Origin: Actinomycetes bacterium | Lineage (GTDB): Bacteria; Actinomycetota; Thermoleophilia; Gaiellales; Gaiellaceae | Assembly (NCBI GenBank): GCA_025358355.1 | Contig: JANYJX010000095.1 | Coordinates: forward strand, 1 to 64,000 | DNA length: 64,000 bases | Reading direction: 5' to 3' | In this document: one piece after another, positions 1-64,000 of the stretch | Numbering within the stretch: the stretch's first letter is position 1 | Layout: each line of letters opens with the position of its first letter | Made by a program: the position numbers and the translations under genes | Notes under the pieces: generated by a model | Told to the model about the DNA's origin: nothing | Seen by the model: the letters and a program-made list of their open reading frames with translations, nothing else | Databases searched by the model: none

Positions 1-270
1 GCATTGTTTGAGAAATTGGACTGCCGTCGTTGCCACTCACCGCCGACGTTCACGTCACCGCGAATCGTCGACGTCAAACTGAAAGATGAACAAGACACAA
101 CCAAATTCAATCCGCCCTCACTACGTGGCGTCAGCCAGAACGGCCCTTATTTCCACGATGGCCGCGCGACAACACTGGAAGCCGTCTTCACACAATTCCG
201 CCATCAACTCGACCTCGACTTATCGAGCGACGAATTGCGCGACTTGATTGCGTTTTTGAATAGCCTGTAG
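1..270 (+). CDS. C-terminal part of di-heme cytochrome c peroxidase-like protein (truncated at window edge)
   Basis: CRRCH (CxxCH) heme motif, FNPPSLRGVSQNGPYFHDGRATTLEAV and C-terminal DLIAFLNSL typical of MauG/CCP family; frame open to left edge. Confidence 0.7.
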   Translation, partial: ALFEKLDCRRCHSPPTFTSPRIVDVKLKDEQDTTKFNPPSLRGVSQNGPYFHDGRATTLEAVFTQFRHQLDLDLSSDELRDLIAFLNSL

Positions 271-381
271 TGTGCCCAATGCGGGTTGATCGGGATGTTG
301 ATTTTGTTCGCGTTTATTGGCGGGTGCGGTCCAAGTGATTTCGGGAAGTCGTTTGAGAACGAATTCCCGTTCTTTCGCGGA

Positions 382-3117
<2,736 letters not shown>

Positions 3118-3194
3118 ACACTGATTCTGCCTGCTGCGGCCGCAATCTCGTCGAGATACGCGTTGACGGCAGTTGGCAGCCGTAAATTCCGGGC

Positions 3195-3527
3195 GTGTCG
3201 CTCGTCCGCCTTACCCGTCTGGCTTGCGCGAGACTCCGGGGTATCACCACGTCACTGTCGTCGAGGCTTTGCGGCTTGCGTTCCTTGCGGGGCAGTGCCC
3301 GCTCGGCGCCACGGCGATCTCGTCGGCGCGGGTGATCTGCTGGCGCAGGTCGATCAGGTGGTCGCAAACACGATGCTCGCTCTTGCGACGATCTCGGCGC
3401 GGTGTGGACACGCCTACGCGAGTCGGCGCTTGCCGAGGCGTTCACGACGGCGCCGACGCTCGTTGGCGTCTCGTGCCTCGGCTACGACGGCCAGCTCGTC
3501 GAGCTCGACATCACCGCCGCGATCTAG
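3195..3527 (+). pseudogene. Decayed RidA/YjgF-family gene
   Basis: Pieces in different frames: [12 protein letters not shown] / ETPGYHHVTVVEALRLAFLAGQCPLGA / HGDLVGAGDLLAQVDQVVANTMLALAT / DLGAVWTRLRESALAEAFTTAPTLVGVSCLGYDGQLVELDITAAI*. Confidence 0.7.
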
Positions 3528-4153
3528 CCCGCGATCCGCTCGACGAGGATCAAGGCGCCGAGCCCGAGGAGCGCTACCGCAGCAAGGCGCTCGGCCCACT
3601 CGCGAGCCGCCTCGCCAATCCGCGCGCCGAGCCGCAGCCCGAGCTGCGCGACGACGAATGCCTGCACGCCGATCAGGATGACCGCCGCGACGATCGACAG
3701 CCCAAGCAGCCCGATCGTGAAGCCCATCGCCAGCTCGTCGACGCTGATGCTCAGTCCGAGGGCGAAGAGCGCGAGGCCGCTGCGGGTGCTGAACCCCGCG
3801 ACCTTCTCGCCCTCGCCGCTTTCGTCGGCGAGCAGCATGTACCCGCCGAGCCCGAGCAACGCGACACCCGCGATGTACGGCGCGAGGTCGCCGATCGCCG
3901 CGCCCAGCCCGCGACCAGCAAGCAGCCCGACGACCGGCATCGCCATCTCGAACCCGGACAGGAGCAGGCTCACCCGAAGTCGCTCGCGTCGGGGCATGCC
4001 CTGCAGGCCGAGCGCAGCTGAGACGGCGAACGTGTCGAGGCCGAGCGGCAGGACGAACAGCGCGAGCTTCAGTGCGTGGTTAGGCGAGGCCGCCCTGGCG
4101 GTCGGCAGTGCGGATCTTCTCGACGGCCGCGAGGATCTCGTCGCGCAGATCAC
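3524..4153 (-). CDS. MntP-like manganese efflux pump (true start probably near 4072)
   Basis: LPLGLDTFAVSAALGLQG and ALGLSISVDELAMGFTIGLLG repeats of the MntP family, ~6 TM helices. Confidence 0.8.
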   Translation of the reverse strand: MICATRSSRPSRRSALPTARAASPNHALKLALFVLPLGLDTFAVSAALGLQGMPRRERLRVSLLLSGFEMAMPVVGLLAGRGLGAAIGDLAPYIAGVALLGLGGYMLLADESGEGEKVAGFSTRSGLALFALGLSISVDELAMGFTIGLLGLSIVAAVILIGVQAFVVAQLGLRLGARIGEAAREWAERLAAVALLGLGALILVERIAG

Positions 4154-4586
4154 GCGGCCGGTCGATGCCGATAAACCGGAGTTCCGCGTCGGATGCGTCG
4201 CCGCTGGCCGTGTCGAAATCCACGGCCCCGGTCTTCAGCAGGCGGTCGATTGGGCTCTGCACGACACGGATGTTCTGCACGCGATCGAGCGACGCCGAGT
4301 TCTCGTGACGCGACAGAATCCCGGTGCGGATCATCAGGTGCTTCGACGTGATCGTGTACCGCGTGAAGTGACGGCGCAGCCAGCCGACGGCGAGAATCAG
4401 CGCGAACCCGCCGAGGAAGACGACGATCCCGATCCACAGCGGCCAATCCTGCCCGGCCGACTTGGCGCCGATGATCACGACCAGCGGGATCAGGATCAGC
4501 AGCGTCCACTTGAAGTAGAAGGAGACGGTCGAGCGCCACGTCGGGTTGCCCTGCCAGATCACGTCTTCGCCTTCGAGCAGTCGCAT
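4080..4586 (-). CDS. Bacterial PH-domain membrane protein
   Basis: Two TM segments followed by YTITSKHLMIRTGILSRHENSASLDRVQNIRVVQSPIDRLLKTG. Confidence 0.8.
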   Translation of the reverse strand: MRLLEGEDVIWQGNPTWRSTVSFYFKWTLLILIPLVVIIGAKSAGQDWPLWIGIVVFLGGFALILAVGWLRRHFTRYTITSKHLMIRTGILSRHENSASLDRVQNIRVVQSPIDRLLKTGAVDFDTASGDASDAELRFIGIDRPRDLRDEILAAVEKIRTADRQGGLA

Positions 4587-4619
4587 CGTGCGCAGGCTAC
4601 TCGCGGCGGCCGATGGATG

Positions 4620-5411
4620 TCACCTGTGGACGCCGATGATCGCTGCCCAGTCGCGTACACGGGCCTGGTCGAAGCCGAATGCGGCGATTGCGTCGAGACG
4701 CGCGCGCCGCCCCGGCCGGCGGTTGCCGTGCACCCAGTAGGCGGCGTCATACGCGGGGTCGCCGGTGCATGGGAGCGGGTCGATCGCGCACAGTCCGCGA
4801 CGCGCACAGACCAGGAGATTCCGCTCGTCGAAGTCGCCGTGGAGTAGGACGGCCTGCGGCGGATCTCGCTCGAGGTACGCGACTCTTGCAAGCGCCCACT
4901 CGGCTTTCGAGCTGCTGGCGCGTCCTTGATCCAGGGCGCGCGCGATCCTTCGGCGGGCTAGCTCGCCGAGCGTCTCCACGTCCGCAAGCGGCGGAATGTG
5001 CAGAGCACCGAGAATCGCGCCCACCTCGTCAGCCGACGCACTTGCTGGATGGGTTCCCGGCTGGATCCGCTCGAGCAGCAGCGCGCCGAGCGCGTCGTCC
5101 GCATCGAGCAACTCGGTCGCTTTGTTGCCGCCCCACGCGCGCAACGCGGCGATCTCGTCACGCGCCCGCGGCCATGGCGCGCCGATCTTCAAGATCGCCG
5201 CGGAGCCATCGGCCCGACGCGCCTCGCGCACGCGGGAAAGCAGCCCGCCTGGCAACTCCGGCCCGAGTTCGAGCTGCCAGCGGTTTGCGAGTTCGGCGTG
5301 CGTGGTCGGCAGGTCCGCGATCCACGCGCGGCCTTCCTCGCCGAACATGCGAGCGACGAACGCCCTGAAACCAGGCTCGACGTTCACCAGGGTGCTCACG
5401 GGTACCATCAT
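4620..5411 (-). CDS. Aminoglycoside/streptomycin 6-kinase-like phosphotransferase
   Basis: DGSAAILKIGAPWPRARDEIAALRAWGG, LLLERIQPGTHPAS, VLLHGDFDERNLL catalytic loop. Confidence 0.7.
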   Translation of the reverse strand: MMVPVSTLVNVEPGFRAFVARMFGEEGRAWIADLPTTHAELANRWQLELGPELPGGLLSRVREARRADGSAAILKIGAPWPRARDEIAALRAWGGNKATELLDADDALGALLLERIQPGTHPASASADEVGAILGALHIPPLADVETLGELARRRIARALDQGRASSSKAEWALARVAYLERDPPQAVLLHGDFDERNLLVCARRGLCAIDPLPCTGDPAYDAAYWVHGNRRPGRRARLDAIAAFGFDQARVRDWAAIIGVHR

Positions 5412-5416
5412 GAGGT

Positions 5417-5647
5417 ATGGCCGCGGACACCATTCGGGCGCTGCTCGAACACGCCTTTCCGGGCGACGAGATCGGCGTTCAGGACAGGACCGGCGGCGGC
5501 GACCACTTCCAGGTGACCGTTGCGTCGGGTCGCTTCGCAGGCCTCTCTCTGATCGACCAGCACCGCCTCGTCAACGCGGCGCTCGCAGTGCCGCTCGCCG
5601 ACGGGACGATCCACGAGCTCCGCATCACGACGAAGGGAACCACATGA
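5417..5647 (+). CDS. BolA family protein
   Basis: 76 aa, GGGDHFQVTVASGRFAGLSLIDQHRLVNAAL...IHELRITT. Confidence 0.9.
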   Translation: MAADTIRALLEHAFPGDEIGVQDRTGGGDHFQVTVASGRFAGLSLIDQHRLVNAALAVPLADGTIHELRITTKGTT

Positions 5648-6018
5648 GCGCAACCACTGATCGAACGTTGGCCGACCGGATCAAGGACGTGATCGCGACC
5701 GAGCCGGTCGCCGTCTTTATCAAAGGCACGCCCGAGCGCCCGATGTGCGGCAACTCCGACCGTGCGCTGCGCGCGCTGCGTGATTCCGGCGCGCCGATTG
5801 CGACGGTCGATGTGCTGCTCGACCCGCAGATTCGCCAGGAACTTTCGGCGATCTCCGGCTGGCCGACGATCCCGCAGGTCTTCGTCAAGGGCGAGCTGAT
5901 CGGCGGCGCCGACATCTGCGAGGCGCTCGCGACAAGCGGCGAGCTACGTCAGAAGCTCGACGACGCGCTCGGGACAGAGCGCCAGCAGACGGTCAAGACC
6001 GTCGCGCTGACCGGCTAG
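5644..6018 (+). CDS. Monothiol glutaredoxin family protein (CGNS instead of CGFS)
   Basis: KGTPERPMCGNSDRAL, GWPTIPQVFVKGELIGGADI; ATGA overlap with bolA. Confidence 0.85.
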   Translation: MSATTDRTLADRIKDVIATEPVAVFIKGTPERPMCGNSDRALRALRDSGAPIATVDVLLDPQIRQELSAISGWPTIPQVFVKGELIGGADICEALATSGELRQKLDDALGTERQQTVKTVALTG

Positions 6019-6698
6019 CGACGATCCGACCAGTGGGCGAACGCCGCCTCGACGTGCGTTCGCACGAGTGCTTCCGCCTGCGAGCCGTCCTGCGCCTCGA
6101 TCGCCGCGACGATCTCCACGTGCTCGGTGACATCGTCGTCCTGCCAGCCTGCGGCGAGGCGACGCTGAGCGAGTAGGCGCCGGCCGACGTCGGCGATCCA
6201 CAGCCCGTCGAGCAGCCGGACTAGCGCATCGTTTCGCGTCGCGGTCGCCATCGCCATGTGGAACGCGCGGCTCGCGTCGTGTGCATCGTCGGAGGAACGT
6301 GCGGCTCGTTCCTCCTCGATCGTGAGCCTCATAGCCTCGAGGTCGGAATCAACGCGTCGCCCGGCGGCGAGCCGCGCGATCGCTGGCTCGAGTACGAGGC
6401 GCGCCTCGAGTCGCTGCAGCACGCTGTCGAGCCCGATGTCGAGGACGAAGAAGCCGCGATTGACCTCGAACTCGACGAGCCCGTCCCCGGCCAGTCGCCG
6501 CAACGCCTCGCGCACCGATGTGCGCGAGATGCCGAGCTGATCGGCGAGCTCGGCCTGACCGAGTCGCGCGCCCGGTCCGAGCGCCCCCGAGACGATCAGC
6601 GAGCGGATTTCGTCATACGCGAGCCCGACAACGGAGCGGACGCGCAGCGTTCTCGCGGCAGGCGGCTCGGGCGTAGGTGTGGGCGTTGCGGTTGACAT
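6015..6698 (-). CDS. GntR/FCD family transcriptional regulator
   Basis: HTH QAELADQLGISRTSVREALRRLAGDGLVEFEVNRGFFV plus FCD domain. Confidence 0.9.
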   Translation of the reverse strand: MSTATPTPTPEPPAARTLRVRSVVGLAYDEIRSLIVSGALGPGARLGQAELADQLGISRTSVREALRRLAGDGLVEFEVNRGFFVLDIGLDSVLQRLEARLVLEPAIARLAAGRRVDSDLEAMRLTIEEERAARSSDDAHDASRAFHMAMATATRNDALVRLLDGLWIADVGRRLLAQRRLAAGWQDDDVTEHVEIVAAIEAQDGSQAEALVRTHVEAAFAHWSDRR

Positions 6699-6718
6699 TC
6701 GATGTTCGAACCTTATAA
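6698..6718. promoter_or_regulatory. Candidate GntR operator/promoter region
   Basis: Inverted repeat TTCGA-TGT-TCGAA (6698-6710) followed by TTATAA, at the start codon of the divergent GntR gene. Confidence 0.4.
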
Positions 6719-6780
6719 CGTCGCCTCCGACCCGAGCAAGCTCGGCAGTCGTGGATCGACGACGAAGGAGGGGCGAGATC

Positions 6781-8367
6781 ATGAGCGAGACACCCGCCGC
6801 AACCCCAGGAGCGACCCCGGGAGCGAGCCCAGGAGCGAGCCCAGCAGCGAGCCTGGGCAAGAAGAACCTGACGACGATCCACGCGGTCGCGCAGGCGCTC
6901 GCGATCGGCCCGATGTTCTCGGCCGCGATCATCCTCGGCAGCATCTCTCGGCCGGATATCGGCGCCGGCTGGAACGCGACGCTTGCCGTCCTCATTGCCG
7001 GTCTCGGCGTTGTGGCAATCGCCTACACGATCTCGCTCTACGCGCGTCGCTTCGCTGGCGCCGGTGCGATCTACGAATACCTGACTCACGGTGCGCACCC
7101 GTGGGTCGGCGTACTCTCGGCCGGGTTCTTCTTCACGGGGGCGCTCTTCCTCGGCGGCGGCGGGATCTACCTCGCGCTCGGCATCCTCACCGACGGATTC
7201 TGGGAGACGCACGTCTCGCATTCGGGTCCCGCCTGGTGGATCTGGGGCCTGATCGGGCTTGGGATAGTGCTCGTACTGAACTATTTCGGCGTCCGGCTCG
7301 CGATCCGCGCGATGCTCACGTTCGCGGCGGTCTCGTTCATCCCGATGGTGATCCTTGCCTTCGTGATCATCGGCAAAGGAGGTGCAGGCGGGAACACGCT
7401 GTCCGTCTTCAACTGGCACGAGACATCGCTCTTTGGCGTGTCGCACGCGGGCGTGCTGGGAGGAGTTCTCCTCGGCATCTTGCTTTTCGTGGGCTTCGAA
7501 GCAGCGGCCTCGATCGGCGAAGAGTCGGCGGATCCACATCGCGCGATTCCGCGAGCACTGATCGGTACGGTGTCCGTTGCCGCCGTGTTCTTCGTCTTTA
7601 TCGCGTATGCCTTCTCGATCGGCTACGGCAAGACCGCGGTTGGCCAGGCAGGGTGGGCGTTCTCGCCTTCGGTGATGGACGATCTCGGCACGAAGTACAT
7701 CGGCTCGTGGTACGCCGGGCTCCTCGACGTGATCGTGATCCTCGACGCGATGGCACTTGCTCTCGCGATCTGCGTGATGATCGGCCGTGGCTTCTTCGCG
7801 CTCGGCCGGGACGGCTTGCTGCCGAAGGTGTTCGCCAAGACGTCGCGCCACGACACGCCGTGGGTCGGCAATCTGATGGTGGCCGTTGGTGGGATTGGGC
7901 TGCTCATCGTCGTCTGGGCGACCGACTATCTCGGGCGCTTTCTCGTACCCGGGCCGGATGGGAAACTGATCCCGGCGTTCCCGACGAACGAGTTCGCTGT
8001 TTTCATCCTCTCCGCGACGGTTGGCTCGTTCGCGATCGAGCTCGTGTATCTCGCGCTCGCCGTGTTTGCTTTCCGGCTCGTGAAGCAGAGCGGTAACAAG
8101 CTGTGGCAGTACGTGGTTGTGGTCGTCGCAGTCGCGACGCCCGTTCTCGGTTTCTACGGCGCGTTGAAGCCTGGGCCGCACGATCGGTCGAACTACAACT
8201 GGGAGGCGGCGTATTGGACGATCGGGTTGATCGTGCTCGCCGTTGTGTGGTTCTCGATCCTGCTGGCGACACGACGCGCGAACGTGGACAACGCCGCATC
8301 GCACGCTGCGGAGCACCACGGCGTCGCGCCGCTCGACGAGACGCTCGACTTCCGCCCGGCTGGTTAG
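6781..8367 (+). CDS. APC-superfamily amino acid/amine permease
   Basis: NLTTIHAVAQALAIGPMFSAAIILG..., ~12 TM helices, GFEAAASIGEESADPHRAIPRA motif. Confidence 0.9.
   Translation: MSETPAATPGATPGASPGASPAASLGKKNLTTIHAVAQALAIGPMFSAAIILGSISRPDIGAGWNATLAVLIAGLGVVAIAYTISLYARRFAGAGAIYEYLTHGAHPWVGVLSAGFFFTGALFLGGGGIYLALGILTDGFWETHVSHSGPAWWIWGLIGLGIVLVLNYFGVRLAIRAMLTFAAVSFIPMVILAFVIIGKGGAGGNTLSVFNWHETSLFGVSHAGVLGGVLLGILLFVGFEAAASIGEESADPHRAIPRALIGTVSVAAVFFVFIAYAFSIGYGKTAVGQAGWAFSPSVMDDLGTKYIGSWYAGLLDVIVILDAMALALAICVMIGRGFFALGRDGLLPKVFAKTSRHDTPWVGNLMVAVGGIGLLIVVWATDYLGRFLVPGPDGKLIPAFPTNEFAVFILSATVGSFAIELVYLALAVFAFRLVKQSGNKLWQYVVVVVAVATPVLGFYGALKPGPHDRSNYNWEAAYWTIGLIVLAVVWFSILLATRRANVDNAASHAAEHHGVAPLDETLDFRPAG
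6805..6852 (+). repeat. Four 12-bp tandem repeats encoding PGAT/PGAS/PGAS/PAAS
   Basis: ccaggagcgacc ccgggagcgagc ccaggagcgagc ccagcagcgagc. Confidence 0.9.
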
Positions 8368-8381
8368 CCACACTGCGGGTT

Positions 8382-10046
8382 GTGGACGTGCTCACTTGGC
8401 ACCCGGTCGGCCCGGCGGACGCTGCGCCGGACGGTGCGCTGCGCCGCGTCGAGGCCGGCGGTCGCGCAGTCTGCCTCGGTCGCGTCGACGGCGCATGGGT
8501 CGCATTCGACGACACGTGCACGCACGAGGAGTGCCCGCTTTCGGACGGTGAGCTCGATGGAAACGTGATCGTCTGCCCGTGCCACGGCTCGGAGTTCGAT
8601 CTCCGCACCGGCGACGTGCTGACGCCGCCCGCGCTCGACCCGCTGCCGATCTACGAAGTGCGGGAGCTTTCCGGCGAGCTCGAAGTGCGGTTCGCGCCGC
8701 CGCTTGCCGCGGCCGACGCAGTGCATGCGCGCGAGGATCACGTTCCCGAGTCGGTTGCCCGGGCCGCGACCGTCGCCAGGCCGTCGCTGGAAAGGATCAC
8801 GCTCGACGACATCGACCTCACCGATCTCGACGTCTGGGAGCGCGCCGTGCCGTACGACTGGCTCACGCTTCTCCGCCGCGAGGCGCCACTCTTCTGGCAG
8901 CCCGAGACCGACGGCAGCGGCTTCTGGGTGTTCACGCGCTACGACGACATCGTCCAAGTGTCGAAGGACTTCGAGACGTACAGCTCCGAGCTCGGTGGCA
9001 CGTCACTCGAGGATCTGACGCCCGAGGAGGTCGAGGCGCGCAAGTCGATGCTCGACATGGACCCGCCGCCGCACACGCGCCTGCGCGCGCTCGTGAACAA
9101 GGGCTTCACGCCACGGGTCGTCAACACGTACGAGGCGAGCATTCGCGGCATCGCCCGCCGGATCCTTGCGCAAGCGTTTGCCGGGGCTGCCGAGTTCGAC
9201 TTCGTAGAGAGCGTCGCGTCCGAGATCCCGATGTGGGTCTTCTCCGAGATCATGGGCCTGCCCGTCGACGACCGGCGGCTGCTGATCGAGCTCGGCGACA
9301 AGCTGCTCGGCAATACCGATCCCGATGTCGTCGGCGCCGAGAACGTGCAGGAGCTGACGGTGCAGGATCCGTCGATCCGCTTGCTGCCGTTCTCGAGCCC
9401 ATTCGCCGCCGACCTGATCGAGTACGGGCTGAAGCTCGGCGAGGCACGCCGCCGCGAGCCCCGCGACGACATCACAACGAAGCTCGTCGAGGCGGAGGTC
9501 GACGGCTCGCGGCTGGACGCGCGCGAGTTCGGCGTCTTCTTCATCCTGCTCACGACCGCCGGCAACGAAACGACGCGTCACACGATCAGCCTCGGGTTGC
9601 TCGATTTGCTCGCGCATCCGGAAGAGGCCGCGCGGCTCGTTGCCGATCCGTCGCTCTCCGGCTCGGCCGCCGACGAGATCCTGCGTCGCGCCCATCCCGT
9701 GCATCGGTTTCGGCGAACGGCCACGCGCGACGTCACCGTTCATGACAAGACGATCAGGGCGGGCGACAAGGTCACGGTCTGGTACGCGGCCGGCAACTTC
9801 GACGAGGAGAAGTTCGCCGACCCGTATCGCATGGACATCGCGCGTGAGCCGAACCGGCATCTGACGTTCGGACTCGGCGGGCCGCATTTCTGCCTCGGCG
9901 CACATCTCGCGAAGCTGGAGGTCAAGATCTGGCTCGAAGAGATGATCCCGTACCTGCAGCGCATCGAGCTCGCCGGCCCGCCGACGCGGCTTCGGTCGAA
10001 CTTCTTCAACGGCATCAAGCAGCTGCCGGTGCGGGTGGTCGTGTGA
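8382..10046 (+). CDS. Fusion protein: N-terminal Rieske [2Fe-2S] ferredoxin domain + cytochrome P450
   Basis: CTH-x16-CPCH Rieske cluster motif; P450 I-helix TTAGNETTRH, EILR (ExxR), heme loop FGLGGPHFCLGAHLA, in one uninterrupted frame. Confidence 0.92.
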   Translation: MDVLTWHPVGPADAAPDGALRRVEAGGRAVCLGRVDGAWVAFDDTCTHEECPLSDGELDGNVIVCPCHGSEFDLRTGDVLTPPALDPLPIYEVRELSGELEVRFAPPLAAADAVHAREDHVPESVARAATVARPSLERITLDDIDLTDLDVWERAVPYDWLTLLRREAPLFWQPETDGSGFWVFTRYDDIVQVSKDFETYSSELGGTSLEDLTPEEVEARKSMLDMDPPPHTRLRALVNKGFTPRVVNTYEASIRGIARRILAQAFAGAAEFDFVESVASEIPMWVFSEIMGLPVDDRRLLIELGDKLLGNTDPDVVGAENVQELTVQDPSIRLLPFSSPFAADLIEYGLKLGEARRREPRDDITTKLVEAEVDGSRLDAREFGVFFILLTTAGNETTRHTISLGLLDLLAHPEEAARLVADPSLSGSAADEILRRAHPVHRFRRTATRDVTVHDKTIRAGDKVTVWYAAGNFDEEKFADPYRMDIAREPNRHLTFGLGGPHFCLGAHLAKLEVKIWLEEMIPYLQRIELAGPPTRLRSNFFNGIKQLPVRVVV

Positions 10047-11419
10047 CGTTGGGAACTCATGACGTCGAAGCCGTCACGCTCGACCTCTCTGCGAAAGGGG
10101 TTCGCGCGGTGCGCATCCTCTACAGCGACCTGCACGGGATCGCGCGCGGCAAAGACATTCCCGTCCGGCACTTCGCGGGGATGTGCGAGGAGGGCGTCAC
10201 GTTCTGCGCCACGGTGATGGGAACCGACCTCCGCCATACGCCTGTCGTCGGCGGTGACGAGGGCTACGTCGACTTCGCGATCCAGCCGGATCTCGCCACC
10301 TTGAGGGTGTCGCCGTGGCAGCCCGAAGTCGCGTGGTGCATGGGCGAGGCGTGGACGCTCGATGGCTTGGATCACTGGCCGGTGTGCCCGCGGGCACTGC
10401 TCGAACGGACGGTCGCGGCCTATGCTGAGCGCGGCCTATCGCCGATCGTCGCGCCGGAGCTCGAGTTCTTCCTCGCGGAGCGTGACGCGGCGGCGCCGGG
10501 TGGGCTGCGCCGCTATGTCGACGAGCTGTCGCGTGTGTACACGGTCGGCGCGGTGTCGGATCCACGCGACATCGTGCTCAAGATGCTGCTCTGGTGCGAC
10601 GAGCTCGGGCTGGAGGCGTTCGCCGCGAATCACGAGTTCATGAACTCGCAGTACGAGATCAACCTGAAGCATTCTTGTGCGCTCGACGCCGCTGATCGAG
10701 CATTTCTGCTCAAGGCCGCGGTGAAGGAGATCGCCGTTCGCGAAGGGCTGCTCGCCACGTTTATGGGCCGGCCGTTTGCGGATCAGGGCGGCTCTGGCTT
10801 CCACCTGCACCTCTCGCTTGCCGATGCCGACGGCCGCAACTCGTTCGCGGACGATGGCGGCCCGGACGGGCTGAGCCCGCTCGCAGCGCAGTTCATCGCG
10901 GGCGTGATCGACCACGCACCGGGGTTGCAGGCGCTGCTCGGGCCGACGATCAACTCGTACAAGCGAATCCTTCCCGACAGCCTCGCCCCGACGCATGCGA
11001 ACTGGGGTCACGACAACCGCACCGCGTTCTGCCGTGTTCCGCGCGAGCGAGGCGGTCGCTCACGGGTCGAGGTTCGCACGGGCGACGGCTCGGCGTGCGC
11101 GCACCTGATCACGGCCGCGATCCTGCTCGCCGGCCTCGACGGGATCGAGCGTGGGCTCGAGCCGCCGGAGCCGGTTGTCGGCGATGCGTATCGCGCCGAC
11201 GACGCGCACGCCGGGACGAAGCTGCCGGGCACGCTCGACGCCGCGCTCGATGCGCTGGAGGCCGACACGGCGTTGGTCGAAGCGCTCGGTGCGCCGCTTG
11301 TCTCGACGTTCCTCGCGATGAAGCGCTTCGAGGCGAGCCGCTTCGCGGAAGAGGTCGGCGAGCTTGATGTCGAGACGGTCACCGACTGGGAGATCCAGGA
11401 ATATGCAGCCCACCTGTAG
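10043..11419 (+). CDS. Glutamine synthetase-like (gamma-glutamylamide synthetase type) ligase
   Basis: PELEFFL, NHEFMNSQYEINLKHSCALDAADRAFLLK, GSGFHLHLSL, NSYKRIL; GTGA overlap with P450 stop. Confidence 0.88.
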   Translation: MTLGTHDVEAVTLDLSAKGVRAVRILYSDLHGIARGKDIPVRHFAGMCEEGVTFCATVMGTDLRHTPVVGGDEGYVDFAIQPDLATLRVSPWQPEVAWCMGEAWTLDGLDHWPVCPRALLERTVAAYAERGLSPIVAPELEFFLAERDAAAPGGLRRYVDELSRVYTVGAVSDPRDIVLKMLLWCDELGLEAFAANHEFMNSQYEINLKHSCALDAADRAFLLKAAVKEIAVREGLLATFMGRPFADQGGSGFHLHLSLADADGRNSFADDGGPDGLSPLAAQFIAGVIDHAPGLQALLGPTINSYKRILPDSLAPTHANWGHDNRTAFCRVPRERGGRSRVEVRTGDGSACAHLITAAILLAGLDGIERGLEPPEPVVGDAYRADDAHAGTKLPGTLDAALDALEADTALVEALGAPLVSTFLAMKRFEASRFAEEVGELDVETVTDWEIQEYAAHL

Positions 11420-12266
11420 CGGCCGCGCGGTTCGGGTCGAGGTCGACGGCCAGCCGCGCTGGGGCCAGCTCGACGGCGCCGAGATCGTGCTCACCGACGG
11501 GACGCGCGTGGAGGAAGCGGCGGCGGTCTATCTCGCGCCGGTCGAGCCGACAAAGATCATCGCCGTGCACCTCACGTACCGCAGCCGGGTCGAGGAGTAC
11601 GCCGCGCGCATCCCGCCGCAGCCGTCGTACTTCATGAAGCCGCCGACGACGCTGAACGGTCACCGTGGTTTGGTGCGGCGCCCGCGCGGCGCGCGCTTCC
11701 TGAACTACGAAGGCGAGCTCGCAGTCGTTATCGGCCGGTCGATGAAGAGCGTCCCGATCGACGAGGTGCTCGACTACGTCGCCGGCTACGCGCCTGCGAA
11801 CGATGTCGGCCTGCATGACTTTCGCCACGCCGATCGCGGTGCGATGCTGCGCGTCAAGGGCCAGGACGGCTTCCTGCCGATCGGGCCTGAGCTCGTGCCC
11901 GCCGCCGAGTTTGACCCGACTTCCTACACGCTGCGCACCTTCCTCAATAGTGAGGTCGTGCAGGAGGCGACCGCCGACGACCTGCTGTTCTCCGCCGCGT
12001 ACCAGCTCGCCGATCTCTGCCGCCTGATCACGCTCGAGCCGGGCGATGTCGTGCTCACCGGGACGCCTGCAAATTCGCGGCCGATGGAGCCGGGCGACGT
12101 CGTCGAGGTCGAGATCAGCGGCCTCGGTCGGCTCACGAACACCGTCGTCGAATGGGATGTCGACCTAGCGGGGCCGGGCGAGCAGCTCGAGGTGTCGGCG
12201 AACACGCTGCACGTCGCGCTCGCGATCCCGGAGGACGAGGCGGAGCGCTTGGTCGCGGGCTCGTGA
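11403..12266 (+). CDS. Fumarylacetoacetate hydrolase (FAH) family protein
   Basis: FLNYEGELAVVIGR, GYAPANDVGLHDFRHADRGAMLRVKGQDGFLPIGPELV, GDVVLTGTPA. Confidence 0.9.
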   Translation: MQPTCSGRAVRVEVDGQPRWGQLDGAEIVLTDGTRVEEAAAVYLAPVEPTKIIAVHLTYRSRVEEYAARIPPQPSYFMKPPTTLNGHRGLVRRPRGARFLNYEGELAVVIGRSMKSVPIDEVLDYVAGYAPANDVGLHDFRHADRGAMLRVKGQDGFLPIGPELVPAAEFDPTSYTLRTFLNSEVVQEATADDLLFSAAYQLADLCRLITLEPGDVVLTGTPANSRPMEPGDVVEVEISGLGRLTNTVVEWDVDLAGPGEQLEVSANTLHVALAIPEDEAERLVAGS

Positions 12267-13204
12267 TCCGGCTCGCTCGGATCGACCACGTCTGCCTGCG
12301 GGTCGCCGACCTCGACGAGGCATCGGCGCGCTGGCAGATCCAGTTCGGGCTTGTCGAGCGGTCGCAGGTGGATGGCCGCGCGCTGCTCGCGTGCAACGAC
12401 GAGCCGTACTCGCTGGAGCTCGTCGAGAGCGACAACCCTGGGCACGACCACGTCGCGTATGAGCTCGCGCTCGACTGCTCGCTCGACGACGCGTGCGGGC
12501 ACCTCACCGCGAGCGGTGTCGCGTGGGACGAGCGCGACGGCTGCGTCCTTGTCGCCGACCCCGACGGCCGCCAGATCCAGCTCATGCCGTACCGCGAGCC
12601 GGTCACCGACATCGATCGCTGGCCGCAACACGCCAGGCCGTCCGCGACCGTGCACCTTGGCGGCCCGCGCAAGCTCGGCCACGTCAACTCGCTCACTGGC
12701 GACATCCACAAGAACGCCGCGTTCTACGTCGACGTGCTCGGCATGGGCGTGTCGGACTGGCTCGCCGAGGCTGGCGTCTGGTTTCACATCGGCACTGACC
12801 ACCACGTCATGGCGCTCGTCGATCTCGGCTACGCCCATTTTCACCACCTCGCGTTCGAGACCGTCGACATCGGGAAGATGCGCGACCTGCTCGATCACCT
12901 CGCGCGCCACGGTCGCTGGCTCTCGTGGGGGCCGGCGCGGCACGGCATCGCCGGCAACATTGCGAGCTACGTGCGCATCCCGGAGGAGGAGTGCCACGTC
13001 GAGCTGTATTGCGACATGGAGCAGCTTGGCGCTGACCACGTGCCGCGCGTGTACCCCGACGATCGCTACTCATCGAATACCTGGGGGCCGTTGCCGCCGC
13101 GCTCGTACTTCCGCTTCGATCCAGTCGCCGTTGAGTTCGAGCGGGAGAGCTGGGAGACGCGCGGCACGCTGCTTCCACCGCCTCCGGAAGGGTGGCCGCG
13201 ATGA
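12263..13204 (+). CDS. Two-domain VOC protein, extradiol ring-cleavage dioxygenase-like
   Basis: IDHVCLRVADLDEASARW, GHVNSLTGDIHKNAAFYVDVLGM, FHHLAFETVD, HVELYCDM (candidate His/His/Glu ligands). Confidence 0.82.
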   Translation: MIRLARIDHVCLRVADLDEASARWQIQFGLVERSQVDGRALLACNDEPYSLELVESDNPGHDHVAYELALDCSLDDACGHLTASGVAWDERDGCVLVADPDGRQIQLMPYREPVTDIDRWPQHARPSATVHLGGPRKLGHVNSLTGDIHKNAAFYVDVLGMGVSDWLAEAGVWFHIGTDHHVMALVDLGYAHFHHLAFETVDIGKMRDLLDHLARHGRWLSWGPARHGIAGNIASYVRIPEEECHVELYCDMEQLGADHVPRVYPDDRYSSNTWGPLPPRSYFRFDPVAVEFERESWETRGTLLPPPPEGWPR

Positions 13205-14007
13205 GCGATCTGAAAGGGTTCACGTCGCCGCGCACGCCGGTAGGACGCTCGTCGCTCGTGCCGTATCCGCCGTGGCACTACGTCGGCTCGTTCCTCGTCG
13301 TCGACTACTGGGCGGACCCGGACAAGGCGGCTGCCTTTCTGCCAGAAGGACTCGAGCCACATCCCGACCCGGGTCGTTGCGCGTTCGTCGTCGCCGACTG
13401 GCAGTCGTGCTCGACGGGCGGCGCCGAGCTGCTCGATCCGTCGCGCTCGCAGTACAAAGAAGTCTTCATCGTCGTCAACGCGCTGCTCGACGGCGAGGAG
13501 GTGACGACATGCGCGTACATCTGGGTCGACCGCGATTTCGCGCTGGCCCGCGGCTGGATCCAGGGTTTCCCTAAGAAGCTCGGCTCGATCTGGGTGACGC
13601 GGAGTTTTGGGCTCGGCGGTCCGGCCGACTCGGGGATGGAGGAAGGCGCGCGCTTCGGCGCCACGTGCGCGGCATACGAGCGGCGCGTCGCCGAGTGCAC
13701 GGTGACGCTCGAACGCCCGTCGGTCGGCGGACCTTTCAACAACGCGCCGCCGATCGTCAACGTCCGCCATTTTCCACAGCTCGCGGCCGGCCAGCACGAC
13801 GCGCCGGCGGTGCACGATCTCGTGCGCGCCGTCTCGCGAGACCGCGCGATCTCCGAGATTTGGGAGGGCAGCGCGACGCTAGACCTGTTCGGGGCGGCCC
13901 ATGAGGAACACGACGCGCTCGCGCCGGTGAGGCTCGGCAAGGGCTACCGCTTCACATTCCGCTACACCGTCGACGATCTCGAGACCGTGCGGGACTTGCG
14001 CGCGTGA
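13201..14007 (+). CDS. Acetoacetate decarboxylase-superfamily protein
   Basis: YKEVFIVVNAL...GWIQGFPKKLGSIWVTRSF (ADC-like GxPKK region). Confidence 0.75.
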   Translation: MSDLKGFTSPRTPVGRSSLVPYPPWHYVGSFLVVDYWADPDKAAAFLPEGLEPHPDPGRCAFVVADWQSCSTGGAELLDPSRSQYKEVFIVVNALLDGEEVTTCAYIWVDRDFALARGWIQGFPKKLGSIWVTRSFGLGGPADSGMEEGARFGATCAAYERRVAECTVTLERPSVGGPFNNAPPIVNVRHFPQLAAGQHDAPAVHDLVRAVSRDRAISEIWEGSATLDLFGAAHEEHDALAPVRLGKGYRFTFRYTVDDLETVRDLRA

Positions 14008-15461
14008 GCGAGCGCGTCGAGGTTGCCGGCGTCTCGGTCTCGACCGAGCACTTCATCGGCGGCGAACGCGTCGGCAGCGCCCAGACATTCACCGATCTGT
14101 CGCCGATCGACGAGCAGCCGCTGGCCGAAATCGCGCGCGGCGGCCAGCGCGAGGCGGATCTCGCGGTCGCGGCGGCAACTGAGGCGGCGCCCGCGTGGGC
14201 TGCGCTCGGGCCCGGCGGTCGTGCGGAGGTACTGCATCGACTCGCGGACTTGATCGACGGAAATGTCGAGCCGCTCGCTGCCGTCGAGTGCGCCGACATG
14301 GCCGAGCTGCTCCGTTCGCTGCGCGGCCGACTGATCAACCGCTGTGCCCGCAACTTCCGCAACTACGCCGATCTCGCCGTCGCGTACGAGGAGCGCGCGT
14401 GGTCGTCGAACGGCACCGCCAACCGCGTCATTCGCATGCCGGCCGGGCCGGCGGCCGTGATCACACCGTGGAACGCGCCGCTGATGCTCTCGACGTGGAA
14501 GATCGCGCCCGCGCTCGCGGCGGGGTCGCCGGTGATCCTGAAGCCGGCCGAGTGGTCACCGCTCTCGTGCTCCCTGCTCGCTGATCTTGCGGTAGACGCG
14601 CGAATGCCGCCGGGTGTGCTGAACGTCGTCCAAGGAATCGGCGAGGAGGTCGGTGCGGCGCTCGTCGCGCACCCGGGAGTGCGCCGCATTTCGTTCACCG
14701 GCTCGCCCGAGACCGCGCGCCACATCGGCGTTACGGCAGCCAAGAACATCGTCCCGTTCACCGGCGAGCTCGGCGGGAAAGGGCCGCTGCTCGTCTTCGA
14801 CGACTGCGATCTCGAAGCGGCCGCGCGCAAGGCTGCGGGCCAATACGACGACTCGGGCCAGGTGTGCCTCGCCGGCACGCGCCTCCTTGTGCAGGAGTCG
14901 GTCGCCGACGCGTTTCTGGAGCTGTTCCACCGCTTCACAGACGAGCATGTGCTCGGCGACCCGCGCGACGATGCGACGACTGTCTCGCCGATGATCCACC
15001 GCGAGCACTTCGAGCGCGTCGCCGGGTTCGTCGCCCGCGCCCGTGCCGCCGGCGACGAAATCGTCCGCGGCGGGAAACCTGCCGCCCGCGGCGGCCTCTG
15101 GTACGAGCCGACGCTCATCGTCCCGTGCTCGAACGAGAGCGAGATCGTGCAGCGCGAGGTCTTCGGGCCGGTGCTCACCTTCCAGACGTTCGGCGACGAC
15201 GACGAAGCAGTTGCGCTCTCGAACTCGACGGCCTACGGACTCTCCGGCATCGTCTACACGGGCTCGGCCAATCGAGCGGAGCGAGTCGGGAGAGCCGTCC
15301 GCGCTGGGACGGTGTGGGTGAACTCGTTCCTCGTGCGTGACCTGACGGCGCCGTTCGGCGGGATCGGCATCTCCGGCATCGGGCGCGAAGGCGGCAACTA
15401 CGCGCTCGATTTCTATTCCGACCTGAAGACGCTTCAGATCGCGGAAGGGACGACCTCATGA
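14004..15461 (+). CDS. Aldehyde dehydrogenase
   Basis: ITPWNAPLMLSTWKIAPALAAGSPVILKPAEWSP, FTGELGGKGPLLVFDDC, GQVCLAGTRLLV catalytic Cys. Confidence 0.93.
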   Translation: MSERVEVAGVSVSTEHFIGGERVGSAQTFTDLSPIDEQPLAEIARGGQREADLAVAAATEAAPAWAALGPGGRAEVLHRLADLIDGNVEPLAAVECADMAELLRSLRGRLINRCARNFRNYADLAVAYEERAWSSNGTANRVIRMPAGPAAVITPWNAPLMLSTWKIAPALAAGSPVILKPAEWSPLSCSLLADLAVDARMPPGVLNVVQGIGEEVGAALVAHPGVRRISFTGSPETARHIGVTAAKNIVPFTGELGGKGPLLVFDDCDLEAAARKAAGQYDDSGQVCLAGTRLLVQESVADAFLELFHRFTDEHVLGDPRDDATTVSPMIHREHFERVAGFVARARAAGDEIVRGGKPAARGGLWYEPTLIVPCSNESEIVQREVFGPVLTFQTFGDDDEAVALSNSTAYGLSGIVYTGSANRAERVGRAVRAGTVWVNSFLVRDLTAPFGGIGISGIGREGGNYALDFYSDLKTLQIAEGTTS

Positions 15462-16579
15462 GACGAACGGGGCTGGTCTGGCACGAGCGCTACATGTGGC
15501 ACGACACGGGCAGTGGCACGGCGGAGCTGCCGTCCGGCGGCTGGCTCGAGCCGCACATCCACGTCGAGAACCCTGATACCAAGCGCCGGCTGAAGAACCT
15601 GCTGGACGCCAGCGGCCTCACCGATCAGCTCATCGCGTTGCCGCCGCGCGAGGCCACCGACGACGAGCTTTGCCGCGTGCACGGGCGCGCGTATGTCGAA
15701 CGCATCCGCGAGCTTTCGGTCGGCCGTGGTGGCGAGGCCGGAAGCGAGGCGCCGTTCGGCAACGGCTCGTTCGAGATCGCCGCGCTCGCCGCCGGCGGGA
15801 CGATCGCCGCGGTTGACGCCGTCCTCGACGGGCGCGTCGACAACGCCTACGCGCTCGTCAGGCCGCCGGGCCACCACGCGCTGCCCGACTTCGGCATGGG
15901 CTTCTGCATCTTCGCGAATGTCGCCGTCGCCGTTCGCCACGCGCAAGCACAACACGTGCTCGGTCGCGTCGCCGTGGTCGACTGGGACGTTCACCATGGA
16001 AACGGGACGCAAACCGCGTTCTGGGACGACGGCTCCGTGCTGGCGATCTCGCTCCACCAGGACGGCTGCTACCCGGCCCAATCGGGCGCGACAAGCGAGA
16101 TCGGTGACGGCGCCGGGACAGGCGCGACACTCAACATCCCGCTGCCGTCAGGATCGGGTCGAGGCGCGTACCTCGCCGCGCTCGACCAAGTCGTGATCCC
16201 TGCTCTCGAGCGTTTCCAGCCGGAGCTGATCATCGTTGCGTGTGGCTTCGACGCCGGCGCACTCGACCCGCTCGGCCGGATGATGCTTGCGGCAGGCGCC
16301 TTCGGCGAGCTGACCGACCGCATGCTCGAAATGGCGGCGCAACTCTGCAAAGGGCGGCTCGTCCTTTCGCACGAAGGCGGCTACGCGGCAGGGCATGTCC
16401 CGTTCTGCGGCTTGGCGACGATCGAGGCGCTTTCCGGCCTCTCGGCCGGCATCGAGGATCCGTTCGCCTACCTCGGCGAGGTTCCGGGCTACGACCTGCA
16501 GCCGCATCAACAAGCCGCAATCGGTGCCGCGGCAACCAACGTCGAACGAGTCCCAGCGCCTCCCGCAACCGAGAATTAA
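15458..16579 (+). CDS. Class II histone deacetylase-like/acetylpolyamine amidohydrolase
   Basis: RPPGHHALPDFGMGFCIFANVAVA, VVDWDVHHGNGTQ, VACGFDAGALDPLG. Confidence 0.9.
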   Translation: MRRTGLVWHERYMWHDTGSGTAELPSGGWLEPHIHVENPDTKRRLKNLLDASGLTDQLIALPPREATDDELCRVHGRAYVERIRELSVGRGGEAGSEAPFGNGSFEIAALAAGGTIAAVDAVLDGRVDNAYALVRPPGHHALPDFGMGFCIFANVAVAVRHAQAQHVLGRVAVVDWDVHHGNGTQTAFWDDGSVLAISLHQDGCYPAQSGATSEIGDGAGTGATLNIPLPSGSGRGAYLAALDQVVIPALERFQPELIIVACGFDAGALDPLGRMMLAAGAFGELTDRMLEMAAQLCKGRLVLSHEGGYAAGHVPFCGLATIEALSGLSAGIEDPFAYLGEVPGYDLQPHQQAAIGAAATNVERVPAPPATEN

Positions 16580-16647
16580 CCGCTCGCAACCTGTCGCCAA
16601 CAGCTCGCCGCGTATAAACCCCGAAGACTAAGCACCGCCCTCCGAAC

Positions 16648-17862
16648 ATGCCCCGAAACCTTCTCAATCCAATCGCCGCACTAGCCGCCGCCGGACTCCT
16701 TGGCGGCGGTGCGGCGCTTGGAGGGGCAGCGTTCTTCGGCAAGCTTGGTGCGACGACGAACACGACGACCGTTGTTGAGCGCACAGCTGGTGCCTCGTCG
16801 CTCACGAACTCGACGGACGCGGCAGTGACGCCCACGTCGACTCTCTCCATCAATGAGATCTACCGCCGCAGCGCCCCTGGTGTTGTCCAGATCACGTCGA
16901 CCTCGAGTACGAAGTCGAACAACGACCCGTTCTTCGGCACACCGTTTTCGAACCCGTCTAACCAGGCGCTCGGCTCGGGCTTCGTGCTCGACAAGGCCGG
17001 ACACATCGTGACGAACTTCCACGTCGTCCAGGGCGCGACCAAGATCGAGGTCAGCTTCTCGGATCAGACATCGCACAGCGCCACGATCGTCGGCTCCGAC
17101 CCATCCACCGACATCGCAGTGCTGAAGGTCGATGCGCCGGTACGCGCGCTCACGCCGCTGCCGCTCGGCGACTCCGATCTGTCGCAAGTCGGCGATCAGG
17201 TCGTCGCGATCGGCAACCCGTTCGGCCTCGACCGCACCGCGACCGCCGGGATCATCAGCGCTATCCAGCGCCGGATCACTGCGCCGAACGGCTTCTCGAT
17301 CGACCACGCTTTGCAGACTGACGCGCCGATCAACCACGGCAACTCGGGTGGCCCGCTGCTCGACGCACACGGCGAGGTCGTCGGCGTCAACTCGCAGATC
17401 GAGACCGGCGGGAACGCCACCGAAGGCAACGTCGGAATCGGCTTCGCGGTTCCCTCGAACACCGTCAAGAACGTGATCGCACAGATTCTTTCGAGCGGCA
17501 AGGTCGAGCACGCCTACCTCGGCGTCACCGTCCAGGATCTCAGCGCCAATCTCGTGCGACTGTTCCATCTGCCTATTTCCGCCGGGGTGCTCGTCCAGAC
17601 GGTGCAGTCGGGAAGCGGCGCCCAGAAGGCCGGCGTCAAGGGCGGCACGCAGCAAACGACGGTCGCCGGCGAGTCGTACAAGATGGGTGGCGACCTGATC
17701 GTCGCCGCAGATGGCAAGCCGATCACCACTACCGGTGCCCTGCGCGACCTGATTGCAGGCCACAAGCCTGGCGACAAGCTCTCTCTCACGCTGTATCGCG
17801 GCACGAAGAAGATCACCGTTGCTGTGACGCTTGGACGGCAACCCGCGTCCCCCCCGCGGTAG
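16648..17862 (+). CDS. HtrA/DegP-type trypsin-like serine protease with PDZ domain
   Basis: Catalytic His NFHVV, Asp STDIAVLK, Ser INHGNSGGPLLD, C-terminal PDZ, N-terminal membrane anchor. Confidence 0.93.
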   Translation: MPRNLLNPIAALAAAGLLGGGAALGGAAFFGKLGATTNTTTVVERTAGASSLTNSTDAAVTPTSTLSINEIYRRSAPGVVQITSTSSTKSNNDPFFGTPFSNPSNQALGSGFVLDKAGHIVTNFHVVQGATKIEVSFSDQTSHSATIVGSDPSTDIAVLKVDAPVRALTPLPLGDSDLSQVGDQVVAIGNPFGLDRTATAGIISAIQRRITAPNGFSIDHALQTDAPINHGNSGGPLLDAHGEVVGVNSQIETGGNATEGNVGIGFAVPSNTVKNVIAQILSSGKVEHAYLGVTVQDLSANLVRLFHLPISAGVLVQTVQSGSGAQKAGVKGGTQQTTVAGESYKMGGDLIVAADGKPITTTGALRDLIAGHKPGDKLSLTLYRGTKKITVAVTLGRQPASPPR

Positions 17863-17919
17863 CTGTCCCGGTCAGGCCCGGGTCGGCCGACAAGGCTCGA
17901 TCCGCCCTGATCGTCAGGT

Positions 17920-17952
17920 GAAAGGCCCCCGCCGCCTGCCAGGGGGCCTTTC
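17920..17952 (+). terminator. Intrinsic terminator hairpin after htrA
   Basis: GAAAGGCCCCC-N11-GGGGGCCTTTC perfect 11-bp stem. Confidence 0.8.
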
Positions 17953-17976
17953 GCTATACGGGCGTATGCTCCGCCC

Positions 17977-18342
17977 GTGGAGGTCAACGAGCCGCAGTTC
18001 GGCACGATCCTGGTCGAGGACGAGTCGTTTGTCGAGGACGAAGAGCTGTGGGCCGGCGACGATGACCTCGACCATTCCGGCTGGTACTGCGTCCGGACCG
18101 ATCCGTTCCCGTGCCCGGCGCCGGCCTGCACCTTCGTCGCCGACTACATGACGGCGGCGCATCTCGTTCTCGTCTGGGAGACGCGCGACGACCCGAATCT
18201 CCTGTGGCATGCCCAGCGGGCAAAAGAGGTCGGCCGCAATCCGCGCGTTGTGGCGTACGAGGCGTCGTTCGGTCCGAGCGCGTCGTACTACGCGTGGGAA
18301 GCAGCCGGCCGTCCCGTACACGGTATCCGCGGCAAGAGCTGA
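17977..18342 (+). CDS. Hypothetical protein
   Basis: 121-aa ORF with acidic N-terminus and Cys/Pro-rich PCPAPACTF. Confidence 0.6.
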   Translation: MEVNEPQFGTILVEDESFVEDEELWAGDDDLDHSGWYCVRTDPFPCPAPACTFVADYMTAAHLVLVWETRDDPNLLWHAQRAKEVGRNPRVVAYEASFGPSASYYAWEAAGRPVHGIRGKS

Positions 18343-18366
18343 CCTCGCACTGGCTACGATGCCGCT

Positions 18367-18585
18367 ATGGCCGTCCAGCGTGACACCGTCCAGGTGAGCG
18401 GAATTCGCTGCGAGCGCTGTGTGAATAGGCTTGCGGGCGCGCTCACCGGGCACGACGGGCTCGAGAGCGCAAACGCGAATTTGATGGGCCAGGTGATGCT
18501 CTCGTGGGACGACGAGAAGACCTCGCGCGAGTCCTTGCTCGAGCAGATGGCGCAGGCGGGTTTCCGCGAAATCGCTGTCGTCTGA
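18367..18585 (+). CDS. Heavy-metal-associated (HMA) domain protein
   Basis: VSGIRCERCVNRLAGAL CxxC motif, 72 aa ferredoxin-like HMA pattern. Confidence 0.8.
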   Translation: MAVQRDTVQVSGIRCERCVNRLAGALTGHDGLESANANLMGQVMLSWDDEKTSRESLLEQMAQAGFREIAVV

Positions 18586-18647
18586 GGAATTCGAGCGGAC
18601 GACGCGGCGTTGAGGCCCTCGTCTAGTCGATCGGCTACGGTTGCCGG

Positions 18648-19229
18648 GTGAGCGAGCCCGAGCCAGATTCCACGGGACGACGCATCGCGGGTGAGGCCCG
18701 CAACCGCGTCCGTTTCGAGGAAGAGGCGCTCGAACTCGCCGACCAGGTCTACCGGGTTGCGAGGCGGCTTGTCGGGTCGCGTGAAGAGGCGGAGGATCTG
18801 GTGCAGGACACGTATTCGAGGGCGTTTCGCAGCTGGCAGCAGTACACGCCTGGCACGAACATGCGCGCCTGGCTCCTGCGGATCCTCACGAACCTGAACA
18901 TCGATCGCGGTCGCAAGATCCAACGCTCGCCCGACATGGAGCCGCTCGAGGAAGGCGACTACTTCCTCGCGAACAAGGTTGCCGCGGCGCAGGGTGAGCA
19001 CTCGCTCGAGACCGACAAGGTCGTCGAGCATCTCTCGCAGGACTCGATCGTGAACGCGCTCTCGTCGCTGCAGCACAACTTCCGTGACGTAGTCGTGCTC
19101 GTCGACATCGGCGAGTTCAGCTACGCGGATGCCGCACAGATCCTCGATATACCGATCGGGACGGTAATGTCGCGCTTGCACCGCGGGCGTCGACAGTTGA
19201 AGCAGCAGCTTGCGGAGGAGGCAGCATGA
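18648..19229 (+). CDS. ECF RNA polymerase sigma factor (SigR/SigH-like)
   Basis: Region 2 EEAEDLVQDTYSRAFRSWQQYTPGTNMRAWLLRILTNLNIDRGRK; region 4 FSYADAAQILDIPIGTVMSRLHRGRRQLK. Confidence 0.93.
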   Translation: MSEPEPDSTGRRIAGEARNRVRFEEEALELADQVYRVARRLVGSREEAEDLVQDTYSRAFRSWQQYTPGTNMRAWLLRILTNLNIDRGRKIQRSPDMEPLEEGDYFLANKVAAAQGEHSLETDKVVEHLSQDSIVNALSSLQHNFRDVVVLVDIGEFSYADAAQILDIPIGTVMSRLHRGRRQLKQQLAEEAA

Positions 19230-19468
19230 GTGGGCCTGGAGATTGCGAGAAGTGCGAGGAACTGCTTCAGGGATTCCTCGACCGCGAGCTCACGGAGGTC
19301 GAGCACGTCGAGGCCGAATTGCATCTCGGCGATTGCGATTACTGCCGGCGGCGCTACAGCTTCGAGGTTTCGCTTCGCCGCTACGTGAAACTGAGTGCGG
19401 CAGAGCGGATGCCGCCCGGGTTGATGGAGCGGCTGACGCAGCTCCGCTCGACCGACGCCTCGCTCTAG
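19226..19468 (+). CDS. Zinc-binding anti-sigma factor (RsrA-like)
   Basis: HxxxCxxC motif HLGDCDYCRRRY; ATGA overlap with sigma gene. Confidence 0.88.
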   Translation: MSGPGDCEKCEELLQGFLDRELTEVEHVEAELHLGDCDYCRRRYSFEVSLRRYVKLSAAERMPPGLMERLTQLRSTDASL

Positions 19469-19992
19469 CGCAGGCGCTCGGGCAGGTCGGCGAGCACGTC
19501 GACGTCGCCGGGCGCGCCTAAGTCGTCGCACGGGACGAGTTGCGGCTCCCGTTCGCGGAGACCTTCGTCGGGGACATCTGCCCACGCCGCGCGGGCGAGT
19601 ACCAGCGGATGGCCGCGGACTCCGCTGTACGACGCGGCCACAAGCTCGCTGCCGCTCGCGTGCCACGCTTCGATCACGCGAGCGACGGCCTCCGGGGCGA
19701 GATCCGGGCCGTCGGCGAGCACGACGACTGCTGCCTCGATCTCCGGCGCGAGTGCCGCCAACCCACTGCGCAGCGACGCGCCTGGCCCGCGTTCCCACTC
19801 GGCACAGTGGACGAGCCTCACGTTGCCTTGTGTTTCAGCAACACAAGGCAACACGTGAGCGCCCGCGACGACGACGATCTCGGCGACCGGAGCCGTGCTC
19901 AGGCGGGCGAGAACCTCGCCGAGCAGGAGCTGTTGCTTCGGCGCGCCAAAGCGTGTCGCGGCGCCGGCGGCGAGAACGATGGCGCCGATCAC
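19465..19992 (-). CDS. MobA/MocA-like NTP transferase
   Basis: VIGAIVLAAGAATRFGAPKQQLLLG, VVLADGPDLAPE, SYSGVRGHPLVLARA. Confidence 0.85.
   Translation of the reverse strand: MIGAIVLAAGAATRFGAPKQQLLLGEVLARLSTAPVAEIVVVAGAHVLPCVAETQGNVRLVHCAEWERGPGASLRSGLAALAPEIEAAVVVLADGPDLAPEAVARVIEAWHASGSELVAASYSGVRGHPLVLARAAWADVPDEGLREREPQLVPCDDLGAPGDVDVLADLPERLR
19817..19859. repeat. 43-nt palindrome inside the MocA-like gene
   Basis: GTTGCCTTGTGTT-TCAGC-AACACAAGGCAAC perfect 13-bp arms, flanked by CTCAC/GTGAG with a 2-nt bulge. Confidence 0.85.
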
Positions 19993-20597
19993 CGCGAGGC
20001 GGCGGTGACGTGCTGGACAACGACGATCCGTGTGGGAGCGCCGTTCGGGTCGGTCGCGTCGCCAAACTCGCCGATCTTGTCGACGACGCTCATGCCGCTC
20101 GTCACCTTCCCGACGACCGCGTAATCGGGAGGTAGCGACGGCGCGGCGCCGGTCATCACGAAGAACTGCGATCCCGCCGCGCCTCGCGGTTCGGAGCCTG
20201 TCTTCGCCATTGCGACGATGCCCTTCACGTAACGAGTGCTGCTCGGCGGCGTGTCGATTGTCGTGTAGCCGGGGCCGCCGTTGCCGGACTGCGTCGGGTC
20301 GCCGCCCTGGATCACGAACCCGGGGACGATGCGGTGGAAGATCGTGTTGTCGAAGTAGCCGCGCTTCGCGAGCGCGACAAGCGACGCCGCGGCGCGTGGC
20401 GACACCCGCGGCTCGAGCGCGACGATGAATGTGCCGCGGTCGGTCGCGAACGTCAGCGTCCACTGTTTCGACGCGTCGAGTTGCGCGGTTGGCGGCTTCA
20501 GTGTTTCGGGCGCGCGCGGAGCTAGTGCGGTGGCCTTCTTCCCGCCGCCGCAACCCGCGGCGACTAGGACAACCAGGAGGAGAGCGAGGCGCCGCAT
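19989..20597 (-). CDS. Lipoprotein cyclophilin-type peptidyl-prolyl isomerase
   Basis: Lipobox LVAAGC; FHRIVPGFVIQGGDPTQSGNGGPGY, GSQFFVMT. Confidence 0.93.
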   Translation of the reverse strand: MRRLALLLVVLVAAGCGGGKKATALAPRAPETLKPPTAQLDASKQWTLTFATDRGTFIVALEPRVSPRAAASLVALAKRGYFDNTIFHRIVPGFVIQGGDPTQSGNGGPGYTTIDTPPSSTRYVKGIVAMAKTGSEPRGAAGSQFFVMTGAAPSLPPDYAVVGKVTSGMSVVDKIGEFGDATDPNGAPTRIVVVQHVTAASR

Positions 20598-20598
20598 C

Positions 20599-21747
20599 TC
20601 AGGCGTGAGCCGTCACCGCGAGGATGTCGGACAGGTGGACGAGAGCGAACGCCGTGCGGCCGATCATGTTGCGCTCGGTTTCGTCGTCGATCTCGCGCGA
20701 CGCGGTCCACAGTTCCTGAGCCGTCGTAAGCAGCTCATGGATCTGTGCGGAGAGCTCCGGGAAGCCGTCCTTCTCTTGCGCCGCGTTGATCGCCAGGCCG
20801 AGAGCTCCGATTGCATCGCCTTGCCGGAGCCAGAACAGGGGCGTCGCCATCGAGAGGTACTGGTGGATCCGTGCGAAGGTCATCGGCTGCGAAAGCGTCG
20901 CGATCCCGACCGGCTCCGTCAGCACCGGCTGCGGCTCCTGGCGGATGAGGCGCTGGGCGCTCTCGCCAAGCAGCAGGCGAAGGGCGTCGTTTCCCCAGCC
21001 GGACGCGCGCGCGGCGCGGAGTGTGAGCAGCAGCGAGTTCGGTTGCCGCCCGTACGGGTAGTCGGACGCGTAGAGCATCTGCTCGGGCGAGACCTGGCGC
21101 AGCAGATCGAGCAGGTCGATCGCGCTCCAGACCGAGGTGTCGAAGTAGACACCGGGGACGCCAGCAAAGCGGCCGGCTAGGCCAGCCATGTCGGCGATAC
21201 CGGCGTGCGCGATGATCAGCCGCACTCCCGCGTGGCGTTCGACGAGGGCGGCGAGGTGGTCCGCGATCGGCGGCAGACCGCGGCCGCCATGGATCAGGAT
21301 CGGGACATCGCGCTCGACTGCGAGGGCAAAGATCGGCTCGAGGCGCTCGTCGCCGACCGAGAACTTCTGCGCGCGTGGGTGCAGCTTGATGCCGCGCGCG
21401 CCGAGGTCGAGGCAGCGCACGGCCTCGGCGAGCGGCTCTGCGTCGAGATCGAGGCGGACGAAGGGAATGAGCTTGCCGCCTGAACGCTCCGCGAACGCGA
21501 GCGTCCGGTCGTTCGGCACGCGGAACCCGGGCTCGCGGTCGTGCTCGTCCATGCAGAACATGAACGCGCCGCCGAAACCGTGCGTCGTGAGTATCCCGGT
21601 GAGCTCGTCGTAGCGCGCGGCCATCCCGTCGATGTCGTTGCCGAGGTGGGTGTGGGCGTCAAAGAGAGTGGCGCCGGAGGGGAGCTCAGCCCGGGTCGTT
21701 GCTGCGAACTCGTCAAGCAGCCGGCGCGCGCGGTCGAGAGCATCCAT
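20599..21747 (-). CDS. Amidohydrolase-2 family metal-dependent hydrolase
   Basis: FDAHTHLG, GIKLHPRAQ, LIIAHAGIADM, LYASDYPYG. Confidence 0.85.
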   Translation of the reverse strand: MDALDRARRLLDEFAATTRAELPSGATLFDAHTHLGNDIDGMAARYDELTGILTTHGFGGAFMFCMDEHDREPGFRVPNDRTLAFAERSGGKLIPFVRLDLDAEPLAEAVRCLDLGARGIKLHPRAQKFSVGDERLEPIFALAVERDVPILIHGGRGLPPIADHLAALVERHAGVRLIIAHAGIADMAGLAGRFAGVPGVYFDTSVWSAIDLLDLLRQVSPEQMLYASDYPYGRQPNSLLLTLRAARASGWGNDALRLLLGESAQRLIRQEPQPVLTEPVGIATLSQPMTFARIHQYLSMATPLFWLRQGDAIGALGLAINAAQEKDGFPELSAQIHELLTTAQELWTASREIDDETERNMIGRTAFALVHLSDILAVTAHA

Positions 21748-21803
21748 GCGCCGAGTCTACGCACGGGCTGCGGCTGCTTGGCGCGGCTCGATGAACGCGG
21801 CGA

Positions 21804-22277
21804 TCACATTCGTCTAAGGCGGCCAGCCATGGCAACCAAGATGGTTGCAACGTTCCCCAGAAGCGACACGCCGATACACATCATGGCGATCAGGCCTAGT
21901 CCGAGGCGCAGCTCCCTGGGAACCTGCCCAGGGAAGTACAGCGGGGCGACGGTTGCGAGAGCAAAGAGCCAAAGCCAGAGATCGAACCTGTCGATCGAGG
22001 CGGACAGGCGATTGTTCGCGGGGTCGCTGGCAACCTCGGGGCGATCGTCGTCGTCCGACACCATCGATGATTCCTTGCGTGTTCGGAAGCGCCGTACCAG
22101 CCGCCGCGGGTCACCGCTGAGACCGAGTGCGAGAAGCACAACGGCGGCGATGCCTCGTGAGGGGTGTTCCCAAAGTCGTGGCCAGGTGGTCTTCGCGAAG
22201 CCAATCCCGACGGCACACAGACCGATCTGAAGGACGCGCTGAAAGAGCCGCTGATAGCCGGGCGTGTCTTCTGCCAT
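21804..22277 (-). CDS. Hypothetical membrane protein
   Basis: Hydrophobic segments, e.g. GIAAVVLLALGL and LWLFALATVAPLYF. Confidence 0.55.
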   Translation of the reverse strand: MAEDTPGYQRLFQRVLQIGLCAVGIGFAKTTWPRLWEHPSRGIAAVVLLALGLSGDPRRLVRRFRTRKESSMVSDDDDRPEVASDPANNRLSASIDRFDLWLWLFALATVAPLYFPGQVPRELRLGLGLIAMMCIGVSLLGNVATILVAMAGRLRRM

Positions 22278-22290
22278 ATCCCGGCTCAGT

Positions 22291-23781
22291 CTAGGTCGAG
22301 AGCGAGGTGACCTTCTCACGCAGGTAGGCGAGATACGGCTGCGGGTCGATGTCGCCCAACCCCGTCAACCGCTCGAGGGTCTCGCGCGGTGAGAGCTTGC
22401 GGCCGAGCGAGTACAGGTTCTCGCGCAGCCACTCGGCGAGCTGGCGCGCGTCCCCCGCGGCGAGCTGCGCGTCGAGATCCGGCAGCGCCTCGCGCACCGT
22501 CGCCCAGATCTGCAGCGAGATGACGTTGCCGAGCGCGTAGGTCGGGAAGTAGCCGATCCCGCCGCCCGACCAGTGGACGTCCTGCAGCACGCCATGGCCG
22601 TTGTCGGGCACGTCGACGCCGAGGAACTCCTTCATCTTTGCATCCCAGATCTCTGGCAGATCCTCGAGCGCAATCGTGCCCGCGATCAGCTCCTGCTCCA
22701 GCTCGAAGCGCAGAATGATGTGCAGGCTGTAGGTCGTCTCGTCGGCGTCGACGCGGATCAGCCCGGGCTCGGCGCGGTTGATCGCGCGCAAGAAGTCGTC
22801 CAGCGAGATAGCGCCGAGCTGCTTCGGGAACGCCTCCTGCAGCGGGCCGTACCAGTGCGTCCAGAACGGCCGGCCGCGGCCGACGAGGTTCTCCCAGGTG
22901 CGGCTCTGCGACTCGTTCAGCCCGAGCGATGGCGAGTTGGCGAGCGGCGTCCGCAGCAGCGACGACGCGATGCCGTGCGCGTAGAGGCCATGGCCCGCCT
23001 CGTGGAGCGTCGACCAGATCGACTCGAGGTCGTCGTCGCGATAGCGGGTTGTGAGCCGCACGTCACGGTTCGAGAACGACGTGCAGAACGGGTGCGCGGT
23101 CGGGTCGAGGCGCCACGAGCCGTCTTCGAAGCCGAGCGTCGGCAGGATTCGCTCCGCGAACGCGCGCTGCGCATCGACGGGGAAATCGCCGTGCAGGAAC
23201 GACGCGTCGACCTGCGGCGCGGCCGCGACGAGCGCGGTGAGCGCCGGCCGGAGAACATCGAAGACGGCCTTCACCTCGGTCGTCGTCATGCCGGGCTCGT
23301 AGTCGTCGAGCAGCGCGGTGTACGGGGAATCGCTCCACTCGAAGCACTCGGCGTAGCGGCGCTTCAGCTCCACGTTGGTGCGCAGGTACGGCAGGAACGC
23401 GGCGAAGTCGGACGTCCGGCGCGCCTCGACCCAGGCGTGGTGGCCGCGTGCCGCCTCGCGCGTCATCTCGACCTCGAGCTCGGTCGGTACGCGGCTGGCC
23501 TTGTCCCAGTCGCGCTTCGTCACGCGGATCAAGCTCGCTTCGTCGGAGTCGTACGCGAGCGATTCGCCGTACGGTGCGAGCTTGTCGAGCAGCCTGCCGA
23601 GCTCGGCATCGGTGAAGGCATCGTGCGCGATCCGGCCGAGTGTGGCCTGTGCTTCGGCGCGCGCTTCGGTGCCAAGCGGCGGCATCGTGACGCGCTGATC
23701 CCAGCCGAGGACGCCCTGCACCTTGTGGAGGTCGCCGATCTCGGCGAGTCGCTGCTTGAGGTCTGCGAATGCTGTTTCCAT
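22291..23781 (-). CDS. M32 family carboxypeptidase
   Basis: HExxH in LHEAGHGLYAHGI, SRTWENLVGRGRPFW, VDWSGG-like VHWSGGGIGYFPTYALGN. Confidence 0.93.
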   Translation of the reverse strand: METAFADLKQRLAEIGDLHKVQGVLGWDQRVTMPPLGTEARAEAQATLGRIAHDAFTDAELGRLLDKLAPYGESLAYDSDEASLIRVTKRDWDKASRVPTELEVEMTREAARGHHAWVEARRTSDFAAFLPYLRTNVELKRRYAECFEWSDSPYTALLDDYEPGMTTTEVKAVFDVLRPALTALVAAAPQVDASFLHGDFPVDAQRAFAERILPTLGFEDGSWRLDPTAHPFCTSFSNRDVRLTTRYRDDDLESIWSTLHEAGHGLYAHGIASSLLRTPLANSPSLGLNESQSRTWENLVGRGRPFWTHWYGPLQEAFPKQLGAISLDDFLRAINRAEPGLIRVDADETTYSLHIILRFELEQELIAGTIALEDLPEIWDAKMKEFLGVDVPDNGHGVLQDVHWSGGGIGYFPTYALGNVISLQIWATVREALPDLDAQLAAGDARQLAEWLRENLYSLGRKLSPRETLERLTGLGDIDPQPYLAYLREKVTSLST

Positions 23782-23824
23782 GGTGGAGGAGCCTACCGCC
23801 GAGGCCGCGGTAGGATCGCCGCCA

Positions 23825-25768
<1,944 letters not shown>

Positions 25769-25843
25769 CTCAGGCGAAGCCACCGCCGCGCACCGGTTCT
25801 CGGCGTGCATGACTTGAGCCCCAGGCGGCTCTAGACTCCGCGA

Positions 25844-26380
25844 GTGGCGATGACCGTTCGAGATGCGACCGAGGAGGACGCCGGCGGCATCGCCCTGTTG
25901 AGTCGGCAGAACGCCGCCTACTACGCAACGCTCGCTCCCGAGCGGTTCAAACTCCCCGACGAAGACGGCCTCGTCGACTTCATCCGGGAAGACGAGGAGT
26001 GGCGAGTTCGTGCTGACACGATTGCCCTTGTTGCCGAGGTCGATGGGGAGGTCGCCGGCTACCTAGAAGCCAGCCTGCAACCTCCGCTCGACTCAGCTCG
26101 CTGGCAATCACCGCGTGACCTCGCTGAGACCCGACTCTTCATCAACCTTGTAGGCATGGCGGACGCATACAAGCGCAAGGGCATCGCGACCCAACTCGTC
26201 GAAGCTGCCGAGGAGTGGGGTCGTTCTCAGGGTGCATCCGTCGCGATCTGCGACACGTTCATTGGTAGCCCTCTCTCGATGCCGTTCTGGGAACAACGAA
26301 TGAAGTACGAGCGGCAAGCGGTCATCTTCCGAAAGCCCCTGTGCGGAGGGGCATCCAGGCCGTCAAGAGGACATCTCTAA
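25844..26380 (+). CDS. GNAT acetyltransferase
   Basis: VAGYLEASLQPP...ADAYKRKGIATQLVEAAEEWGRSQGA. Confidence 0.8.
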   Translation: MAMTVRDATEEDAGGIALLSRQNAAYYATLAPERFKLPDEDGLVDFIREDEEWRVRADTIALVAEVDGEVAGYLEASLQPPLDSARWQSPRDLAETRLFINLVGMADAYKRKGIATQLVEAAEEWGRSQGASVAICDTFIGSPLSMPFWEQRMKYERQAVIFRKPLCGGASRPSRGHL

Positions 26381-26434
26381 ACATTTGCAAAGGCTGCCGT
26401 GGTGCTGCAGGCGGTCCCATTCATGCGTGCTGTC

Positions 26435-26554
26435 CTACGCCGGGAAGTCGGCTCGCGCCGTGAAACGCTTGCGCAGGCTCACCTGCTCCCTTCGGGAAAC
26501 CCGTGCCGCCGCTAGGAGCAGCGGAATCAATGTGAGTGTTAGCACGGGGCCGAC
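26435..26554 (-). pseudogene. C-terminal remnant of membrane protein gene adjacent to IS
   Basis: Reading frame VGPVLTLTLIPLLLAAARVSRREQVSLRKRFTARADFPA* runs straight out of the IS left end. Confidence 0.5.
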
Positions 26555-27467
26555 TGACCTGCTCCCCGCCCGAGTTGACAGGTTAGGCCGCCTGTTTTTG
26601 GTGTTCGGGTAGATCCTCCCAGGGTACGGGCGACCTCGTGGGGCGTCCGGTAGTTCAGCCCCGAGTGGGGGCGGTGGTGGTAGCGGTCGACGTAGCCGCC
26701 GATCCCTTGGCGGGCCTGGTCGAGGGTCTCGTATTCGTTCAGCCAGACCTCCCGTTCTTTCAGTTTCCCGAACCAGGATTCGATGAAGGCCTGGCTCTCG
26801 GGGTCGCGATGGCCGCCTCGGCGGTGCCGGATCCCGAGCTCGGCCAGCTTCGCACGGAAGCGGCGGGCGGTGAAGGCGGAGCCGTTGTCGCTGCCGAGCA
26901 CGAGCTCGCCCGCTTGGATGCCGTGGACCGCGGCCGCTTGTTCGACGACGGTGATCGCTTCGTCGGCGCGGCAGCGCAGCTCGAGCTGCCAGGCGACGAT
27001 CTCACGGGTGCAGCAGTCGATGATCGCGTTCAAGTAGCAGCAGCCGTGCTCGGCGACCCAGATCGAAGTCATGTCGAGCTGCCAGAGCTGCCGCGGCCGT
27101 TCGACCCGGAAGAAGCCGGGCCGCTTGCGCCGCTCGAGCGGGCGGCGACGCTGGATCAGCTTGCGCTCCCGCATCACCCGCAACACCCGCTTGCGGTTGA
27201 CCGCGACGCCCAGCCGGCGGCGGACGAACGCGCAGACCATCCGGTAGCCGTCGGTCTGGTTCGCGATCGCCTCCTCGACGATCGCCTGCTCGACCGGATC
27301 GGTGGCCGGCCACCGCTGGGGTGCTGCTCTCGGGGTCGGCGTCCGGTAGAGCGCCTGCCGACTCACCTGAAGGACGCGCGCCACCGCCGCGAGGGCGTAG
27401 CCCTCGGCGACCAGTCGGCGGGACCGGGCGACGCGCACGCTCACTCCCAGCCCGCCAAGGCTTTTCC
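26539..27467 (-). CDS. IS3-family transposase OrfB (DDE integrase domain), reached by -1 frameshift
   Basis: LWQLDMTSIWV, LGSDNGSAFTARRF, AFIESWFGKLK (DDE); stop codon lies outside the left terminal repeat. Confidence 0.9.
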
Positions 27468-27873
27468 CGCGATCTCCAGCTCGTACGTTTTCTTGCCGAG
27501 CGTCCGCTCCAGCTCGGCGATCTTGCGTCGCAGCTGCCGCCCGCCATGGCGTTGTTCCTTGCCCGCGAACCGCTCCCGGCCCCCCTCCAGCAGCTGATCG
27601 CGCCAACCGTAGTAGAGCGTCTCCGAGATCCCGTGCTCGCGGCAGACCTCCCTCATGCTGCGGTCGCCACGCAACCCGGCCAGCACGATCTCCAACTTCT
27701 GCTGCGCCGTCCAACTCCGGTACTTCCTCTGCTCGCTCAACCCCATTCTCCTTCCCGGTCGAGCGGCCCATCCCGAGCCAGCCGCCGGACAATCCCTCCG
27801 GCGCTACGCGCCTCCGGGACTGCCCGGCGCACCAACCCAACTACCCGTCAACACGGGACCGGGGAGCGGGGCA
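26555..27873 (-). mobile_element. IS3-family insertion sequence
   Basis: OrfA/OrfB plus imperfect terminal inverted repeats TGACCTGCTCCCCG..CCCGAGTTGACAGG / TGCCCCGCTCCCCGgtCCCGTGTTGACGGG; no obvious target duplication. Confidence 0.85.
27441..27746 (-). CDS. IS3-family transposase OrfA (HTH)
   Basis: YRSWTAQQKLEIVLAGLRGDRSMREVCREHGISETLYYGWRDQLLEGG. Confidence 0.9.
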   Translation of the reverse strand: MGLSEQRKYRSWTAQQKLEIVLAGLRGDRSMREVCREHGISETLYYGWRDQLLEGGRERFAGKEQRHGGRQLRRKIAELERTLGKKTYELEIAGKALAGWE

Positions 27874-28159
27874 TTGTCGTCTCGCGCGCCGGACGTAACG
27901 GCGTCCCCGGCCAGCACGACGGCGGTTCCAACGAACCAATAGATCGTATCCCGAGTTCTCTCGCCGCGACTATGAGCGCGGCCGAATACAGAAGTGCTGA
28001 CCCAAAGAGCAGTAGAAGCTTCCGGTGGGCGAGCGTCCGGAGGACGGCAAACACCGACCCCGCGATGCCTCGGAAATCCTTGTAGAGGACGAATAGCAGC
28101 ATCACGACCGCCCAGAGAAGGATCGCATCCTCGCCACTATTCAGGAAGTCTGGAGGCAC
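27874..28159 (-). pseudogene. N-terminal remnant of a membrane protein gene
   Basis: MPPDFLNSGEDAILLWAVVMLLFVLYKDFRGIAGSVFAVLRTLAHRKLLLLFGSALLYSAALIVAARELGI then frame loss; hydrophobic TIYWFVGTAVVLAGDAVTSGARDD follows in another frame up to the IS. Confidence 0.5.
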
Positions 28160-28226
28160 TCAGCCAGAGTAGAAGGCCCACCGGTCGCCCTCACTCTCAC
28201 AGTCAGGTCTTGCAGTGCCACACCCA

Positions 28227-28838
28227 TCAGCGGGCGTCGCGCCACATCGTGGTGACCGGAATGTCGCTCCCCGGCGGGTAGAACTCACCGATCGCTTCGA
28301 AGCCGTACCGCTGGTAGCGGTGGTTGTTGGCCGGGTTGCTCGACTCGAGGTAGGCGGGAAGATGTTCCCCGTCGATGCGCGCGAGTGACTCGGCGAGGAG
28401 TGCCATGCCGATCCCGCGGCCTGTGTGCGAGGGGTGCGTGCCGAGCAGGCTGAGGTAGTAGTGCGGCTCCTCATGGGGATGGGCCGCGTCGAAGCGGGCG
28501 AACAGCTCCAGCCCATCGGCTGCGCGTTCCCCGAGGAGTTCCTCGAGCAGCGGGCCGAGCCGTGCTTCGTCTTCTTCGGCGAGCTCTGTCCCGCCGGGCG
28601 GGATCCACACGGCCGCCGCCTCGCACCCTCCGGTCATCAGGACCCACGGGTAGCGAAGGGCGCCGCCGATCATGAACCGCCAGAACACGGCATACTGCTC
28701 TTGTCGGGTCAGCGGGTCGGGAAACCCCCAGCTCCAGGTCGGGTCGTCGTGGAAGGCGAGCGAGATGGTCTCGGTGACGGCAGCCAGGTCGGCCTGTGTC
28801 GCAGGCCGCACACTCAGGCTGTCGAGTCCCGCGGTCAC
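28227..28838 (-). CDS. GNAT acetyltransferase
   Basis: HYYLSLLGTHPSHTGRGIGMALLAESLARID, SSNPANNHRYQRYGFEAIGEF. Confidence 0.88.
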   Translation of the reverse strand: MTAGLDSLSVRPATQADLAAVTETISLAFHDDPTWSWGFPDPLTRQEQYAVFWRFMIGGALRYPWVLMTGGCEAAAVWIPPGGTELAEEDEARLGPLLEELLGERAADGLELFARFDAAHPHEEPHYYLSLLGTHPSHTGRGIGMALLAESLARIDGEHLPAYLESSNPANNHRYQRYGFEAIGEFYPPGSDIPVTTMWRDAR

Positions 28839-28847
28839 GGCGCCCGT

Positions 28848-30128
28848 CTAGGCGGCAATCAGCGGTTCGAAGCGCGACGCGTCGTCGAACGGGCCGACGA
28901 GCGCCAGCAACAGCTGGCTATCCCTGAACACGTCTTGCGCGACTCGCCGCACGTCGTCGGCGGTCACGGCATCGACCGCGGCGACGACCGCGTCCGGCTC
29001 CTCCGCTTTCCCGAGCAGGGTCTCGCGGCGCAGCCCGAACATGATCGTCGCGTGCGGGCTTTCGAGCTGGAGCGCGAAGCGGCCCTTCGTGAACGCCCGC
29101 GCCTTCTCGAGCTCCTCGGTCGGGATCGGCTCGGCTGCGATCTTGCGCAGCTCGTGGACGATCGTCTCGACCGCCTCGTCGATGCGCGTGATGTCGACGC
29201 CGGCTTGCGCGTAGACCGAGCCCGCATCGGTGTAGGGATGAGCAGTGCCGAAGCAGTAGTAGGCGAGGCCGCGCCGCTCGCGCACCTCGGTGAACAGGCG
29301 CGAGGACATCCCGCCGCCGAGCACCGTGGTGACCAGATCGAGCGCGTAGCGGTCGGGGTGATCCATCGGATAGCTGCGTGTCCCGATGATCAGATGCGCC
29401 TGATCGGACGCCTTCGTGTGCAGGCGCACAGGGCTCGCGCTCTCGACAATCGCGACCGGCGACGCGGTGCCAGTGGGCCGCGGCGCGATGTCGCCGAGCA
29501 GCCCCTCGAGCCGCTCGATCAAGCCGTCGCCGATCCGCCCGCCGACGCCGACGATCATCCGCTCCGGGCAGTACCAGTCGTCGATGTAGGACGTGAACGT
29601 GTCTCGTGTCGCGGCGCGCACCGTCTCCTTGCGCCCGATGATGTCCCAACCGAGCGGCTGGTCGCCGAAGAGGAGCGACTCGTAGACGCTGCCGATGTAG
29701 TCCCGCGGCGTATCGATGTACATGTTCATCTCCTCGATGATCACGCCCTTCTCACGCTCGATCTCCTCGGCCTCGAAGCGCGAGTTGCGGATCATGTCGA
29801 CGATCACATCGAGCGCGATGTCGCGGTGCTCGGAGGCGCTGCGGATGTAGTAGCCGGTCAGCTCCTTGCCGGTGAACGCGTTCATCTGGCCGCCGATGCC
29901 GTCGATCTCGCCGGCGATGTCGCGCGCGGTCGGGCGGCGCTTCGTGCCCTTGAGAAACATGTGCTCGGCGAAGTGCGCGATCCCGTTCGTCTCGGGCGTC
30001 TCGTAACGCGAGCCGGCGGCGAACATCAGGATGCAGGAGACCGATTGCGCCTGCGGCATCGGGGCGGTGAGGACGCGGATCCCGTTGCTCAGCGTGTGTC
30101 TCTCGAAGGCGCCCATCGTCCGCGGCAT
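28848..30128 (-). CDS. M16 family zinc peptidase
   Basis: HFAEHMFLKGT (HxxEH), ERRGLAYYCFG, LGGGMSSRLF. Confidence 0.93.
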   Translation of the reverse strand: MPRTMGAFERHTLSNGIRVLTAPMPQAQSVSCILMFAAGSRYETPETNGIAHFAEHMFLKGTKRRPTARDIAGEIDGIGGQMNAFTGKELTGYYIRSASEHRDIALDVIVDMIRNSRFEAEEIEREKGVIIEEMNMYIDTPRDYIGSVYESLLFGDQPLGWDIIGRKETVRAATRDTFTSYIDDWYCPERMIVGVGGRIGDGLIERLEGLLGDIAPRPTGTASPVAIVESASPVRLHTKASDQAHLIIGTRSYPMDHPDRYALDLVTTVLGGGMSSRLFTEVRERRGLAYYCFGTAHPYTDAGSVYAQAGVDITRIDEAVETIVHELRKIAAEPIPTEELEKARAFTKGRFALQLESPHATIMFGLRRETLLGKAEEPDAVVAAVDAVTADDVRRVAQDVFRDSQLLLALVGPFDDASRFEPLIAA

Positions 30129-30143
30129 GGTATAGACGCACTC

Positions 30144-31007
30144 GTGCCTGGCGGTCTCACCTCTCTCGCGATCGCTGCGCAGCCTGCTTGGCTGGATGCG
30201 CTGAGGGTTTCCGAGCGAGTGCCTGCTGGGGCTCACGTGCTGTTCACCGGGTGCGGGACGTCGTTCCACGCTGCGCTTGCTTGCGGGCCGGCCGCGCACG
30301 CGTTGGATGTCGTGCTCGGGGATGCGCCGGCTGCCGATGTCTTGGTCGCGATCAGCCACGAGGGCGAGACAAAGCTGACGCTGGAGGCTGTGCAGGGCTT
30401 CGCGGGCGAGACGTGGACGATCACCGCGGCGCCCGATGCGCCGATCGCGCGGGCGTGCGATCACGTCGTCGTCGCGGCGCCCGAGATCGAGAAGAGCTAC
30501 TGCCACACCGTCAGCTACACGTGTGCTGTGGCTGCGGGGCGCGCGTTGCTGGGTGAGGATGTCTCGGACTTGGCGGAAGCGGTTGGGGCGGCTTTGGCGG
30601 CTCCCGCGTTGCCGGTCTCTGCGCACGATCGCTTCCTACTCGTGGGCGCGGGACGGGATTTGCCGACGGCTTTGGAGGCAACGCTGAAGCTGCGCGAAGG
30701 CGTGCACGTCGCGGCCGAAGCGCACCAGACCGAGCAGCTCCTCCACGGTCATCTCGCCGCGATCGACGACAGCGTGCGTGCGTTTGTCCTCGAGGGTGAA
30801 GGCCGCGCCGCGGAACGCGCGCATGATGCGGTCGCGGCGCTGCGCGAGCTCGGTTGCGACGTGACGCTCCTCCCGACGTCAGACCCGATCGTCGACATCG
30901 TCCAGTTCCAGCGGCTTACCGTCGATCTGGCCGAGGCCCGCGGCGTCGATCCGGACATGATCCGCTGGGACGAGGAGCCGTGGGATCGCGCGCGGAAGGC
31001 GACATGA
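30144..31007 (+). CDS. SIS-domain sugar-phosphate isomerase-like protein
   Basis: VLFTGCGTSFHAALA, VAISHEGETKLTLEAV, DRFLLVGAGRDLPTALEATLKLREGVHVAAEA. Confidence 0.85.
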   Translation: MPGGLTSLAIAAQPAWLDALRVSERVPAGAHVLFTGCGTSFHAALACGPAAHALDVVLGDAPAADVLVAISHEGETKLTLEAVQGFAGETWTITAAPDAPIARACDHVVVAAPEIEKSYCHTVSYTCAVAAGRALLGEDVSDLAEAVGAALAAPALPVSAHDRFLLVGAGRDLPTALEATLKLREGVHVAAEAHQTEQLLHGHLAAIDDSVRAFVLEGEGRAAERAHDAVAALRELGCDVTLLPTSDPIVDIVQFQRLTVDLAEARGVDPDMIRWDEEPWDRARKAT

Positions 31008-31405
31008 CTCACGAGCAGGGCATGGCGATCGTGGGCTCGGTGCTCGAGGGCGCGTCAGGGCCTGTCTCGGTTTACGTCGTCGACGACCACGGCGAACTGG
31101 TCGCGGCGGCGTCGATGGACGGCGCGGCACCCGACACGCGCCTGAACGCCGAGCGCAAGGCCTACACCGCTGCCCGCAGCGACGCGACGACGACGCGGGA
31201 ACTCGCCGAGAAGGTGCGCGACGAGCCGGCGGAGCTTGCGAGCTTCGACCCACGCTTCATCTTCTTCCTCGGCGGGGTCGCGGCCTTTTCCGGTGAGCGG
31301 CGTGTGGGCGCGGTCGGCGTCAGCGGGCTTGCCGGCGACGAGGACGAGCGCCTGGCGATCCTCGGGCTGCGCGTCGCCGGGCTCGACCCTCCGGCAGGCG
31401 TCTGA
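31004..31405 (+). CDS. GlcG/HbpS-family heme-degrading-like protein
   Basis: VYVVDDHGELVAAASMDGA...LNAERKAYTAA...GERRVGAVGVSGL; ATGA overlap with SIS gene. Confidence 0.75.
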   Translation: MTHEQGMAIVGSVLEGASGPVSVYVVDDHGELVAAASMDGAAPDTRLNAERKAYTAARSDATTTRELAEKVRDEPAELASFDPRFIFFLGGVAAFSGERRVGAVGVSGLAGDEDERLAILGLRVAGLDPPAGV

Positions 31406-31435
31406 CCCGGCGAACCGCCGGCTTGCGCGACGAGC

Positions 31436-31473
31436 AGAGAGGCCGTGCCGACGTACGTCAGCCAGGCCTCTCT
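31436..31473. terminator. Bidirectional terminator-like hairpin
   Basis: AGAGAGGCC / GGCCTCTCT between convergent genes. Confidence 0.65.
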
Positions 31474-31486
31474 GACGCTGCGTGGG

Positions 31487-31948
31487 TCAGGGCTTCGTCG
31501 GCGCCTTGCCGATCTGCCCGCGGATCTCGCCACCGGGGTTCTTCGCGGTGTGGACGTTCACGTAGTACTTGCCGGCCAGTAGGTCCTTCAGCTGATCGGC
31601 CGTGAGCGTCGCCGCGCCGGTCGACGGCGAGGTGCACGGGGTGCAGAGCGGAACGATGACCGGACCGGCCACCTTGCGGGCGCCGATGTGGATGTGTGCG
31701 GCGGTCGCTGTCCCGGAGAGATGCTTGAACGTGAGCTTCCACGTTAGCGCGGTCCCGTTGAGGGTCGCCGTGAAGCGCCCCGACGCGCCGCGCTTGGCCC
31801 CCTTCGCGATCGGCGTTTCTTGGCCGATGTTGAGGGCTGCCTTGAGCTTGTACGTGGTGCCAGATGGTTTCGCGCCGACCGCGATCGACGAGCCGACGAG
31901 AGTGGCGGCAATGACGACGAGAGTCAGCGGCACGAGTTTCGTACGCAT
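31487..31948 (-). CDS. Secreted CHRD-domain protein
   Basis: Signal peptide; TWKLTFKHLSGTATAAHIHIGARKVAGPVIVPLC...YYVNVHTAKNPGGEIRGQI. Confidence 0.85.
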   Translation of the reverse strand: MRTKLVPLTLVVIAATLVGSSIAVGAKPSGTTYKLKAALNIGQETPIAKGAKRGASGRFTATLNGTALTWKLTFKHLSGTATAAHIHIGARKVAGPVIVPLCTPCTSPSTGAATLTADQLKDLLAGKYYVNVHTAKNPGGEIRGQIGKAPTKP

Positions 31949-31999
31949 GGTTTCCTCCTTCTTCGAGGCATCTGCCTCACCAAGGAAGATACCGCCGGC

Positions 32000-32021
32000 G
32001 CCGAAATCTCACGCTTTCGGC
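32000..32021 (-). terminator. Hairpin after DUF3052-like gene
   Basis: GCCGAAA-N8-TTTCGGC nested with outer TACCGCCG/CGGCGGTA arms (31990-32025). Confidence 0.5.
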
Positions 32022-32064
32022 GGTAAGCGTTGGGTAAGGATTCCGGGGGGACTTTCGGGGTCGG

Positions 32065-32382
32065 TCAGCGTTCGCGCAACCGGTAGACGAAGCGCAGCGC
32101 CTGCCAGCTCTCGTCGATCGCGCACGACTTGTTGTCGACGAGTCCGTGCGCGAGGCCGATCTCCTGAACTGCTTCGAGCGTGAGGTCGCTGTCGATCTTC
32201 GCCGCCTTCTTTGTCCAGGCGATCCAGAGGCCGTCCGCCGGATCGAGCATCTCCTTCAGCGCGGGGAAGCGGCCCTCGAGATCGGCGCCCGAGGTCGTGA
32301 AGAAGGCCACGACCCCAGCCCCCGGCTTCGCGCCGAGCTTCTGCACCAGCGGCGTCGCCGAGTAATCCTTGTCAGCGGCCAT
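32065..32382 (-). CDS. DUF3052-like small protein
   Basis: DYSATPLVQKLGAKPGAGVVAFF...LWIAWTKKAAKIDSDLT...VDNKSCAIDESWQALRFVYRL. Confidence 0.75.
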   Translation of the reverse strand: MAADKDYSATPLVQKLGAKPGAGVVAFFTTSGADLEGRFPALKEMLDPADGLWIAWTKKAAKIDSDLTLEAVQEIGLAHGLVDNKSCAIDESWQALRFVYRLRER

Positions 32383-33316
32383 GCCAGGCGGCGAGCAGCG
32401 CAACCTCGCGCTCGGGCGCGAGCCCGACCCCGTCGACCGGTTCGGCCAGAGCGAGTGTGTCGCGCATGGTTTCCGCGACCGGGCGCGTCCGCAGGCCGGT
32501 TGCGACCGCACGCGAGACGTCGGTCCGGTGCATCCCCGCGAAGGCAGGATCGGAGATCCAGAGCGGCAGCTCCATCCACTCGCCTACTTCCTGCGAGATC
32601 AGGAACTCGTCCGTGACCCATGTGAGATCGGCCCCGACCAGGATGTCACCCCACGGTATGCCCTCGCTCGTCGCGTTGAACAGACCCGTCTGTCCCACTT
32701 CGAGGAGCCGCACGATCCACTCCGCGAGGTCGCGTACGTCGATGAACTGGGCGATCCGCTCGGGTGAGCCCGGCGCGAGCACGTCCCCGCCTCGGGCGAG
32801 CCGGTGCGGCCAGTAGGTGAAGCGCCCGGTCGGGTCGTGCGGACCGACGATCAGCCCCGGCCTGATGACCAGGGCTCTTTCGCCGTAAGTCCCCAGGACG
32901 ACGCTTTCGCAGAGCGCCTTGAACGGGCCGTAGCGCTCGAACTCGGCGCCGAACTCCTCCGCCGACTCGTCGTCGAGCGTGCCGACCGGACTGTCCTCGT
33001 CCACCGGACTGCTCATGTCGGCGTACGCCGACACGCTCGAGACGAAGCAGTATGTGCCGACGCATCCGGCGAGCGCCTCCGCCGACTGGCGGACGACGCG
33101 CGGGAAGTAACCAGAGGTGTCGACGACGGCGTCCCACTCCCGGCCGGCGAGCGCGTCGAGCCCGCCGTCTCGGTCTCCATGCAGCTGCTCGACGTCCGGG
33201 AACAGCCCTGCGTTGGTCTCGCCACGATTGAACAGGGTCAGCTCGTGGCTCGCAAGCGCGGCGTCCACGATCGCGCGACCGAGGAACTTCGTCCCGCCAA
33301 GGACCAGAATCTTCAC
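32372..33316 (-). CDS. NAD-dependent epimerase/reductase family protein
   Basis: VKILVLGGTKFLGRAIVDAAL Rossmann motif; YCFVSSVSAYAD. Confidence 0.87.
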   Translation of the reverse strand: MKILVLGGTKFLGRAIVDAALASHELTLFNRGETNAGLFPDVEQLHGDRDGGLDALAGREWDAVVDTSGYFPRVVRQSAEALAGCVGTYCFVSSVSAYADMSSPVDEDSPVGTLDDESAEEFGAEFERYGPFKALCESVVLGTYGERALVIRPGLIVGPHDPTGRFTYWPHRLARGGDVLAPGSPERIAQFIDVRDLAEWIVRLLEVGQTGLFNATSEGIPWGDILVGADLTWVTDEFLISQEVGEWMELPLWISDPAFAGMHRTDVSRAVATGLRTRPVAETMRDTLALAEPVDGVGLAPEREVALLAAWHGR

Positions 33317-34482
33317 AGCAGCTCGGCGACCCCGGCGTGCAGCCGGTCGACCTCCTCGGCCGTGTTGTAGTGCACCATCCCGGCGCGAACGGCACCCATC
33401 CACGGGTCGAGCCCGAGGCGCTTCATCGTCTCGACCGCGTAGTAGTTGCCCCACCAAACGGCCACGTCGCGCTCGGCCAAGTGGATCGCGACTTCCTCGG
33501 AGGTGCGGCCGGGGACGTTGAAGCAGAACGTCGGCACGCGCCCTTCCATCGTTGGCAGCCCGTAGAGATCAACACCTTCGGGAACTCCGGCGAGGAACCG
33601 CTCGCCGAGGGAATGCTCGTGCGCGACGATCGCATCCCAGCCGAGCGACTCGATGTAGTCGACGGCCGCGACGAACCCGGCGAGCAGCTCGTGCTGACAT
33701 GTCCCGTGCTCGAAGCGATGGCCGACTGGCTCGTCCGCGGCGGGGCGCACCTTGTACGCGCGCCAACTCTCGAGCAGCTCTTTTTTGCCGAAGCCGAGCC
33801 CCATGTGCGGGCCGAAGAACTTGTACGGCGAGCAGACGAGGACGTCGACATCCCACGCGGCGACATCGATTGGCCCATGCGGGCCGTAGTGGACGGCGTC
33901 GGCCCAGGCAAGCGCGCCGGCGCCATGCGCGAGCTCGACGATGCGGCGCACGTCCGGCGCAGTCCCGACCGAGTTCGCTGCGACCGGGAATGCGACGACG
34001 CGCGTCCGGTCGGTGAGCTGGCTCGCGAGATTGTCGTAGTCGAGCGAGAGATCGTCGTACACGTCGACATGACGGACGACGATGCCGAGATCGTGCGCGA
34101 GCTCGAGCCACGGCGAGACATTCGCGTCGTGGTCGAGCTTCGTCACGAGGATCTCGTCGCCGACTTTCAGCGTGCGCCCGAGCGCGCGCGTGAAGTTGAA
34201 GTTGACCGACGTCATGCTCGGCCCGAATGCGACCTCTTCGTCGGAGCAGCCGAGGAAGTCGCCGGCGCGCACGCGGGCGTGGTCAACGAGGTCGGTCGTG
34301 TTCCGCGATGTCTCGTACGGCGCGCCGACGTTCGCGTTGTCGTGGCGCATGTAGTCGGCGATCGCGTCGATCACCTCGTCCGGGCACTGCGTTCCACCGG
34401 GGCCGTCGAAGAAAGCCAGCGGGCGCTGCAACGCCGTGTACCGAGCGCGCACGGCCTCTACATCGAGCAACGTTGTTGCCAT
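33313..34482 (-). CDS. Cysteine desulfurase-like class V aminotransferase
   Basis: FDGPGGTQCPDEVIDA, WADAVHYGPHGPIDVAAWDVDVLVCSPYKFFGPHMG (PLP Lys). Confidence 0.88.
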   Translation of the reverse strand: MATTLLDVEAVRARYTALQRPLAFFDGPGGTQCPDEVIDAIADYMRHDNANVGAPYETSRNTTDLVDHARVRAGDFLGCSDEEVAFGPSMTSVNFNFTRALGRTLKVGDEILVTKLDHDANVSPWLELAHDLGIVVRHVDVYDDLSLDYDNLASQLTDRTRVVAFPVAANSVGTAPDVRRIVELAHGAGALAWADAVHYGPHGPIDVAAWDVDVLVCSPYKFFGPHMGLGFGKKELLESWRAYKVRPAADEPVGHRFEHGTCQHELLAGFVAAVDYIESLGWDAIVAHEHSLGERFLAGVPEGVDLYGLPTMEGRVPTFCFNVPGRTSEEVAIHLAERDVAVWWGNYYAVETMKRLGLDPWMGAVRAGMVHYNTAEEVDRLHAGVAELL

Positions 34483-34898
34483 TACAGCTCCTCTCCGTCC
34501 ATCGTCCAGGTGTAGGTCGGCTTCGCGGTCAGCGATGCGCCGACGAAGCAGTCGTGCTGTGCTTTCTCGAGCAGGTCTCGGAGGGCGTTCGGCTCCGGCC
34601 GTGGCTCGACGGTCACGTCGATCGCGACGGCGATCTCGACGAACGCAAAACGGCCGTCCTCCTCGCGGCGGGTCACGGTTCCGTTTGTCGCAACTGAGGC
34701 CGTGGCCTCGACGCCTGCGCGCTTCGCGTGGAACTCGAGGCTCGTTAGCGTGCACTGCGAAAGGCCAGCGAGCACAAGATGTTCGGGCGTCCATCCCGTC
34801 TCGCGCACTAGCGCTGAGCCGCCGAGGTCGCTGCGAGCCGTCCATTCGCGGTCCGTCTCGACGCAGTACTCGAACACCCTCGCACGCGCCTCTGCCAT
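34482..34898 (-). CDS. OsmC-family protein
   Basis: GWTPEHLVLAGLSQCTLTSLEFHAKRAG...EKAQHDCFVGASL. Confidence 0.88.
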   Translation of the reverse strand: MAEARARVFEYCVETDREWTARSDLGGSALVRETGWTPEHLVLAGLSQCTLTSLEFHAKRAGVEATASVATNGTVTRREEDGRFAFVEIAVAIDVTVEPRPEPNALRDLLEKAQHDCFVGASLTAKPTYTWTMDGEEL

Positions 34899-34945
34899 GT
34901 CAGGAGACTAGACGTGCCGTCCGTACCGGCGCCTACCGTACCGTC

Positions 34946-35134
34946 ATGCAACGCCTGCGGCCGTTGGATGAGACGGAGTGCTATTTGCGCTGCTACGGCT
35001 GGCGGGGCAGTGAAGGCTCCGTGAAGGTGCTCCCGGTAGACGACGCGCCGCGCGAAGCACCGGGCGTGAAGGCCGAGCGGATCCGTCTCGCGCTCGAGTC
35101 GATGCTCGACGCCCGCGAGCCCGAAGCCGCCTGA
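34946..35134 (+). CDS. Small hypothetical protein
   Basis: 62-aa ORF MQRLRPLDETECYLRCYGWRGSEGSVKVLP... Confidence 0.6.
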   Translation: MQRLRPLDETECYLRCYGWRGSEGSVKVLPVDDAPREAPGVKAERIRLALESMLDAREPEAA

Positions 35135-35154
35135 ACGCAAGCGCCGTCCCAGAT

Positions 35155-36093
35155 GTGCTCGGCGCGGGGCTTCGCTGTGTCTTCTGCGGGATCAACCCCG
35201 GGCGATTCTCCGACGCGGCCGCGGCGCACTTCGCGAACCCGCGGAACGATTTCTGGCGGCTGCTTCATGCAGCCGGGTTCACGCCGCGGCTCTACGACCC
35301 GAGCGAGCAGTTCGAGCTGCTGGAGCTTGGCTTAGGCGTGACGAACGCTGCTTCTCGGACGACGGCCGGGTCGAGCGATCTACGCCGTGCAGATTTCGTG
35401 GGCAGCGCCGAGCGGCTGGAGCGGGTCGCGGAAGAGCTACGGCCGGGGTGGATTGGCTTCGTCGGGAAGGAGGCGTATCGCGGCGCGTTCGGCGGTCGGT
35501 CTGTGCACGGTGTGCAGGAGCGGGCTCTCGGCGGGACGCGGCTGTTCGTGCTGCCGTCGACATCGCCCGCGAATGCGGCAGTGCCGTGGGCTGAGCGGCT
35601 GCGCTGGTTCCAGGAACTCGCGGGCCGCTCGACCGGTCTGCCGCTGCGGGATGCGGTGCGCGCGGTCGTCCTCGACTCCGCGGGCCGGACGCTGTTGTTG
35701 CGGTTCGTCGAGCCGGACGGTGTGGAGTTCTGGGCGTCGCCTGGCGGTGGTCTCGAGCTGGGCGAGACGGATGCCGACGCACTCCGACGCGAGCTGGCTG
35801 AGGAGTGCGGGCTTCGGTCGGCCCAGATCGGTCCGTTGGTGTGGATGCGCGAGCACTGGTTCGCGGGGATGCCCGGGTGGGGCGGGCAGCGCGAGCGGCA
35901 CTACGTCGTTCGTACGCCGTCGTTCGTCCCGGCGCCGGAAGTTGATCTCGCGGCCGAGAACGTGCACGAGGTGCGCTGGTTCTCTCTCGACGAGCTAGCC
36001 GTTGTCGAGACGACGCCGCGAGGTCTCGAGTCCCTGCTGCGGGCGGTCCTCGAGCATGGTCCGCCGGCCGAGCCGTTCGACGCTGGGGTCTAG
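35155..36093 (+). CDS. Fusion: mismatch-specific uracil-DNA glycosylase (MUG-like) + NUDIX hydrolase
   Basis: VFCGINPGRFSDAAAAHFANPRNDFWRLLHAAGF, LPSTSPANAA; then Nudix box GGGLELGETDADALRRELAEECGL in the same frame. Confidence 0.87.
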   Translation: MLGAGLRCVFCGINPGRFSDAAAAHFANPRNDFWRLLHAAGFTPRLYDPSEQFELLELGLGVTNAASRTTAGSSDLRRADFVGSAERLERVAEELRPGWIGFVGKEAYRGAFGGRSVHGVQERALGGTRLFVLPSTSPANAAVPWAERLRWFQELAGRSTGLPLRDAVRAVVLDSAGRTLLLRFVEPDGVEFWASPGGGLELGETDADALRRELAEECGLRSAQIGPLVWMREHWFAGMPGWGGQRERHYVVRTPSFVPAPEVDLAAENVHEVRWFSLDELAVVETTPRGLESLLRAVLEHGPPAEPFDAGV

Positions 36094-36103
36094 TCTCGGA
36101 AGG

Positions 36104-36310
36104 TCGTGTCCGCTCGGGCGCGTTCGGTGGGAGACGTGTCCTTCGCTGCCCAGTCCTTGCTCTGACCCCGGACGTGGCCAATGCGAACATCTCGGGCGGG
36201 GCGATCGACGCGCCCGCTCGGTTATCTCGGCGGCTCGTGTCCGCTGTCGCCCGTAGCGACCGTGTCCGCCGCGACCAATGTCCTTGCTCTGACCCCTGCC
36301 ATGGCCCGAC
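36104..36310. repeat. Two degenerate tandem units of a dispersed intergenic repeat
   Basis: tcgtgtccgct at 36104 and 36235; identical 17-mer gtccttgctctgacccc at 36153-36169 and 36280-36296. Confidence 0.75.
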
Positions 36311-36340
36311 GGGACTGGTCCCACGAGGACAGGCGATGGT

Positions 36341-38053
36341 TCAGCTGCGCCAGCGGTTCGTGATCGGTGGCCGCCAGTCGCGGCCGAACGCCTTCGGCCG
36401 CAGCTTCACGCCCGGAGGCGCCTGGCGGCGCTTGTACTCCGCGCGGTCGACGAGCGCCAGCGCGCGCTCCACGACAGCCGCGTCGAACTCCTCGAGCAGC
36501 TCCTCCCGCGACCGATCCAGCTCGACGTACGCCGCGAGCACCGGATCGAGGACGGCGTACGGCGGCAACGAATCCTCGTCCAGCTGCTGGTCGCGCAGCT
36601 CCGCACTCGGCGCGCGCTCGATCGTCGAGACGGGAATCAGATCGCGACCCGCCCGCTCGTTCAGGTACCGCGACAGCCGCCACACGTCAGTCTTGAGCAC
36701 GTCCTTCAGCAGCGAGAACCCGCCAACCATGTCGCCGTAGAGCGTCGAGTACCCCACCGCCAGCTCCGACTTGTTCCCCGTCGAGACCACGAGCCAGCCG
36801 TGCGTGTTCGAGAGCGCCATCAGCATCGTCCCGCGGATTCGCGCCTGGAGATTCTCGGCCGTCAACCCCGACGGCCCGCCGCCCGTTGGCTCGCGTAGCG
36901 CGTCCGCGAAGGAGCCGGCGATCGCCTCGATCGGCAGCTCGAAGAACTCGCAGCCGAGGCTCTCGGCAAGCACCCGAGCGTCCGAACGCGTCTCGGCAGA
37001 AGAGAAACGGGACGGCATCGACACGCAATGGACGTGCTCCAACCCGATCGCATCGACGGCCAGCGCCGCCGTGAGCGCCGAGTCGATCCCGCCGGAAACG
37101 CTGACCACGATGTCGTGGAACCCGTTCTTGACCGTGTAGTCGCGCAGGCCGAGAACGAGCGCCCGCCGCATCTGCTCGAGCTCCGGCTCGAACGGCGCAA
37201 CCCCCCCGACAGCGCGGTTCGCCGACGAGCGCGCCGCCGCCAGCACGACAGTCTCCACAGCAGGCGCACCGTCCCGCTCCCGGTCGAGAGCGCGCCGCCG
37301 CACATCTCGCAGCCGCCGCGCGATCGCATCCGTCGGGTCCAGGTCGACGACGAGCAGCGCCTCCTCGAACCCGGGCGCGCGCGCGACCACCTCGCCAGCG
37401 TCGTCCAGCACAACCGAGTGCCCGTCGAAGACGAGCTCGTCCTGCCCGCCGACGAGATTGCAGAACGCGAGGAAGCACGAGTTGTCCCTCGCACGGGTCA
37501 CGAGCATCTCCTCGCGCTCCTCCGCCTTGCCGACGTGGAACGGCGACGCCGAGAGGTTGACGAGCAGCTGCGCGCCGGCCAGTGCGAGATCTGTGGCCGG
37601 TGGCCCCGGCTCCCACACGTCCTCGCAGATCGTGATGCCAACGAGTACTTCGCCGAGCTGCAGCAGCACGAGATCGCGGCCGGGAGCGAAGTAGCGGTGC
37701 TCGTCGAAGACGCCGTAGTTCGGCAGATAGCGCTTGCGATAGACGCCACGCACGCCGCCATCGGCGAGGACCGCGCAGCAGTTGTGCAGGTCGCGCTCGA
37801 ACAGCGGGACACCAACGAGCGCGGTGATTCCCATGCACGCGCGCGCGATCTCGTCGAGCGACTCACGCGCCGCCGTGACGAACCCAGGGCGAAGCAGCAA
37901 ATCCTCTGGCGGATACCCGGTCACAGCCAGCTCCGGGAACACGATGAGGTCGGCGCCCTGGTCGCGCGCGGCGCCGAGCTGCGCGCCGATCCGCTCGCGA
38001 TTGCCATCGAGGTCGCCGACAACGGCATCCATCTGCGCCAACGCAAGCCTCAT
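36341..38053 (-). CDS. nadE: Glutamine-dependent NAD+ synthetase
   Basis: N-terminal nitrilase domain (FPELAVTGYPPEDLL, ICEDVWEPG), C-terminal SVSGGIDSALTAALA, STGNKSELAVGYSTLYGDMVGG. Confidence 0.95.
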   Translation of the reverse strand: MRLALAQMDAVVGDLDGNRERIGAQLGAARDQGADLIVFPELAVTGYPPEDLLLRPGFVTAARESLDEIARACMGITALVGVPLFERDLHNCCAVLADGGVRGVYRKRYLPNYGVFDEHRYFAPGRDLVLLQLGEVLVGITICEDVWEPGPPATDLALAGAQLLVNLSASPFHVGKAEEREEMLVTRARDNSCFLAFCNLVGGQDELVFDGHSVVLDDAGEVVARAPGFEEALLVVDLDPTDAIARRLRDVRRRALDRERDGAPAVETVVLAAARSSANRAVGGVAPFEPELEQMRRALVLGLRDYTVKNGFHDIVVSVSGGIDSALTAALAVDAIGLEHVHCVSMPSRFSSAETRSDARVLAESLGCEFFELPIEAIAGSFADALREPTGGGPSGLTAENLQARIRGTMLMALSNTHGWLVVSTGNKSELAVGYSTLYGDMVGGFSLLKDVLKTDVWRLSRYLNERAGRDLIPVSTIERAPSAELRDQQLDEDSLPPYAVLDPVLAAYVELDRSREELLEEFDAAVVERALALVDRAEYKRRQAPPGVKLRPKAFGRDWRPPITNRWRS

Positions 38054-38130
38054 GCTGGCATCCTGCCGGAGTCGCGCGAGCCTAGCCGCCCGGTTGGTTT
38101 TCGCCTCAGAGTCACAAACCCAGTCTACGC

Positions 38131-38838
38131 ATGAGCAATCCGATCATCTTCATCCCCCGCAGGTTCCGCGGCCCGGCCGAGTCCGGGAACGGCGGCTACG
38201 TCTGCGGCCTGCTCGCCGCATTTGTCGAGGCCGATGCGGTCGAGGTGACGCTCCGCCAGCCGCCCCCGCTTGACCGGCCGCTCGTCGTTGCCGTCGAGCA
38301 CGGGCGCGCGCGTCTGCTCGACGGCGAGTTCTTGGTGGCCGAAGCCGTCACCGCTGACCTCGCTCTCGAGGCTCCCGCCGCCATCTCCTGGGACGATGCT
38401 CTCGCGGCGTCGGCGGACTACGTCGGCTTCGACGAGCACGCGTTCCCGGAGTGCTTCGTGTGCGGCCCCGCGCGCGAGGCGGGTGACGGTCTCCGGATCT
38501 TCGCCGGCCCTGTCGTTGGAGCGGAGGGCGTAGTCGCCGCACCGTGGATCGCCAGCGAGGTCTCGCCCGAGATCGTCTGGGCCGCGATCGACTGTCCCGG
38601 GGCGTTCGCAGTCGGCGTCAGCGCGAGAGGCGAGACAGTCCTCGGTCGGATGACCGCGCGCATCTTCCGTCTTCCGGGCGAAGGAGAGCGCTGCGTCTCG
38701 ATCGGCTGGACGGTGGGAGAAGACGGCCGGAAGCTCTACGCCGGCACGGCCCTTTTGTCGGAAGCGGGCGACGTTTTAGCTCTCGCTCGCCAAACCTGGA
38801 TCGTCCCGCGACCAGCCGGCGAAGAGATCACGTCGTAG
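38131..38838 (+). CDS. Hotdog-fold thioesterase-like hypothetical protein
   Basis: FPECFVCGPAREAGDGLRIF, VWAAIDCPGAFAV, VSIGWTVGEDGRKLYAGTAL. Confidence 0.6.
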   Translation: MSNPIIFIPRRFRGPAESGNGGYVCGLLAAFVEADAVEVTLRQPPPLDRPLVVAVEHGRARLLDGEFLVAEAVTADLALEAPAAISWDDALAASADYVGFDEHAFPECFVCGPAREAGDGLRIFAGPVVGAEGVVAAPWIASEVSPEIVWAAIDCPGAFAVGVSARGETVLGRMTARIFRLPGEGERCVSIGWTVGEDGRKLYAGTALLSEAGDVLALARQTWIVPRPAGEEITS

Positions 38839-40750
38839 CGGCGCGAATCTCCTGCAGCGACTCCGGGTTCTCGAGCGTCGAGAGGTCGCCGGGATCGACG
38901 CCGAGGACGGTTGCGCGAATTGCGCGGCGCACGACTTTCGCCGTCCGCGTCTTCGGCAACGACGGGATGAAGACGACGCGCGCCGGCGCGAACGCCTTCC
39001 CAACCTCGGCCGCGATCGCCGCGGAGACCTCGCCCGCAGACGCGTTCCGCCCTGGCTTGAGCACGCAGAACAGCCACGGCACCTCACCCTTGACCTCGTG
39101 CGGCACGCCGATCGCCGCTGCTTCGGCAACCGCAGCGCAGTGCAGCGCCGCCGACTCGAGCTCCGCCGGCCCGATCCGCTTGCCCGCGATGTTGAGCGTG
39201 TCGTCGGAGCGCCCGTGCAGGAACCAGTAGCCGTCCGCATCAACAGACGCCCAGTCGCCGTGCGTCCACACGCCCGGAAACCGCGACCAGTACGTCGCGA
39301 GGTAGCGCTCCGGATCGCGCCAGATGCCACGCGTCATGCCCGGCCACGGCCGCTTGCAGACGAGCTCGCCGACCTCGCCCCGCAACGACTGCCCGTCCGG
39401 ATCGAAGACATCCATGTCGAGACCGAGCGCTGCGAAGCCGACCGACACCGGTTTCGTCGGCGCCAGCGGCGAGACCGCCAGGAAGCACGCGCCCACCTCG
39501 GTGCCGCCCGAGACGTTGACGATCGGGATCCGCCCGCCGCCGCAGACGTGCTCGTCGAGCCAGTCGTACGGCCCGCGATTCCACGGCTCGCCTGTGGTCG
39601 TCACGGTGCGCAGGCTCGAGAAGTCGGCGGTTGGATCGCCCTTCGGGATCAGCGCGCGAACTAGCGTCGGCGAGATGCCGAGCATCGTCACCCGCTCCTC
39701 TTCGGCGAGGCTCCAGATGCGATCGGCGGGCCAGTCGGGCGCACCTTCCACGAACACCGTCGCGGCACCGAGCGCGCCGGCGCCGACCACGATCCACGGC
39801 CCCATGATCCAGCCCATGTCCGTCGCGAACAGGACCCGGTCGCCGGCGCGGATGTCCGAGCCGTATGCGCATTCGCGCGCGATCGAGAGCAGGAAACCGC
39901 CGTGCACGTGCAGCGCGCCCTTTGGCAGGCCGGTTGTGCCCGAGGTGTAGGCGAGGAGATATGGGTGTTCGCTCTCGAGCTCCAGCGGCGGCATGACGCC
40001 GGGCTCGCCGGCGACCAGCTGGTCCCAGAACGCATCGCGCCCAGCGGTCATCGGGCAGTCGATTCCCAGGCGTCGCCAGACGACGACGTGCTCAACACTC
40101 GGCGCTTCCGCGAGCGCGTCGTCCGCGATCGTCTTCATCCCGACCGCGGCACCACGTCGCAGCGAGCCGTCGCAGGTGATCAGCACCCGCGCGCCTGCAT
40201 CCGCGAGTCGTGCAGCGACCGCGGGCGCGGCGAATCCGGAGAAGATCGGAACCTGAATCGCGCCGATGTGTGCGCACGCGTGCGACGCGATCGCGGTCTC
40301 GGGCGCCATCGGGAGATAGATCCCGACCGTGTCGCCAGGCTCGACGCCGAGTCCGACAAGCGCCTCGGCAAGACGCGTCGTCTCGCGCGACAGCTCGACC
40401 CACGAAAGCGAGCTTCGCGCTCCGTCCTCCGCGCGCCAAATCGCGGCTTCAGCATCCGGCCGCTCGCGAGCCCAGCGATGAACGCACGCCTCGGCGATAT
40501 TGACCCGGCCGCCGCCGAACCACGTAGCCCACTCGATCCCACGCGACGTATCGAGCGTCGTCTTCCAGTCAATGAAGAACGGGATGTCGAGATCGGCGCG
40601 AACGGCTCGCCAGAACCGATCCGGATCGTCGATCGAAACCGCGTGCAGCGAAGCGAAGTCGTCGCAGCCGAGCCCGTGCGCCAACCGCGTGACATTGGCG
40701 GTCTCGAGCTGCGCGTGGCTCGGCACCCAGGAATAGCCGGCGCCGATCAT
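38828..40750 (-). CDS. AMP-dependent acyl-CoA synthetase (ACS/AACS-like)
   Basis: AYTSGTTGLPKGALHVHGGF, TDMGWIMGPW, HGRSDDTLNIAGKRIGPAELESA, PKTRTAKVVRRAIR. Confidence 0.92.
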   Translation of the reverse strand: MIGAGYSWVPSHAQLETANVTRLAHGLGCDDFASLHAVSIDDPDRFWRAVRADLDIPFFIDWKTTLDTSRGIEWATWFGGGRVNIAEACVHRWARERPDAEAAIWRAEDGARSSLSWVELSRETTRLAEALVGLGVEPGDTVGIYLPMAPETAIASHACAHIGAIQVPIFSGFAAPAVAARLADAGARVLITCDGSLRRGAAVGMKTIADDALAEAPSVEHVVVWRRLGIDCPMTAGRDAFWDQLVAGEPGVMPPLELESEHPYLLAYTSGTTGLPKGALHVHGGFLLSIARECAYGSDIRAGDRVLFATDMGWIMGPWIVVGAGALGAATVFVEGAPDWPADRIWSLAEEERVTMLGISPTLVRALIPKGDPTADFSSLRTVTTTGEPWNRGPYDWLDEHVCGGGRIPIVNVSGGTEVGACFLAVSPLAPTKPVSVGFAALGLDMDVFDPDGQSLRGEVGELVCKRPWPGMTRGIWRDPERYLATYWSRFPGVWTHGDWASVDADGYWFLHGRSDDTLNIAGKRIGPAELESAALHCAAVAEAAAIGVPHEVKGEVPWLFCVLKPGRNASAGEVSAAIAAEVGKAFAPARVVFIPSLPKTRTAKVVRRAIRATVLGVDPGDLSTLENPESLQEIRAATT

Positions 40751-40752
40751 TA

Positions 40753-40781
40753 GTTAGTATACACTAACTTAGTGCGCACTA
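40753..40781. promoter_or_regulatory. Tandem palindromic operators (probable TetR sites)
   Basis: GTTAGT-ATAC-ACTAAC (40753-40768) and perfect 12-bp palindrome TAGTGCGCACTA (40770-40781). Confidence 0.7.
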
Positions 40782-40808
40782 GCATAGGGCGACGAAAGGG
40801 CGGATTGG

Positions 40809-42263
40809 ATGAGGGCTCGGATCTTGGCAGAGGAGAACCGGAAGTGGTGGACGCTCGCGTCGGTGGCGTTCGCGTTGTTCATGATCATGCTCGACAACAC
40901 GGTCGTGAACGTCGCGTTGCCGTCGATCAAGAAGGATCTCGGGATCAGCTTGAGCTCGCTCGAGTGGGTCGTTTCCGGCTATGCGCTGTCGTTCGCGGTT
41001 TTCATGTTGACCGGCGGCAAGCTCGCGGACATGTTCGGCCGCCGGCGGATCTTCGTCATCGGTCTGTTGATCTTCGCGCTCTCGTCGCTCGCGTGCGGGC
41101 TCGCGACCGGCGCTGCCTTCCTGATCATCGCGCGGGTCATCCAGGGAGTCGGCGCGGCGCTGATGCTGCCTGCGACGCTCTCGATCATCACCGCCACCTT
41201 CCCGCCCAAGGAGCGCGGCACCGCGCTCGGCATCTGGGCTGGCGTTTCGGCACTGGCGCTCGCCATCGGGCCGCTCGTCGGCGGGCTGATCTCCGAGCAC
41301 ATCGGCTGGAACTGGATCTTCTACATCAACGTCCCGGTCGGCTTCATCGGCATCGCTGCGGCCCTGCTCGTGATCCGGGAATCGAAGGACACCTCGCACG
41401 AGCAGCGCCTCGATGCGCCCGGCCTGCTCACTTCGGGCGTAGCGTTCTTCGCGTTCGTCTTCACGCTGATCGAATCGAGCCGGTTCGGCTGGACCTCAGC
41501 GACGACGCTCGGGCTGTTCGCACTCGGCGCGCTCGGCATCGCGGCGTTCGTCGCCGTCGAGTCGAAGCAGCGCCTGCCGATGTTCGATCTCGCGCTCTTC
41601 CGCAATGCGACGTTCGTCGGTGCAAACGTCGTCGCGCTGCTCGTGACGCTCGCGATGTTCGGCGTCTTCTTCTACATCTCGCTCTACATGCAGGACATTC
41701 GCCATTACTCGGCGACGCGCGCCGGCGCGACGTTCCTGCCCATGACGCTGCTGATCATCTTCGTCGCGCCGATCGCCGGTCGCTTCTCGGACCGCCTCGG
41801 CTCGCGCGGCCTGATGACGGCTGGTATGAGCTTGACGGGGATCTCGCTGCTCGTCTTCGCCCAGCTCGAGCCGCACTCGTCGTTCTGGGTGATGTTGCCT
41901 GCGCTCATCGTCGGCGGTGCGGGAATGGCTCTTGTGATGACGCCCATGACCGCCGCCGCGATGAGCGCCGTTCCGGTCGACAAGGCCGGCGTCGGCTCGG
42001 GGATGCTGAACACGTTCCGCCAGGTCGGCGGCGCGCTCGGGATCGCGGTGATGGGAGCGATCCTCTCGAACCGCCAGGCAGCGGAGCTTCACGCGGGCGC
42101 GACGCGCGTCGAGGCGTTCATGTCGGGACTCCATGCCGCGCTCTACGTCGGCGCCGGTGTGGCCTTCGGAGCTGCGCTCGTCGCCGCGGTCATGGTTCGC
42201 AGCCATGCGATAGGCCAGACGGCTCCGCGTGACATCGCCGTCGTGGCCGAGGAAGCCGCGTGA
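40809..42263 (+). CDS. DHA2-family MFS drug-efflux-type transporter (EmrB/QacA-like)
   Basis: FMIMLDNTVVNVALPSIKKDL, GGKLADMFGRRRIFVIGL, ~14 TM helices. Confidence 0.92.
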   Translation: MRARILAEENRKWWTLASVAFALFMIMLDNTVVNVALPSIKKDLGISLSSLEWVVSGYALSFAVFMLTGGKLADMFGRRRIFVIGLLIFALSSLACGLATGAAFLIIARVIQGVGAALMLPATLSIITATFPPKERGTALGIWAGVSALALAIGPLVGGLISEHIGWNWIFYINVPVGFIGIAAALLVIRESKDTSHEQRLDAPGLLTSGVAFFAFVFTLIESSRFGWTSATTLGLFALGALGIAAFVAVESKQRLPMFDLALFRNATFVGANVVALLVTLAMFGVFFYISLYMQDIRHYSATRAGATFLPMTLLIIFVAPIAGRFSDRLGSRGLMTAGMSLTGISLLVFAQLEPHSSFWVMLPALIVGGAGMALVMTPMTAAAMSAVPVDKAGVGSGMLNTFRQVGGALGIAVMGAILSNRQAAELHAGATRVEAFMSGLHAALYVGAGVAFGAALVAAVMVRSHAIGQTAPRDIAVVAEEAA

Positions 42264-42856
42264 AACCTGCGGGAGCGCGGCTGCCGGCCGGCGAACGACG
42301 CTCATCGCTCGTCGACGCTGCGCTGCGCGTCTTCTCGACCGGCAGCTACAGCGGTGCGACGACGGCTCAGATCGCGCGAGAGGCAGGAGTCTCGGAGCCG
42401 ATCCTCTACCGTCATTTCGCCTCGAAGAAGGAGCTCTATTTCGCCTGCCTCGACGAGGCGTGGCGGCGGCTCGAGAGCCTGTTCGATGCGAAGGTCGCCG
42501 AGCTCGGCCCGGTCGAGGCGTGGCGAGCGCTCGGCCCGTCGGCGATGCGAGAGCTCAAGGAGCTGATGCCGATTCTCTGGTTGCAGGCGGTGACCGAGGC
42601 GGGCGAGGACGAGGAGATCCGCAGCTACGTCCGGCTCCACATGCGGCGGGTGCACGACTACTTCGCCGACGCGTTCAGGCTGGTTCAGGACGCGGGCGAG
42701 ATCCCGGCTGACCGCGACATAAACGCCGAGGCCTGGACCTTTATCGCCGGCAGCCTGCTCGCCGCTACGGCCGATCGCCTCGGCGGTCCGCTCACCGCCG
42801 ACGAGTTCGCTGCGATCAAGACGCAGCGACGCCGCTGGCTCTTCGGCACCGGCTGA
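42260..42856 (+). CDS. TetR-family regulator
   Basis: LVDAALRVFSTGSYSGATTAQIAREAGVSEPILYRHFASKKELYFACL; GTGA overlap with MFS gene. Confidence 0.92.
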   Translation: MKPAGARLPAGERRSSLVDAALRVFSTGSYSGATTAQIAREAGVSEPILYRHFASKKELYFACLDEAWRRLESLFDAKVAELGPVEAWRALGPSAMRELKELMPILWLQAVTEAGEDEEIRSYVRLHMRRVHDYFADAFRLVQDAGEIPADRDINAEAWTFIAGSLLAATADRLGGPLTADEFAAIKTQRRRWLFGTG

Positions 42857-42873
42857 AGAACGACTCCAGAAAA

Positions 42874-42910
42874 GGAAACGTCCCCGGCTGCGGCTTCCGG
42901 GGACGTTTCC
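42874..42910 (+). terminator. Strong intrinsic terminator hairpin
   Basis: GGAAACGTCCCCGG-N9-CCGGGGACGTTTCC perfect 14-bp stem. Confidence 0.85.
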
Positions 42911-43071
42911 AACGAGGCGGTGTGCTGACTTCCGAGAGAGTGCAGTCCGTGACTCTGCGGCCCAACCACGTACTCCGGTCTCTCTGTGATGCCTGCCCCG
43001 CCTCCCGCATCGGTCTGGCGTTGACCAGTGCGAGGTTCGTGTCGCCGACACTAAAGGCCATGTCTTAAAAA

Positions 43072-43091
43072 GTCAAGTAGCTCAGTCAAGT
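43072..43091. promoter_or_regulatory. Direct repeats upstream of XRE-TPR gene
   Basis: GTCAAGT-agctca-GTCAAGT in an AT-rich stretch. Confidence 0.45.
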
Positions 43092-43138
43092 GATTTGCGA
43101 TATCTTGCACTTCACTATGGGGCGGCGGGGGCATCGCG

Positions 43139-44476
43139 ATGACTGACCTGATCCCTGGGGTCGGCGCGGATTCGGCCAATAAGTCGATGGGAATCCGCCT
43201 TCGCACGCTCCGCGTCACCGCTGGATTGACCCAAACCGAGCTTGCGGGCGACCGTTGCTCGAAGGAGTACGTCAGCCAGATCGAGCGTGGCAAGACCCGC
43301 CCGACGGCCGAGACGATCGAGTGGCTTGCGGCCCGTCTCGACATCGCACCTTCGTTCCTCGAGACAGGCGTCTCGACGGATGTGCGCAACCGGCTCGAGG
43401 CGACGCTTGCGCGCGCGGAGGCGCTCAGCGAGGCGCATCGGTTCGACGAAGCTGCCGCGGCCTTTGCGGACACGAGGGATGAGGTCGGCTCCTCGGGCAG
43501 CATCGAGCTCGAGGTTCGGGCGCTCTCCGGTGAGGCGTGGGCGCGGATGGAGCTCGGTGAGGTCCGCAAGGCGATCTCGCTGCTCCAGCGCGCGCATCTT
43601 GCCGTTGAGGCGCCGGAGTTCAACGATGTCGATCGGGCGGACATCCTCTTCCGGCTCGGCGTCAGCCGCTACAAGCTCGCGAGCATTGCGACCGCGGTTG
43701 GGCTCCTCGACCAAGCGTTGACGTTGGCCGAGCGCTCGGAGCTTCCCTGCGATCTGCTTCGCGCGGACATTCTCGGCTGGCGCTCGCGTTGTCGCCGCCA
43801 CCAGCGTGACTTCGAGGCTGCGCGCGAGGATGTCGAGCGCGCGCTTGAGCTTGCGCAGGCGATGGACGATCGCCGCGCGATCGCGAACGCGTACTACCAG
43901 GCCTCCCTCGTGACCGAGCGGATGGGCCATTCGATCGCGTCGCGCAACTACGCGCAGCGGGCGAAGGCGCTCTACGAGGAGCTGAACGATCGGCGTGCAG
44001 TCGGCCGGTTGACGCAGAACCTCGGCGGGCTTCACCTTCTTCTTGGCAAGCCGACCGAGGCGATCGAGCAGCTCAAGGCTGCGTTCACGATCGCCGTCGA
44101 ATCGGACTCCAAGCCGGATGCTGCACAGGCACTCGGCAACCTCGGGACGGTCCATCTTCATCTCGAGGAATTCGACGCGGCCGACGACTATGCGCGGCGC
44201 GCGCTCGAGCTGTTCGAAGACCGCGAGGACTATCTTCAAGAAATCGGCCAGGCGCATGTTGTGCTCGGGCGTTCACTGATGGAGCGCGAGCGGCTGGACG
44301 AGGCGGGGGAGTGCTTCAGGGCTGCCGACTCAAGTTTTGAGCGACTTGGGTCGATCAGCTACAGAGCGGGGGCGTGGGTCGCGTTGGGTGACCTTGCGAG
44401 TCGTCGTGGGGACGACCGTGAGGCGGCGCGGCTGTATCGCAATGCGGCGGCGACGCTGCAAGACATCCGCTTCTAG
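43139..44476 (+). CDS. XRE HTH-TPR transcriptional regulator
   Basis: RLRTLRVTAGLTQTELAGDRCSKEYVSQIERGKTRPTAETIEWLA, followed by ~8 TPR-like repeats. Confidence 0.92.
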   Translation: MTDLIPGVGADSANKSMGIRLRTLRVTAGLTQTELAGDRCSKEYVSQIERGKTRPTAETIEWLAARLDIAPSFLETGVSTDVRNRLEATLARAEALSEAHRFDEAAAAFADTRDEVGSSGSIELEVRALSGEAWARMELGEVRKAISLLQRAHLAVEAPEFNDVDRADILFRLGVSRYKLASIATAVGLLDQALTLAERSELPCDLLRADILGWRSRCRRHQRDFEAAREDVERALELAQAMDDRRAIANAYYQASLVTERMGHSIASRNYAQRAKALYEELNDRRAVGRLTQNLGGLHLLLGKPTEAIEQLKAAFTIAVESDSKPDAAQALGNLGTVHLHLEEFDAADDYARRALELFEDREDYLQEIGQAHVVLGRSLMERERLDEAGECFRAADSSFERLGSISYRAGAWVALGDLASRRGDDREAARLYRNAAATLQDIRF

Positions 44477-44492
44477 GAAGGAGGCTCCCCAT

Positions 44493-44540
44493 ATGAAGGC
44501 TCGCCTGATCCTTCATCGCAGTTGGACCGACGGCCACTAG
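44493..44540 (+). CDS. Candidate 15-aa micropeptide MKARLILHRSWTDGH
   Basis: ATG 8 nt after AAGGAGG (44478-44484), 16 nt downstream of the XRE-TPR stop; too short for the ORF track. Confidence 0.55.
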   Translation: MKARLILHRSWTDGH

Positions 44541-44574
44541 CCGCCGAGAGAGCTGTGGCTAGACTCGGGCGCGG

Positions 44575-45501
44575 ATGTTGCGCCCTGTTGTGGCCCTTCG
44601 CGCCCTGAGCTGCACGCTGCTTGCCGGGCTTCTGCTTGCTGGCTGTGGCAGCTCAGGGCGTTCTTCTTCTGACGCCGGATCCACTCTGAAGGCTCTGGCT
44701 GGGAAGGCGCCGATCGCGGTCGTGCCGGGCACGGAAGACTTCCAGCCGGGACGCAACCGCTTCTCGTTCTTGATCATCGATCCCCAGTCGCGGCCGATCT
44801 CGACCCCGACCGCCAACGTGTGGGTGGCGACGAGCCTCACCGCGGTCCCGTTCGAGCAGACGACCGCGCGGAGTGAGCCCGTTGGTGTGGCCAGCGGCGC
44901 GAAGGCTCCCGTCGGCTCGATCTACGTGACACACGTCAACCTGCCAAAGCCCGGGAAGTACTGGCTACTCGCCGTCCCGAACGGCGCCTCGGGGTCGGTG
45001 CGCGCGCTCGCCAATCTGGTCGTTCCGGCGAAGCGCACTGCCGCGCCGTGGGTCGGCGATCGGGCTGTTCCGTCTGATACGCCGACGCTTGCGAGCGTCG
45101 GCGGCAAGCTCGCCGCGGTCAGCACGGCGACGCATCCTGACCCGCGGCTCTACCAGATCTCCGTCGCCCAGGCGATGGCGGCCCACGTGCCGTTTGTCGT
45201 TAGCTTCGCGACGCCGAAGTTCTGCACGAGTCGGACGTGCGGGCCGGTCGTCGATGTCGTCGATGCGGTCGCCAAGAAGCTCGCGGCGACTCCGGTGCGC
45301 TTCATCCACGTTGAGATCTACAACGGCAACGATCCCGCCGAGGGCTTCAATCGTTGGGTGGACAAGGAATGGCGCCTACCGACCGAGCCGTTCACGTTCG
45401 TTGTCGATCGGCGGGGCATCATCCGTGCGAAGCTCGAAGGTGCGTTCTCGGTCGCGGAGCTCGAAAGCACGGTCCGCGCTCAGCTACTGCGCCACGCATA
45501 A
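44575..45501 (+). CDS. Lipoprotein with C-terminal thioredoxin-like region
   Basis: Lipobox LLLAGC; VPFVVSFATPKFCTSRTCGPVVDVVD...FTFVVDRRGIIRAKLEG. Confidence 0.75.
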   Translation: MLRPVVALRALSCTLLAGLLLAGCGSSGRSSSDAGSTLKALAGKAPIAVVPGTEDFQPGRNRFSFLIIDPQSRPISTPTANVWVATSLTAVPFEQTTARSEPVGVASGAKAPVGSIYVTHVNLPKPGKYWLLAVPNGASGSVRALANLVVPAKRTAAPWVGDRAVPSDTPTLASVGGKLAAVSTATHPDPRLYQISVAQAMAAHVPFVVSFATPKFCTSRTCGPVVDVVDAVAKKLAATPVRFIHVEIYNGNDPAEGFNRWVDKEWRLPTEPFTFVVDRRGIIRAKLEGAFSVAELESTVRAQLLRHA

Positions 45502-45503
45502 GG

Positions 45504-45532
45504 CGACGGCCGCCAGGGGGTGGCGGCCGTCG
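45504..45532 (+). terminator. Terminator hairpin
   Basis: CGACGGCCGCCA-GGGGG-TGGCGGCCGTCG followed by TGTCTT. Confidence 0.8.
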
Positions 45533-45631
45533 TGTCTTCAGGGGAAGCAGAGAACCTCGAGGGAGAGTTCTCCGCTTGCCAGATTCGGCGGCGCTGCGGC
45601 GATTCCTGTGTCGCTACGTAGACTCGCTGGC

Positions 45632-46660
45632 GTGACCAGCCAGGCGGTTCCGCTGACGTCGCTCGCTCGTGCGGGCGGCTGCGCAGCGAAGTATTCGGCG
45701 GCGCGGCTCGAGACGCTACTCGCCGGGCTCGTCCCGGCCGAGGCTGAGGATCTGCTCGTCGGGCTGAACCCGGCCGACGACGCCGCCGTCTACCGGCTCG
45801 ACGACGAGCGGGCGCTCGTGTTCACCGTCGACTTCTTCCCGCCCGTTGTCGACGACCCGCGCGACTTCGGCGCGATCGCCGCGACGAACGCGCTCAACGA
45901 CGTGTTCGCGATGGGTGGTGTGCCGCTGCTGGCGTTGTCGATCACGGCGTTTCCGGAGGAGTTGCCGACTGAGGTTCTCGGCGAGATCCTCGCCGGCGCC
46001 AACGAGGTCGTGCGCGCCGCGGGGGCGATCCTTGCCGGTGGCCACACTATTCGCGACGCCGAGCCCAAGTACGGCTTGGCGGTCGTGGGCACTGTCCACC
46101 CTTTAGGAATCTGGCCGAAGAGTGGTGCCCAGGCTGGCGTTGCGCTGTTCCTAACCAAGCCGCTTGGCACGGGCCTCGTGTTGCAGGCGCAGCGGGACGG
46201 GATCGCGCCGGAAGGTGCGCTCGCCGAGGCGGTGGCCGCGATGCGGACGCTGAACCGCGACGCGGCCGACGTTCTGCGCCCGTTTTCGCCGAATGCCGTC
46301 ACTGACGTGACGGGCTTCGGGTTGCTCGGGCACGCGCACGAGGTTGCTTTGCGCAGCGGCGTGCGACTCGTTCTCGACGCGGCCGCGCTGCCCGCGTTGC
46401 CGGGCGCCCTCGAGCTCGGGGACGCAGGCGTCCGTACCGGCGGAGATCGTCGCAACCGGGAGTTCGCCGAGCCGCACTGCACCGTTACGTGCAGCGAAGC
46501 GATCGAGGCGCTGGCGCACGATCCGCAGACCGCCGGCGGGCTCTTGATCTCGCTGCCGGCAGCGAAAGGAGCCGTGCTGGAGGCGAGCTTTGCTGCCGCC
46601 GGCCTGTTCCTCGCTCGGATCGGCAGCGTCGAGCCGGGCAGCGGCGTCTCGCTCTCTTGA
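45632..46660 (+). CDS. selD: Selenide, water dikinase (selenophosphate synthetase), Cys form
   Basis: ARAGGCAAKYSA, NPADDAAVYRL, TVDFFPPVVDDPRDFGAIAATNALNDVFAMGG, DVTGFGLLGHAHEV. Confidence 0.95.
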   Translation: MTSQAVPLTSLARAGGCAAKYSAARLETLLAGLVPAEAEDLLVGLNPADDAAVYRLDDERALVFTVDFFPPVVDDPRDFGAIAATNALNDVFAMGGVPLLALSITAFPEELPTEVLGEILAGANEVVRAAGAILAGGHTIRDAEPKYGLAVVGTVHPLGIWPKSGAQAGVALFLTKPLGTGLVLQAQRDGIAPEGALAEAVAAMRTLNRDAADVLRPFSPNAVTDVTGFGLLGHAHEVALRSGVRLVLDAAALPALPGALELGDAGVRTGGDRRNREFAEPHCTVTCSEAIEALAHDPQTAGGLLISLPAAKGAVLEASFAAAGLFLARIGSVEPGSGVSLS

Positions 46661-46680
46661 GCACGCCTAGACTGGACGGC

Positions 46681-47598
46681 GTGGAGTCGGTGTTCGCTCG
46701 GGTGCGTGCGCGAGAGGTTTCGGCGGCGCACTTCCTGCGGCTCGCGACCGCTTCGGTTGTCTCGTTCTACGTCGTTGTCACGTCGGGCGCCGTCGTCCGG
46801 CTGACGGCATCCGGGCTCGGCTGCGACAACTGGCCGCGCTGCGGCTCGACGCCTTTCCCGGAGAAGGGCGGCCATGCGTTCATTGAGTTCGGGAATCGTG
46901 TCGTTGCCTTCTGCGCGATCGTTGTCGCGCTCGTCACCTGGCTCGCGGCACGGCAAGTTCGCGGCCTTGCTCCCGGCGCTCGTCGAGCGGCGCTCGGCGT
47001 CCTCCTCGGTGCGGTCGCCCAGATCCCGCTTGGCGGGATAACGGTGATCTTCAAGCTCCACCCCTTGCTTGTGATGAGTCATTTCCTGCTCGGTCTTGCC
47101 GTCTTTGGGCTGGCGGTGGCGGTCGCGTTGGAGGCGTGGAGCCACGACGCCGGTCGCGGCAAACCCGTGGGGCCACGCTGGTGGAGGCGGATGGTGCTTG
47201 CGGGCCTGCCGGCGTGCTTCGTGCTCGTCGTGTCCGGCGCGATCGTCAGCGCCTCCGGCCCGCACTCCGGCGGGACGAACATTCGGCGGCTCGGCGTCGG
47301 CATCGTCGACGCGGTGTATGTCCATGTGCGGATCGTCGCCGTCTTCAGTATCGGCTTCTTCGTAATCGGCGGGTGGCTCGCGCGGCACCGGAGAGAGGTG
47401 CCCGGCGTCGCGGCGATCGCCGCCGCATTGCTCGCCGTGCTCGTTGCGCAGGGCGTTCTCGGCGAGGTGCAGTACCGCACGCACTTGCCGTGGTGGCTCG
47501 TGCTGATCCACGTATCGCTCGGTGCGGCGATCTGGGGGCTGGCGGTCGCATTTGTCCACGCGATCTGGCGTCCACCCGCCGCGCTCGTGCGTCAGTAA
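46681..47598 (+). CDS. ctaA: Heme A synthase (COX15/CtaA)
   Basis: TSGAVVRLTASGLGCDNWPRCGSTPFP, GEVQYRTHLPWWLVLIHVSLG. Confidence 0.92.
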   Translation: MESVFARVRAREVSAAHFLRLATASVVSFYVVVTSGAVVRLTASGLGCDNWPRCGSTPFPEKGGHAFIEFGNRVVAFCAIVVALVTWLAARQVRGLAPGARRAALGVLLGAVAQIPLGGITVIFKLHPLLVMSHFLLGLAVFGLAVAVALEAWSHDAGRGKPVGPRWWRRMVLAGLPACFVLVVSGAIVSASGPHSGGTNIRRLGVGIVDAVYVHVRIVAVFSIGFFVIGGWLARHRREVPGVAAIAAALLAVLVAQGVLGEVQYRTHLPWWLVLIHVSLGAAIWGLAVAFVHAIWRPPAALVRQ

Positions 47599-47607
47599 GC
47601 TCAGATC

Positions 47608-48507
47608 GTGGAGAGTCCTGACCTTCGGATGTCCGAGCGGCCGACTCTCCGGCGTCCCGTGCTTGTTGCCGCGTTCCAGGGCTGGAACGACGGCGGGCAG
47701 GCTGCAACACTCGCGGGCGGCTATCTGGCGCGGCTGTGGGAGGCCGAGAAGTTCGCCGACATCGACCCGGAAGCGTTTGTCGACTTCCAGGCGACCCGGC
47801 CGCACGTGACCCTCGACGAGGGAATGCAACGGAAGATCGTCTGGCCCGAGAATGCCTTCTACCACGGCCCGATCCCCGGAGCCGACCGCGACGCCATTGT
47901 CCTACTCGGCGTCGAGCCGAACTTCCGCTGGCGCGCGTTCTCCGACGTGATCGTCGGCCTGGCCCGCGAGTTGCAGGTCGAGCTTGTCGTCACGCTCGGT
48001 GCGCTGCTCGCCGATGTGCCGCACACGCGGCCGTCTCCCGTGACTGGTTCGGCGACGGATTCGAAGCTCGTCGAGGAACTCGGCTTGCAGCATTCGCGCT
48101 ACGAGGGCCCGACCGGCATTGTCGGCGTGCTCCACGATGCGTGTCGTGCCGCGGGTATAGCGTCCGTGAGCTTGTGGTCGGCCGTGCCGCATTACGTGTC
48201 GCTCGCGCCGAGCCCGCGTGCTGCGCGGGCGCTGTGCGAGCGCCTGGCGACGCTGATCGGAACGCCGATCGACACCACCGAGCTCGCCGAGGCCGAGGCC
48301 ACGTACGCCGAGCAAGTCTCTGAAGCGGTGTCCACGGACGCCGAGACGCAGTCGTACGTCGAGGAGTTGGAGCGGCGCGCCGACTCGCTCGAGGAACTCG
48401 TCGAGGAGCGCGGCATCCCGTCAGGCGACTCGATCGCCGCCGAGCTGACGCGGTTCCTGCGCGAGCGCGAAGCGAACGGCGATGACGTGCCGCCTAGCCG
48501 AACGTGA
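47608..48507 (+). CDS. PAC2-family protein
   Basis: VLVAAFQGWNDGGQAATLAGGYLA, LVVTLGALLADVPHTRPSPVTG, GPTGIVGVLHDACRAAGI. Confidence 0.92.
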   Translation: MESPDLRMSERPTLRRPVLVAAFQGWNDGGQAATLAGGYLARLWEAEKFADIDPEAFVDFQATRPHVTLDEGMQRKIVWPENAFYHGPIPGADRDAIVLLGVEPNFRWRAFSDVIVGLARELQVELVVTLGALLADVPHTRPSPVTGSATDSKLVEELGLQHSRYEGPTGIVGVLHDACRAAGIASVSLWSAVPHYVSLAPSPRAARALCERLATLIGTPIDTTELAEAEATYAEQVSEAVSTDAETQSYVEELERRADSLEELVEERGIPSGDSIAAELTRFLREREANGDDVPPSRT

Positions 48508-50149
48508 ACGAGTAGGCGAGCACCCCGGGAGTGAAACGCAGCTCGAGCAGGTGCTGGCCGGATCGCTGCGAGTCGACCACGGTGTAGAGCCGGTCACCGG
48601 TGACGTGAACCGCGGTCGTTCGGTGCCCGTCGACGCGCACCGTCATCGTGCCGGTGCCGCCGAGGACGATGTAGACCTTGCTCGCGAGGTACTTCAGCCG
48701 CAGTCGCGAGCCCTGTCCGGCGACGATCCGCTCCTGCTCGATGTTCCAGCTGCCGCCGTAGGCGAGCTCGTTCAGTGCCAGCTTCAGTGGCAGTCGGTAC
48801 GCGTGCAGGCGGTCGGGGACGATGGTCTCGCCCGCGTAGTGCGCGAGCCGAGCGGCGCCGAGGTACGACTCAGGCGTGAGCGAGCCGACCGGCGTCGTGT
48901 CGGCGATTCCCGTCGCGCTCGCCGGCAGGCTGCCTGAGGCCCCACCGAGCAGCGTCCTGATCGCAGCCTCGCTTTTGTCGTAGTCGCCTTCGCCGAAATG
49001 GAATTCGCGGACGCGCCCTTTGCGGTCGACGAGGTACTCCGCCGGCCAGTACTGGTTGCCCCAGGCGTTCCAGGTCCCGTAGCCGTTGTCGATCGCGACG
49101 GGGTAGCGCACGCCGAGCCGGCTCGCATTCGCTTTCACGTTCGACGGGACGTGCTCGAAGGCGAACTCCGGCGTGTGGACGCCGACCACGACGAGCCCAG
49201 CCTTGCGATAGCGCGCGGCCCAGGCCTCGACGTGCGGCAGCGTCCGGAGGCAGTTGATGCACGAGTACGTCCAGAAGTCGACTAGCACGACCTTGCCGCG
49301 AAGGCCGGCGATCGAAAGCGGCTGCGTGTTGAGCCACTGCGTGACGTTTGCGAAGTCCGGCGCCGGGCCGTAGTCGGGCAGGCTGGACGTGTCCGTAGGC
49401 GACGGTGCCGTTGCGGGCTTCGTCGCGGTGAGAGCGTGCGCGCCGGTCAGCTTGCGCAGCTCCTTCGACGCTGGCGTGCTCTGCTCGACCCGATCCTGGA
49501 CGGCTTGCGTGTAGCCGGGGATAAACGTCTGCAGGTTCCGGTCGACGCCGAATGCGATCGCGATTGCGGTGCCGAGGATCAGTACGCCCGACGTGCGGCG
49601 GACGAGCTTCGCGTGCGAGCGGAGTCGTCCCGCGACGCTGCGACCGGCGTAGGCAATCGCGAGCAGCGGCAAAGCAGCGCCGAGCGCGTACGCGAGCGTC
49701 AACAGGATCCCCTCGGCTCCGAGCTTGCTCTTCGCGACGAGAACGGTGATCGCCGCGAGCACCGGCCCTGCGCACGGGACGAAGACGAGCCCGAGGCTCG
49801 CGCCGAGGAGCACGCCGCCGCCGAGGTCTCCCGCGGGACGCCTGCCGAGTCGTTCGAGTGGCCGAGCGACGAGGTCGCCGAGCTGCGGGACGAGCAGCGT
49901 TGCGGCGACGATGACCAGCAGCGCGATCGCGATGCTTCGGAGCAGATCCTGCGGTAGGCCGAGCGCGTTCAGCAGCCAGGCGGCGGCGAGCGTGAAGACG
50001 GTGAAGCTACCGACGAGACCGGCGATGATCGCAATCGGGCGGCGTCCGGTGGCACCGCCGGCGAGCACAATCGGCAGTACTGGCAGAACGCAGGGAGACA
50101 GCGCGGTGACGAGGCCGGCGAGGAAGCCGATGCCGAGCAGGACGAGCAT
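48494..50149 (-). CDS. CcdA-thioredoxin fusion (DipZ-like)
   Basis: FLAGLVTALSPCVLPVLPIVLAGG TM domain; VVLVDFWTYSCINCLRTLPHVEAWA thioredoxin domain; C-terminal beta-rich domain. Confidence 0.92.
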   Translation of the reverse strand: MLVLLGIGFLAGLVTALSPCVLPVLPIVLAGGATGRRPIAIIAGLVGSFTVFTLAAAWLLNALGLPQDLLRSIAIALLVIVAATLLVPQLGDLVARPLERLGRRPAGDLGGGVLLGASLGLVFVPCAGPVLAAITVLVAKSKLGAEGILLTLAYALGAALPLLAIAYAGRSVAGRLRSHAKLVRRTSGVLILGTAIAIAFGVDRNLQTFIPGYTQAVQDRVEQSTPASKELRKLTGAHALTATKPATAPSPTDTSSLPDYGPAPDFANVTQWLNTQPLSIAGLRGKVVLVDFWTYSCINCLRTLPHVEAWAARYRKAGLVVVGVHTPEFAFEHVPSNVKANASRLGVRYPVAIDNGYGTWNAWGNQYWPAEYLVDRKGRVREFHFGEGDYDKSEAAIRTLLGGASGSLPASATGIADTTPVGSLTPESYLGAARLAHYAGETIVPDRLHAYRLPLKLALNELAYGGSWNIEQERIVAGQGSRLRLKYLASKVYIVLGGTGTMTVRVDGHRTTAVHVTGDRLYTVVDSQRSGQHLLELRFTPGVLAYSFTFG

Positions 50150-50185
50150 CGCGTCTCAGGGTAGAGGCGGGATCTTACGACTGGC

Positions 50186-52750
50186 TTACGCGGCGTCTGC
50201 TGCGGGCGTACTGGTCTCGACTGGCGGCTCGGCGGGAGCCGGCGTCTCGGCGCCAGAGGCCACGGAGCCGTTCGCGTTCTCGGGCGCTGGCCCGCGACGC
50301 CGTTTGCGCCGCCGACGCGACTTCCGAGCGGGAGCCTTCGGCGCCGGCAAGTTCTCGGCGAGCGCATGCGCGACGTCCGTGATCACGCCGATCTCCTCGC
50401 GGGCCGCGTCGAGCAGCCCGTTCCCGCGTGGCGTGTAGCCCTCGGCGGATGCGAGTAGCGCCGCGCCGCCCTGGATCGGCAGAGCCTTCGCGACCTTCAC
50501 GAGCTGCGCGAGATTCTCCTCGTGCCGGTGTCCGCGAGAGTTCGCCGCGGCGCCAAGGAGACGTTTCGCTTCCGGGAACTCTTGGCTTGCCTTCCGATCC
50601 TGAATCTTGCGCGTCGCACGCGCGAGCTTCCAGGTCCAGCGACCCAGGATCTGATCCGGCGCGGTGGCCTTCCCCTCCCCGATCGCCCGCAGCAGCGTGC
50701 GGACACCCGCCGAGCGATCCTTCTCCCACGGCGGCGCCTGCGTCACGAGCGTCACGAGATCGTCGAAGTCGGCGCGCTCCACCGGCGTCGCGACGCGGTC
50801 AGCGAGCGCCGTCAGGCGCAGCCGACGGTTCGGGTTCTCGGCGGCGCAGACCGAGAGGAACGCGTCGAGCGCGCCCTTGCGCGCGCGACCCTCGGCGAAC
50901 GTGAGCGCGAACTCCGCGCGCTGATCGAAGCGAATGTTGCGGCCGGCGATCGTCGCCCAGAAGCGCTGCTCGTCGTCGTCGAGGTACTTCGGGTCGACCC
51001 GCGTCCACTCGCGCTGGATCACCATCAGCCGGCGCGCCACGTCAGGCGTGACCGGAACGAGCCATGGCAACGGCGACAGATTGCGGCGGGCGCGACGTTG
51101 TTGCCGCCGGCGCGGTGCGGGTGTGACGCGCGCGCCTTCGCGGTAGAAGTCGGCGCCGAGCAGTGAGTGCAATGAGACGACGCGGTCGTTGTGCGTCGCC
51201 GACTTCGGCGTGAAGTCGACGACGATGCCGGCTTCCTTGCGCGGATGCATCCGCATGATGCGGCCGATTCGCTGCTGGTACACGCGGCGCGAGGCCGTCG
51301 GCGCGAGGTGGAAGCACACGGTGGCGCGCGGCGAGTTCCAGCCTTCGGCGAGCAGCTGCGCGTTGATCAGGACGTTGATCTCGCCTCGCTCATAGGCAGC
51401 GAGGGTCTCGGCGAGCTTCACTGGAGGTGTGCGGCCCGAGACGGCTTCGGCTTTGAGGCCAGCGGCACGAAACTCCTGTGCGAGGTTGTACGCGTGGTCG
51501 ACGCCGGCAGCGTAGACGATGCCCGGGGTCGAGCCGAAGCGTTCGCGATACAGGCTGGCTGCGGCTTGGTTCAGGGCCTGATGATCGAGGGCGGCGGCAA
51601 GAGCGCGCTCCTCGAAGTCCCCGCCGACGATCGGCACGGCGTTGATCGCGGCGGCCGGGGGAACGCGGAGACAACGCAGCGGTGCGATCAGCCCGCGTCG
51701 CGCGGCGTCGGCAAGCGGCAGGTCGTCGACTGAGGCGGGGAAGACATCGGAGACCTGTTTCGCGATCAGGTTCTCGGTCGCCGTCATGCCGATGTAGATC
51801 GGCTCCGGCAGGCTGCGGATCGCGGCGCTCGTCTTCTCGCCAAGGGCGGTGTGCGCCTCGTCGCAAATCACGAGCTGGTACGCCGTGCGGCTGATCGACC
51901 CGGCGTGGCGCGCGAACCATGCGTAGGTCTGGATCGTGATCGGGTCGTCCCGCAGCGGCTCGAGGCCGGTCTCGATCGCGGGCGTGAACCGATCGGCGTA
52001 GCCCTCGGTCGTCAGGTCGCTGGTGAACTGCGAGACCAGCAGCCGGCGATGGGTGAGAATCAGGATTCCCAGGTGGCGAGCCGATTCGACGAAGCCCGCC
52101 GCGGCGATCGTCTTGCCGGATGCAGTCGGGTGGCGGAAGCGGTAGCGACGGCTGGCGCCGGGGTCGTCGGCCACGGGAACGACCTCGTCGACATCCTCGT
52201 CAATCAGGCCAGCGTCTTCGTCGTCGTCCTCCAGATCGGGGTTGACTTCGGCTTCGAGCTCGGCCGTCGCTGTGCCGTTCCCGTTGCCGTTCTCCTCGGC
52301 GTCGCGTTGATTTGCCGCGATCAGCTCGGTTAGCATTCCGGCAAGCGCGTCGATCTGGTGCCGGCGAAGCTCCGTGCCGGTCGCGGTGGCCGGGCTCGGC
52401 GAGGCGAGCACCCGCTCCAGCCCGAGCATCAGGCCGTAGCGCACTTTCCAGCGGGGCGACGGCGTCGTGCGCCCGGCGTCAAGCTCCGCACACGCGTCCT
52501 CGAGCGCGGCACGACGAGCTGTGCCCGTGGCGAGCGCCTCCCGCGGGTCCTCGCCGGGGTGCAGGAACGGCTCGCCGTACCAGGCTTGTGCTCGGAGCGC
52601 CAGAGCCTCGAGGCTCTCGGTCGACTCCGACGGTGTTGTCGGGTGAAGTGTCGCTTCGTGCATGAGCGCAGCACACACAGGTGCTGCTACTGAAGGGATC
52701 TCGCGCGCCCGTACATGCTTCAACGGTTTGAGCGTCGCTACTCGGAGCAT
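50186..52750 (-). CDS. SF2 DEAH-type helicase with acidic insert and basic tail (start may be 52663)
   Basis: HPTASGKTIAAAG Walker A, ICDEAHTALG, QQRIGRIMRMHPRKEAGIVVDF; acidic LEDDDEDAGLIDEDVDE insert; KSRRRRKRRRG tail. Confidence 0.9.
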   Translation of the reverse strand: MLRVATLKPLKHVRAREIPSVAAPVCAALMHEATLHPTTPSESTESLEALALRAQAWYGEPFLHPGEDPREALATGTARRAALEDACAELDAGRTTPSPRWKVRYGLMLGLERVLASPSPATATGTELRRHQIDALAGMLTELIAANQRDAEENGNGNGTATAELEAEVNPDLEDDDEDAGLIDEDVDEVVPVADDPGASRRYRFRHPTASGKTIAAAGFVESARHLGILILTHRRLLVSQFTSDLTTEGYADRFTPAIETGLEPLRDDPITIQTYAWFARHAGSISRTAYQLVICDEAHTALGEKTSAAIRSLPEPIYIGMTATENLIAKQVSDVFPASVDDLPLADAARRGLIAPLRCLRVPPAAAINAVPIVGGDFEERALAAALDHQALNQAAASLYRERFGSTPGIVYAAGVDHAYNLAQEFRAAGLKAEAVSGRTPPVKLAETLAAYERGEINVLINAQLLAEGWNSPRATVCFHLAPTASRRVYQQRIGRIMRMHPRKEAGIVVDFTPKSATHNDRVVSLHSLLGADFYREGARVTPAPRRRQQRRARRNLSPLPWLVPVTPDVARRLMVIQREWTRVDPKYLDDDEQRFWATIAGRNIRFDQRAEFALTFAEGRARKGALDAFLSVCAAENPNRRLRLTALADRVATPVERADFDDLVTLVTQAPPWEKDRSAGVRTLLRAIGEGKATAPDQILGRWTWKLARATRKIQDRKASQEFPEAKRLLGAAANSRGHRHEENLAQLVKVAKALPIQGGAALLASAEGYTPRGNGLLDAAREEIGVITDVAHALAENLPAPKAPARKSRRRRKRRRGPAPENANGSVASGAETPAPAEPPVETSTPAADAA

Positions 52751-52777
52751 ACCCGACGAGGTCGGATGCTGGCTAGG

Positions 52778-54781
52778 TCAGCTCATTCCTGCACGGATTT
52801 CGGCGAGCGGGCCGCCGGCAACACGTTGCGAAACGCCGGTCTGGTCGAGATGCTTCGTGAGGCCGCCGAGGAAGAACGGGAAGCCGGCGCCAAGGATCAG
52901 GCACGCGTCGACAGCGGCGGCGGACTCGACGACGCCTTCCTCGAGCAGGCGGCGGATTTCGTCGGCGAGAGCTTCGAGCACCGCGATCGTGAGCTGCTCG
53001 ACCGGCTGCGGTGCGTGCTCCAGCACGACGATGTCGGTGTCACCGGCCGCCAGGCTCGCGAGGGTTGCCGAAAGCGGGAATCGATCCGGGAACGAGCCGT
53101 GCAGCGTCTCGAGGACGTGATTTGCGACGCGCGGCCCGACCATGCCGAGCAGAACAGACGGCGCCATCGGCAGCCCGAGCCGGAGTACGGCTTGGTCGGT
53201 CTCCTCGATCGTATTGCCGTGCTCGAGCGCGTGCATCAGTACGGTTGTCATGCGGGTGAGCACCCGGTTGACGACGAATGCGGGCGCGTCGCGGACGAGG
53301 ACGCCGCGCTTTTTGAGGTTGCCCGTGACGGCCCAGGCGGTGGCGAGCGTCGCGTCGTCGGTGTGCGCGGTGCGGACGAGCTCGACGAGTGGCAGTAATG
53401 CGACTGGGTTGAAGAAGTGCATCCCGGCGACGCGTTCCGGATGTGCAAGCTCCGCGCCCATCTCGGTGATCGACAGCGACGAGGTGTTCGTCGCCAGCAT
53501 GCACTCGGGGCCGACGACGGCTTCCAGTGCGGCGAACACCTCGCGCTTCAGCGCCGGTTCCTCGAAGACGGCTTCGAGCACGAGGTCGCAGCCGTTGAAC
53601 ACGTCGTACGAGGTGCCGCCGGAGACGAGCGACGTGAGGAAGCGAGCCTTCGACTCGGCCAGCCGACCCTTCGCGACCATGCTCTCGAGCTCGCCGTGGA
53701 TCCAGCCGATCGCGTCGTCGACCTGCTCCTGCGTGAGGTCGCGCAGCACGAGCGGCACTTCGAGGCGGTGCAGGAAGAGCAGCGCGAGTTGTCGCGCCAT
53801 CAGCCCGGCGCCGACGATACCGACCTTCGTGACGCGCCTCGGTTCGGCGTCGATCGTGGCGGCCGCACGCTTCGCGCGGCGCTCGACGACGTCGAATGCG
53901 TAGATCGAGGCCTGCGCCTGCGGCCCGGGGAGCAGGTCGGCGAGCGCATCCTCCTCGGCTTGGTAGCCCTCCTCGATCGTCCAGGTAGCGGCGCCCTCGA
54001 TCAGGTCGAGCGCGCGGTATGGGGCGGGGGCGGCACCGTGAACTTGGTCGTCGACCTGGAAGCGCGCGCGCCGGCAGATCTCGGCGGCATCCGAAAGATC
54101 GGTGGTCAGAGCGGGCTTCGGCGCCTGCTCCTCGATCCGCGCCAGGAGGAACGCGAGCGACTCGTCGACGAACTCGACGGGCTCGAACAGCGCGTCAGCG
54201 AGTCCCAGCTCGAACGCCTTCGGCCCGGTCAGCGTCCGGTTCTGCCGCAGCGGATTCGACACGATCAGCTCGACCGCGCGCTTCGCTCCGATCAGGCGGG
54301 GAACGAGTTGCGTGCCGCCCCAGCCGGGAATGATCCCGAGCGAGACTTCGGGCAACGCGATGTGACGTACGGCCGACGAGATAGTTCGGAAATCACAGTG
54401 CAGTGCGATCTCGACACCCCCGCCGAGCGCTGCGCCGTTGATTGCCGCAAGCGTCGGGAACGGGAGCGAGCGCAGCGCGCCGAACAGCTCGTGGCCTGCG
54501 CGCCCCGCTTCGCGTGCCCGGTCGGCGGTCATGCCGGGGAACTCGTCGATGTCGGCGCCGGCCGCGAAGACGAGCGGCTTACCGGTGAGCAAGAGGCCGC
54601 TCCAGTCGCGTGCTTCGAGCTCGCTGAGAACGGTGCGGAGCGATTCGAGCGCCTCGCGGCCGAAGGTGTTTGGCTTCCGCCAGTCGGCGCCGTTGTCGAT
54701 CGTGACGAGCGCGATCTGTCCGGCGCGCGTTGTTAGCTGCCGGAGCTTGAACTGCGTCACGGGCTTGCCGCTATCTGCCAA
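52778..54781 (-). CDS. Enoyl-CoA hydratase/3-hydroxyacyl-CoA dehydrogenase
   Basis: GADIDEFPGM, AAINGAALGGGVEIALHCDFR, VGIVGAGLMARQLA, GMHFFNPVALLPLVELV. Confidence 0.94.
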   Translation of the reverse strand: MADSGKPVTQFKLRQLTTRAGQIALVTIDNGADWRKPNTFGREALESLRTVLSELEARDWSGLLLTGKPLVFAAGADIDEFPGMTADRAREAGRAGHELFGALRSLPFPTLAAINGAALGGGVEIALHCDFRTISSAVRHIALPEVSLGIIPGWGGTQLVPRLIGAKRAVELIVSNPLRQNRTLTGPKAFELGLADALFEPVEFVDESLAFLLARIEEQAPKPALTTDLSDAAEICRRARFQVDDQVHGAAPAPYRALDLIEGAATWTIEEGYQAEEDALADLLPGPQAQASIYAFDVVERRAKRAAATIDAEPRRVTKVGIVGAGLMARQLALLFLHRLEVPLVLRDLTQEQVDDAIGWIHGELESMVAKGRLAESKARFLTSLVSGGTSYDVFNGCDLVLEAVFEEPALKREVFAALEAVVGPECMLATNTSSLSITEMGAELAHPERVAGMHFFNPVALLPLVELVRTAHTDDATLATAWAVTGNLKKRGVLVRDAPAFVVNRVLTRMTTVLMHALEHGNTIEETDQAVLRLGLPMAPSVLLGMVGPRVANHVLETLHGSFPDRFPLSATLASLAAGDTDIVVLEHAPQPVEQLTIAVLEALADEIRRLLEEGVVESAAAVDACLILGAGFPFFLGGLTKHLDQTGVSQRVAGGPLAEIRAGMS

Positions 54782-55961
54782 CGCAGCTCTCCCAGAGCAG
54801 TGCCGCGCCCATGCCGAAGCCGATGCACAGCGCGGTGAGGCCGAAACGAACGTCGGGCTGGCGATCGAACCCGTGTGCGAGTTGCGCCATCAGGCGCACG
54901 CCAGTCGCGGCCAGCGGGTGGCCGCATGCGATCGCTCCGCCGTACAGGTTCAGGCGCGGGTCGTCGGACGCGATGCCCATCCCGTCGCACCAGCTCAGGA
55001 CCTGCACGGCGAACGGCTCGTTCAGCTCGAAGAGGCCGATCTCGTCGAGCGTGACGCCGGTTCGCTCGAGTAGCTGCTTCGTCGCGGGGATCGGCCCGAG
55101 CCCCATCAGATGCGGCTCGACACCGGCGTACGCAAAGCCGACGAGGCGCATCTTCGGCTGGAGGCCGAGCTCGCGCGCGGTCTCCTCCGCGGCAAGGATG
55201 CAGGCGGTTGCGCCGTCGGTGAGGCCGGCGGAGTTGCCCGCGGTCACGCGGCCGCCAGCACGGAACGGCGTTCGGAGACCGGCCAGGGCTTCGAGCGTCG
55301 TCTCGGGGCGGAGGAACTCGTCGCGCGCGGCGACTGTCCAGCCGGCATCGCCGAAGACAGCCATCGGCACGACGATCCCGTCCATCTCGCCTGCGTCCCA
55401 TGCGGCCGTCGCTTTGCGCTGGCTCGCGACCGCGTATGCGTCGGCGTCCGCGCGCGTGAGCTGCGGCAGCACGTCGTGGAGGTTCTCGGCGGTCTGGCCC
55501 GTTGCGGCAGCGGTCTGGTCGATCAGCCGCTCGGCGGCGAAGCGCGGGTTGAAGTCGACCTCGGCGCCCATCGGGTGGTGGCCCATGTGCTCGACGCCAC
55601 CGGCGATCACGATGTCGGCGGCACCCATTGCGATCTCGCCCGCGCCAGTGGTGGTCGCGGTGAGCGCGCCCGCGCACATCCGGTCGAGCGCGAAGCCGGG
55701 CACCGAATGCGGCAGGCCGGCAAGCAGCGCCACATCGCGGCCGAGCGTCAGCCCCTGGTCGCCGACCTGGGCGGTGGCGGCGACGATCACATCACCGATC
55801 CTTTCCGGTGGCAGCGACGGACTCCGACGAAGCAGCTCGCGGACGAGCTTGGCCACCATGTCGTCGGCGCGGGTCTTCGCAAACAGGCCGTCCGGGGTGG
55901 CCTTGCCGAAGGCTGTTCGGACACCGTCGACGTATACGACCTCGCGCAGCTCACGTGCCAT
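54771..55961 (-). CDS. Acetyl-CoA acyltransferase (thiolase)
   Basis: DRMCAGALTA, GGVEHMGHHPMG, NLYGGAIACGHPLAATGVRLM, CIGFGMGAAL. Confidence 0.94.
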   Translation of the reverse strand: MARELREVVYVDGVRTAFGKATPDGLFAKTRADDMVAKLVRELLRRSPSLPPERIGDVIVAATAQVGDQGLTLGRDVALLAGLPHSVPGFALDRMCAGALTATTTGAGEIAMGAADIVIAGGVEHMGHHPMGAEVDFNPRFAAERLIDQTAAATGQTAENLHDVLPQLTRADADAYAVASQRKATAAWDAGEMDGIVVPMAVFGDAGWTVAARDEFLRPETTLEALAGLRTPFRAGGRVTAGNSAGLTDGATACILAAEETARELGLQPKMRLVGFAYAGVEPHLMGLGPIPATKQLLERTGVTLDEIGLFELNEPFAVQVLSWCDGMGIASDDPRLNLYGGAIACGHPLAATGVRLMAQLAHGFDRQPDVRFGLTALCIGFGMGAALLWESCVGR

Positions 55962-56016
55962 TCTCGGGAGGATAGCCGCGTTGACTGACTAGTCGATCAG
56001 CCGGGCTGAACGCCGG

Positions 56017-56841
56017 CTACTGGTCGTCGGAGGCGAGCTCGCGGGCACGGTTCATCGCTGCCTGGATCGCGTTCAGGAACGCGGCCCGCACGCCGGCGAT
56101 CTCGAGCTCGCGGATCGCCGCGATCGTCGTTCCGCCCGGTGAGGTGACCATCTCGCGCAGCTCGACCGGATGCATCTTCATGTCGCGCAGCTGCTTCGCG
56201 GTGCCGAACATCGTCTGCACGACAAGCTGCGTCGAGATCTCGCGCGAGAGCCCGAGGAGGATCCCGGCCTCGATCATCGCCTCGGACAGGAGCGCGAAAT
56301 ACGCGGGGCCTGAGCCGGAAACGGCGGTGACCGCATCCATGTAGGGCTCGGCGACGCGGACAACCGCTCCCAGGTGGAGGAGCGCTTCCTCGGCGAGCTT
56401 GAGGTGCGCCTCGCTCGCGTGCGCGCCCGCGCACAGCCCGGCGATTCCCTCGTGGACGACTGATGGCGTGTTCGGCATCGCACGGACGACGGGGATGCCG
56501 TCGGCGAGGTGGCGCTCGACCGTGGCTGTTGGGATCGCCGCTGCGATCGAAAGGACGGTCTGCTCGGGCGTGATCACGCTGCGGATTTCGGTGAGGAGCG
56601 GGACGATGTCCTGTGGCTTGACGGAGACCACGACAAGCGCGGCGCGCGTGACGGCGTCCGGGTTCGAAAGAGTGGTGCGGATGCCGTGGCGCTCGTGCAA
56701 CTCCGACAGGTGCTCGGGGCGGCGGCCGGTCGCGACAATGTCGCCGGGCGAGCGCCACTCGGAGCTGAGGAGTCCGGAGATCAGCGACTCGCCGATCTTG
56801 CCGGCGCCTAGGACGGCGATGCGTCGTTCGTCTACGGCCAT
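56017..56841 (-). CDS. proC: Pyrroline-5-carboxylate reductase
   Basis: IAVLGAGKIGESLISGLL, VRAMPNTPSVVHEG, AVSGSGPAYFALLSEAMIEAGI, VTSPGGTTIAAIREL. Confidence 0.94.
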   Translation of the reverse strand: MAVDERRIAVLGAGKIGESLISGLLSSEWRSPGDIVATGRRPEHLSELHERHGIRTTLSNPDAVTRAALVVVSVKPQDIVPLLTEIRSVITPEQTVLSIAAAIPTATVERHLADGIPVVRAMPNTPSVVHEGIAGLCAGAHASEAHLKLAEEALLHLGAVVRVAEPYMDAVTAVSGSGPAYFALLSEAMIEAGILLGLSREISTQLVVQTMFGTAKQLRDMKMHPVELREMVTSPGGTTIAAIRELEIAGVRAAFLNAIQAAMNRARELASDDQ

Positions 56842-56850
56842 GTCCGGAGT

Positions 56851-57729
56851 CTAAGCCGCGCGACGAGCGCGCAGTCGGGTGCGGCGCGCGACGTCGGCGT
56901 CGGCTCCTGGAACGAGGCCCTTCGTCCAACCGAGCAGCAGCAGTTCGCCGGCGAGGCCCTGCCATTCGGCGTACGGCTCGAGGAGCTCTGCTGTTTCGGC
57001 TGCGTCGGCGGGGCGGCCCCGCAACGCGGTGACGAGCTTGATCAGCCCAAGGTCGCCGACGAGCCCATGGTCGTAGCGGCCGAGCCCTTCGAGCGCGATC
57101 ACTCCCACCGACCACGGGCCGACTCCGCGCTCTCGGGTGAGGCGAGCGAGGATGGCGGCGGTAGGGTGGTCGTGGAGGCGTTCGAGGTCGATCGTGCTGA
57201 CGAGGCGCAGGAGCGTGGCGGCTCGGCTCGCGGCAAGGCCATTCGCGCGAAGGCCGGCGGGAGAGAGGGTTCGGAGGGCTGCTCGTCCCGCGACCTCAGT
57301 TCCGCAGGCGCGGAGGATTGCGCGCTCGACCTGGCGTGCGCGACGCGCATCGACGAGCTGGCCGCACATCGCGCGGAGCGTTGCGTGCGCAACGGTTGGG
57401 AGCCGGAGTGGGCGCCAGCCGGCGAGTGCTCGGGTGGAGCGGCCCAGGAGCGCGTCGTCTGCGAAGCGGCGGTGGAACTCGGCGGTGTCGTCGTCGAGCG
57501 CGAGCATGAACCTGGCCTTGGCGAGGTTCTCCTCGGTCGCTGCGTGGACGACGACGCGGCCGTCGGGGCGCTGCCAGGCGGCTGCCGTGGTCCCGTCCGC
57601 GAGCGGCGCCGACCAGTGGCCGGAGCGCGCCATCAGCTGGAGTCGGTACGGCCCGCGCGGCGGGATGACGGCTTCCAGCACGAGGCGCAGCCTACTTCGG
57701 CTGGTCTCGCGAATGACCCGAGCGGACAC
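56851..57729 (-). CDS. HhH-GPD DNA-3-methyladenine glycosylase (AlkA-like)
   Basis: ALRAMCGQLVDARRARQVERAILRACG, RLTRERGVGPWSVGVIALEGLGRYDHGLVGDLGLIKL. Confidence 0.85.
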   Translation of the reverse strand: MSARVIRETSRSRLRLVLEAVIPPRGPYRLQLMARSGHWSAPLADGTTAAAWQRPDGRVVVHAATEENLAKARFMLALDDDTAEFHRRFADDALLGRSTRALAGWRPLRLPTVAHATLRAMCGQLVDARRARQVERAILRACGTEVAGRAALRTLSPAGLRANGLAASRAATLLRLVSTIDLERLHDHPTAAILARLTRERGVGPWSVGVIALEGLGRYDHGLVGDLGLIKLVTALRGRPADAAETAELLEPYAEWQGLAGELLLLGWTKGLVPGADADVARRTRLRARRAA

Positions 57730-57766
57730 GTCTGGGGTCAGACCCTGGCCATGTCCCGCCGAGACA
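57712..57766. repeat. Third copy of the GGGGTCAGA-type dispersed repeat
   Basis: cccgagcggacacgtctggggtcagaccctggccatgtcccgccgagac; reverse complement shares GTGTCCGCTCGGG and CTGACCCCRGACGTG with 36104-36177. Confidence 0.65.
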
Positions 57767-57831
57767 GTTTGGCTGCGGGCTTGTTCGTCTGATTCGTAGG
57801 CATTGGCCGCCGCTCGCGCTACCGTCGCCCG

Positions 57832-58449
57832 ATGACGCTCGCCGACACCGTCTCTCTCCGGTCGCGCCAACGGAAGCTTCGCCTCTTCCTCGACGAGATG
57901 CGCCCGACCGCCGCGACGACCGTGCTCGACGTCGGCGCGGACGAGGTTGGCTTCGGCGCCGCCGGCGGCCAGGACGGCTGCACGACGCACAACTTCCTCG
58001 AAGAGCTCTACCCGTGGTCGGAGCAGATCACGGCGGTCGGGCTGCACGACGGAACCGGATTCCGAGCGCGCCACCCGCAGATCGCCTACGTCCAGAGCGA
58101 CGGCTGCGCGCTCCCGTTCCCGGATCGCGCATTCGACATCACCTTCTCGAACGCGGTGATCGAGCACGTTGGCGACCTGGATCGGCAGCGCGCATTCGTT
58201 CACGAAGCAGTGCGCGTCGCGGGTCGCGTCTTCCTGACGACGCCTAACCGCTGGTTCCCGATCGAGGTGCACACCCGCCTGCCACTCGTTCACTGGCTGC
58301 CGGAGGCAGCGGCGAATCGCGCCTACGATCTGGCGCGCAAGCCGTGGGCGAAGGAGAACCGACTACTCGGGTCGAGCCAGCTTCGGGCGCTCTTCCCGGT
58401 CCCAGTCCGCATCGTGAACCTCGGCCTGACGATCGTGGCGATCACATGA
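57832..58449 (+). CDS. SAM-dependent methyltransferase
   Basis: TVLDVGADEVGFG, CALPFPDRAFDITFSNAVIEHVGD, VFLTTPNRWFPIEVHT. Confidence 0.88.
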   Translation: MTLADTVSLRSRQRKLRLFLDEMRPTAATTVLDVGADEVGFGAAGGQDGCTTHNFLEELYPWSEQITAVGLHDGTGFRARHPQIAYVQSDGCALPFPDRAFDITFSNAVIEHVGDLDRQRAFVHEAVRVAGRVFLTTPNRWFPIEVHTRLPLVHWLPEAAANRAYDLARKPWAKENRLLGSSQLRALFPVPVRIVNLGLTIVAIT

Positions 58450-59764
58450 CCGCGCGGATTCCGCGCCTCGCGCTCGCCGTGTTCGTTGTCGGACTCGCGT
58501 TCCACAATCTCGTGCTCGCCGAGCTGTGGGACGCGGGTCTTAGAGGGCGTAGCCTCGACGTCGTCGCCGCGTGGAAGGAAGCGCTGCTGGCGCTCGCACT
58601 CGGTGCCGCCGCCTGGCGGGCGCGAAGGCTGCCGCTCGCGACGACCGCCGACCGGCTTGCGCTTCTCTACGCTGCGTTCGTCGTTGTCTACGCCGTCCTC
58701 CCGCAAGGCTGGCTCGGCGGAAACGCCACAACCAAAGGCGTCTTGTATTCGCTCCGCCACGACCTCGACCGGTGGCCGCGTACGCGCTCGGCCGGCTCGT
58801 CGTGCTCCGCGCCGGCGACAGGAAGCGCCTCGCTTGGCTCGCGGTCGCGGTCGGCGCAGCGCTATCGATCTGGGGATTGATCGATGTCTACCTCGTGCCG
58901 CTGCAGTGGTGGCGCGATTCCGGCGTTCCCGGCTGGTTCAAGGATCAGCTGTCGCTCAACTATGGCCACGGTCTGACGGGCCTGCCCGAGAACTGGGTCT
59001 ACAACACTGGAGACGAGACAAACCCGATTCGCCGGCTCGTCGCGACGTTCCTCAGCCCGCTCGCCACGGCGTACTTGCTTGTCGTGGTGCTGCTGTTCCT
59101 TGCAGCGCGGGAACGGGCCACGCGCTGGTCAAACGTTGCCGCGCTCGCCTGTTTCGCCGGGCTCCTTTGGACGCACACCCGCGCCGCAACGCTTGCCCTT
59201 GCCGGCGGGCTCGTTCTGCTCGCGGCCGCGCAGCGTCGCTGGCCGCCGCTCGGCCTCGCCGCTGTGGTCGTCGGCGTCTCGGTCGGTTTCTTCGCCGCCT
59301 ACTCGTCGATCGGCCCATCGACGAGCTACACGGCGACGGAGCTCGCCGCACTCAGGGAGAACGCGCACAAGCCGCACCCCGCTGGCGGCGACCCGTTCTC
59401 GGCTGGCGATACGTCGCTCTCGAGCCACTGGCGGAATCTCCGAGACGGGCTGCGCACCGTGATCCACCATCTGCAAGGGTTCGGGCTAGGGAACGCCGGC
59501 ACCGAGGCAAAGCGAACCCACGTTGACATCCTGGCCGGCGAGTCGACGTACACCCAGCTCGGCGTCGAGATCGGCCTCGTTGGGATGCTCGCGTTCGTCG
59601 CGTGGAGCCTGGCCGTCTTCCGCGGCTTGTGGTCGCGCTCGCCGTGGCTCTTCGCGGCGTTCGGTGCGGTCCTCGCGCTCGGGCTACAGACCGACCTCCT
59701 CGGTGTGCACTGGCTCGCGTACTGCCTGTGGGCGGCGGCCGGCGCTACCCTCCAACAGGAATGA
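58446..59764 (+). pseudogene. O-antigen ligase-like polytopic membrane protein with a frameshift near 58765-58775
   Basis: MTARIPRLALAVFVVGLAF...VLYSLRHDL in one frame continues as PVAAYALGRLVVL...AAAGATLQQE in another. Confidence 0.75.
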
Positions 59765-60243
59765 GCATCGATCCACGGGTCGACATCGGTCACACCCACT
59801 TGAAGGTCGCCGACCTCGATCGCGCCCTCGGCTTCTGGCACGACGTTCTCGGGTTCGAGGTCCAGCAACGGTACGGAGATCAGGCTGCGTTCCTCTCGGC
59901 GGGCGGCTATCACCATCACATCGCGCTTAACACCTGGGACAGCCTTGGCGGCTCACCGCCGCCGCGCGGCACGACCGGGCTGTTCCACGTCGCGATCCGC
60001 TACCCCGATCGCGCAACTCTTGCCCACGCGCTGCGCAGACTCCTTGCGGCCGGCATCGCGCTCGACGGCGCCACGGATCACGGGGTCAGTGAGGCGATCT
60101 ACCTGCGCGATCCCGACGAGAACGGCGTCGAGCTGTACCGCGATCGACCCCGCGATGAGTGGCCACGAACCGCGACAGGCGAGCTCGCGATGGTGAATGC
60201 GCCGTTCGATCTGCGCGCGTTGCTCGACGAGAATCCCGCATAG
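59761..60243 (+). CDS. Glyoxalase/VOC family protein
   Basis: IGHTHLKVADLDRALGFWHDVLGFEVQQRYGDQAAFLSAGGYHHHIALN, YLRDPDENGVELYRD. Confidence 0.9.
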   Translation: MSIDPRVDIGHTHLKVADLDRALGFWHDVLGFEVQQRYGDQAAFLSAGGYHHHIALNTWDSLGGSPPPRGTTGLFHVAIRYPDRATLAHALRRLLAAGIALDGATDHGVSEAIYLRDPDENGVELYRDRPRDEWPRTATGELAMVNAPFDLRALLDENPA

Positions 60244-60271
60244 CCGAGCGCGAGGTCCGTACCATGGAGGA

Positions 60272-60943
60272 ATGCGTCGCCTGAGTGACAGGCGGGTCGC
60301 GACGATATTCGCGCTCGTGCTCGCCTCTGGGTTCTGTTTCGCGCTTGTCTGGCTACGCGCCTGGCGAACCGGAGAGAACGACTACGGGTTCCTCGTCTGG
60401 AACCTGGAGCTCGCGTGGATCCCGTTCATCGTCGCGCTTGCGTTCTACGACAGCTGGCGCCGCGGCCGGCCGCGCTGGCTGCTTGTCGCGCTTGGCTCGC
60501 TGTGGCTGCTGTTCCTCCCGAACGCGCCATACATGGTGACCGACCTCGTCCATCTCGGGCGGATCTCGGGCGCGCCGCTCTGGTACGACGGCGCGATGAT
60601 CTCGGCGTTCGCGGGAACCGGCCTGCTGCTCGGTCTCGGCTCCGTGTTCCTCGTGCATACGGTTGCGTTGCGGACGCTAGGCCCACGTCTCGGCTGGGCT
60701 GTTCTGCTCCCGGTGCTCGCGCTGTGCAGCGCCGGCGTCGTCCTCGGCCGGTTCGCACGGCTGAACAGCTGGGACGCGCTCGTTCGGCCGGGACGGCTCG
60801 TGGAGTTCATCGCCGCGCACGCCGCCGATCCGCTCGCGAGCCGCCGCGCACTGGCCGCGACCGCGGGCTATGCGGTGTTCCTCGTGCTCGCGTACGTCGT
60901 TCTCTACACGGTGTCGAGCCTGCGGCCCGAGCTCGAGCGCTGA
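60272..60943 (+). CDS. DUF1361-like membrane protein
   Basis: FLVWNLELAWIPFIVALAFY, LLFLPNAPYMVTDLVHL, WYDGAMISAFAGTGLLLG. Confidence 0.85.
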   Translation: MRRLSDRRVATIFALVLASGFCFALVWLRAWRTGENDYGFLVWNLELAWIPFIVALAFYDSWRRGRPRWLLVALGSLWLLFLPNAPYMVTDLVHLGRISGAPLWYDGAMISAFAGTGLLLGLGSVFLVHTVALRTLGPRLGWAVLLPVLALCSAGVVLGRFARLNSWDALVRPGRLVEFIAAHAADPLASRRALAATAGYAVFLVLAYVVLYTVSSLRPELER

Positions 60944-61173
60944 TGGGCAAGGGCTACGCCGAGGGGCCAGCGGCCGAGGAGGCCGAACGCAGGCTCGAGG
61001 AGCTCGCCGCCGGCGTGCCGCCACCCGCGCCGCCGGATCGCGCGGCGGTTTACGGCTCGACGGTGGACGACCCAGAGCGGCACTTCATCGGCTGGCGCGA
61101 CGATGTCGATCCGGACGCGCTCTTCGCCTCGGGCCAAGCCTGGGGCGTCGCAGTCGTCCGACACCGCCCGTAG
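60943..61173 (+). CDS. Small hypothetical protein
   Basis: 76-aa ORF, TGATG overlap with preceding gene. Confidence 0.6.
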   Translation: MGKGYAEGPAAEEAERRLEELAAGVPPPAPPDRAAVYGSTVDDPERHFIGWRDDVDPDALFASGQAWGVAVVRHRP

Positions 61174-61289
61174 TTGCTTTATGGCGATGTGTTGCTTTAC
61201 GCAGGACTTACGTAGCCTCTGAATCTCGTTTACAGGACGCCGCGATGCTCTGAGCGGCAGATACACCATCCAGAAGGAGCACTTCGCAC

Positions 61290-61721
61290 ATGAGCAAACG
61301 CGTCCTCATTCTCGCCGCGGTCGTCGCGGCGCTGGCGGTTCCCGCCATCTCGCTGGCGGACGACGGTGGCAGCGCGCCTGCCACGCACGACGGCAGCAAG
61401 CTGTCGGCTCGCCTCGACAAGATCTCGGCCCGGGTCGACGAGCGGTTCCAGAAGTTCTCGGCGAAATGTCTCGTCGCGAACGCGCCGAAGCAGTGCGAGA
61501 GGGTCGCCGGGAAGGCTGTTCGGCGGATGGACAAGGCCCAGTCGCTCCTGACGAAGATCGAGTCGAAGATCAAGGAGAAGTGCGCCTCGGCGACCCCGCC
61601 GGCGAAGTGCGCGAAGGCCGCCGAGATCACCGGCAAGATCGCCGCCCTCCTCTCGAAGCTCGCCGCCGACGAGTCGGCGATCAAGGCCGCGTTCCCGAAC
61701 GCCGGCAGCGCCACCAGCTAG
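61290..61721 (+). CDS. Secreted Lys/Ala-rich hypothetical protein
   Basis: Signal peptide MSKRVLILAAVVAALAVPAISLA; AAGGAG RBS upstream. Confidence 0.7.
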   Translation: MSKRVLILAAVVAALAVPAISLADDGGSAPATHDGSKLSARLDKISARVDERFQKFSAKCLVANAPKQCERVAGKAVRRMDKAQSLLTKIESKIKEKCASATPPAKCAKAAEITGKIAALLSKLAADESAIKAAFPNAGSATS

Positions 61722-61734
61722 CCCCCGACTGTCA

Positions 61735-61770
61735 CTCGGCCGTCCCCATTGGCTAGCGGGGACGGCCGAG
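61735..61770 (+). terminator. Intrinsic terminator hairpin
   Basis: CTCGGCCGTCCCC-N10-GGGGACGGCCGAG perfect 13-bp stem, with outer ACTGTC/GACAGT. Confidence 0.85.
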
Positions 61771-61851
61771 GGACAGTTACTGGTTAGTTGCCGGACGGTC
61801 ACCCGCCGGCACCCGGGACCCCGCTCGCTACCCTCTCCTCCGTGAGCAGCG

Positions 61852-63702
61852 TTGGGCGCTAAACCGGTCGAGCGGATCGATCACGTCATCGTCCGTTTCG
61901 CGGGCGACTCGGGCGACGGGATGCAGCTCACCGGCGACCGCTTCACCAGCGAGACCGCGCTGCTCGGGAACGACCTCGCGACGTTCCCGGACTTCCCCGC
62001 CGAGATCCGTGCACCGGCTGGTTCGCTTCCTGGCGTCTCCGGCTTCCAGGTCCACTTCGCCGACCACGACATCCTGACGCCGGGCGACCGGCCAAGTGTC
62101 CTCGTCGCGATGAACCCGGCCGCCCTGAAAGCGAATCTCGAGGACGTTCCCGCCGGCGGCACGCTGATCGTCAACACCGACGCATTCAACGAGCGAAACC
62201 TCCAGAAGGCCGGCTACGAGACGAACCCGCTCGAAGACGGCTCGCTCACGAGCTACCACCTGCACGAGGTCGCGCTCACTGCGATGACGATCGAGGCGCT
62301 GAAAGGCATCGAGGGAGTCACATCGCGCGAGGCCGAACGGTCGAAGAACTTCTTCGCGCTAGGCCTGATGTCGTGGCTCTACCACCGGCCGGTGGAAGGG
62401 ACGCTCGAGTTCATCCAGACGAAGTTCGGCAAGCGCCCCGAGATCGCCGAGGCGAACACCCGCGCGTTTCGGGCCGGTTACAACTACGGCGAGACGTCAG
62501 AGGACTTCGCTGTCTCGTACGAGGTCGCGCCGGCGAAGCTCGCGCCCGGGCGCTACCGGCAGATCACCGGCAACACCGCGCTGTCGTATGGGTTGATCGC
62601 CGCGTCGAAGCTCTCGAAGCTACCGCTCTTCCTCGGCGCCTACCCGATCACGCCAGCGTCGTCGATCCTCGAGGAACTCGCGAGGTTCAAGAACTTCGGC
62701 GTGATCACGTTCCAAGCCGAGGACGAGATCGCCGCTGCCGGGGCCGCGCTGGGGGCGGCCTTCGGTGGCGCGCTCGGCGTCACCACATCCGCGGGCCCGG
62801 GCGTCGTACTCAAGGCCGAGACGATAGGCCTCGGTGTCGCGCTCGAGCTACCGCTGCTGATGCTGAACATTCAGCGCGCCGGCCCTTCGACCGGGATGCC
62901 GACGAAGCCCGAGCAGGCCGACCTCCTGATGGTGCTCTTCGGTCGCAACTCCGAGAGCCCGGTGCCGGTGATCGCCGCATCCACGCCGTCGCAGTGCTTC
63001 CACGCTGCGATAGAAGCCGCGCGCATCGCGCTCAAGTACCGCACACCTGTCTATCTCCTCTCCGACGCCTACCTTGCGAACGGCTCGGAGCCGTGGCTGA
63101 TCCCCGATGTCTCGACATTGCCGGACATCTCGACGGAGTTCGCGACGAAGCCAAACGAGGGCGACGAGTTCCACCCGTACAAGCGCGATCCGGAGACGCT
63201 CGCCCGGCCGTGGGCAGTGCCGGGAACGCCGGGTCTCGAGCATCGGATCGGCGGGCTCGAAAAAGCCGACGGCACGGGCAGCATCTCGTACGACCCCGAC
63301 AACCACGACTTGATGGTCAGGCTGCGCGCGCGGAAGATCGCCGGAATCGCGGCCGACATTCCGCTGCTCGAAGTCGACGACCCGGACGGCGAGGCGACCA
63401 CGCTTGTACTCGGCTGGGGCTCGACCTATGGCCCGATCGGTGCTGCAGTTCGGAACGTGCGCGCAGAGGGCAGGAAGGTGGCGAGGGCACATCTTCACTA
63501 CCTCAACCCGTTCCCGCGCAACCTTGGCGAGGTGCTGCGGCGCTACGACAAGGTGCTGATTCCCGAGATGAACCTCGGCCAGCTCGCGCTGTTGATCCGC
63601 GCCGAGTTCCTCGTCGATGCAATCGGCTACAACGAGGTGCGCGGCCGGCCGTTCCAGTCGAGCGACCTGGCGGACGCGATCGCCGCTCTGATCGAGGCGT
63701 GA
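61852..63702 (+). CDS. 2-oxoacid:acceptor oxidoreductase subunit alpha
   Basis: FAGDSGDGMQLTGDRF, GAYPITPASSILEELA, AEDEIAAAGAALGAAFGGALGVTTSAGPG, RAGPSTGMPTKPEQADL; probable TTG start. Confidence 0.93.
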   Translation: MGAKPVERIDHVIVRFAGDSGDGMQLTGDRFTSETALLGNDLATFPDFPAEIRAPAGSLPGVSGFQVHFADHDILTPGDRPSVLVAMNPAALKANLEDVPAGGTLIVNTDAFNERNLQKAGYETNPLEDGSLTSYHLHEVALTAMTIEALKGIEGVTSREAERSKNFFALGLMSWLYHRPVEGTLEFIQTKFGKRPEIAEANTRAFRAGYNYGETSEDFAVSYEVAPAKLAPGRYRQITGNTALSYGLIAASKLSKLPLFLGAYPITPASSILEELARFKNFGVITFQAEDEIAAAGAALGAAFGGALGVTTSAGPGVVLKAETIGLGVALELPLLMLNIQRAGPSTGMPTKPEQADLLMVLFGRNSESPVPVIAASTPSQCFHAAIEAARIALKYRTPVYLLSDAYLANGSEPWLIPDVSTLPDISTEFATKPNEGDEFHPYKRDPETLARPWAVPGTPGLEHRIGGLEKADGTGSISYDPDNHDLMVRLRARKIAGIAADIPLLEVDDPDGEATTLVLGWGSTYGPIGAAVRNVRAEGRKVARAHLHYLNPFPRNLGEVLRRYDKVLIPEMNLGQLALLIRAEFLVDAIGYNEVRGRPFQSSDLADAIAALIEA

Positions 63703-63893
63703 ATGAGCAGTTCAGCTATCGCGCGACGAAGGACGGCAGAGTGCTCATCTCCTGGGAGGGACGCGTTGTGACGACGTTGAAAGGCGCCCCGGCGCAGCAG
63801 TTCCTTGCGCGGACGAGCTCGGCGGATGCGGACGGTTGCCAGCTCGAGATGGCCCGCGTAACCAAAAACTTCAAGCGAGGCGACGAGCGATGA
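63699..63893 (+). CDS. Small hypothetical protein between KorA and KorB genes
   Basis: 64-aa ORF VNEQFSYRATKDGRVLISWEGRVVTTLKGAPAQQFLA..., GTGA overlap with upstream gene. Confidence 0.6.
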   Translation: MNEQFSYRATKDGRVLISWEGRVVTTLKGAPAQQFLARTSSADADGCQLEMARVTKNFKRGDER

Positions 63894-63915
63894 GCGTCCA
63901 GCCGGAGGTTGGCCC

Positions 63916-64000
63916 ATGAGCGACAGCAACGGCAACCTTATCCAGCTGACGGCGAAGGACTTCAAGTCCGACCAGGAAGTCCGCTGGTGCCCGGGCTGCG
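63916..64000 (+). CDS. 2-oxoacid:acceptor oxidoreductase subunit beta (5' end only)
   Basis: MSDSNGNLIQLTAKDFKSDQEVRWCPGCG, cut by window end. Confidence 0.8.
   Translation, partial: MSDSNGNLIQLTAKDFKSDQEVRWCPGC

Follow-up and report, generated by a model that had tools for sequence, protein, structure and literature searches.

Does the short ORF behind an XRE-TPR regulator gene in a Gaiellales genome encode a peptide signal that the regulator senses? The pair lies in a stretch of 64,000 nucleotides (hereafter, the window) from a Gaiellales MAG (Actinomycetota, Thermoleophilia) of 2.9 Mb in 116 contigs. Peptide quorum sensing via cytoplasmic receptors has been described as a Bacillota trait; for Actinomycetota, small molecules are described as the usual signals, and in a review of 2016 Thermoleophilia had no report of quorum sensing (PMC10075063, PMC4748050). 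We found no later report for this class in the open-access literature. The RRNPPA literature that we searched treats the family as one of Bacillota or Firmicutes, and a large RRNPP scan had only Firmicutes and viruses in its scope. A sequence-only reading of the window had nevertheless proposed that regulator and short ORF form an RNPP-like regulator/peptide pair. Here we compare the locus with its relatives. As judged by sequence, the conserved cassette has three parts: the XRE-TPR regulator, a downstream gene for an export-type propeptide, and a divergent structured small RNA (Table 1).

Table 1. Features of the putative peptide-sensing locus, in window coordinates
Feature	Position	Strand	Basis
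Divergent structured small RNA (approximate ends)	42866..43041	-	Covariance model match 42865-43007, 90.9 bits; covariation
Terminator-like hairpin of the RNA, GCCGCAG in loop, TTTT after	42870..42910	-	Sequence
Central hairpin of the RNA, conserved GCCGCAG in loop	42949..42969	-	Alignment
-10 TAGTGT (window, L003) of the small-RNA promoter	43048..43053	-	Most relatives have TATAGT or a similar -10
-35 TTGACT of the divergent small-RNA promoter	43071..43076	-	Overlaps left repeat
Direct repeat GTCAAGT-N6-GTCAAGT, presumed operator of the receptor (no binding data)	43072..43091		Conservation
ACTTCACT, possible third, inverted half-site (inference)	43109..43116		ACTTGACT or ACTTCACT similarly placed in several loci
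XRE-TPR regulator, probable cytoplasmic peptide receptor	43139..44476	+	ORF, 445 aa; HTH_31/HTH_3 plus TPR_12 (Pfam)
Shine-Dalgarno (SD) AAGGAGG of the peptide gene	44478..44484	+	Sequence; GGAGG-type site at same position in nearly all homologs
Peptide gene MKARLILHRSWTDGH, ATG...TAG, presumed signal SWTDGH	44493..44540	+	Sequence; relatives L003, L004

A short ORF is conserved behind homologous receptor genes

A lone 15-codon ORF is little proof of a gene, and we accepted this one as real because it is conserved behind orthologous receptors. The ORF to which the sequence-only reading had drawn attention is present at 44493-44540 and recurs behind almost all of them. Its spacing had been described only partly correctly: AAGGAGG does lie 8 nt before the ATG, but it begins 1 nt past the receptor stop codon, and it is the ATG that follows the stop by 16 nt. 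Behind about 69 distinct receptor homologs, we found an SD and a short ORF, mostly within 16-45 nt; no such peptide was found behind the family receptor L095 or the class-level (f7) homologs L132-L134. A strict automatic test, which demanded an SD, a start within 48 nt, a length of 22-75 aa, and basic and hydrophobic character, was passed by 60 of 70 receptors. It flagged 5 of 898 other long ORFs used as a control, and all five turned out to be the same peptides, reached via out-of-frame ORFs overlapping the 3' ends of receptor genes. Thus, the independent controls gave 0 of 893, and the scan for short ORFs behind homologous XRE-TPR genes, which the earlier reading had put forward as a check, came out in favor of the peptide gene. 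A chance ORF is ruled out by the conservation together with these controls.

Coding constraint on the short ORF, the other check put forward, is present as well. The pN/pS ratio was 0.38 in 19 independent pairs picked by peptide similarity, a criterion that biases the choice. In 31 pairs picked by receptor identity, the ratio was 0.55; in the latter set, the 1046 differences were distributed over codon positions 1, 2, and 3 as 333, 252, and 461. The conserved ORF and the constraint support the proposed pairing of regulator and peptide, for which there are no binding data.

A short ORF with a strong SD also precedes the lipoprotein gene at 44575, as would be the case for a leader peptide or attenuator whose translation controls the downstream gene. 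However, the constraint falls on the amino acids, beyond the reading frame, and the tandem C-terminal units of some relatives (see below) would have no role in attenuation. We regard this explanation as very improbable.

The propeptides of relatives carry an export-type segment and a C-terminal motif

The products of the relatives are 28-68 aa long. A basic N terminus is followed by a hydrophobic core (best 12-residue mean hydropathy of 1.8-3.5), which is absent from the window copy, and the C terminus carries a motif of the kind SWxDGH or GMxDGG. A typical product has the form MKxRLLLLLxNLALLAAWLGK...SWPDGH. The pair [DE]G falls within the last nine residues of 63 of the 69 peptides, and the residues before it are most often G or S, then M/W/F, then any residue.

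Several propeptides carry their C-terminal unit in tandem. SAFDGG/SMFDGG units are repeated three to five times in L017-L020 (the propeptide ends being SMFDGGSAFDGGSAFDGGSMFDGGSMFDGH in L017 and SAFDGHSAFDGHSAFDGNSAFDG in L018), and a GM(H/Q)DGHG unit occurs four times in L028. Multi-pheromone propeptides are known in Bacillota, where tandem RRNPPA propeptides likewise hold several signal units each, but these belong to another phylum and differ in sequence (PMC11343458).

Paralogous receptors that occur in the same genomes have peptide classes of their own. Receptors L139-L143 are accompanied by peptides of the class MLRK...WTDGFSDGR, and TPR-only receptors without HTH (L147, L149, and L153-L156) by peptides with YGFSSGG-type ends. 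The peptides of L145 and L158, from one genus, end with GHGGGHMNW, and those of the order-level family f3 (L127-L131) with RGFHEW. Among the TPR-only paralogs L147, L149, L152-L156, L164, and L165, most have a peptide ORF with an end like FSSGG, FSSGN, or FSTGN, and this layout is Rap-like; L153 has no HTH in Pfam and about 30 residues in place of the N terminus.

Signal peptides and transmembrane (TM) helices are similar at such length, and nearly all copies combine a basic N terminus with one hydrophobic stretch near it, so the small ORF might instead encode a single-pass membrane microprotein that acts on the regulator as partner or antagonist and releases no signal. Both the tandem units and the separate peptide classes of paralogous receptors favor a released signal over such a microprotein. 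The MLRK..SAAAK and LAQAK subgroups have AxA-like processing sites, which point the same way, as do the C-terminal motif that the peptides have in common and the window copy, a signal-only remnant that keeps SWTDGH without the helix. Thus, a released signal is the reading that we prefer, and a membrane microprotein appears quite unlikely.

The receptor is predicted to combine an HTH with a TPR superhelix

Orthologs of the receptor are present in 92 of 103 genomes of the family, and its relatives come from Gaiella, Gaiellaceae, Thermoleophilia, and other Actinomycetota MAGs. The receptor profile extends further to the order families f1 and f3, with remote homologs at the class (f7) and phylum levels. 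The TPR_12 match in Pfam has an E-value of 3.4e-26, and no Rgg-family match was found in NCBIfam or Pfam. In the AlphaFold2 model (mean pLDDT 91.9), the HTH is followed by a TPR superhelix. Foldseek placed generic TPR proteins first by E-value, the best values belonging to eukaryotic LGN TPR domains. The first 50 PDB matches listed also included the PlcR-PapR-DNA complex (3u3w) and the Rap-pheromone complexes 8rsv and 4gyo; the last of these, Rap-CSF (TM-scores 0.62/0.75), had the best TM-score by query length among those 50 listed matches, 0.62. In a profile search against PDB sequences, the HTH matched DdrO and ComR and the remainder generic TPRs; by sequence, the TPR part is nearer to generic TPR proteins than to RRNPP members. 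An AlphaFold2 prediction of a read-through fusion (receptor, linker, and propeptide of L003) left the C-terminal peptide unplaced, with a tail pLDDT of ~25, and gave no support either way. Proteins of the NsdA family (NCBIfam NF053720) are also TPR regulatory proteins, but the receptor scores 36.5 bits in this family, below its cut-off of 75 bits.

Four points of the five-criterion RRNPP signature (PMC10075063) are met: the receptor length of 445 aa is inside the range of 250-500 aa, TPRs are present, the propeptide falls within 10-100 aa (15 aa in the window), and the two genes are adjacent (16 nt apart in the window). The fifth point, secretion of the propeptide by Sec or PptAB, is inferred to be likely for the relatives from the basic N terminus and the hydrophobic core alone. 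The locus thus looks RRNPP-like in its predicted working, whereas common descent with any named RRNPP subfamily is not established.

The window copy is probably a leaderless deletion form

The full form of the peptide, 31-34 aa long, is found in all close relatives. L003 and L004, whose receptors are 72% and 68% identical to that of the window, encode peptides of 34 aa (MRHARLLLLLANLALAAAWLGKFYPKSHTWSDGH) and 33 aa (MHRGRMLLLLANLALLAAWLGKFHPSKTWSDGH), respectively, both ending with TWSDGH. In the window ORF, the N-terminal MKARLIL and the C-terminal SWTDGH are kept, and the segment between them, the export helix, is gone; the SD, start, frame, stop, and C-terminal motif are intact. The simplest account is that the window ORF is probably an in-frame deletion of a gene for a propeptide of ~33 aa. 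An assembly error is also possible, since no second genome of the species was available for comparison. If the deletion is real, the peptide would be leaderless and might be a private intracellular ligand, a leaderless signal using another export route, or the start of decay. The absence of a signal sequence had been noted before and holds for the window peptide, but it is peculiar to this genome, as the relatives carry an export-type hydrophobic segment.

Leaderless peptides of the RopB-LCP class in Bacillota are still secreted and re-imported (PMC10518010). The window copy resembles this class in having a very short peptide without an export signal beside a TPR-HTH regulator, but its leaderless form seems to be a deletion product of a leadered one. 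Only the window copy is leaderless, and its receptor is not matched by the Rgg family, so the locus does not qualify as a member of this class.

Alternatively, the window copy could be a decaying or misassembled propeptide gene from which nothing functional is made, with the system working in the relatives. The presence of the full form in every close relative and the nature of the genome, a MAG in 116 contigs, would agree with this. However, the SD, start, frame, stop, and C-terminal motif have survived the deletion, the receptor, the repeat, and the RNA are intact, and leaderless signal peptides are known in Bacillota (PMC10518010). We give decay or misassembly less than an even chance, although it remains a possibility to be taken seriously.

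A conserved direct repeat overlaps the promoter of a divergent structured RNA

The repeats that the sequence-only reading had located at 43072-43091 are there, with half-sites at 43072-43078 and 43085-43091. In 55 of 68 loci, TCAAGT occurs twice with a period of exactly 13 nt, and both half-sites are fully invariant there (consensus GTCAAGTAgCTcgGTCAAGTGATTT). Nine loci have a single perfect TCAAGT, several of them with GTGAAGT as the second half; many loci have other GTGAAGT-like half-sites closer to the start codon, and in L007 and its relatives, an extra ACTTGACT/ACTTCACT half-site follows the second repeat at a distance of ~20 nt. In its perfect form, the repeat is found a single time per genome, at the receptor locus, and the reversed-pattern control gave zero matches. 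When one mismatch was allowed in a search for a wider regulon, the receptor locus was the single match in the window's own genome and in most of the relatives searched, and no distal target was seen. A match elsewhere in the genome of G042 looks like chance.

The earlier reading had missed a divergent small RNA, whose promoter overlaps these repeats. The distance between its -35 and -10 elements is 17 nt in nearly all loci. Compensatory changes were found in 17 of 21 pairs of the RNA; none of 500 shuffles reached any of the five measures used, and the covariation signal was destroyed when pairing partners were shifted. In the central hairpin, G-U pairs outnumber A-C cells and thus fit the minus strand, and the second hairpin is followed by T-runs in the manner of a terminator. 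The covariance model detected the RNA in 86 of the 103 family genomes, at a single place in each, which either adjoins the receptor or lies where a contig ends. Of the 92 genomes with a receptor, 84 have the RNA, as do 2 of the 11 without one; the RNA was not found outside the receptor's family of the order. A known RNA was rejected for lack of any Rfam match (E up to 1 for the window, up to 0.1 for six relatives), as was a small protein encoded by the divergent RNA, since an SD-led ORF occurs in just 6 of 64 and none is widely shared.

Natural losses were seen in two genomes. In G042, from the same genus (L214:4050-4400), neither receptor nor peptide is left; the RNA is still there, as is the flanking lipoprotein gene, and the repeat has decayed to GGCAAGTCGCTCGGTCGGGT. 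G022 (L215:1900-2100) lacks receptor and peptide too; it has retained the RNA with its promoter and has lost the second half-site. Both losses, though only two cases, fit a repeat that may be kept for the receptor.

It could still be argued that the receptor-peptide pair and the small RNA are mere neighbors without a functional relation, given that G022 retains the RNA and its promoter without a receptor and that the peptide comes without an RNA match both in the paralogs of the receptor and in the order-level family f3. This is unlikely in our view: the RNA has a single copy per genome, which adjoins the receptor, and the repeat overlaps the -35 of the RNA and decays upon receptor loss.

On the other side of the cassette, the gene at 44575-45501 encodes a lipoprotein (LLAGCGSSG) with a thioredoxin-like CTSRTCGP motif and without a Pfam or NCBIfam match; an apparent ortholog is still in place in G042 after receptor loss. 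A SelD-like ORF comes next. SelD was rejected as a fixed neighbor, as the motif search (12 of 36 loci) was too loose for use.

A proposed circuit and its relation to known systems

Our reading, with good confidence, is that this Gaiellales locus forms a gene circuit for peptide sensing in the manner of the RRNPP systems (Rap/Rgg/NprR/PlcR/PrgX/AimR) of Bacillota; binding, export, the direction of regulation, and the RNA targets are inferred or without data. In the proposed mechanism, the propeptide would be exported and then trimmed to its last 5-8 residues or so, a peptide of the SWxDGH type. An oligopeptide permease would re-import the mature peptide, which the TPR groove of the receptor would bind; the window's genome has three oligopeptide-binding proteins (SBP_bac_5). 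Binding would alter the grip of the receptor on the direct repeat and thereby switch the small RNA. In the simplest version, the small RNA would be repressed with the receptor on the repeat, because the left repeat forms the -35 of the RNA and would be blocked when occupied. Both divergent promoters are inferred to be controlled through the repeat, and the receptor-peptide operon itself is probably also switched in this way.

The arrangement is similar to PlcR-PapR and NprR-NprX of the Bacillus cereus group, in which an XRE-type HTH with a TPR array is followed directly by a same-strand propeptide gene with a short C-terminal signal. In contrast to these systems, the present locus belongs to Actinomycetota and has a longer TPR array, a direct repeat as presumed operator, a divergent small RNA, and no close sequence relation. 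The phage arbitrium system AimR-AimP-AimX also places the receptor beside the propeptide and has a short nearby transcription unit, aimX, as its main target (PMC6458997). However, the Gaiellales cassette is chromosomal and conserved across a bacterial family, its RNA is structured and conserved, and its repeat is direct with a 13-nt period; the repeats bound by AimR are inverted and separated by 25 bp (PMC6458997). Rgg-SHP and ComR-ComS share the short hydrophobic propeptide with a C-terminal signal, and the receptor HTH profile also matches ComR, but the TPR sequence differs and the phylum is another.

Together, Gaiellales bacteria probably communicate by peptides, a mode so far described only in Bacillota, although this is predicted from genomes alone. 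On balance, we lean toward the joint claim that they own an RRNPP-type communication with SWxDGH/GMxDGG pheromones, tandem variants, TPR-only Rap-like paralogs, and an undescribed structured small RNA as the primary target, and that in one species the secreted signal has become leaderless and self-sensed. If true, peptide communication through cytoplasmic receptors would extend to another phylum and to an order mostly known from soil metagenomes. It would also reveal a pheromone circuit with a small RNA as its end point, and predicted pheromones would be at hand for synthesis. The deletion in the window would then be a natural case of how a public signal could turn private.
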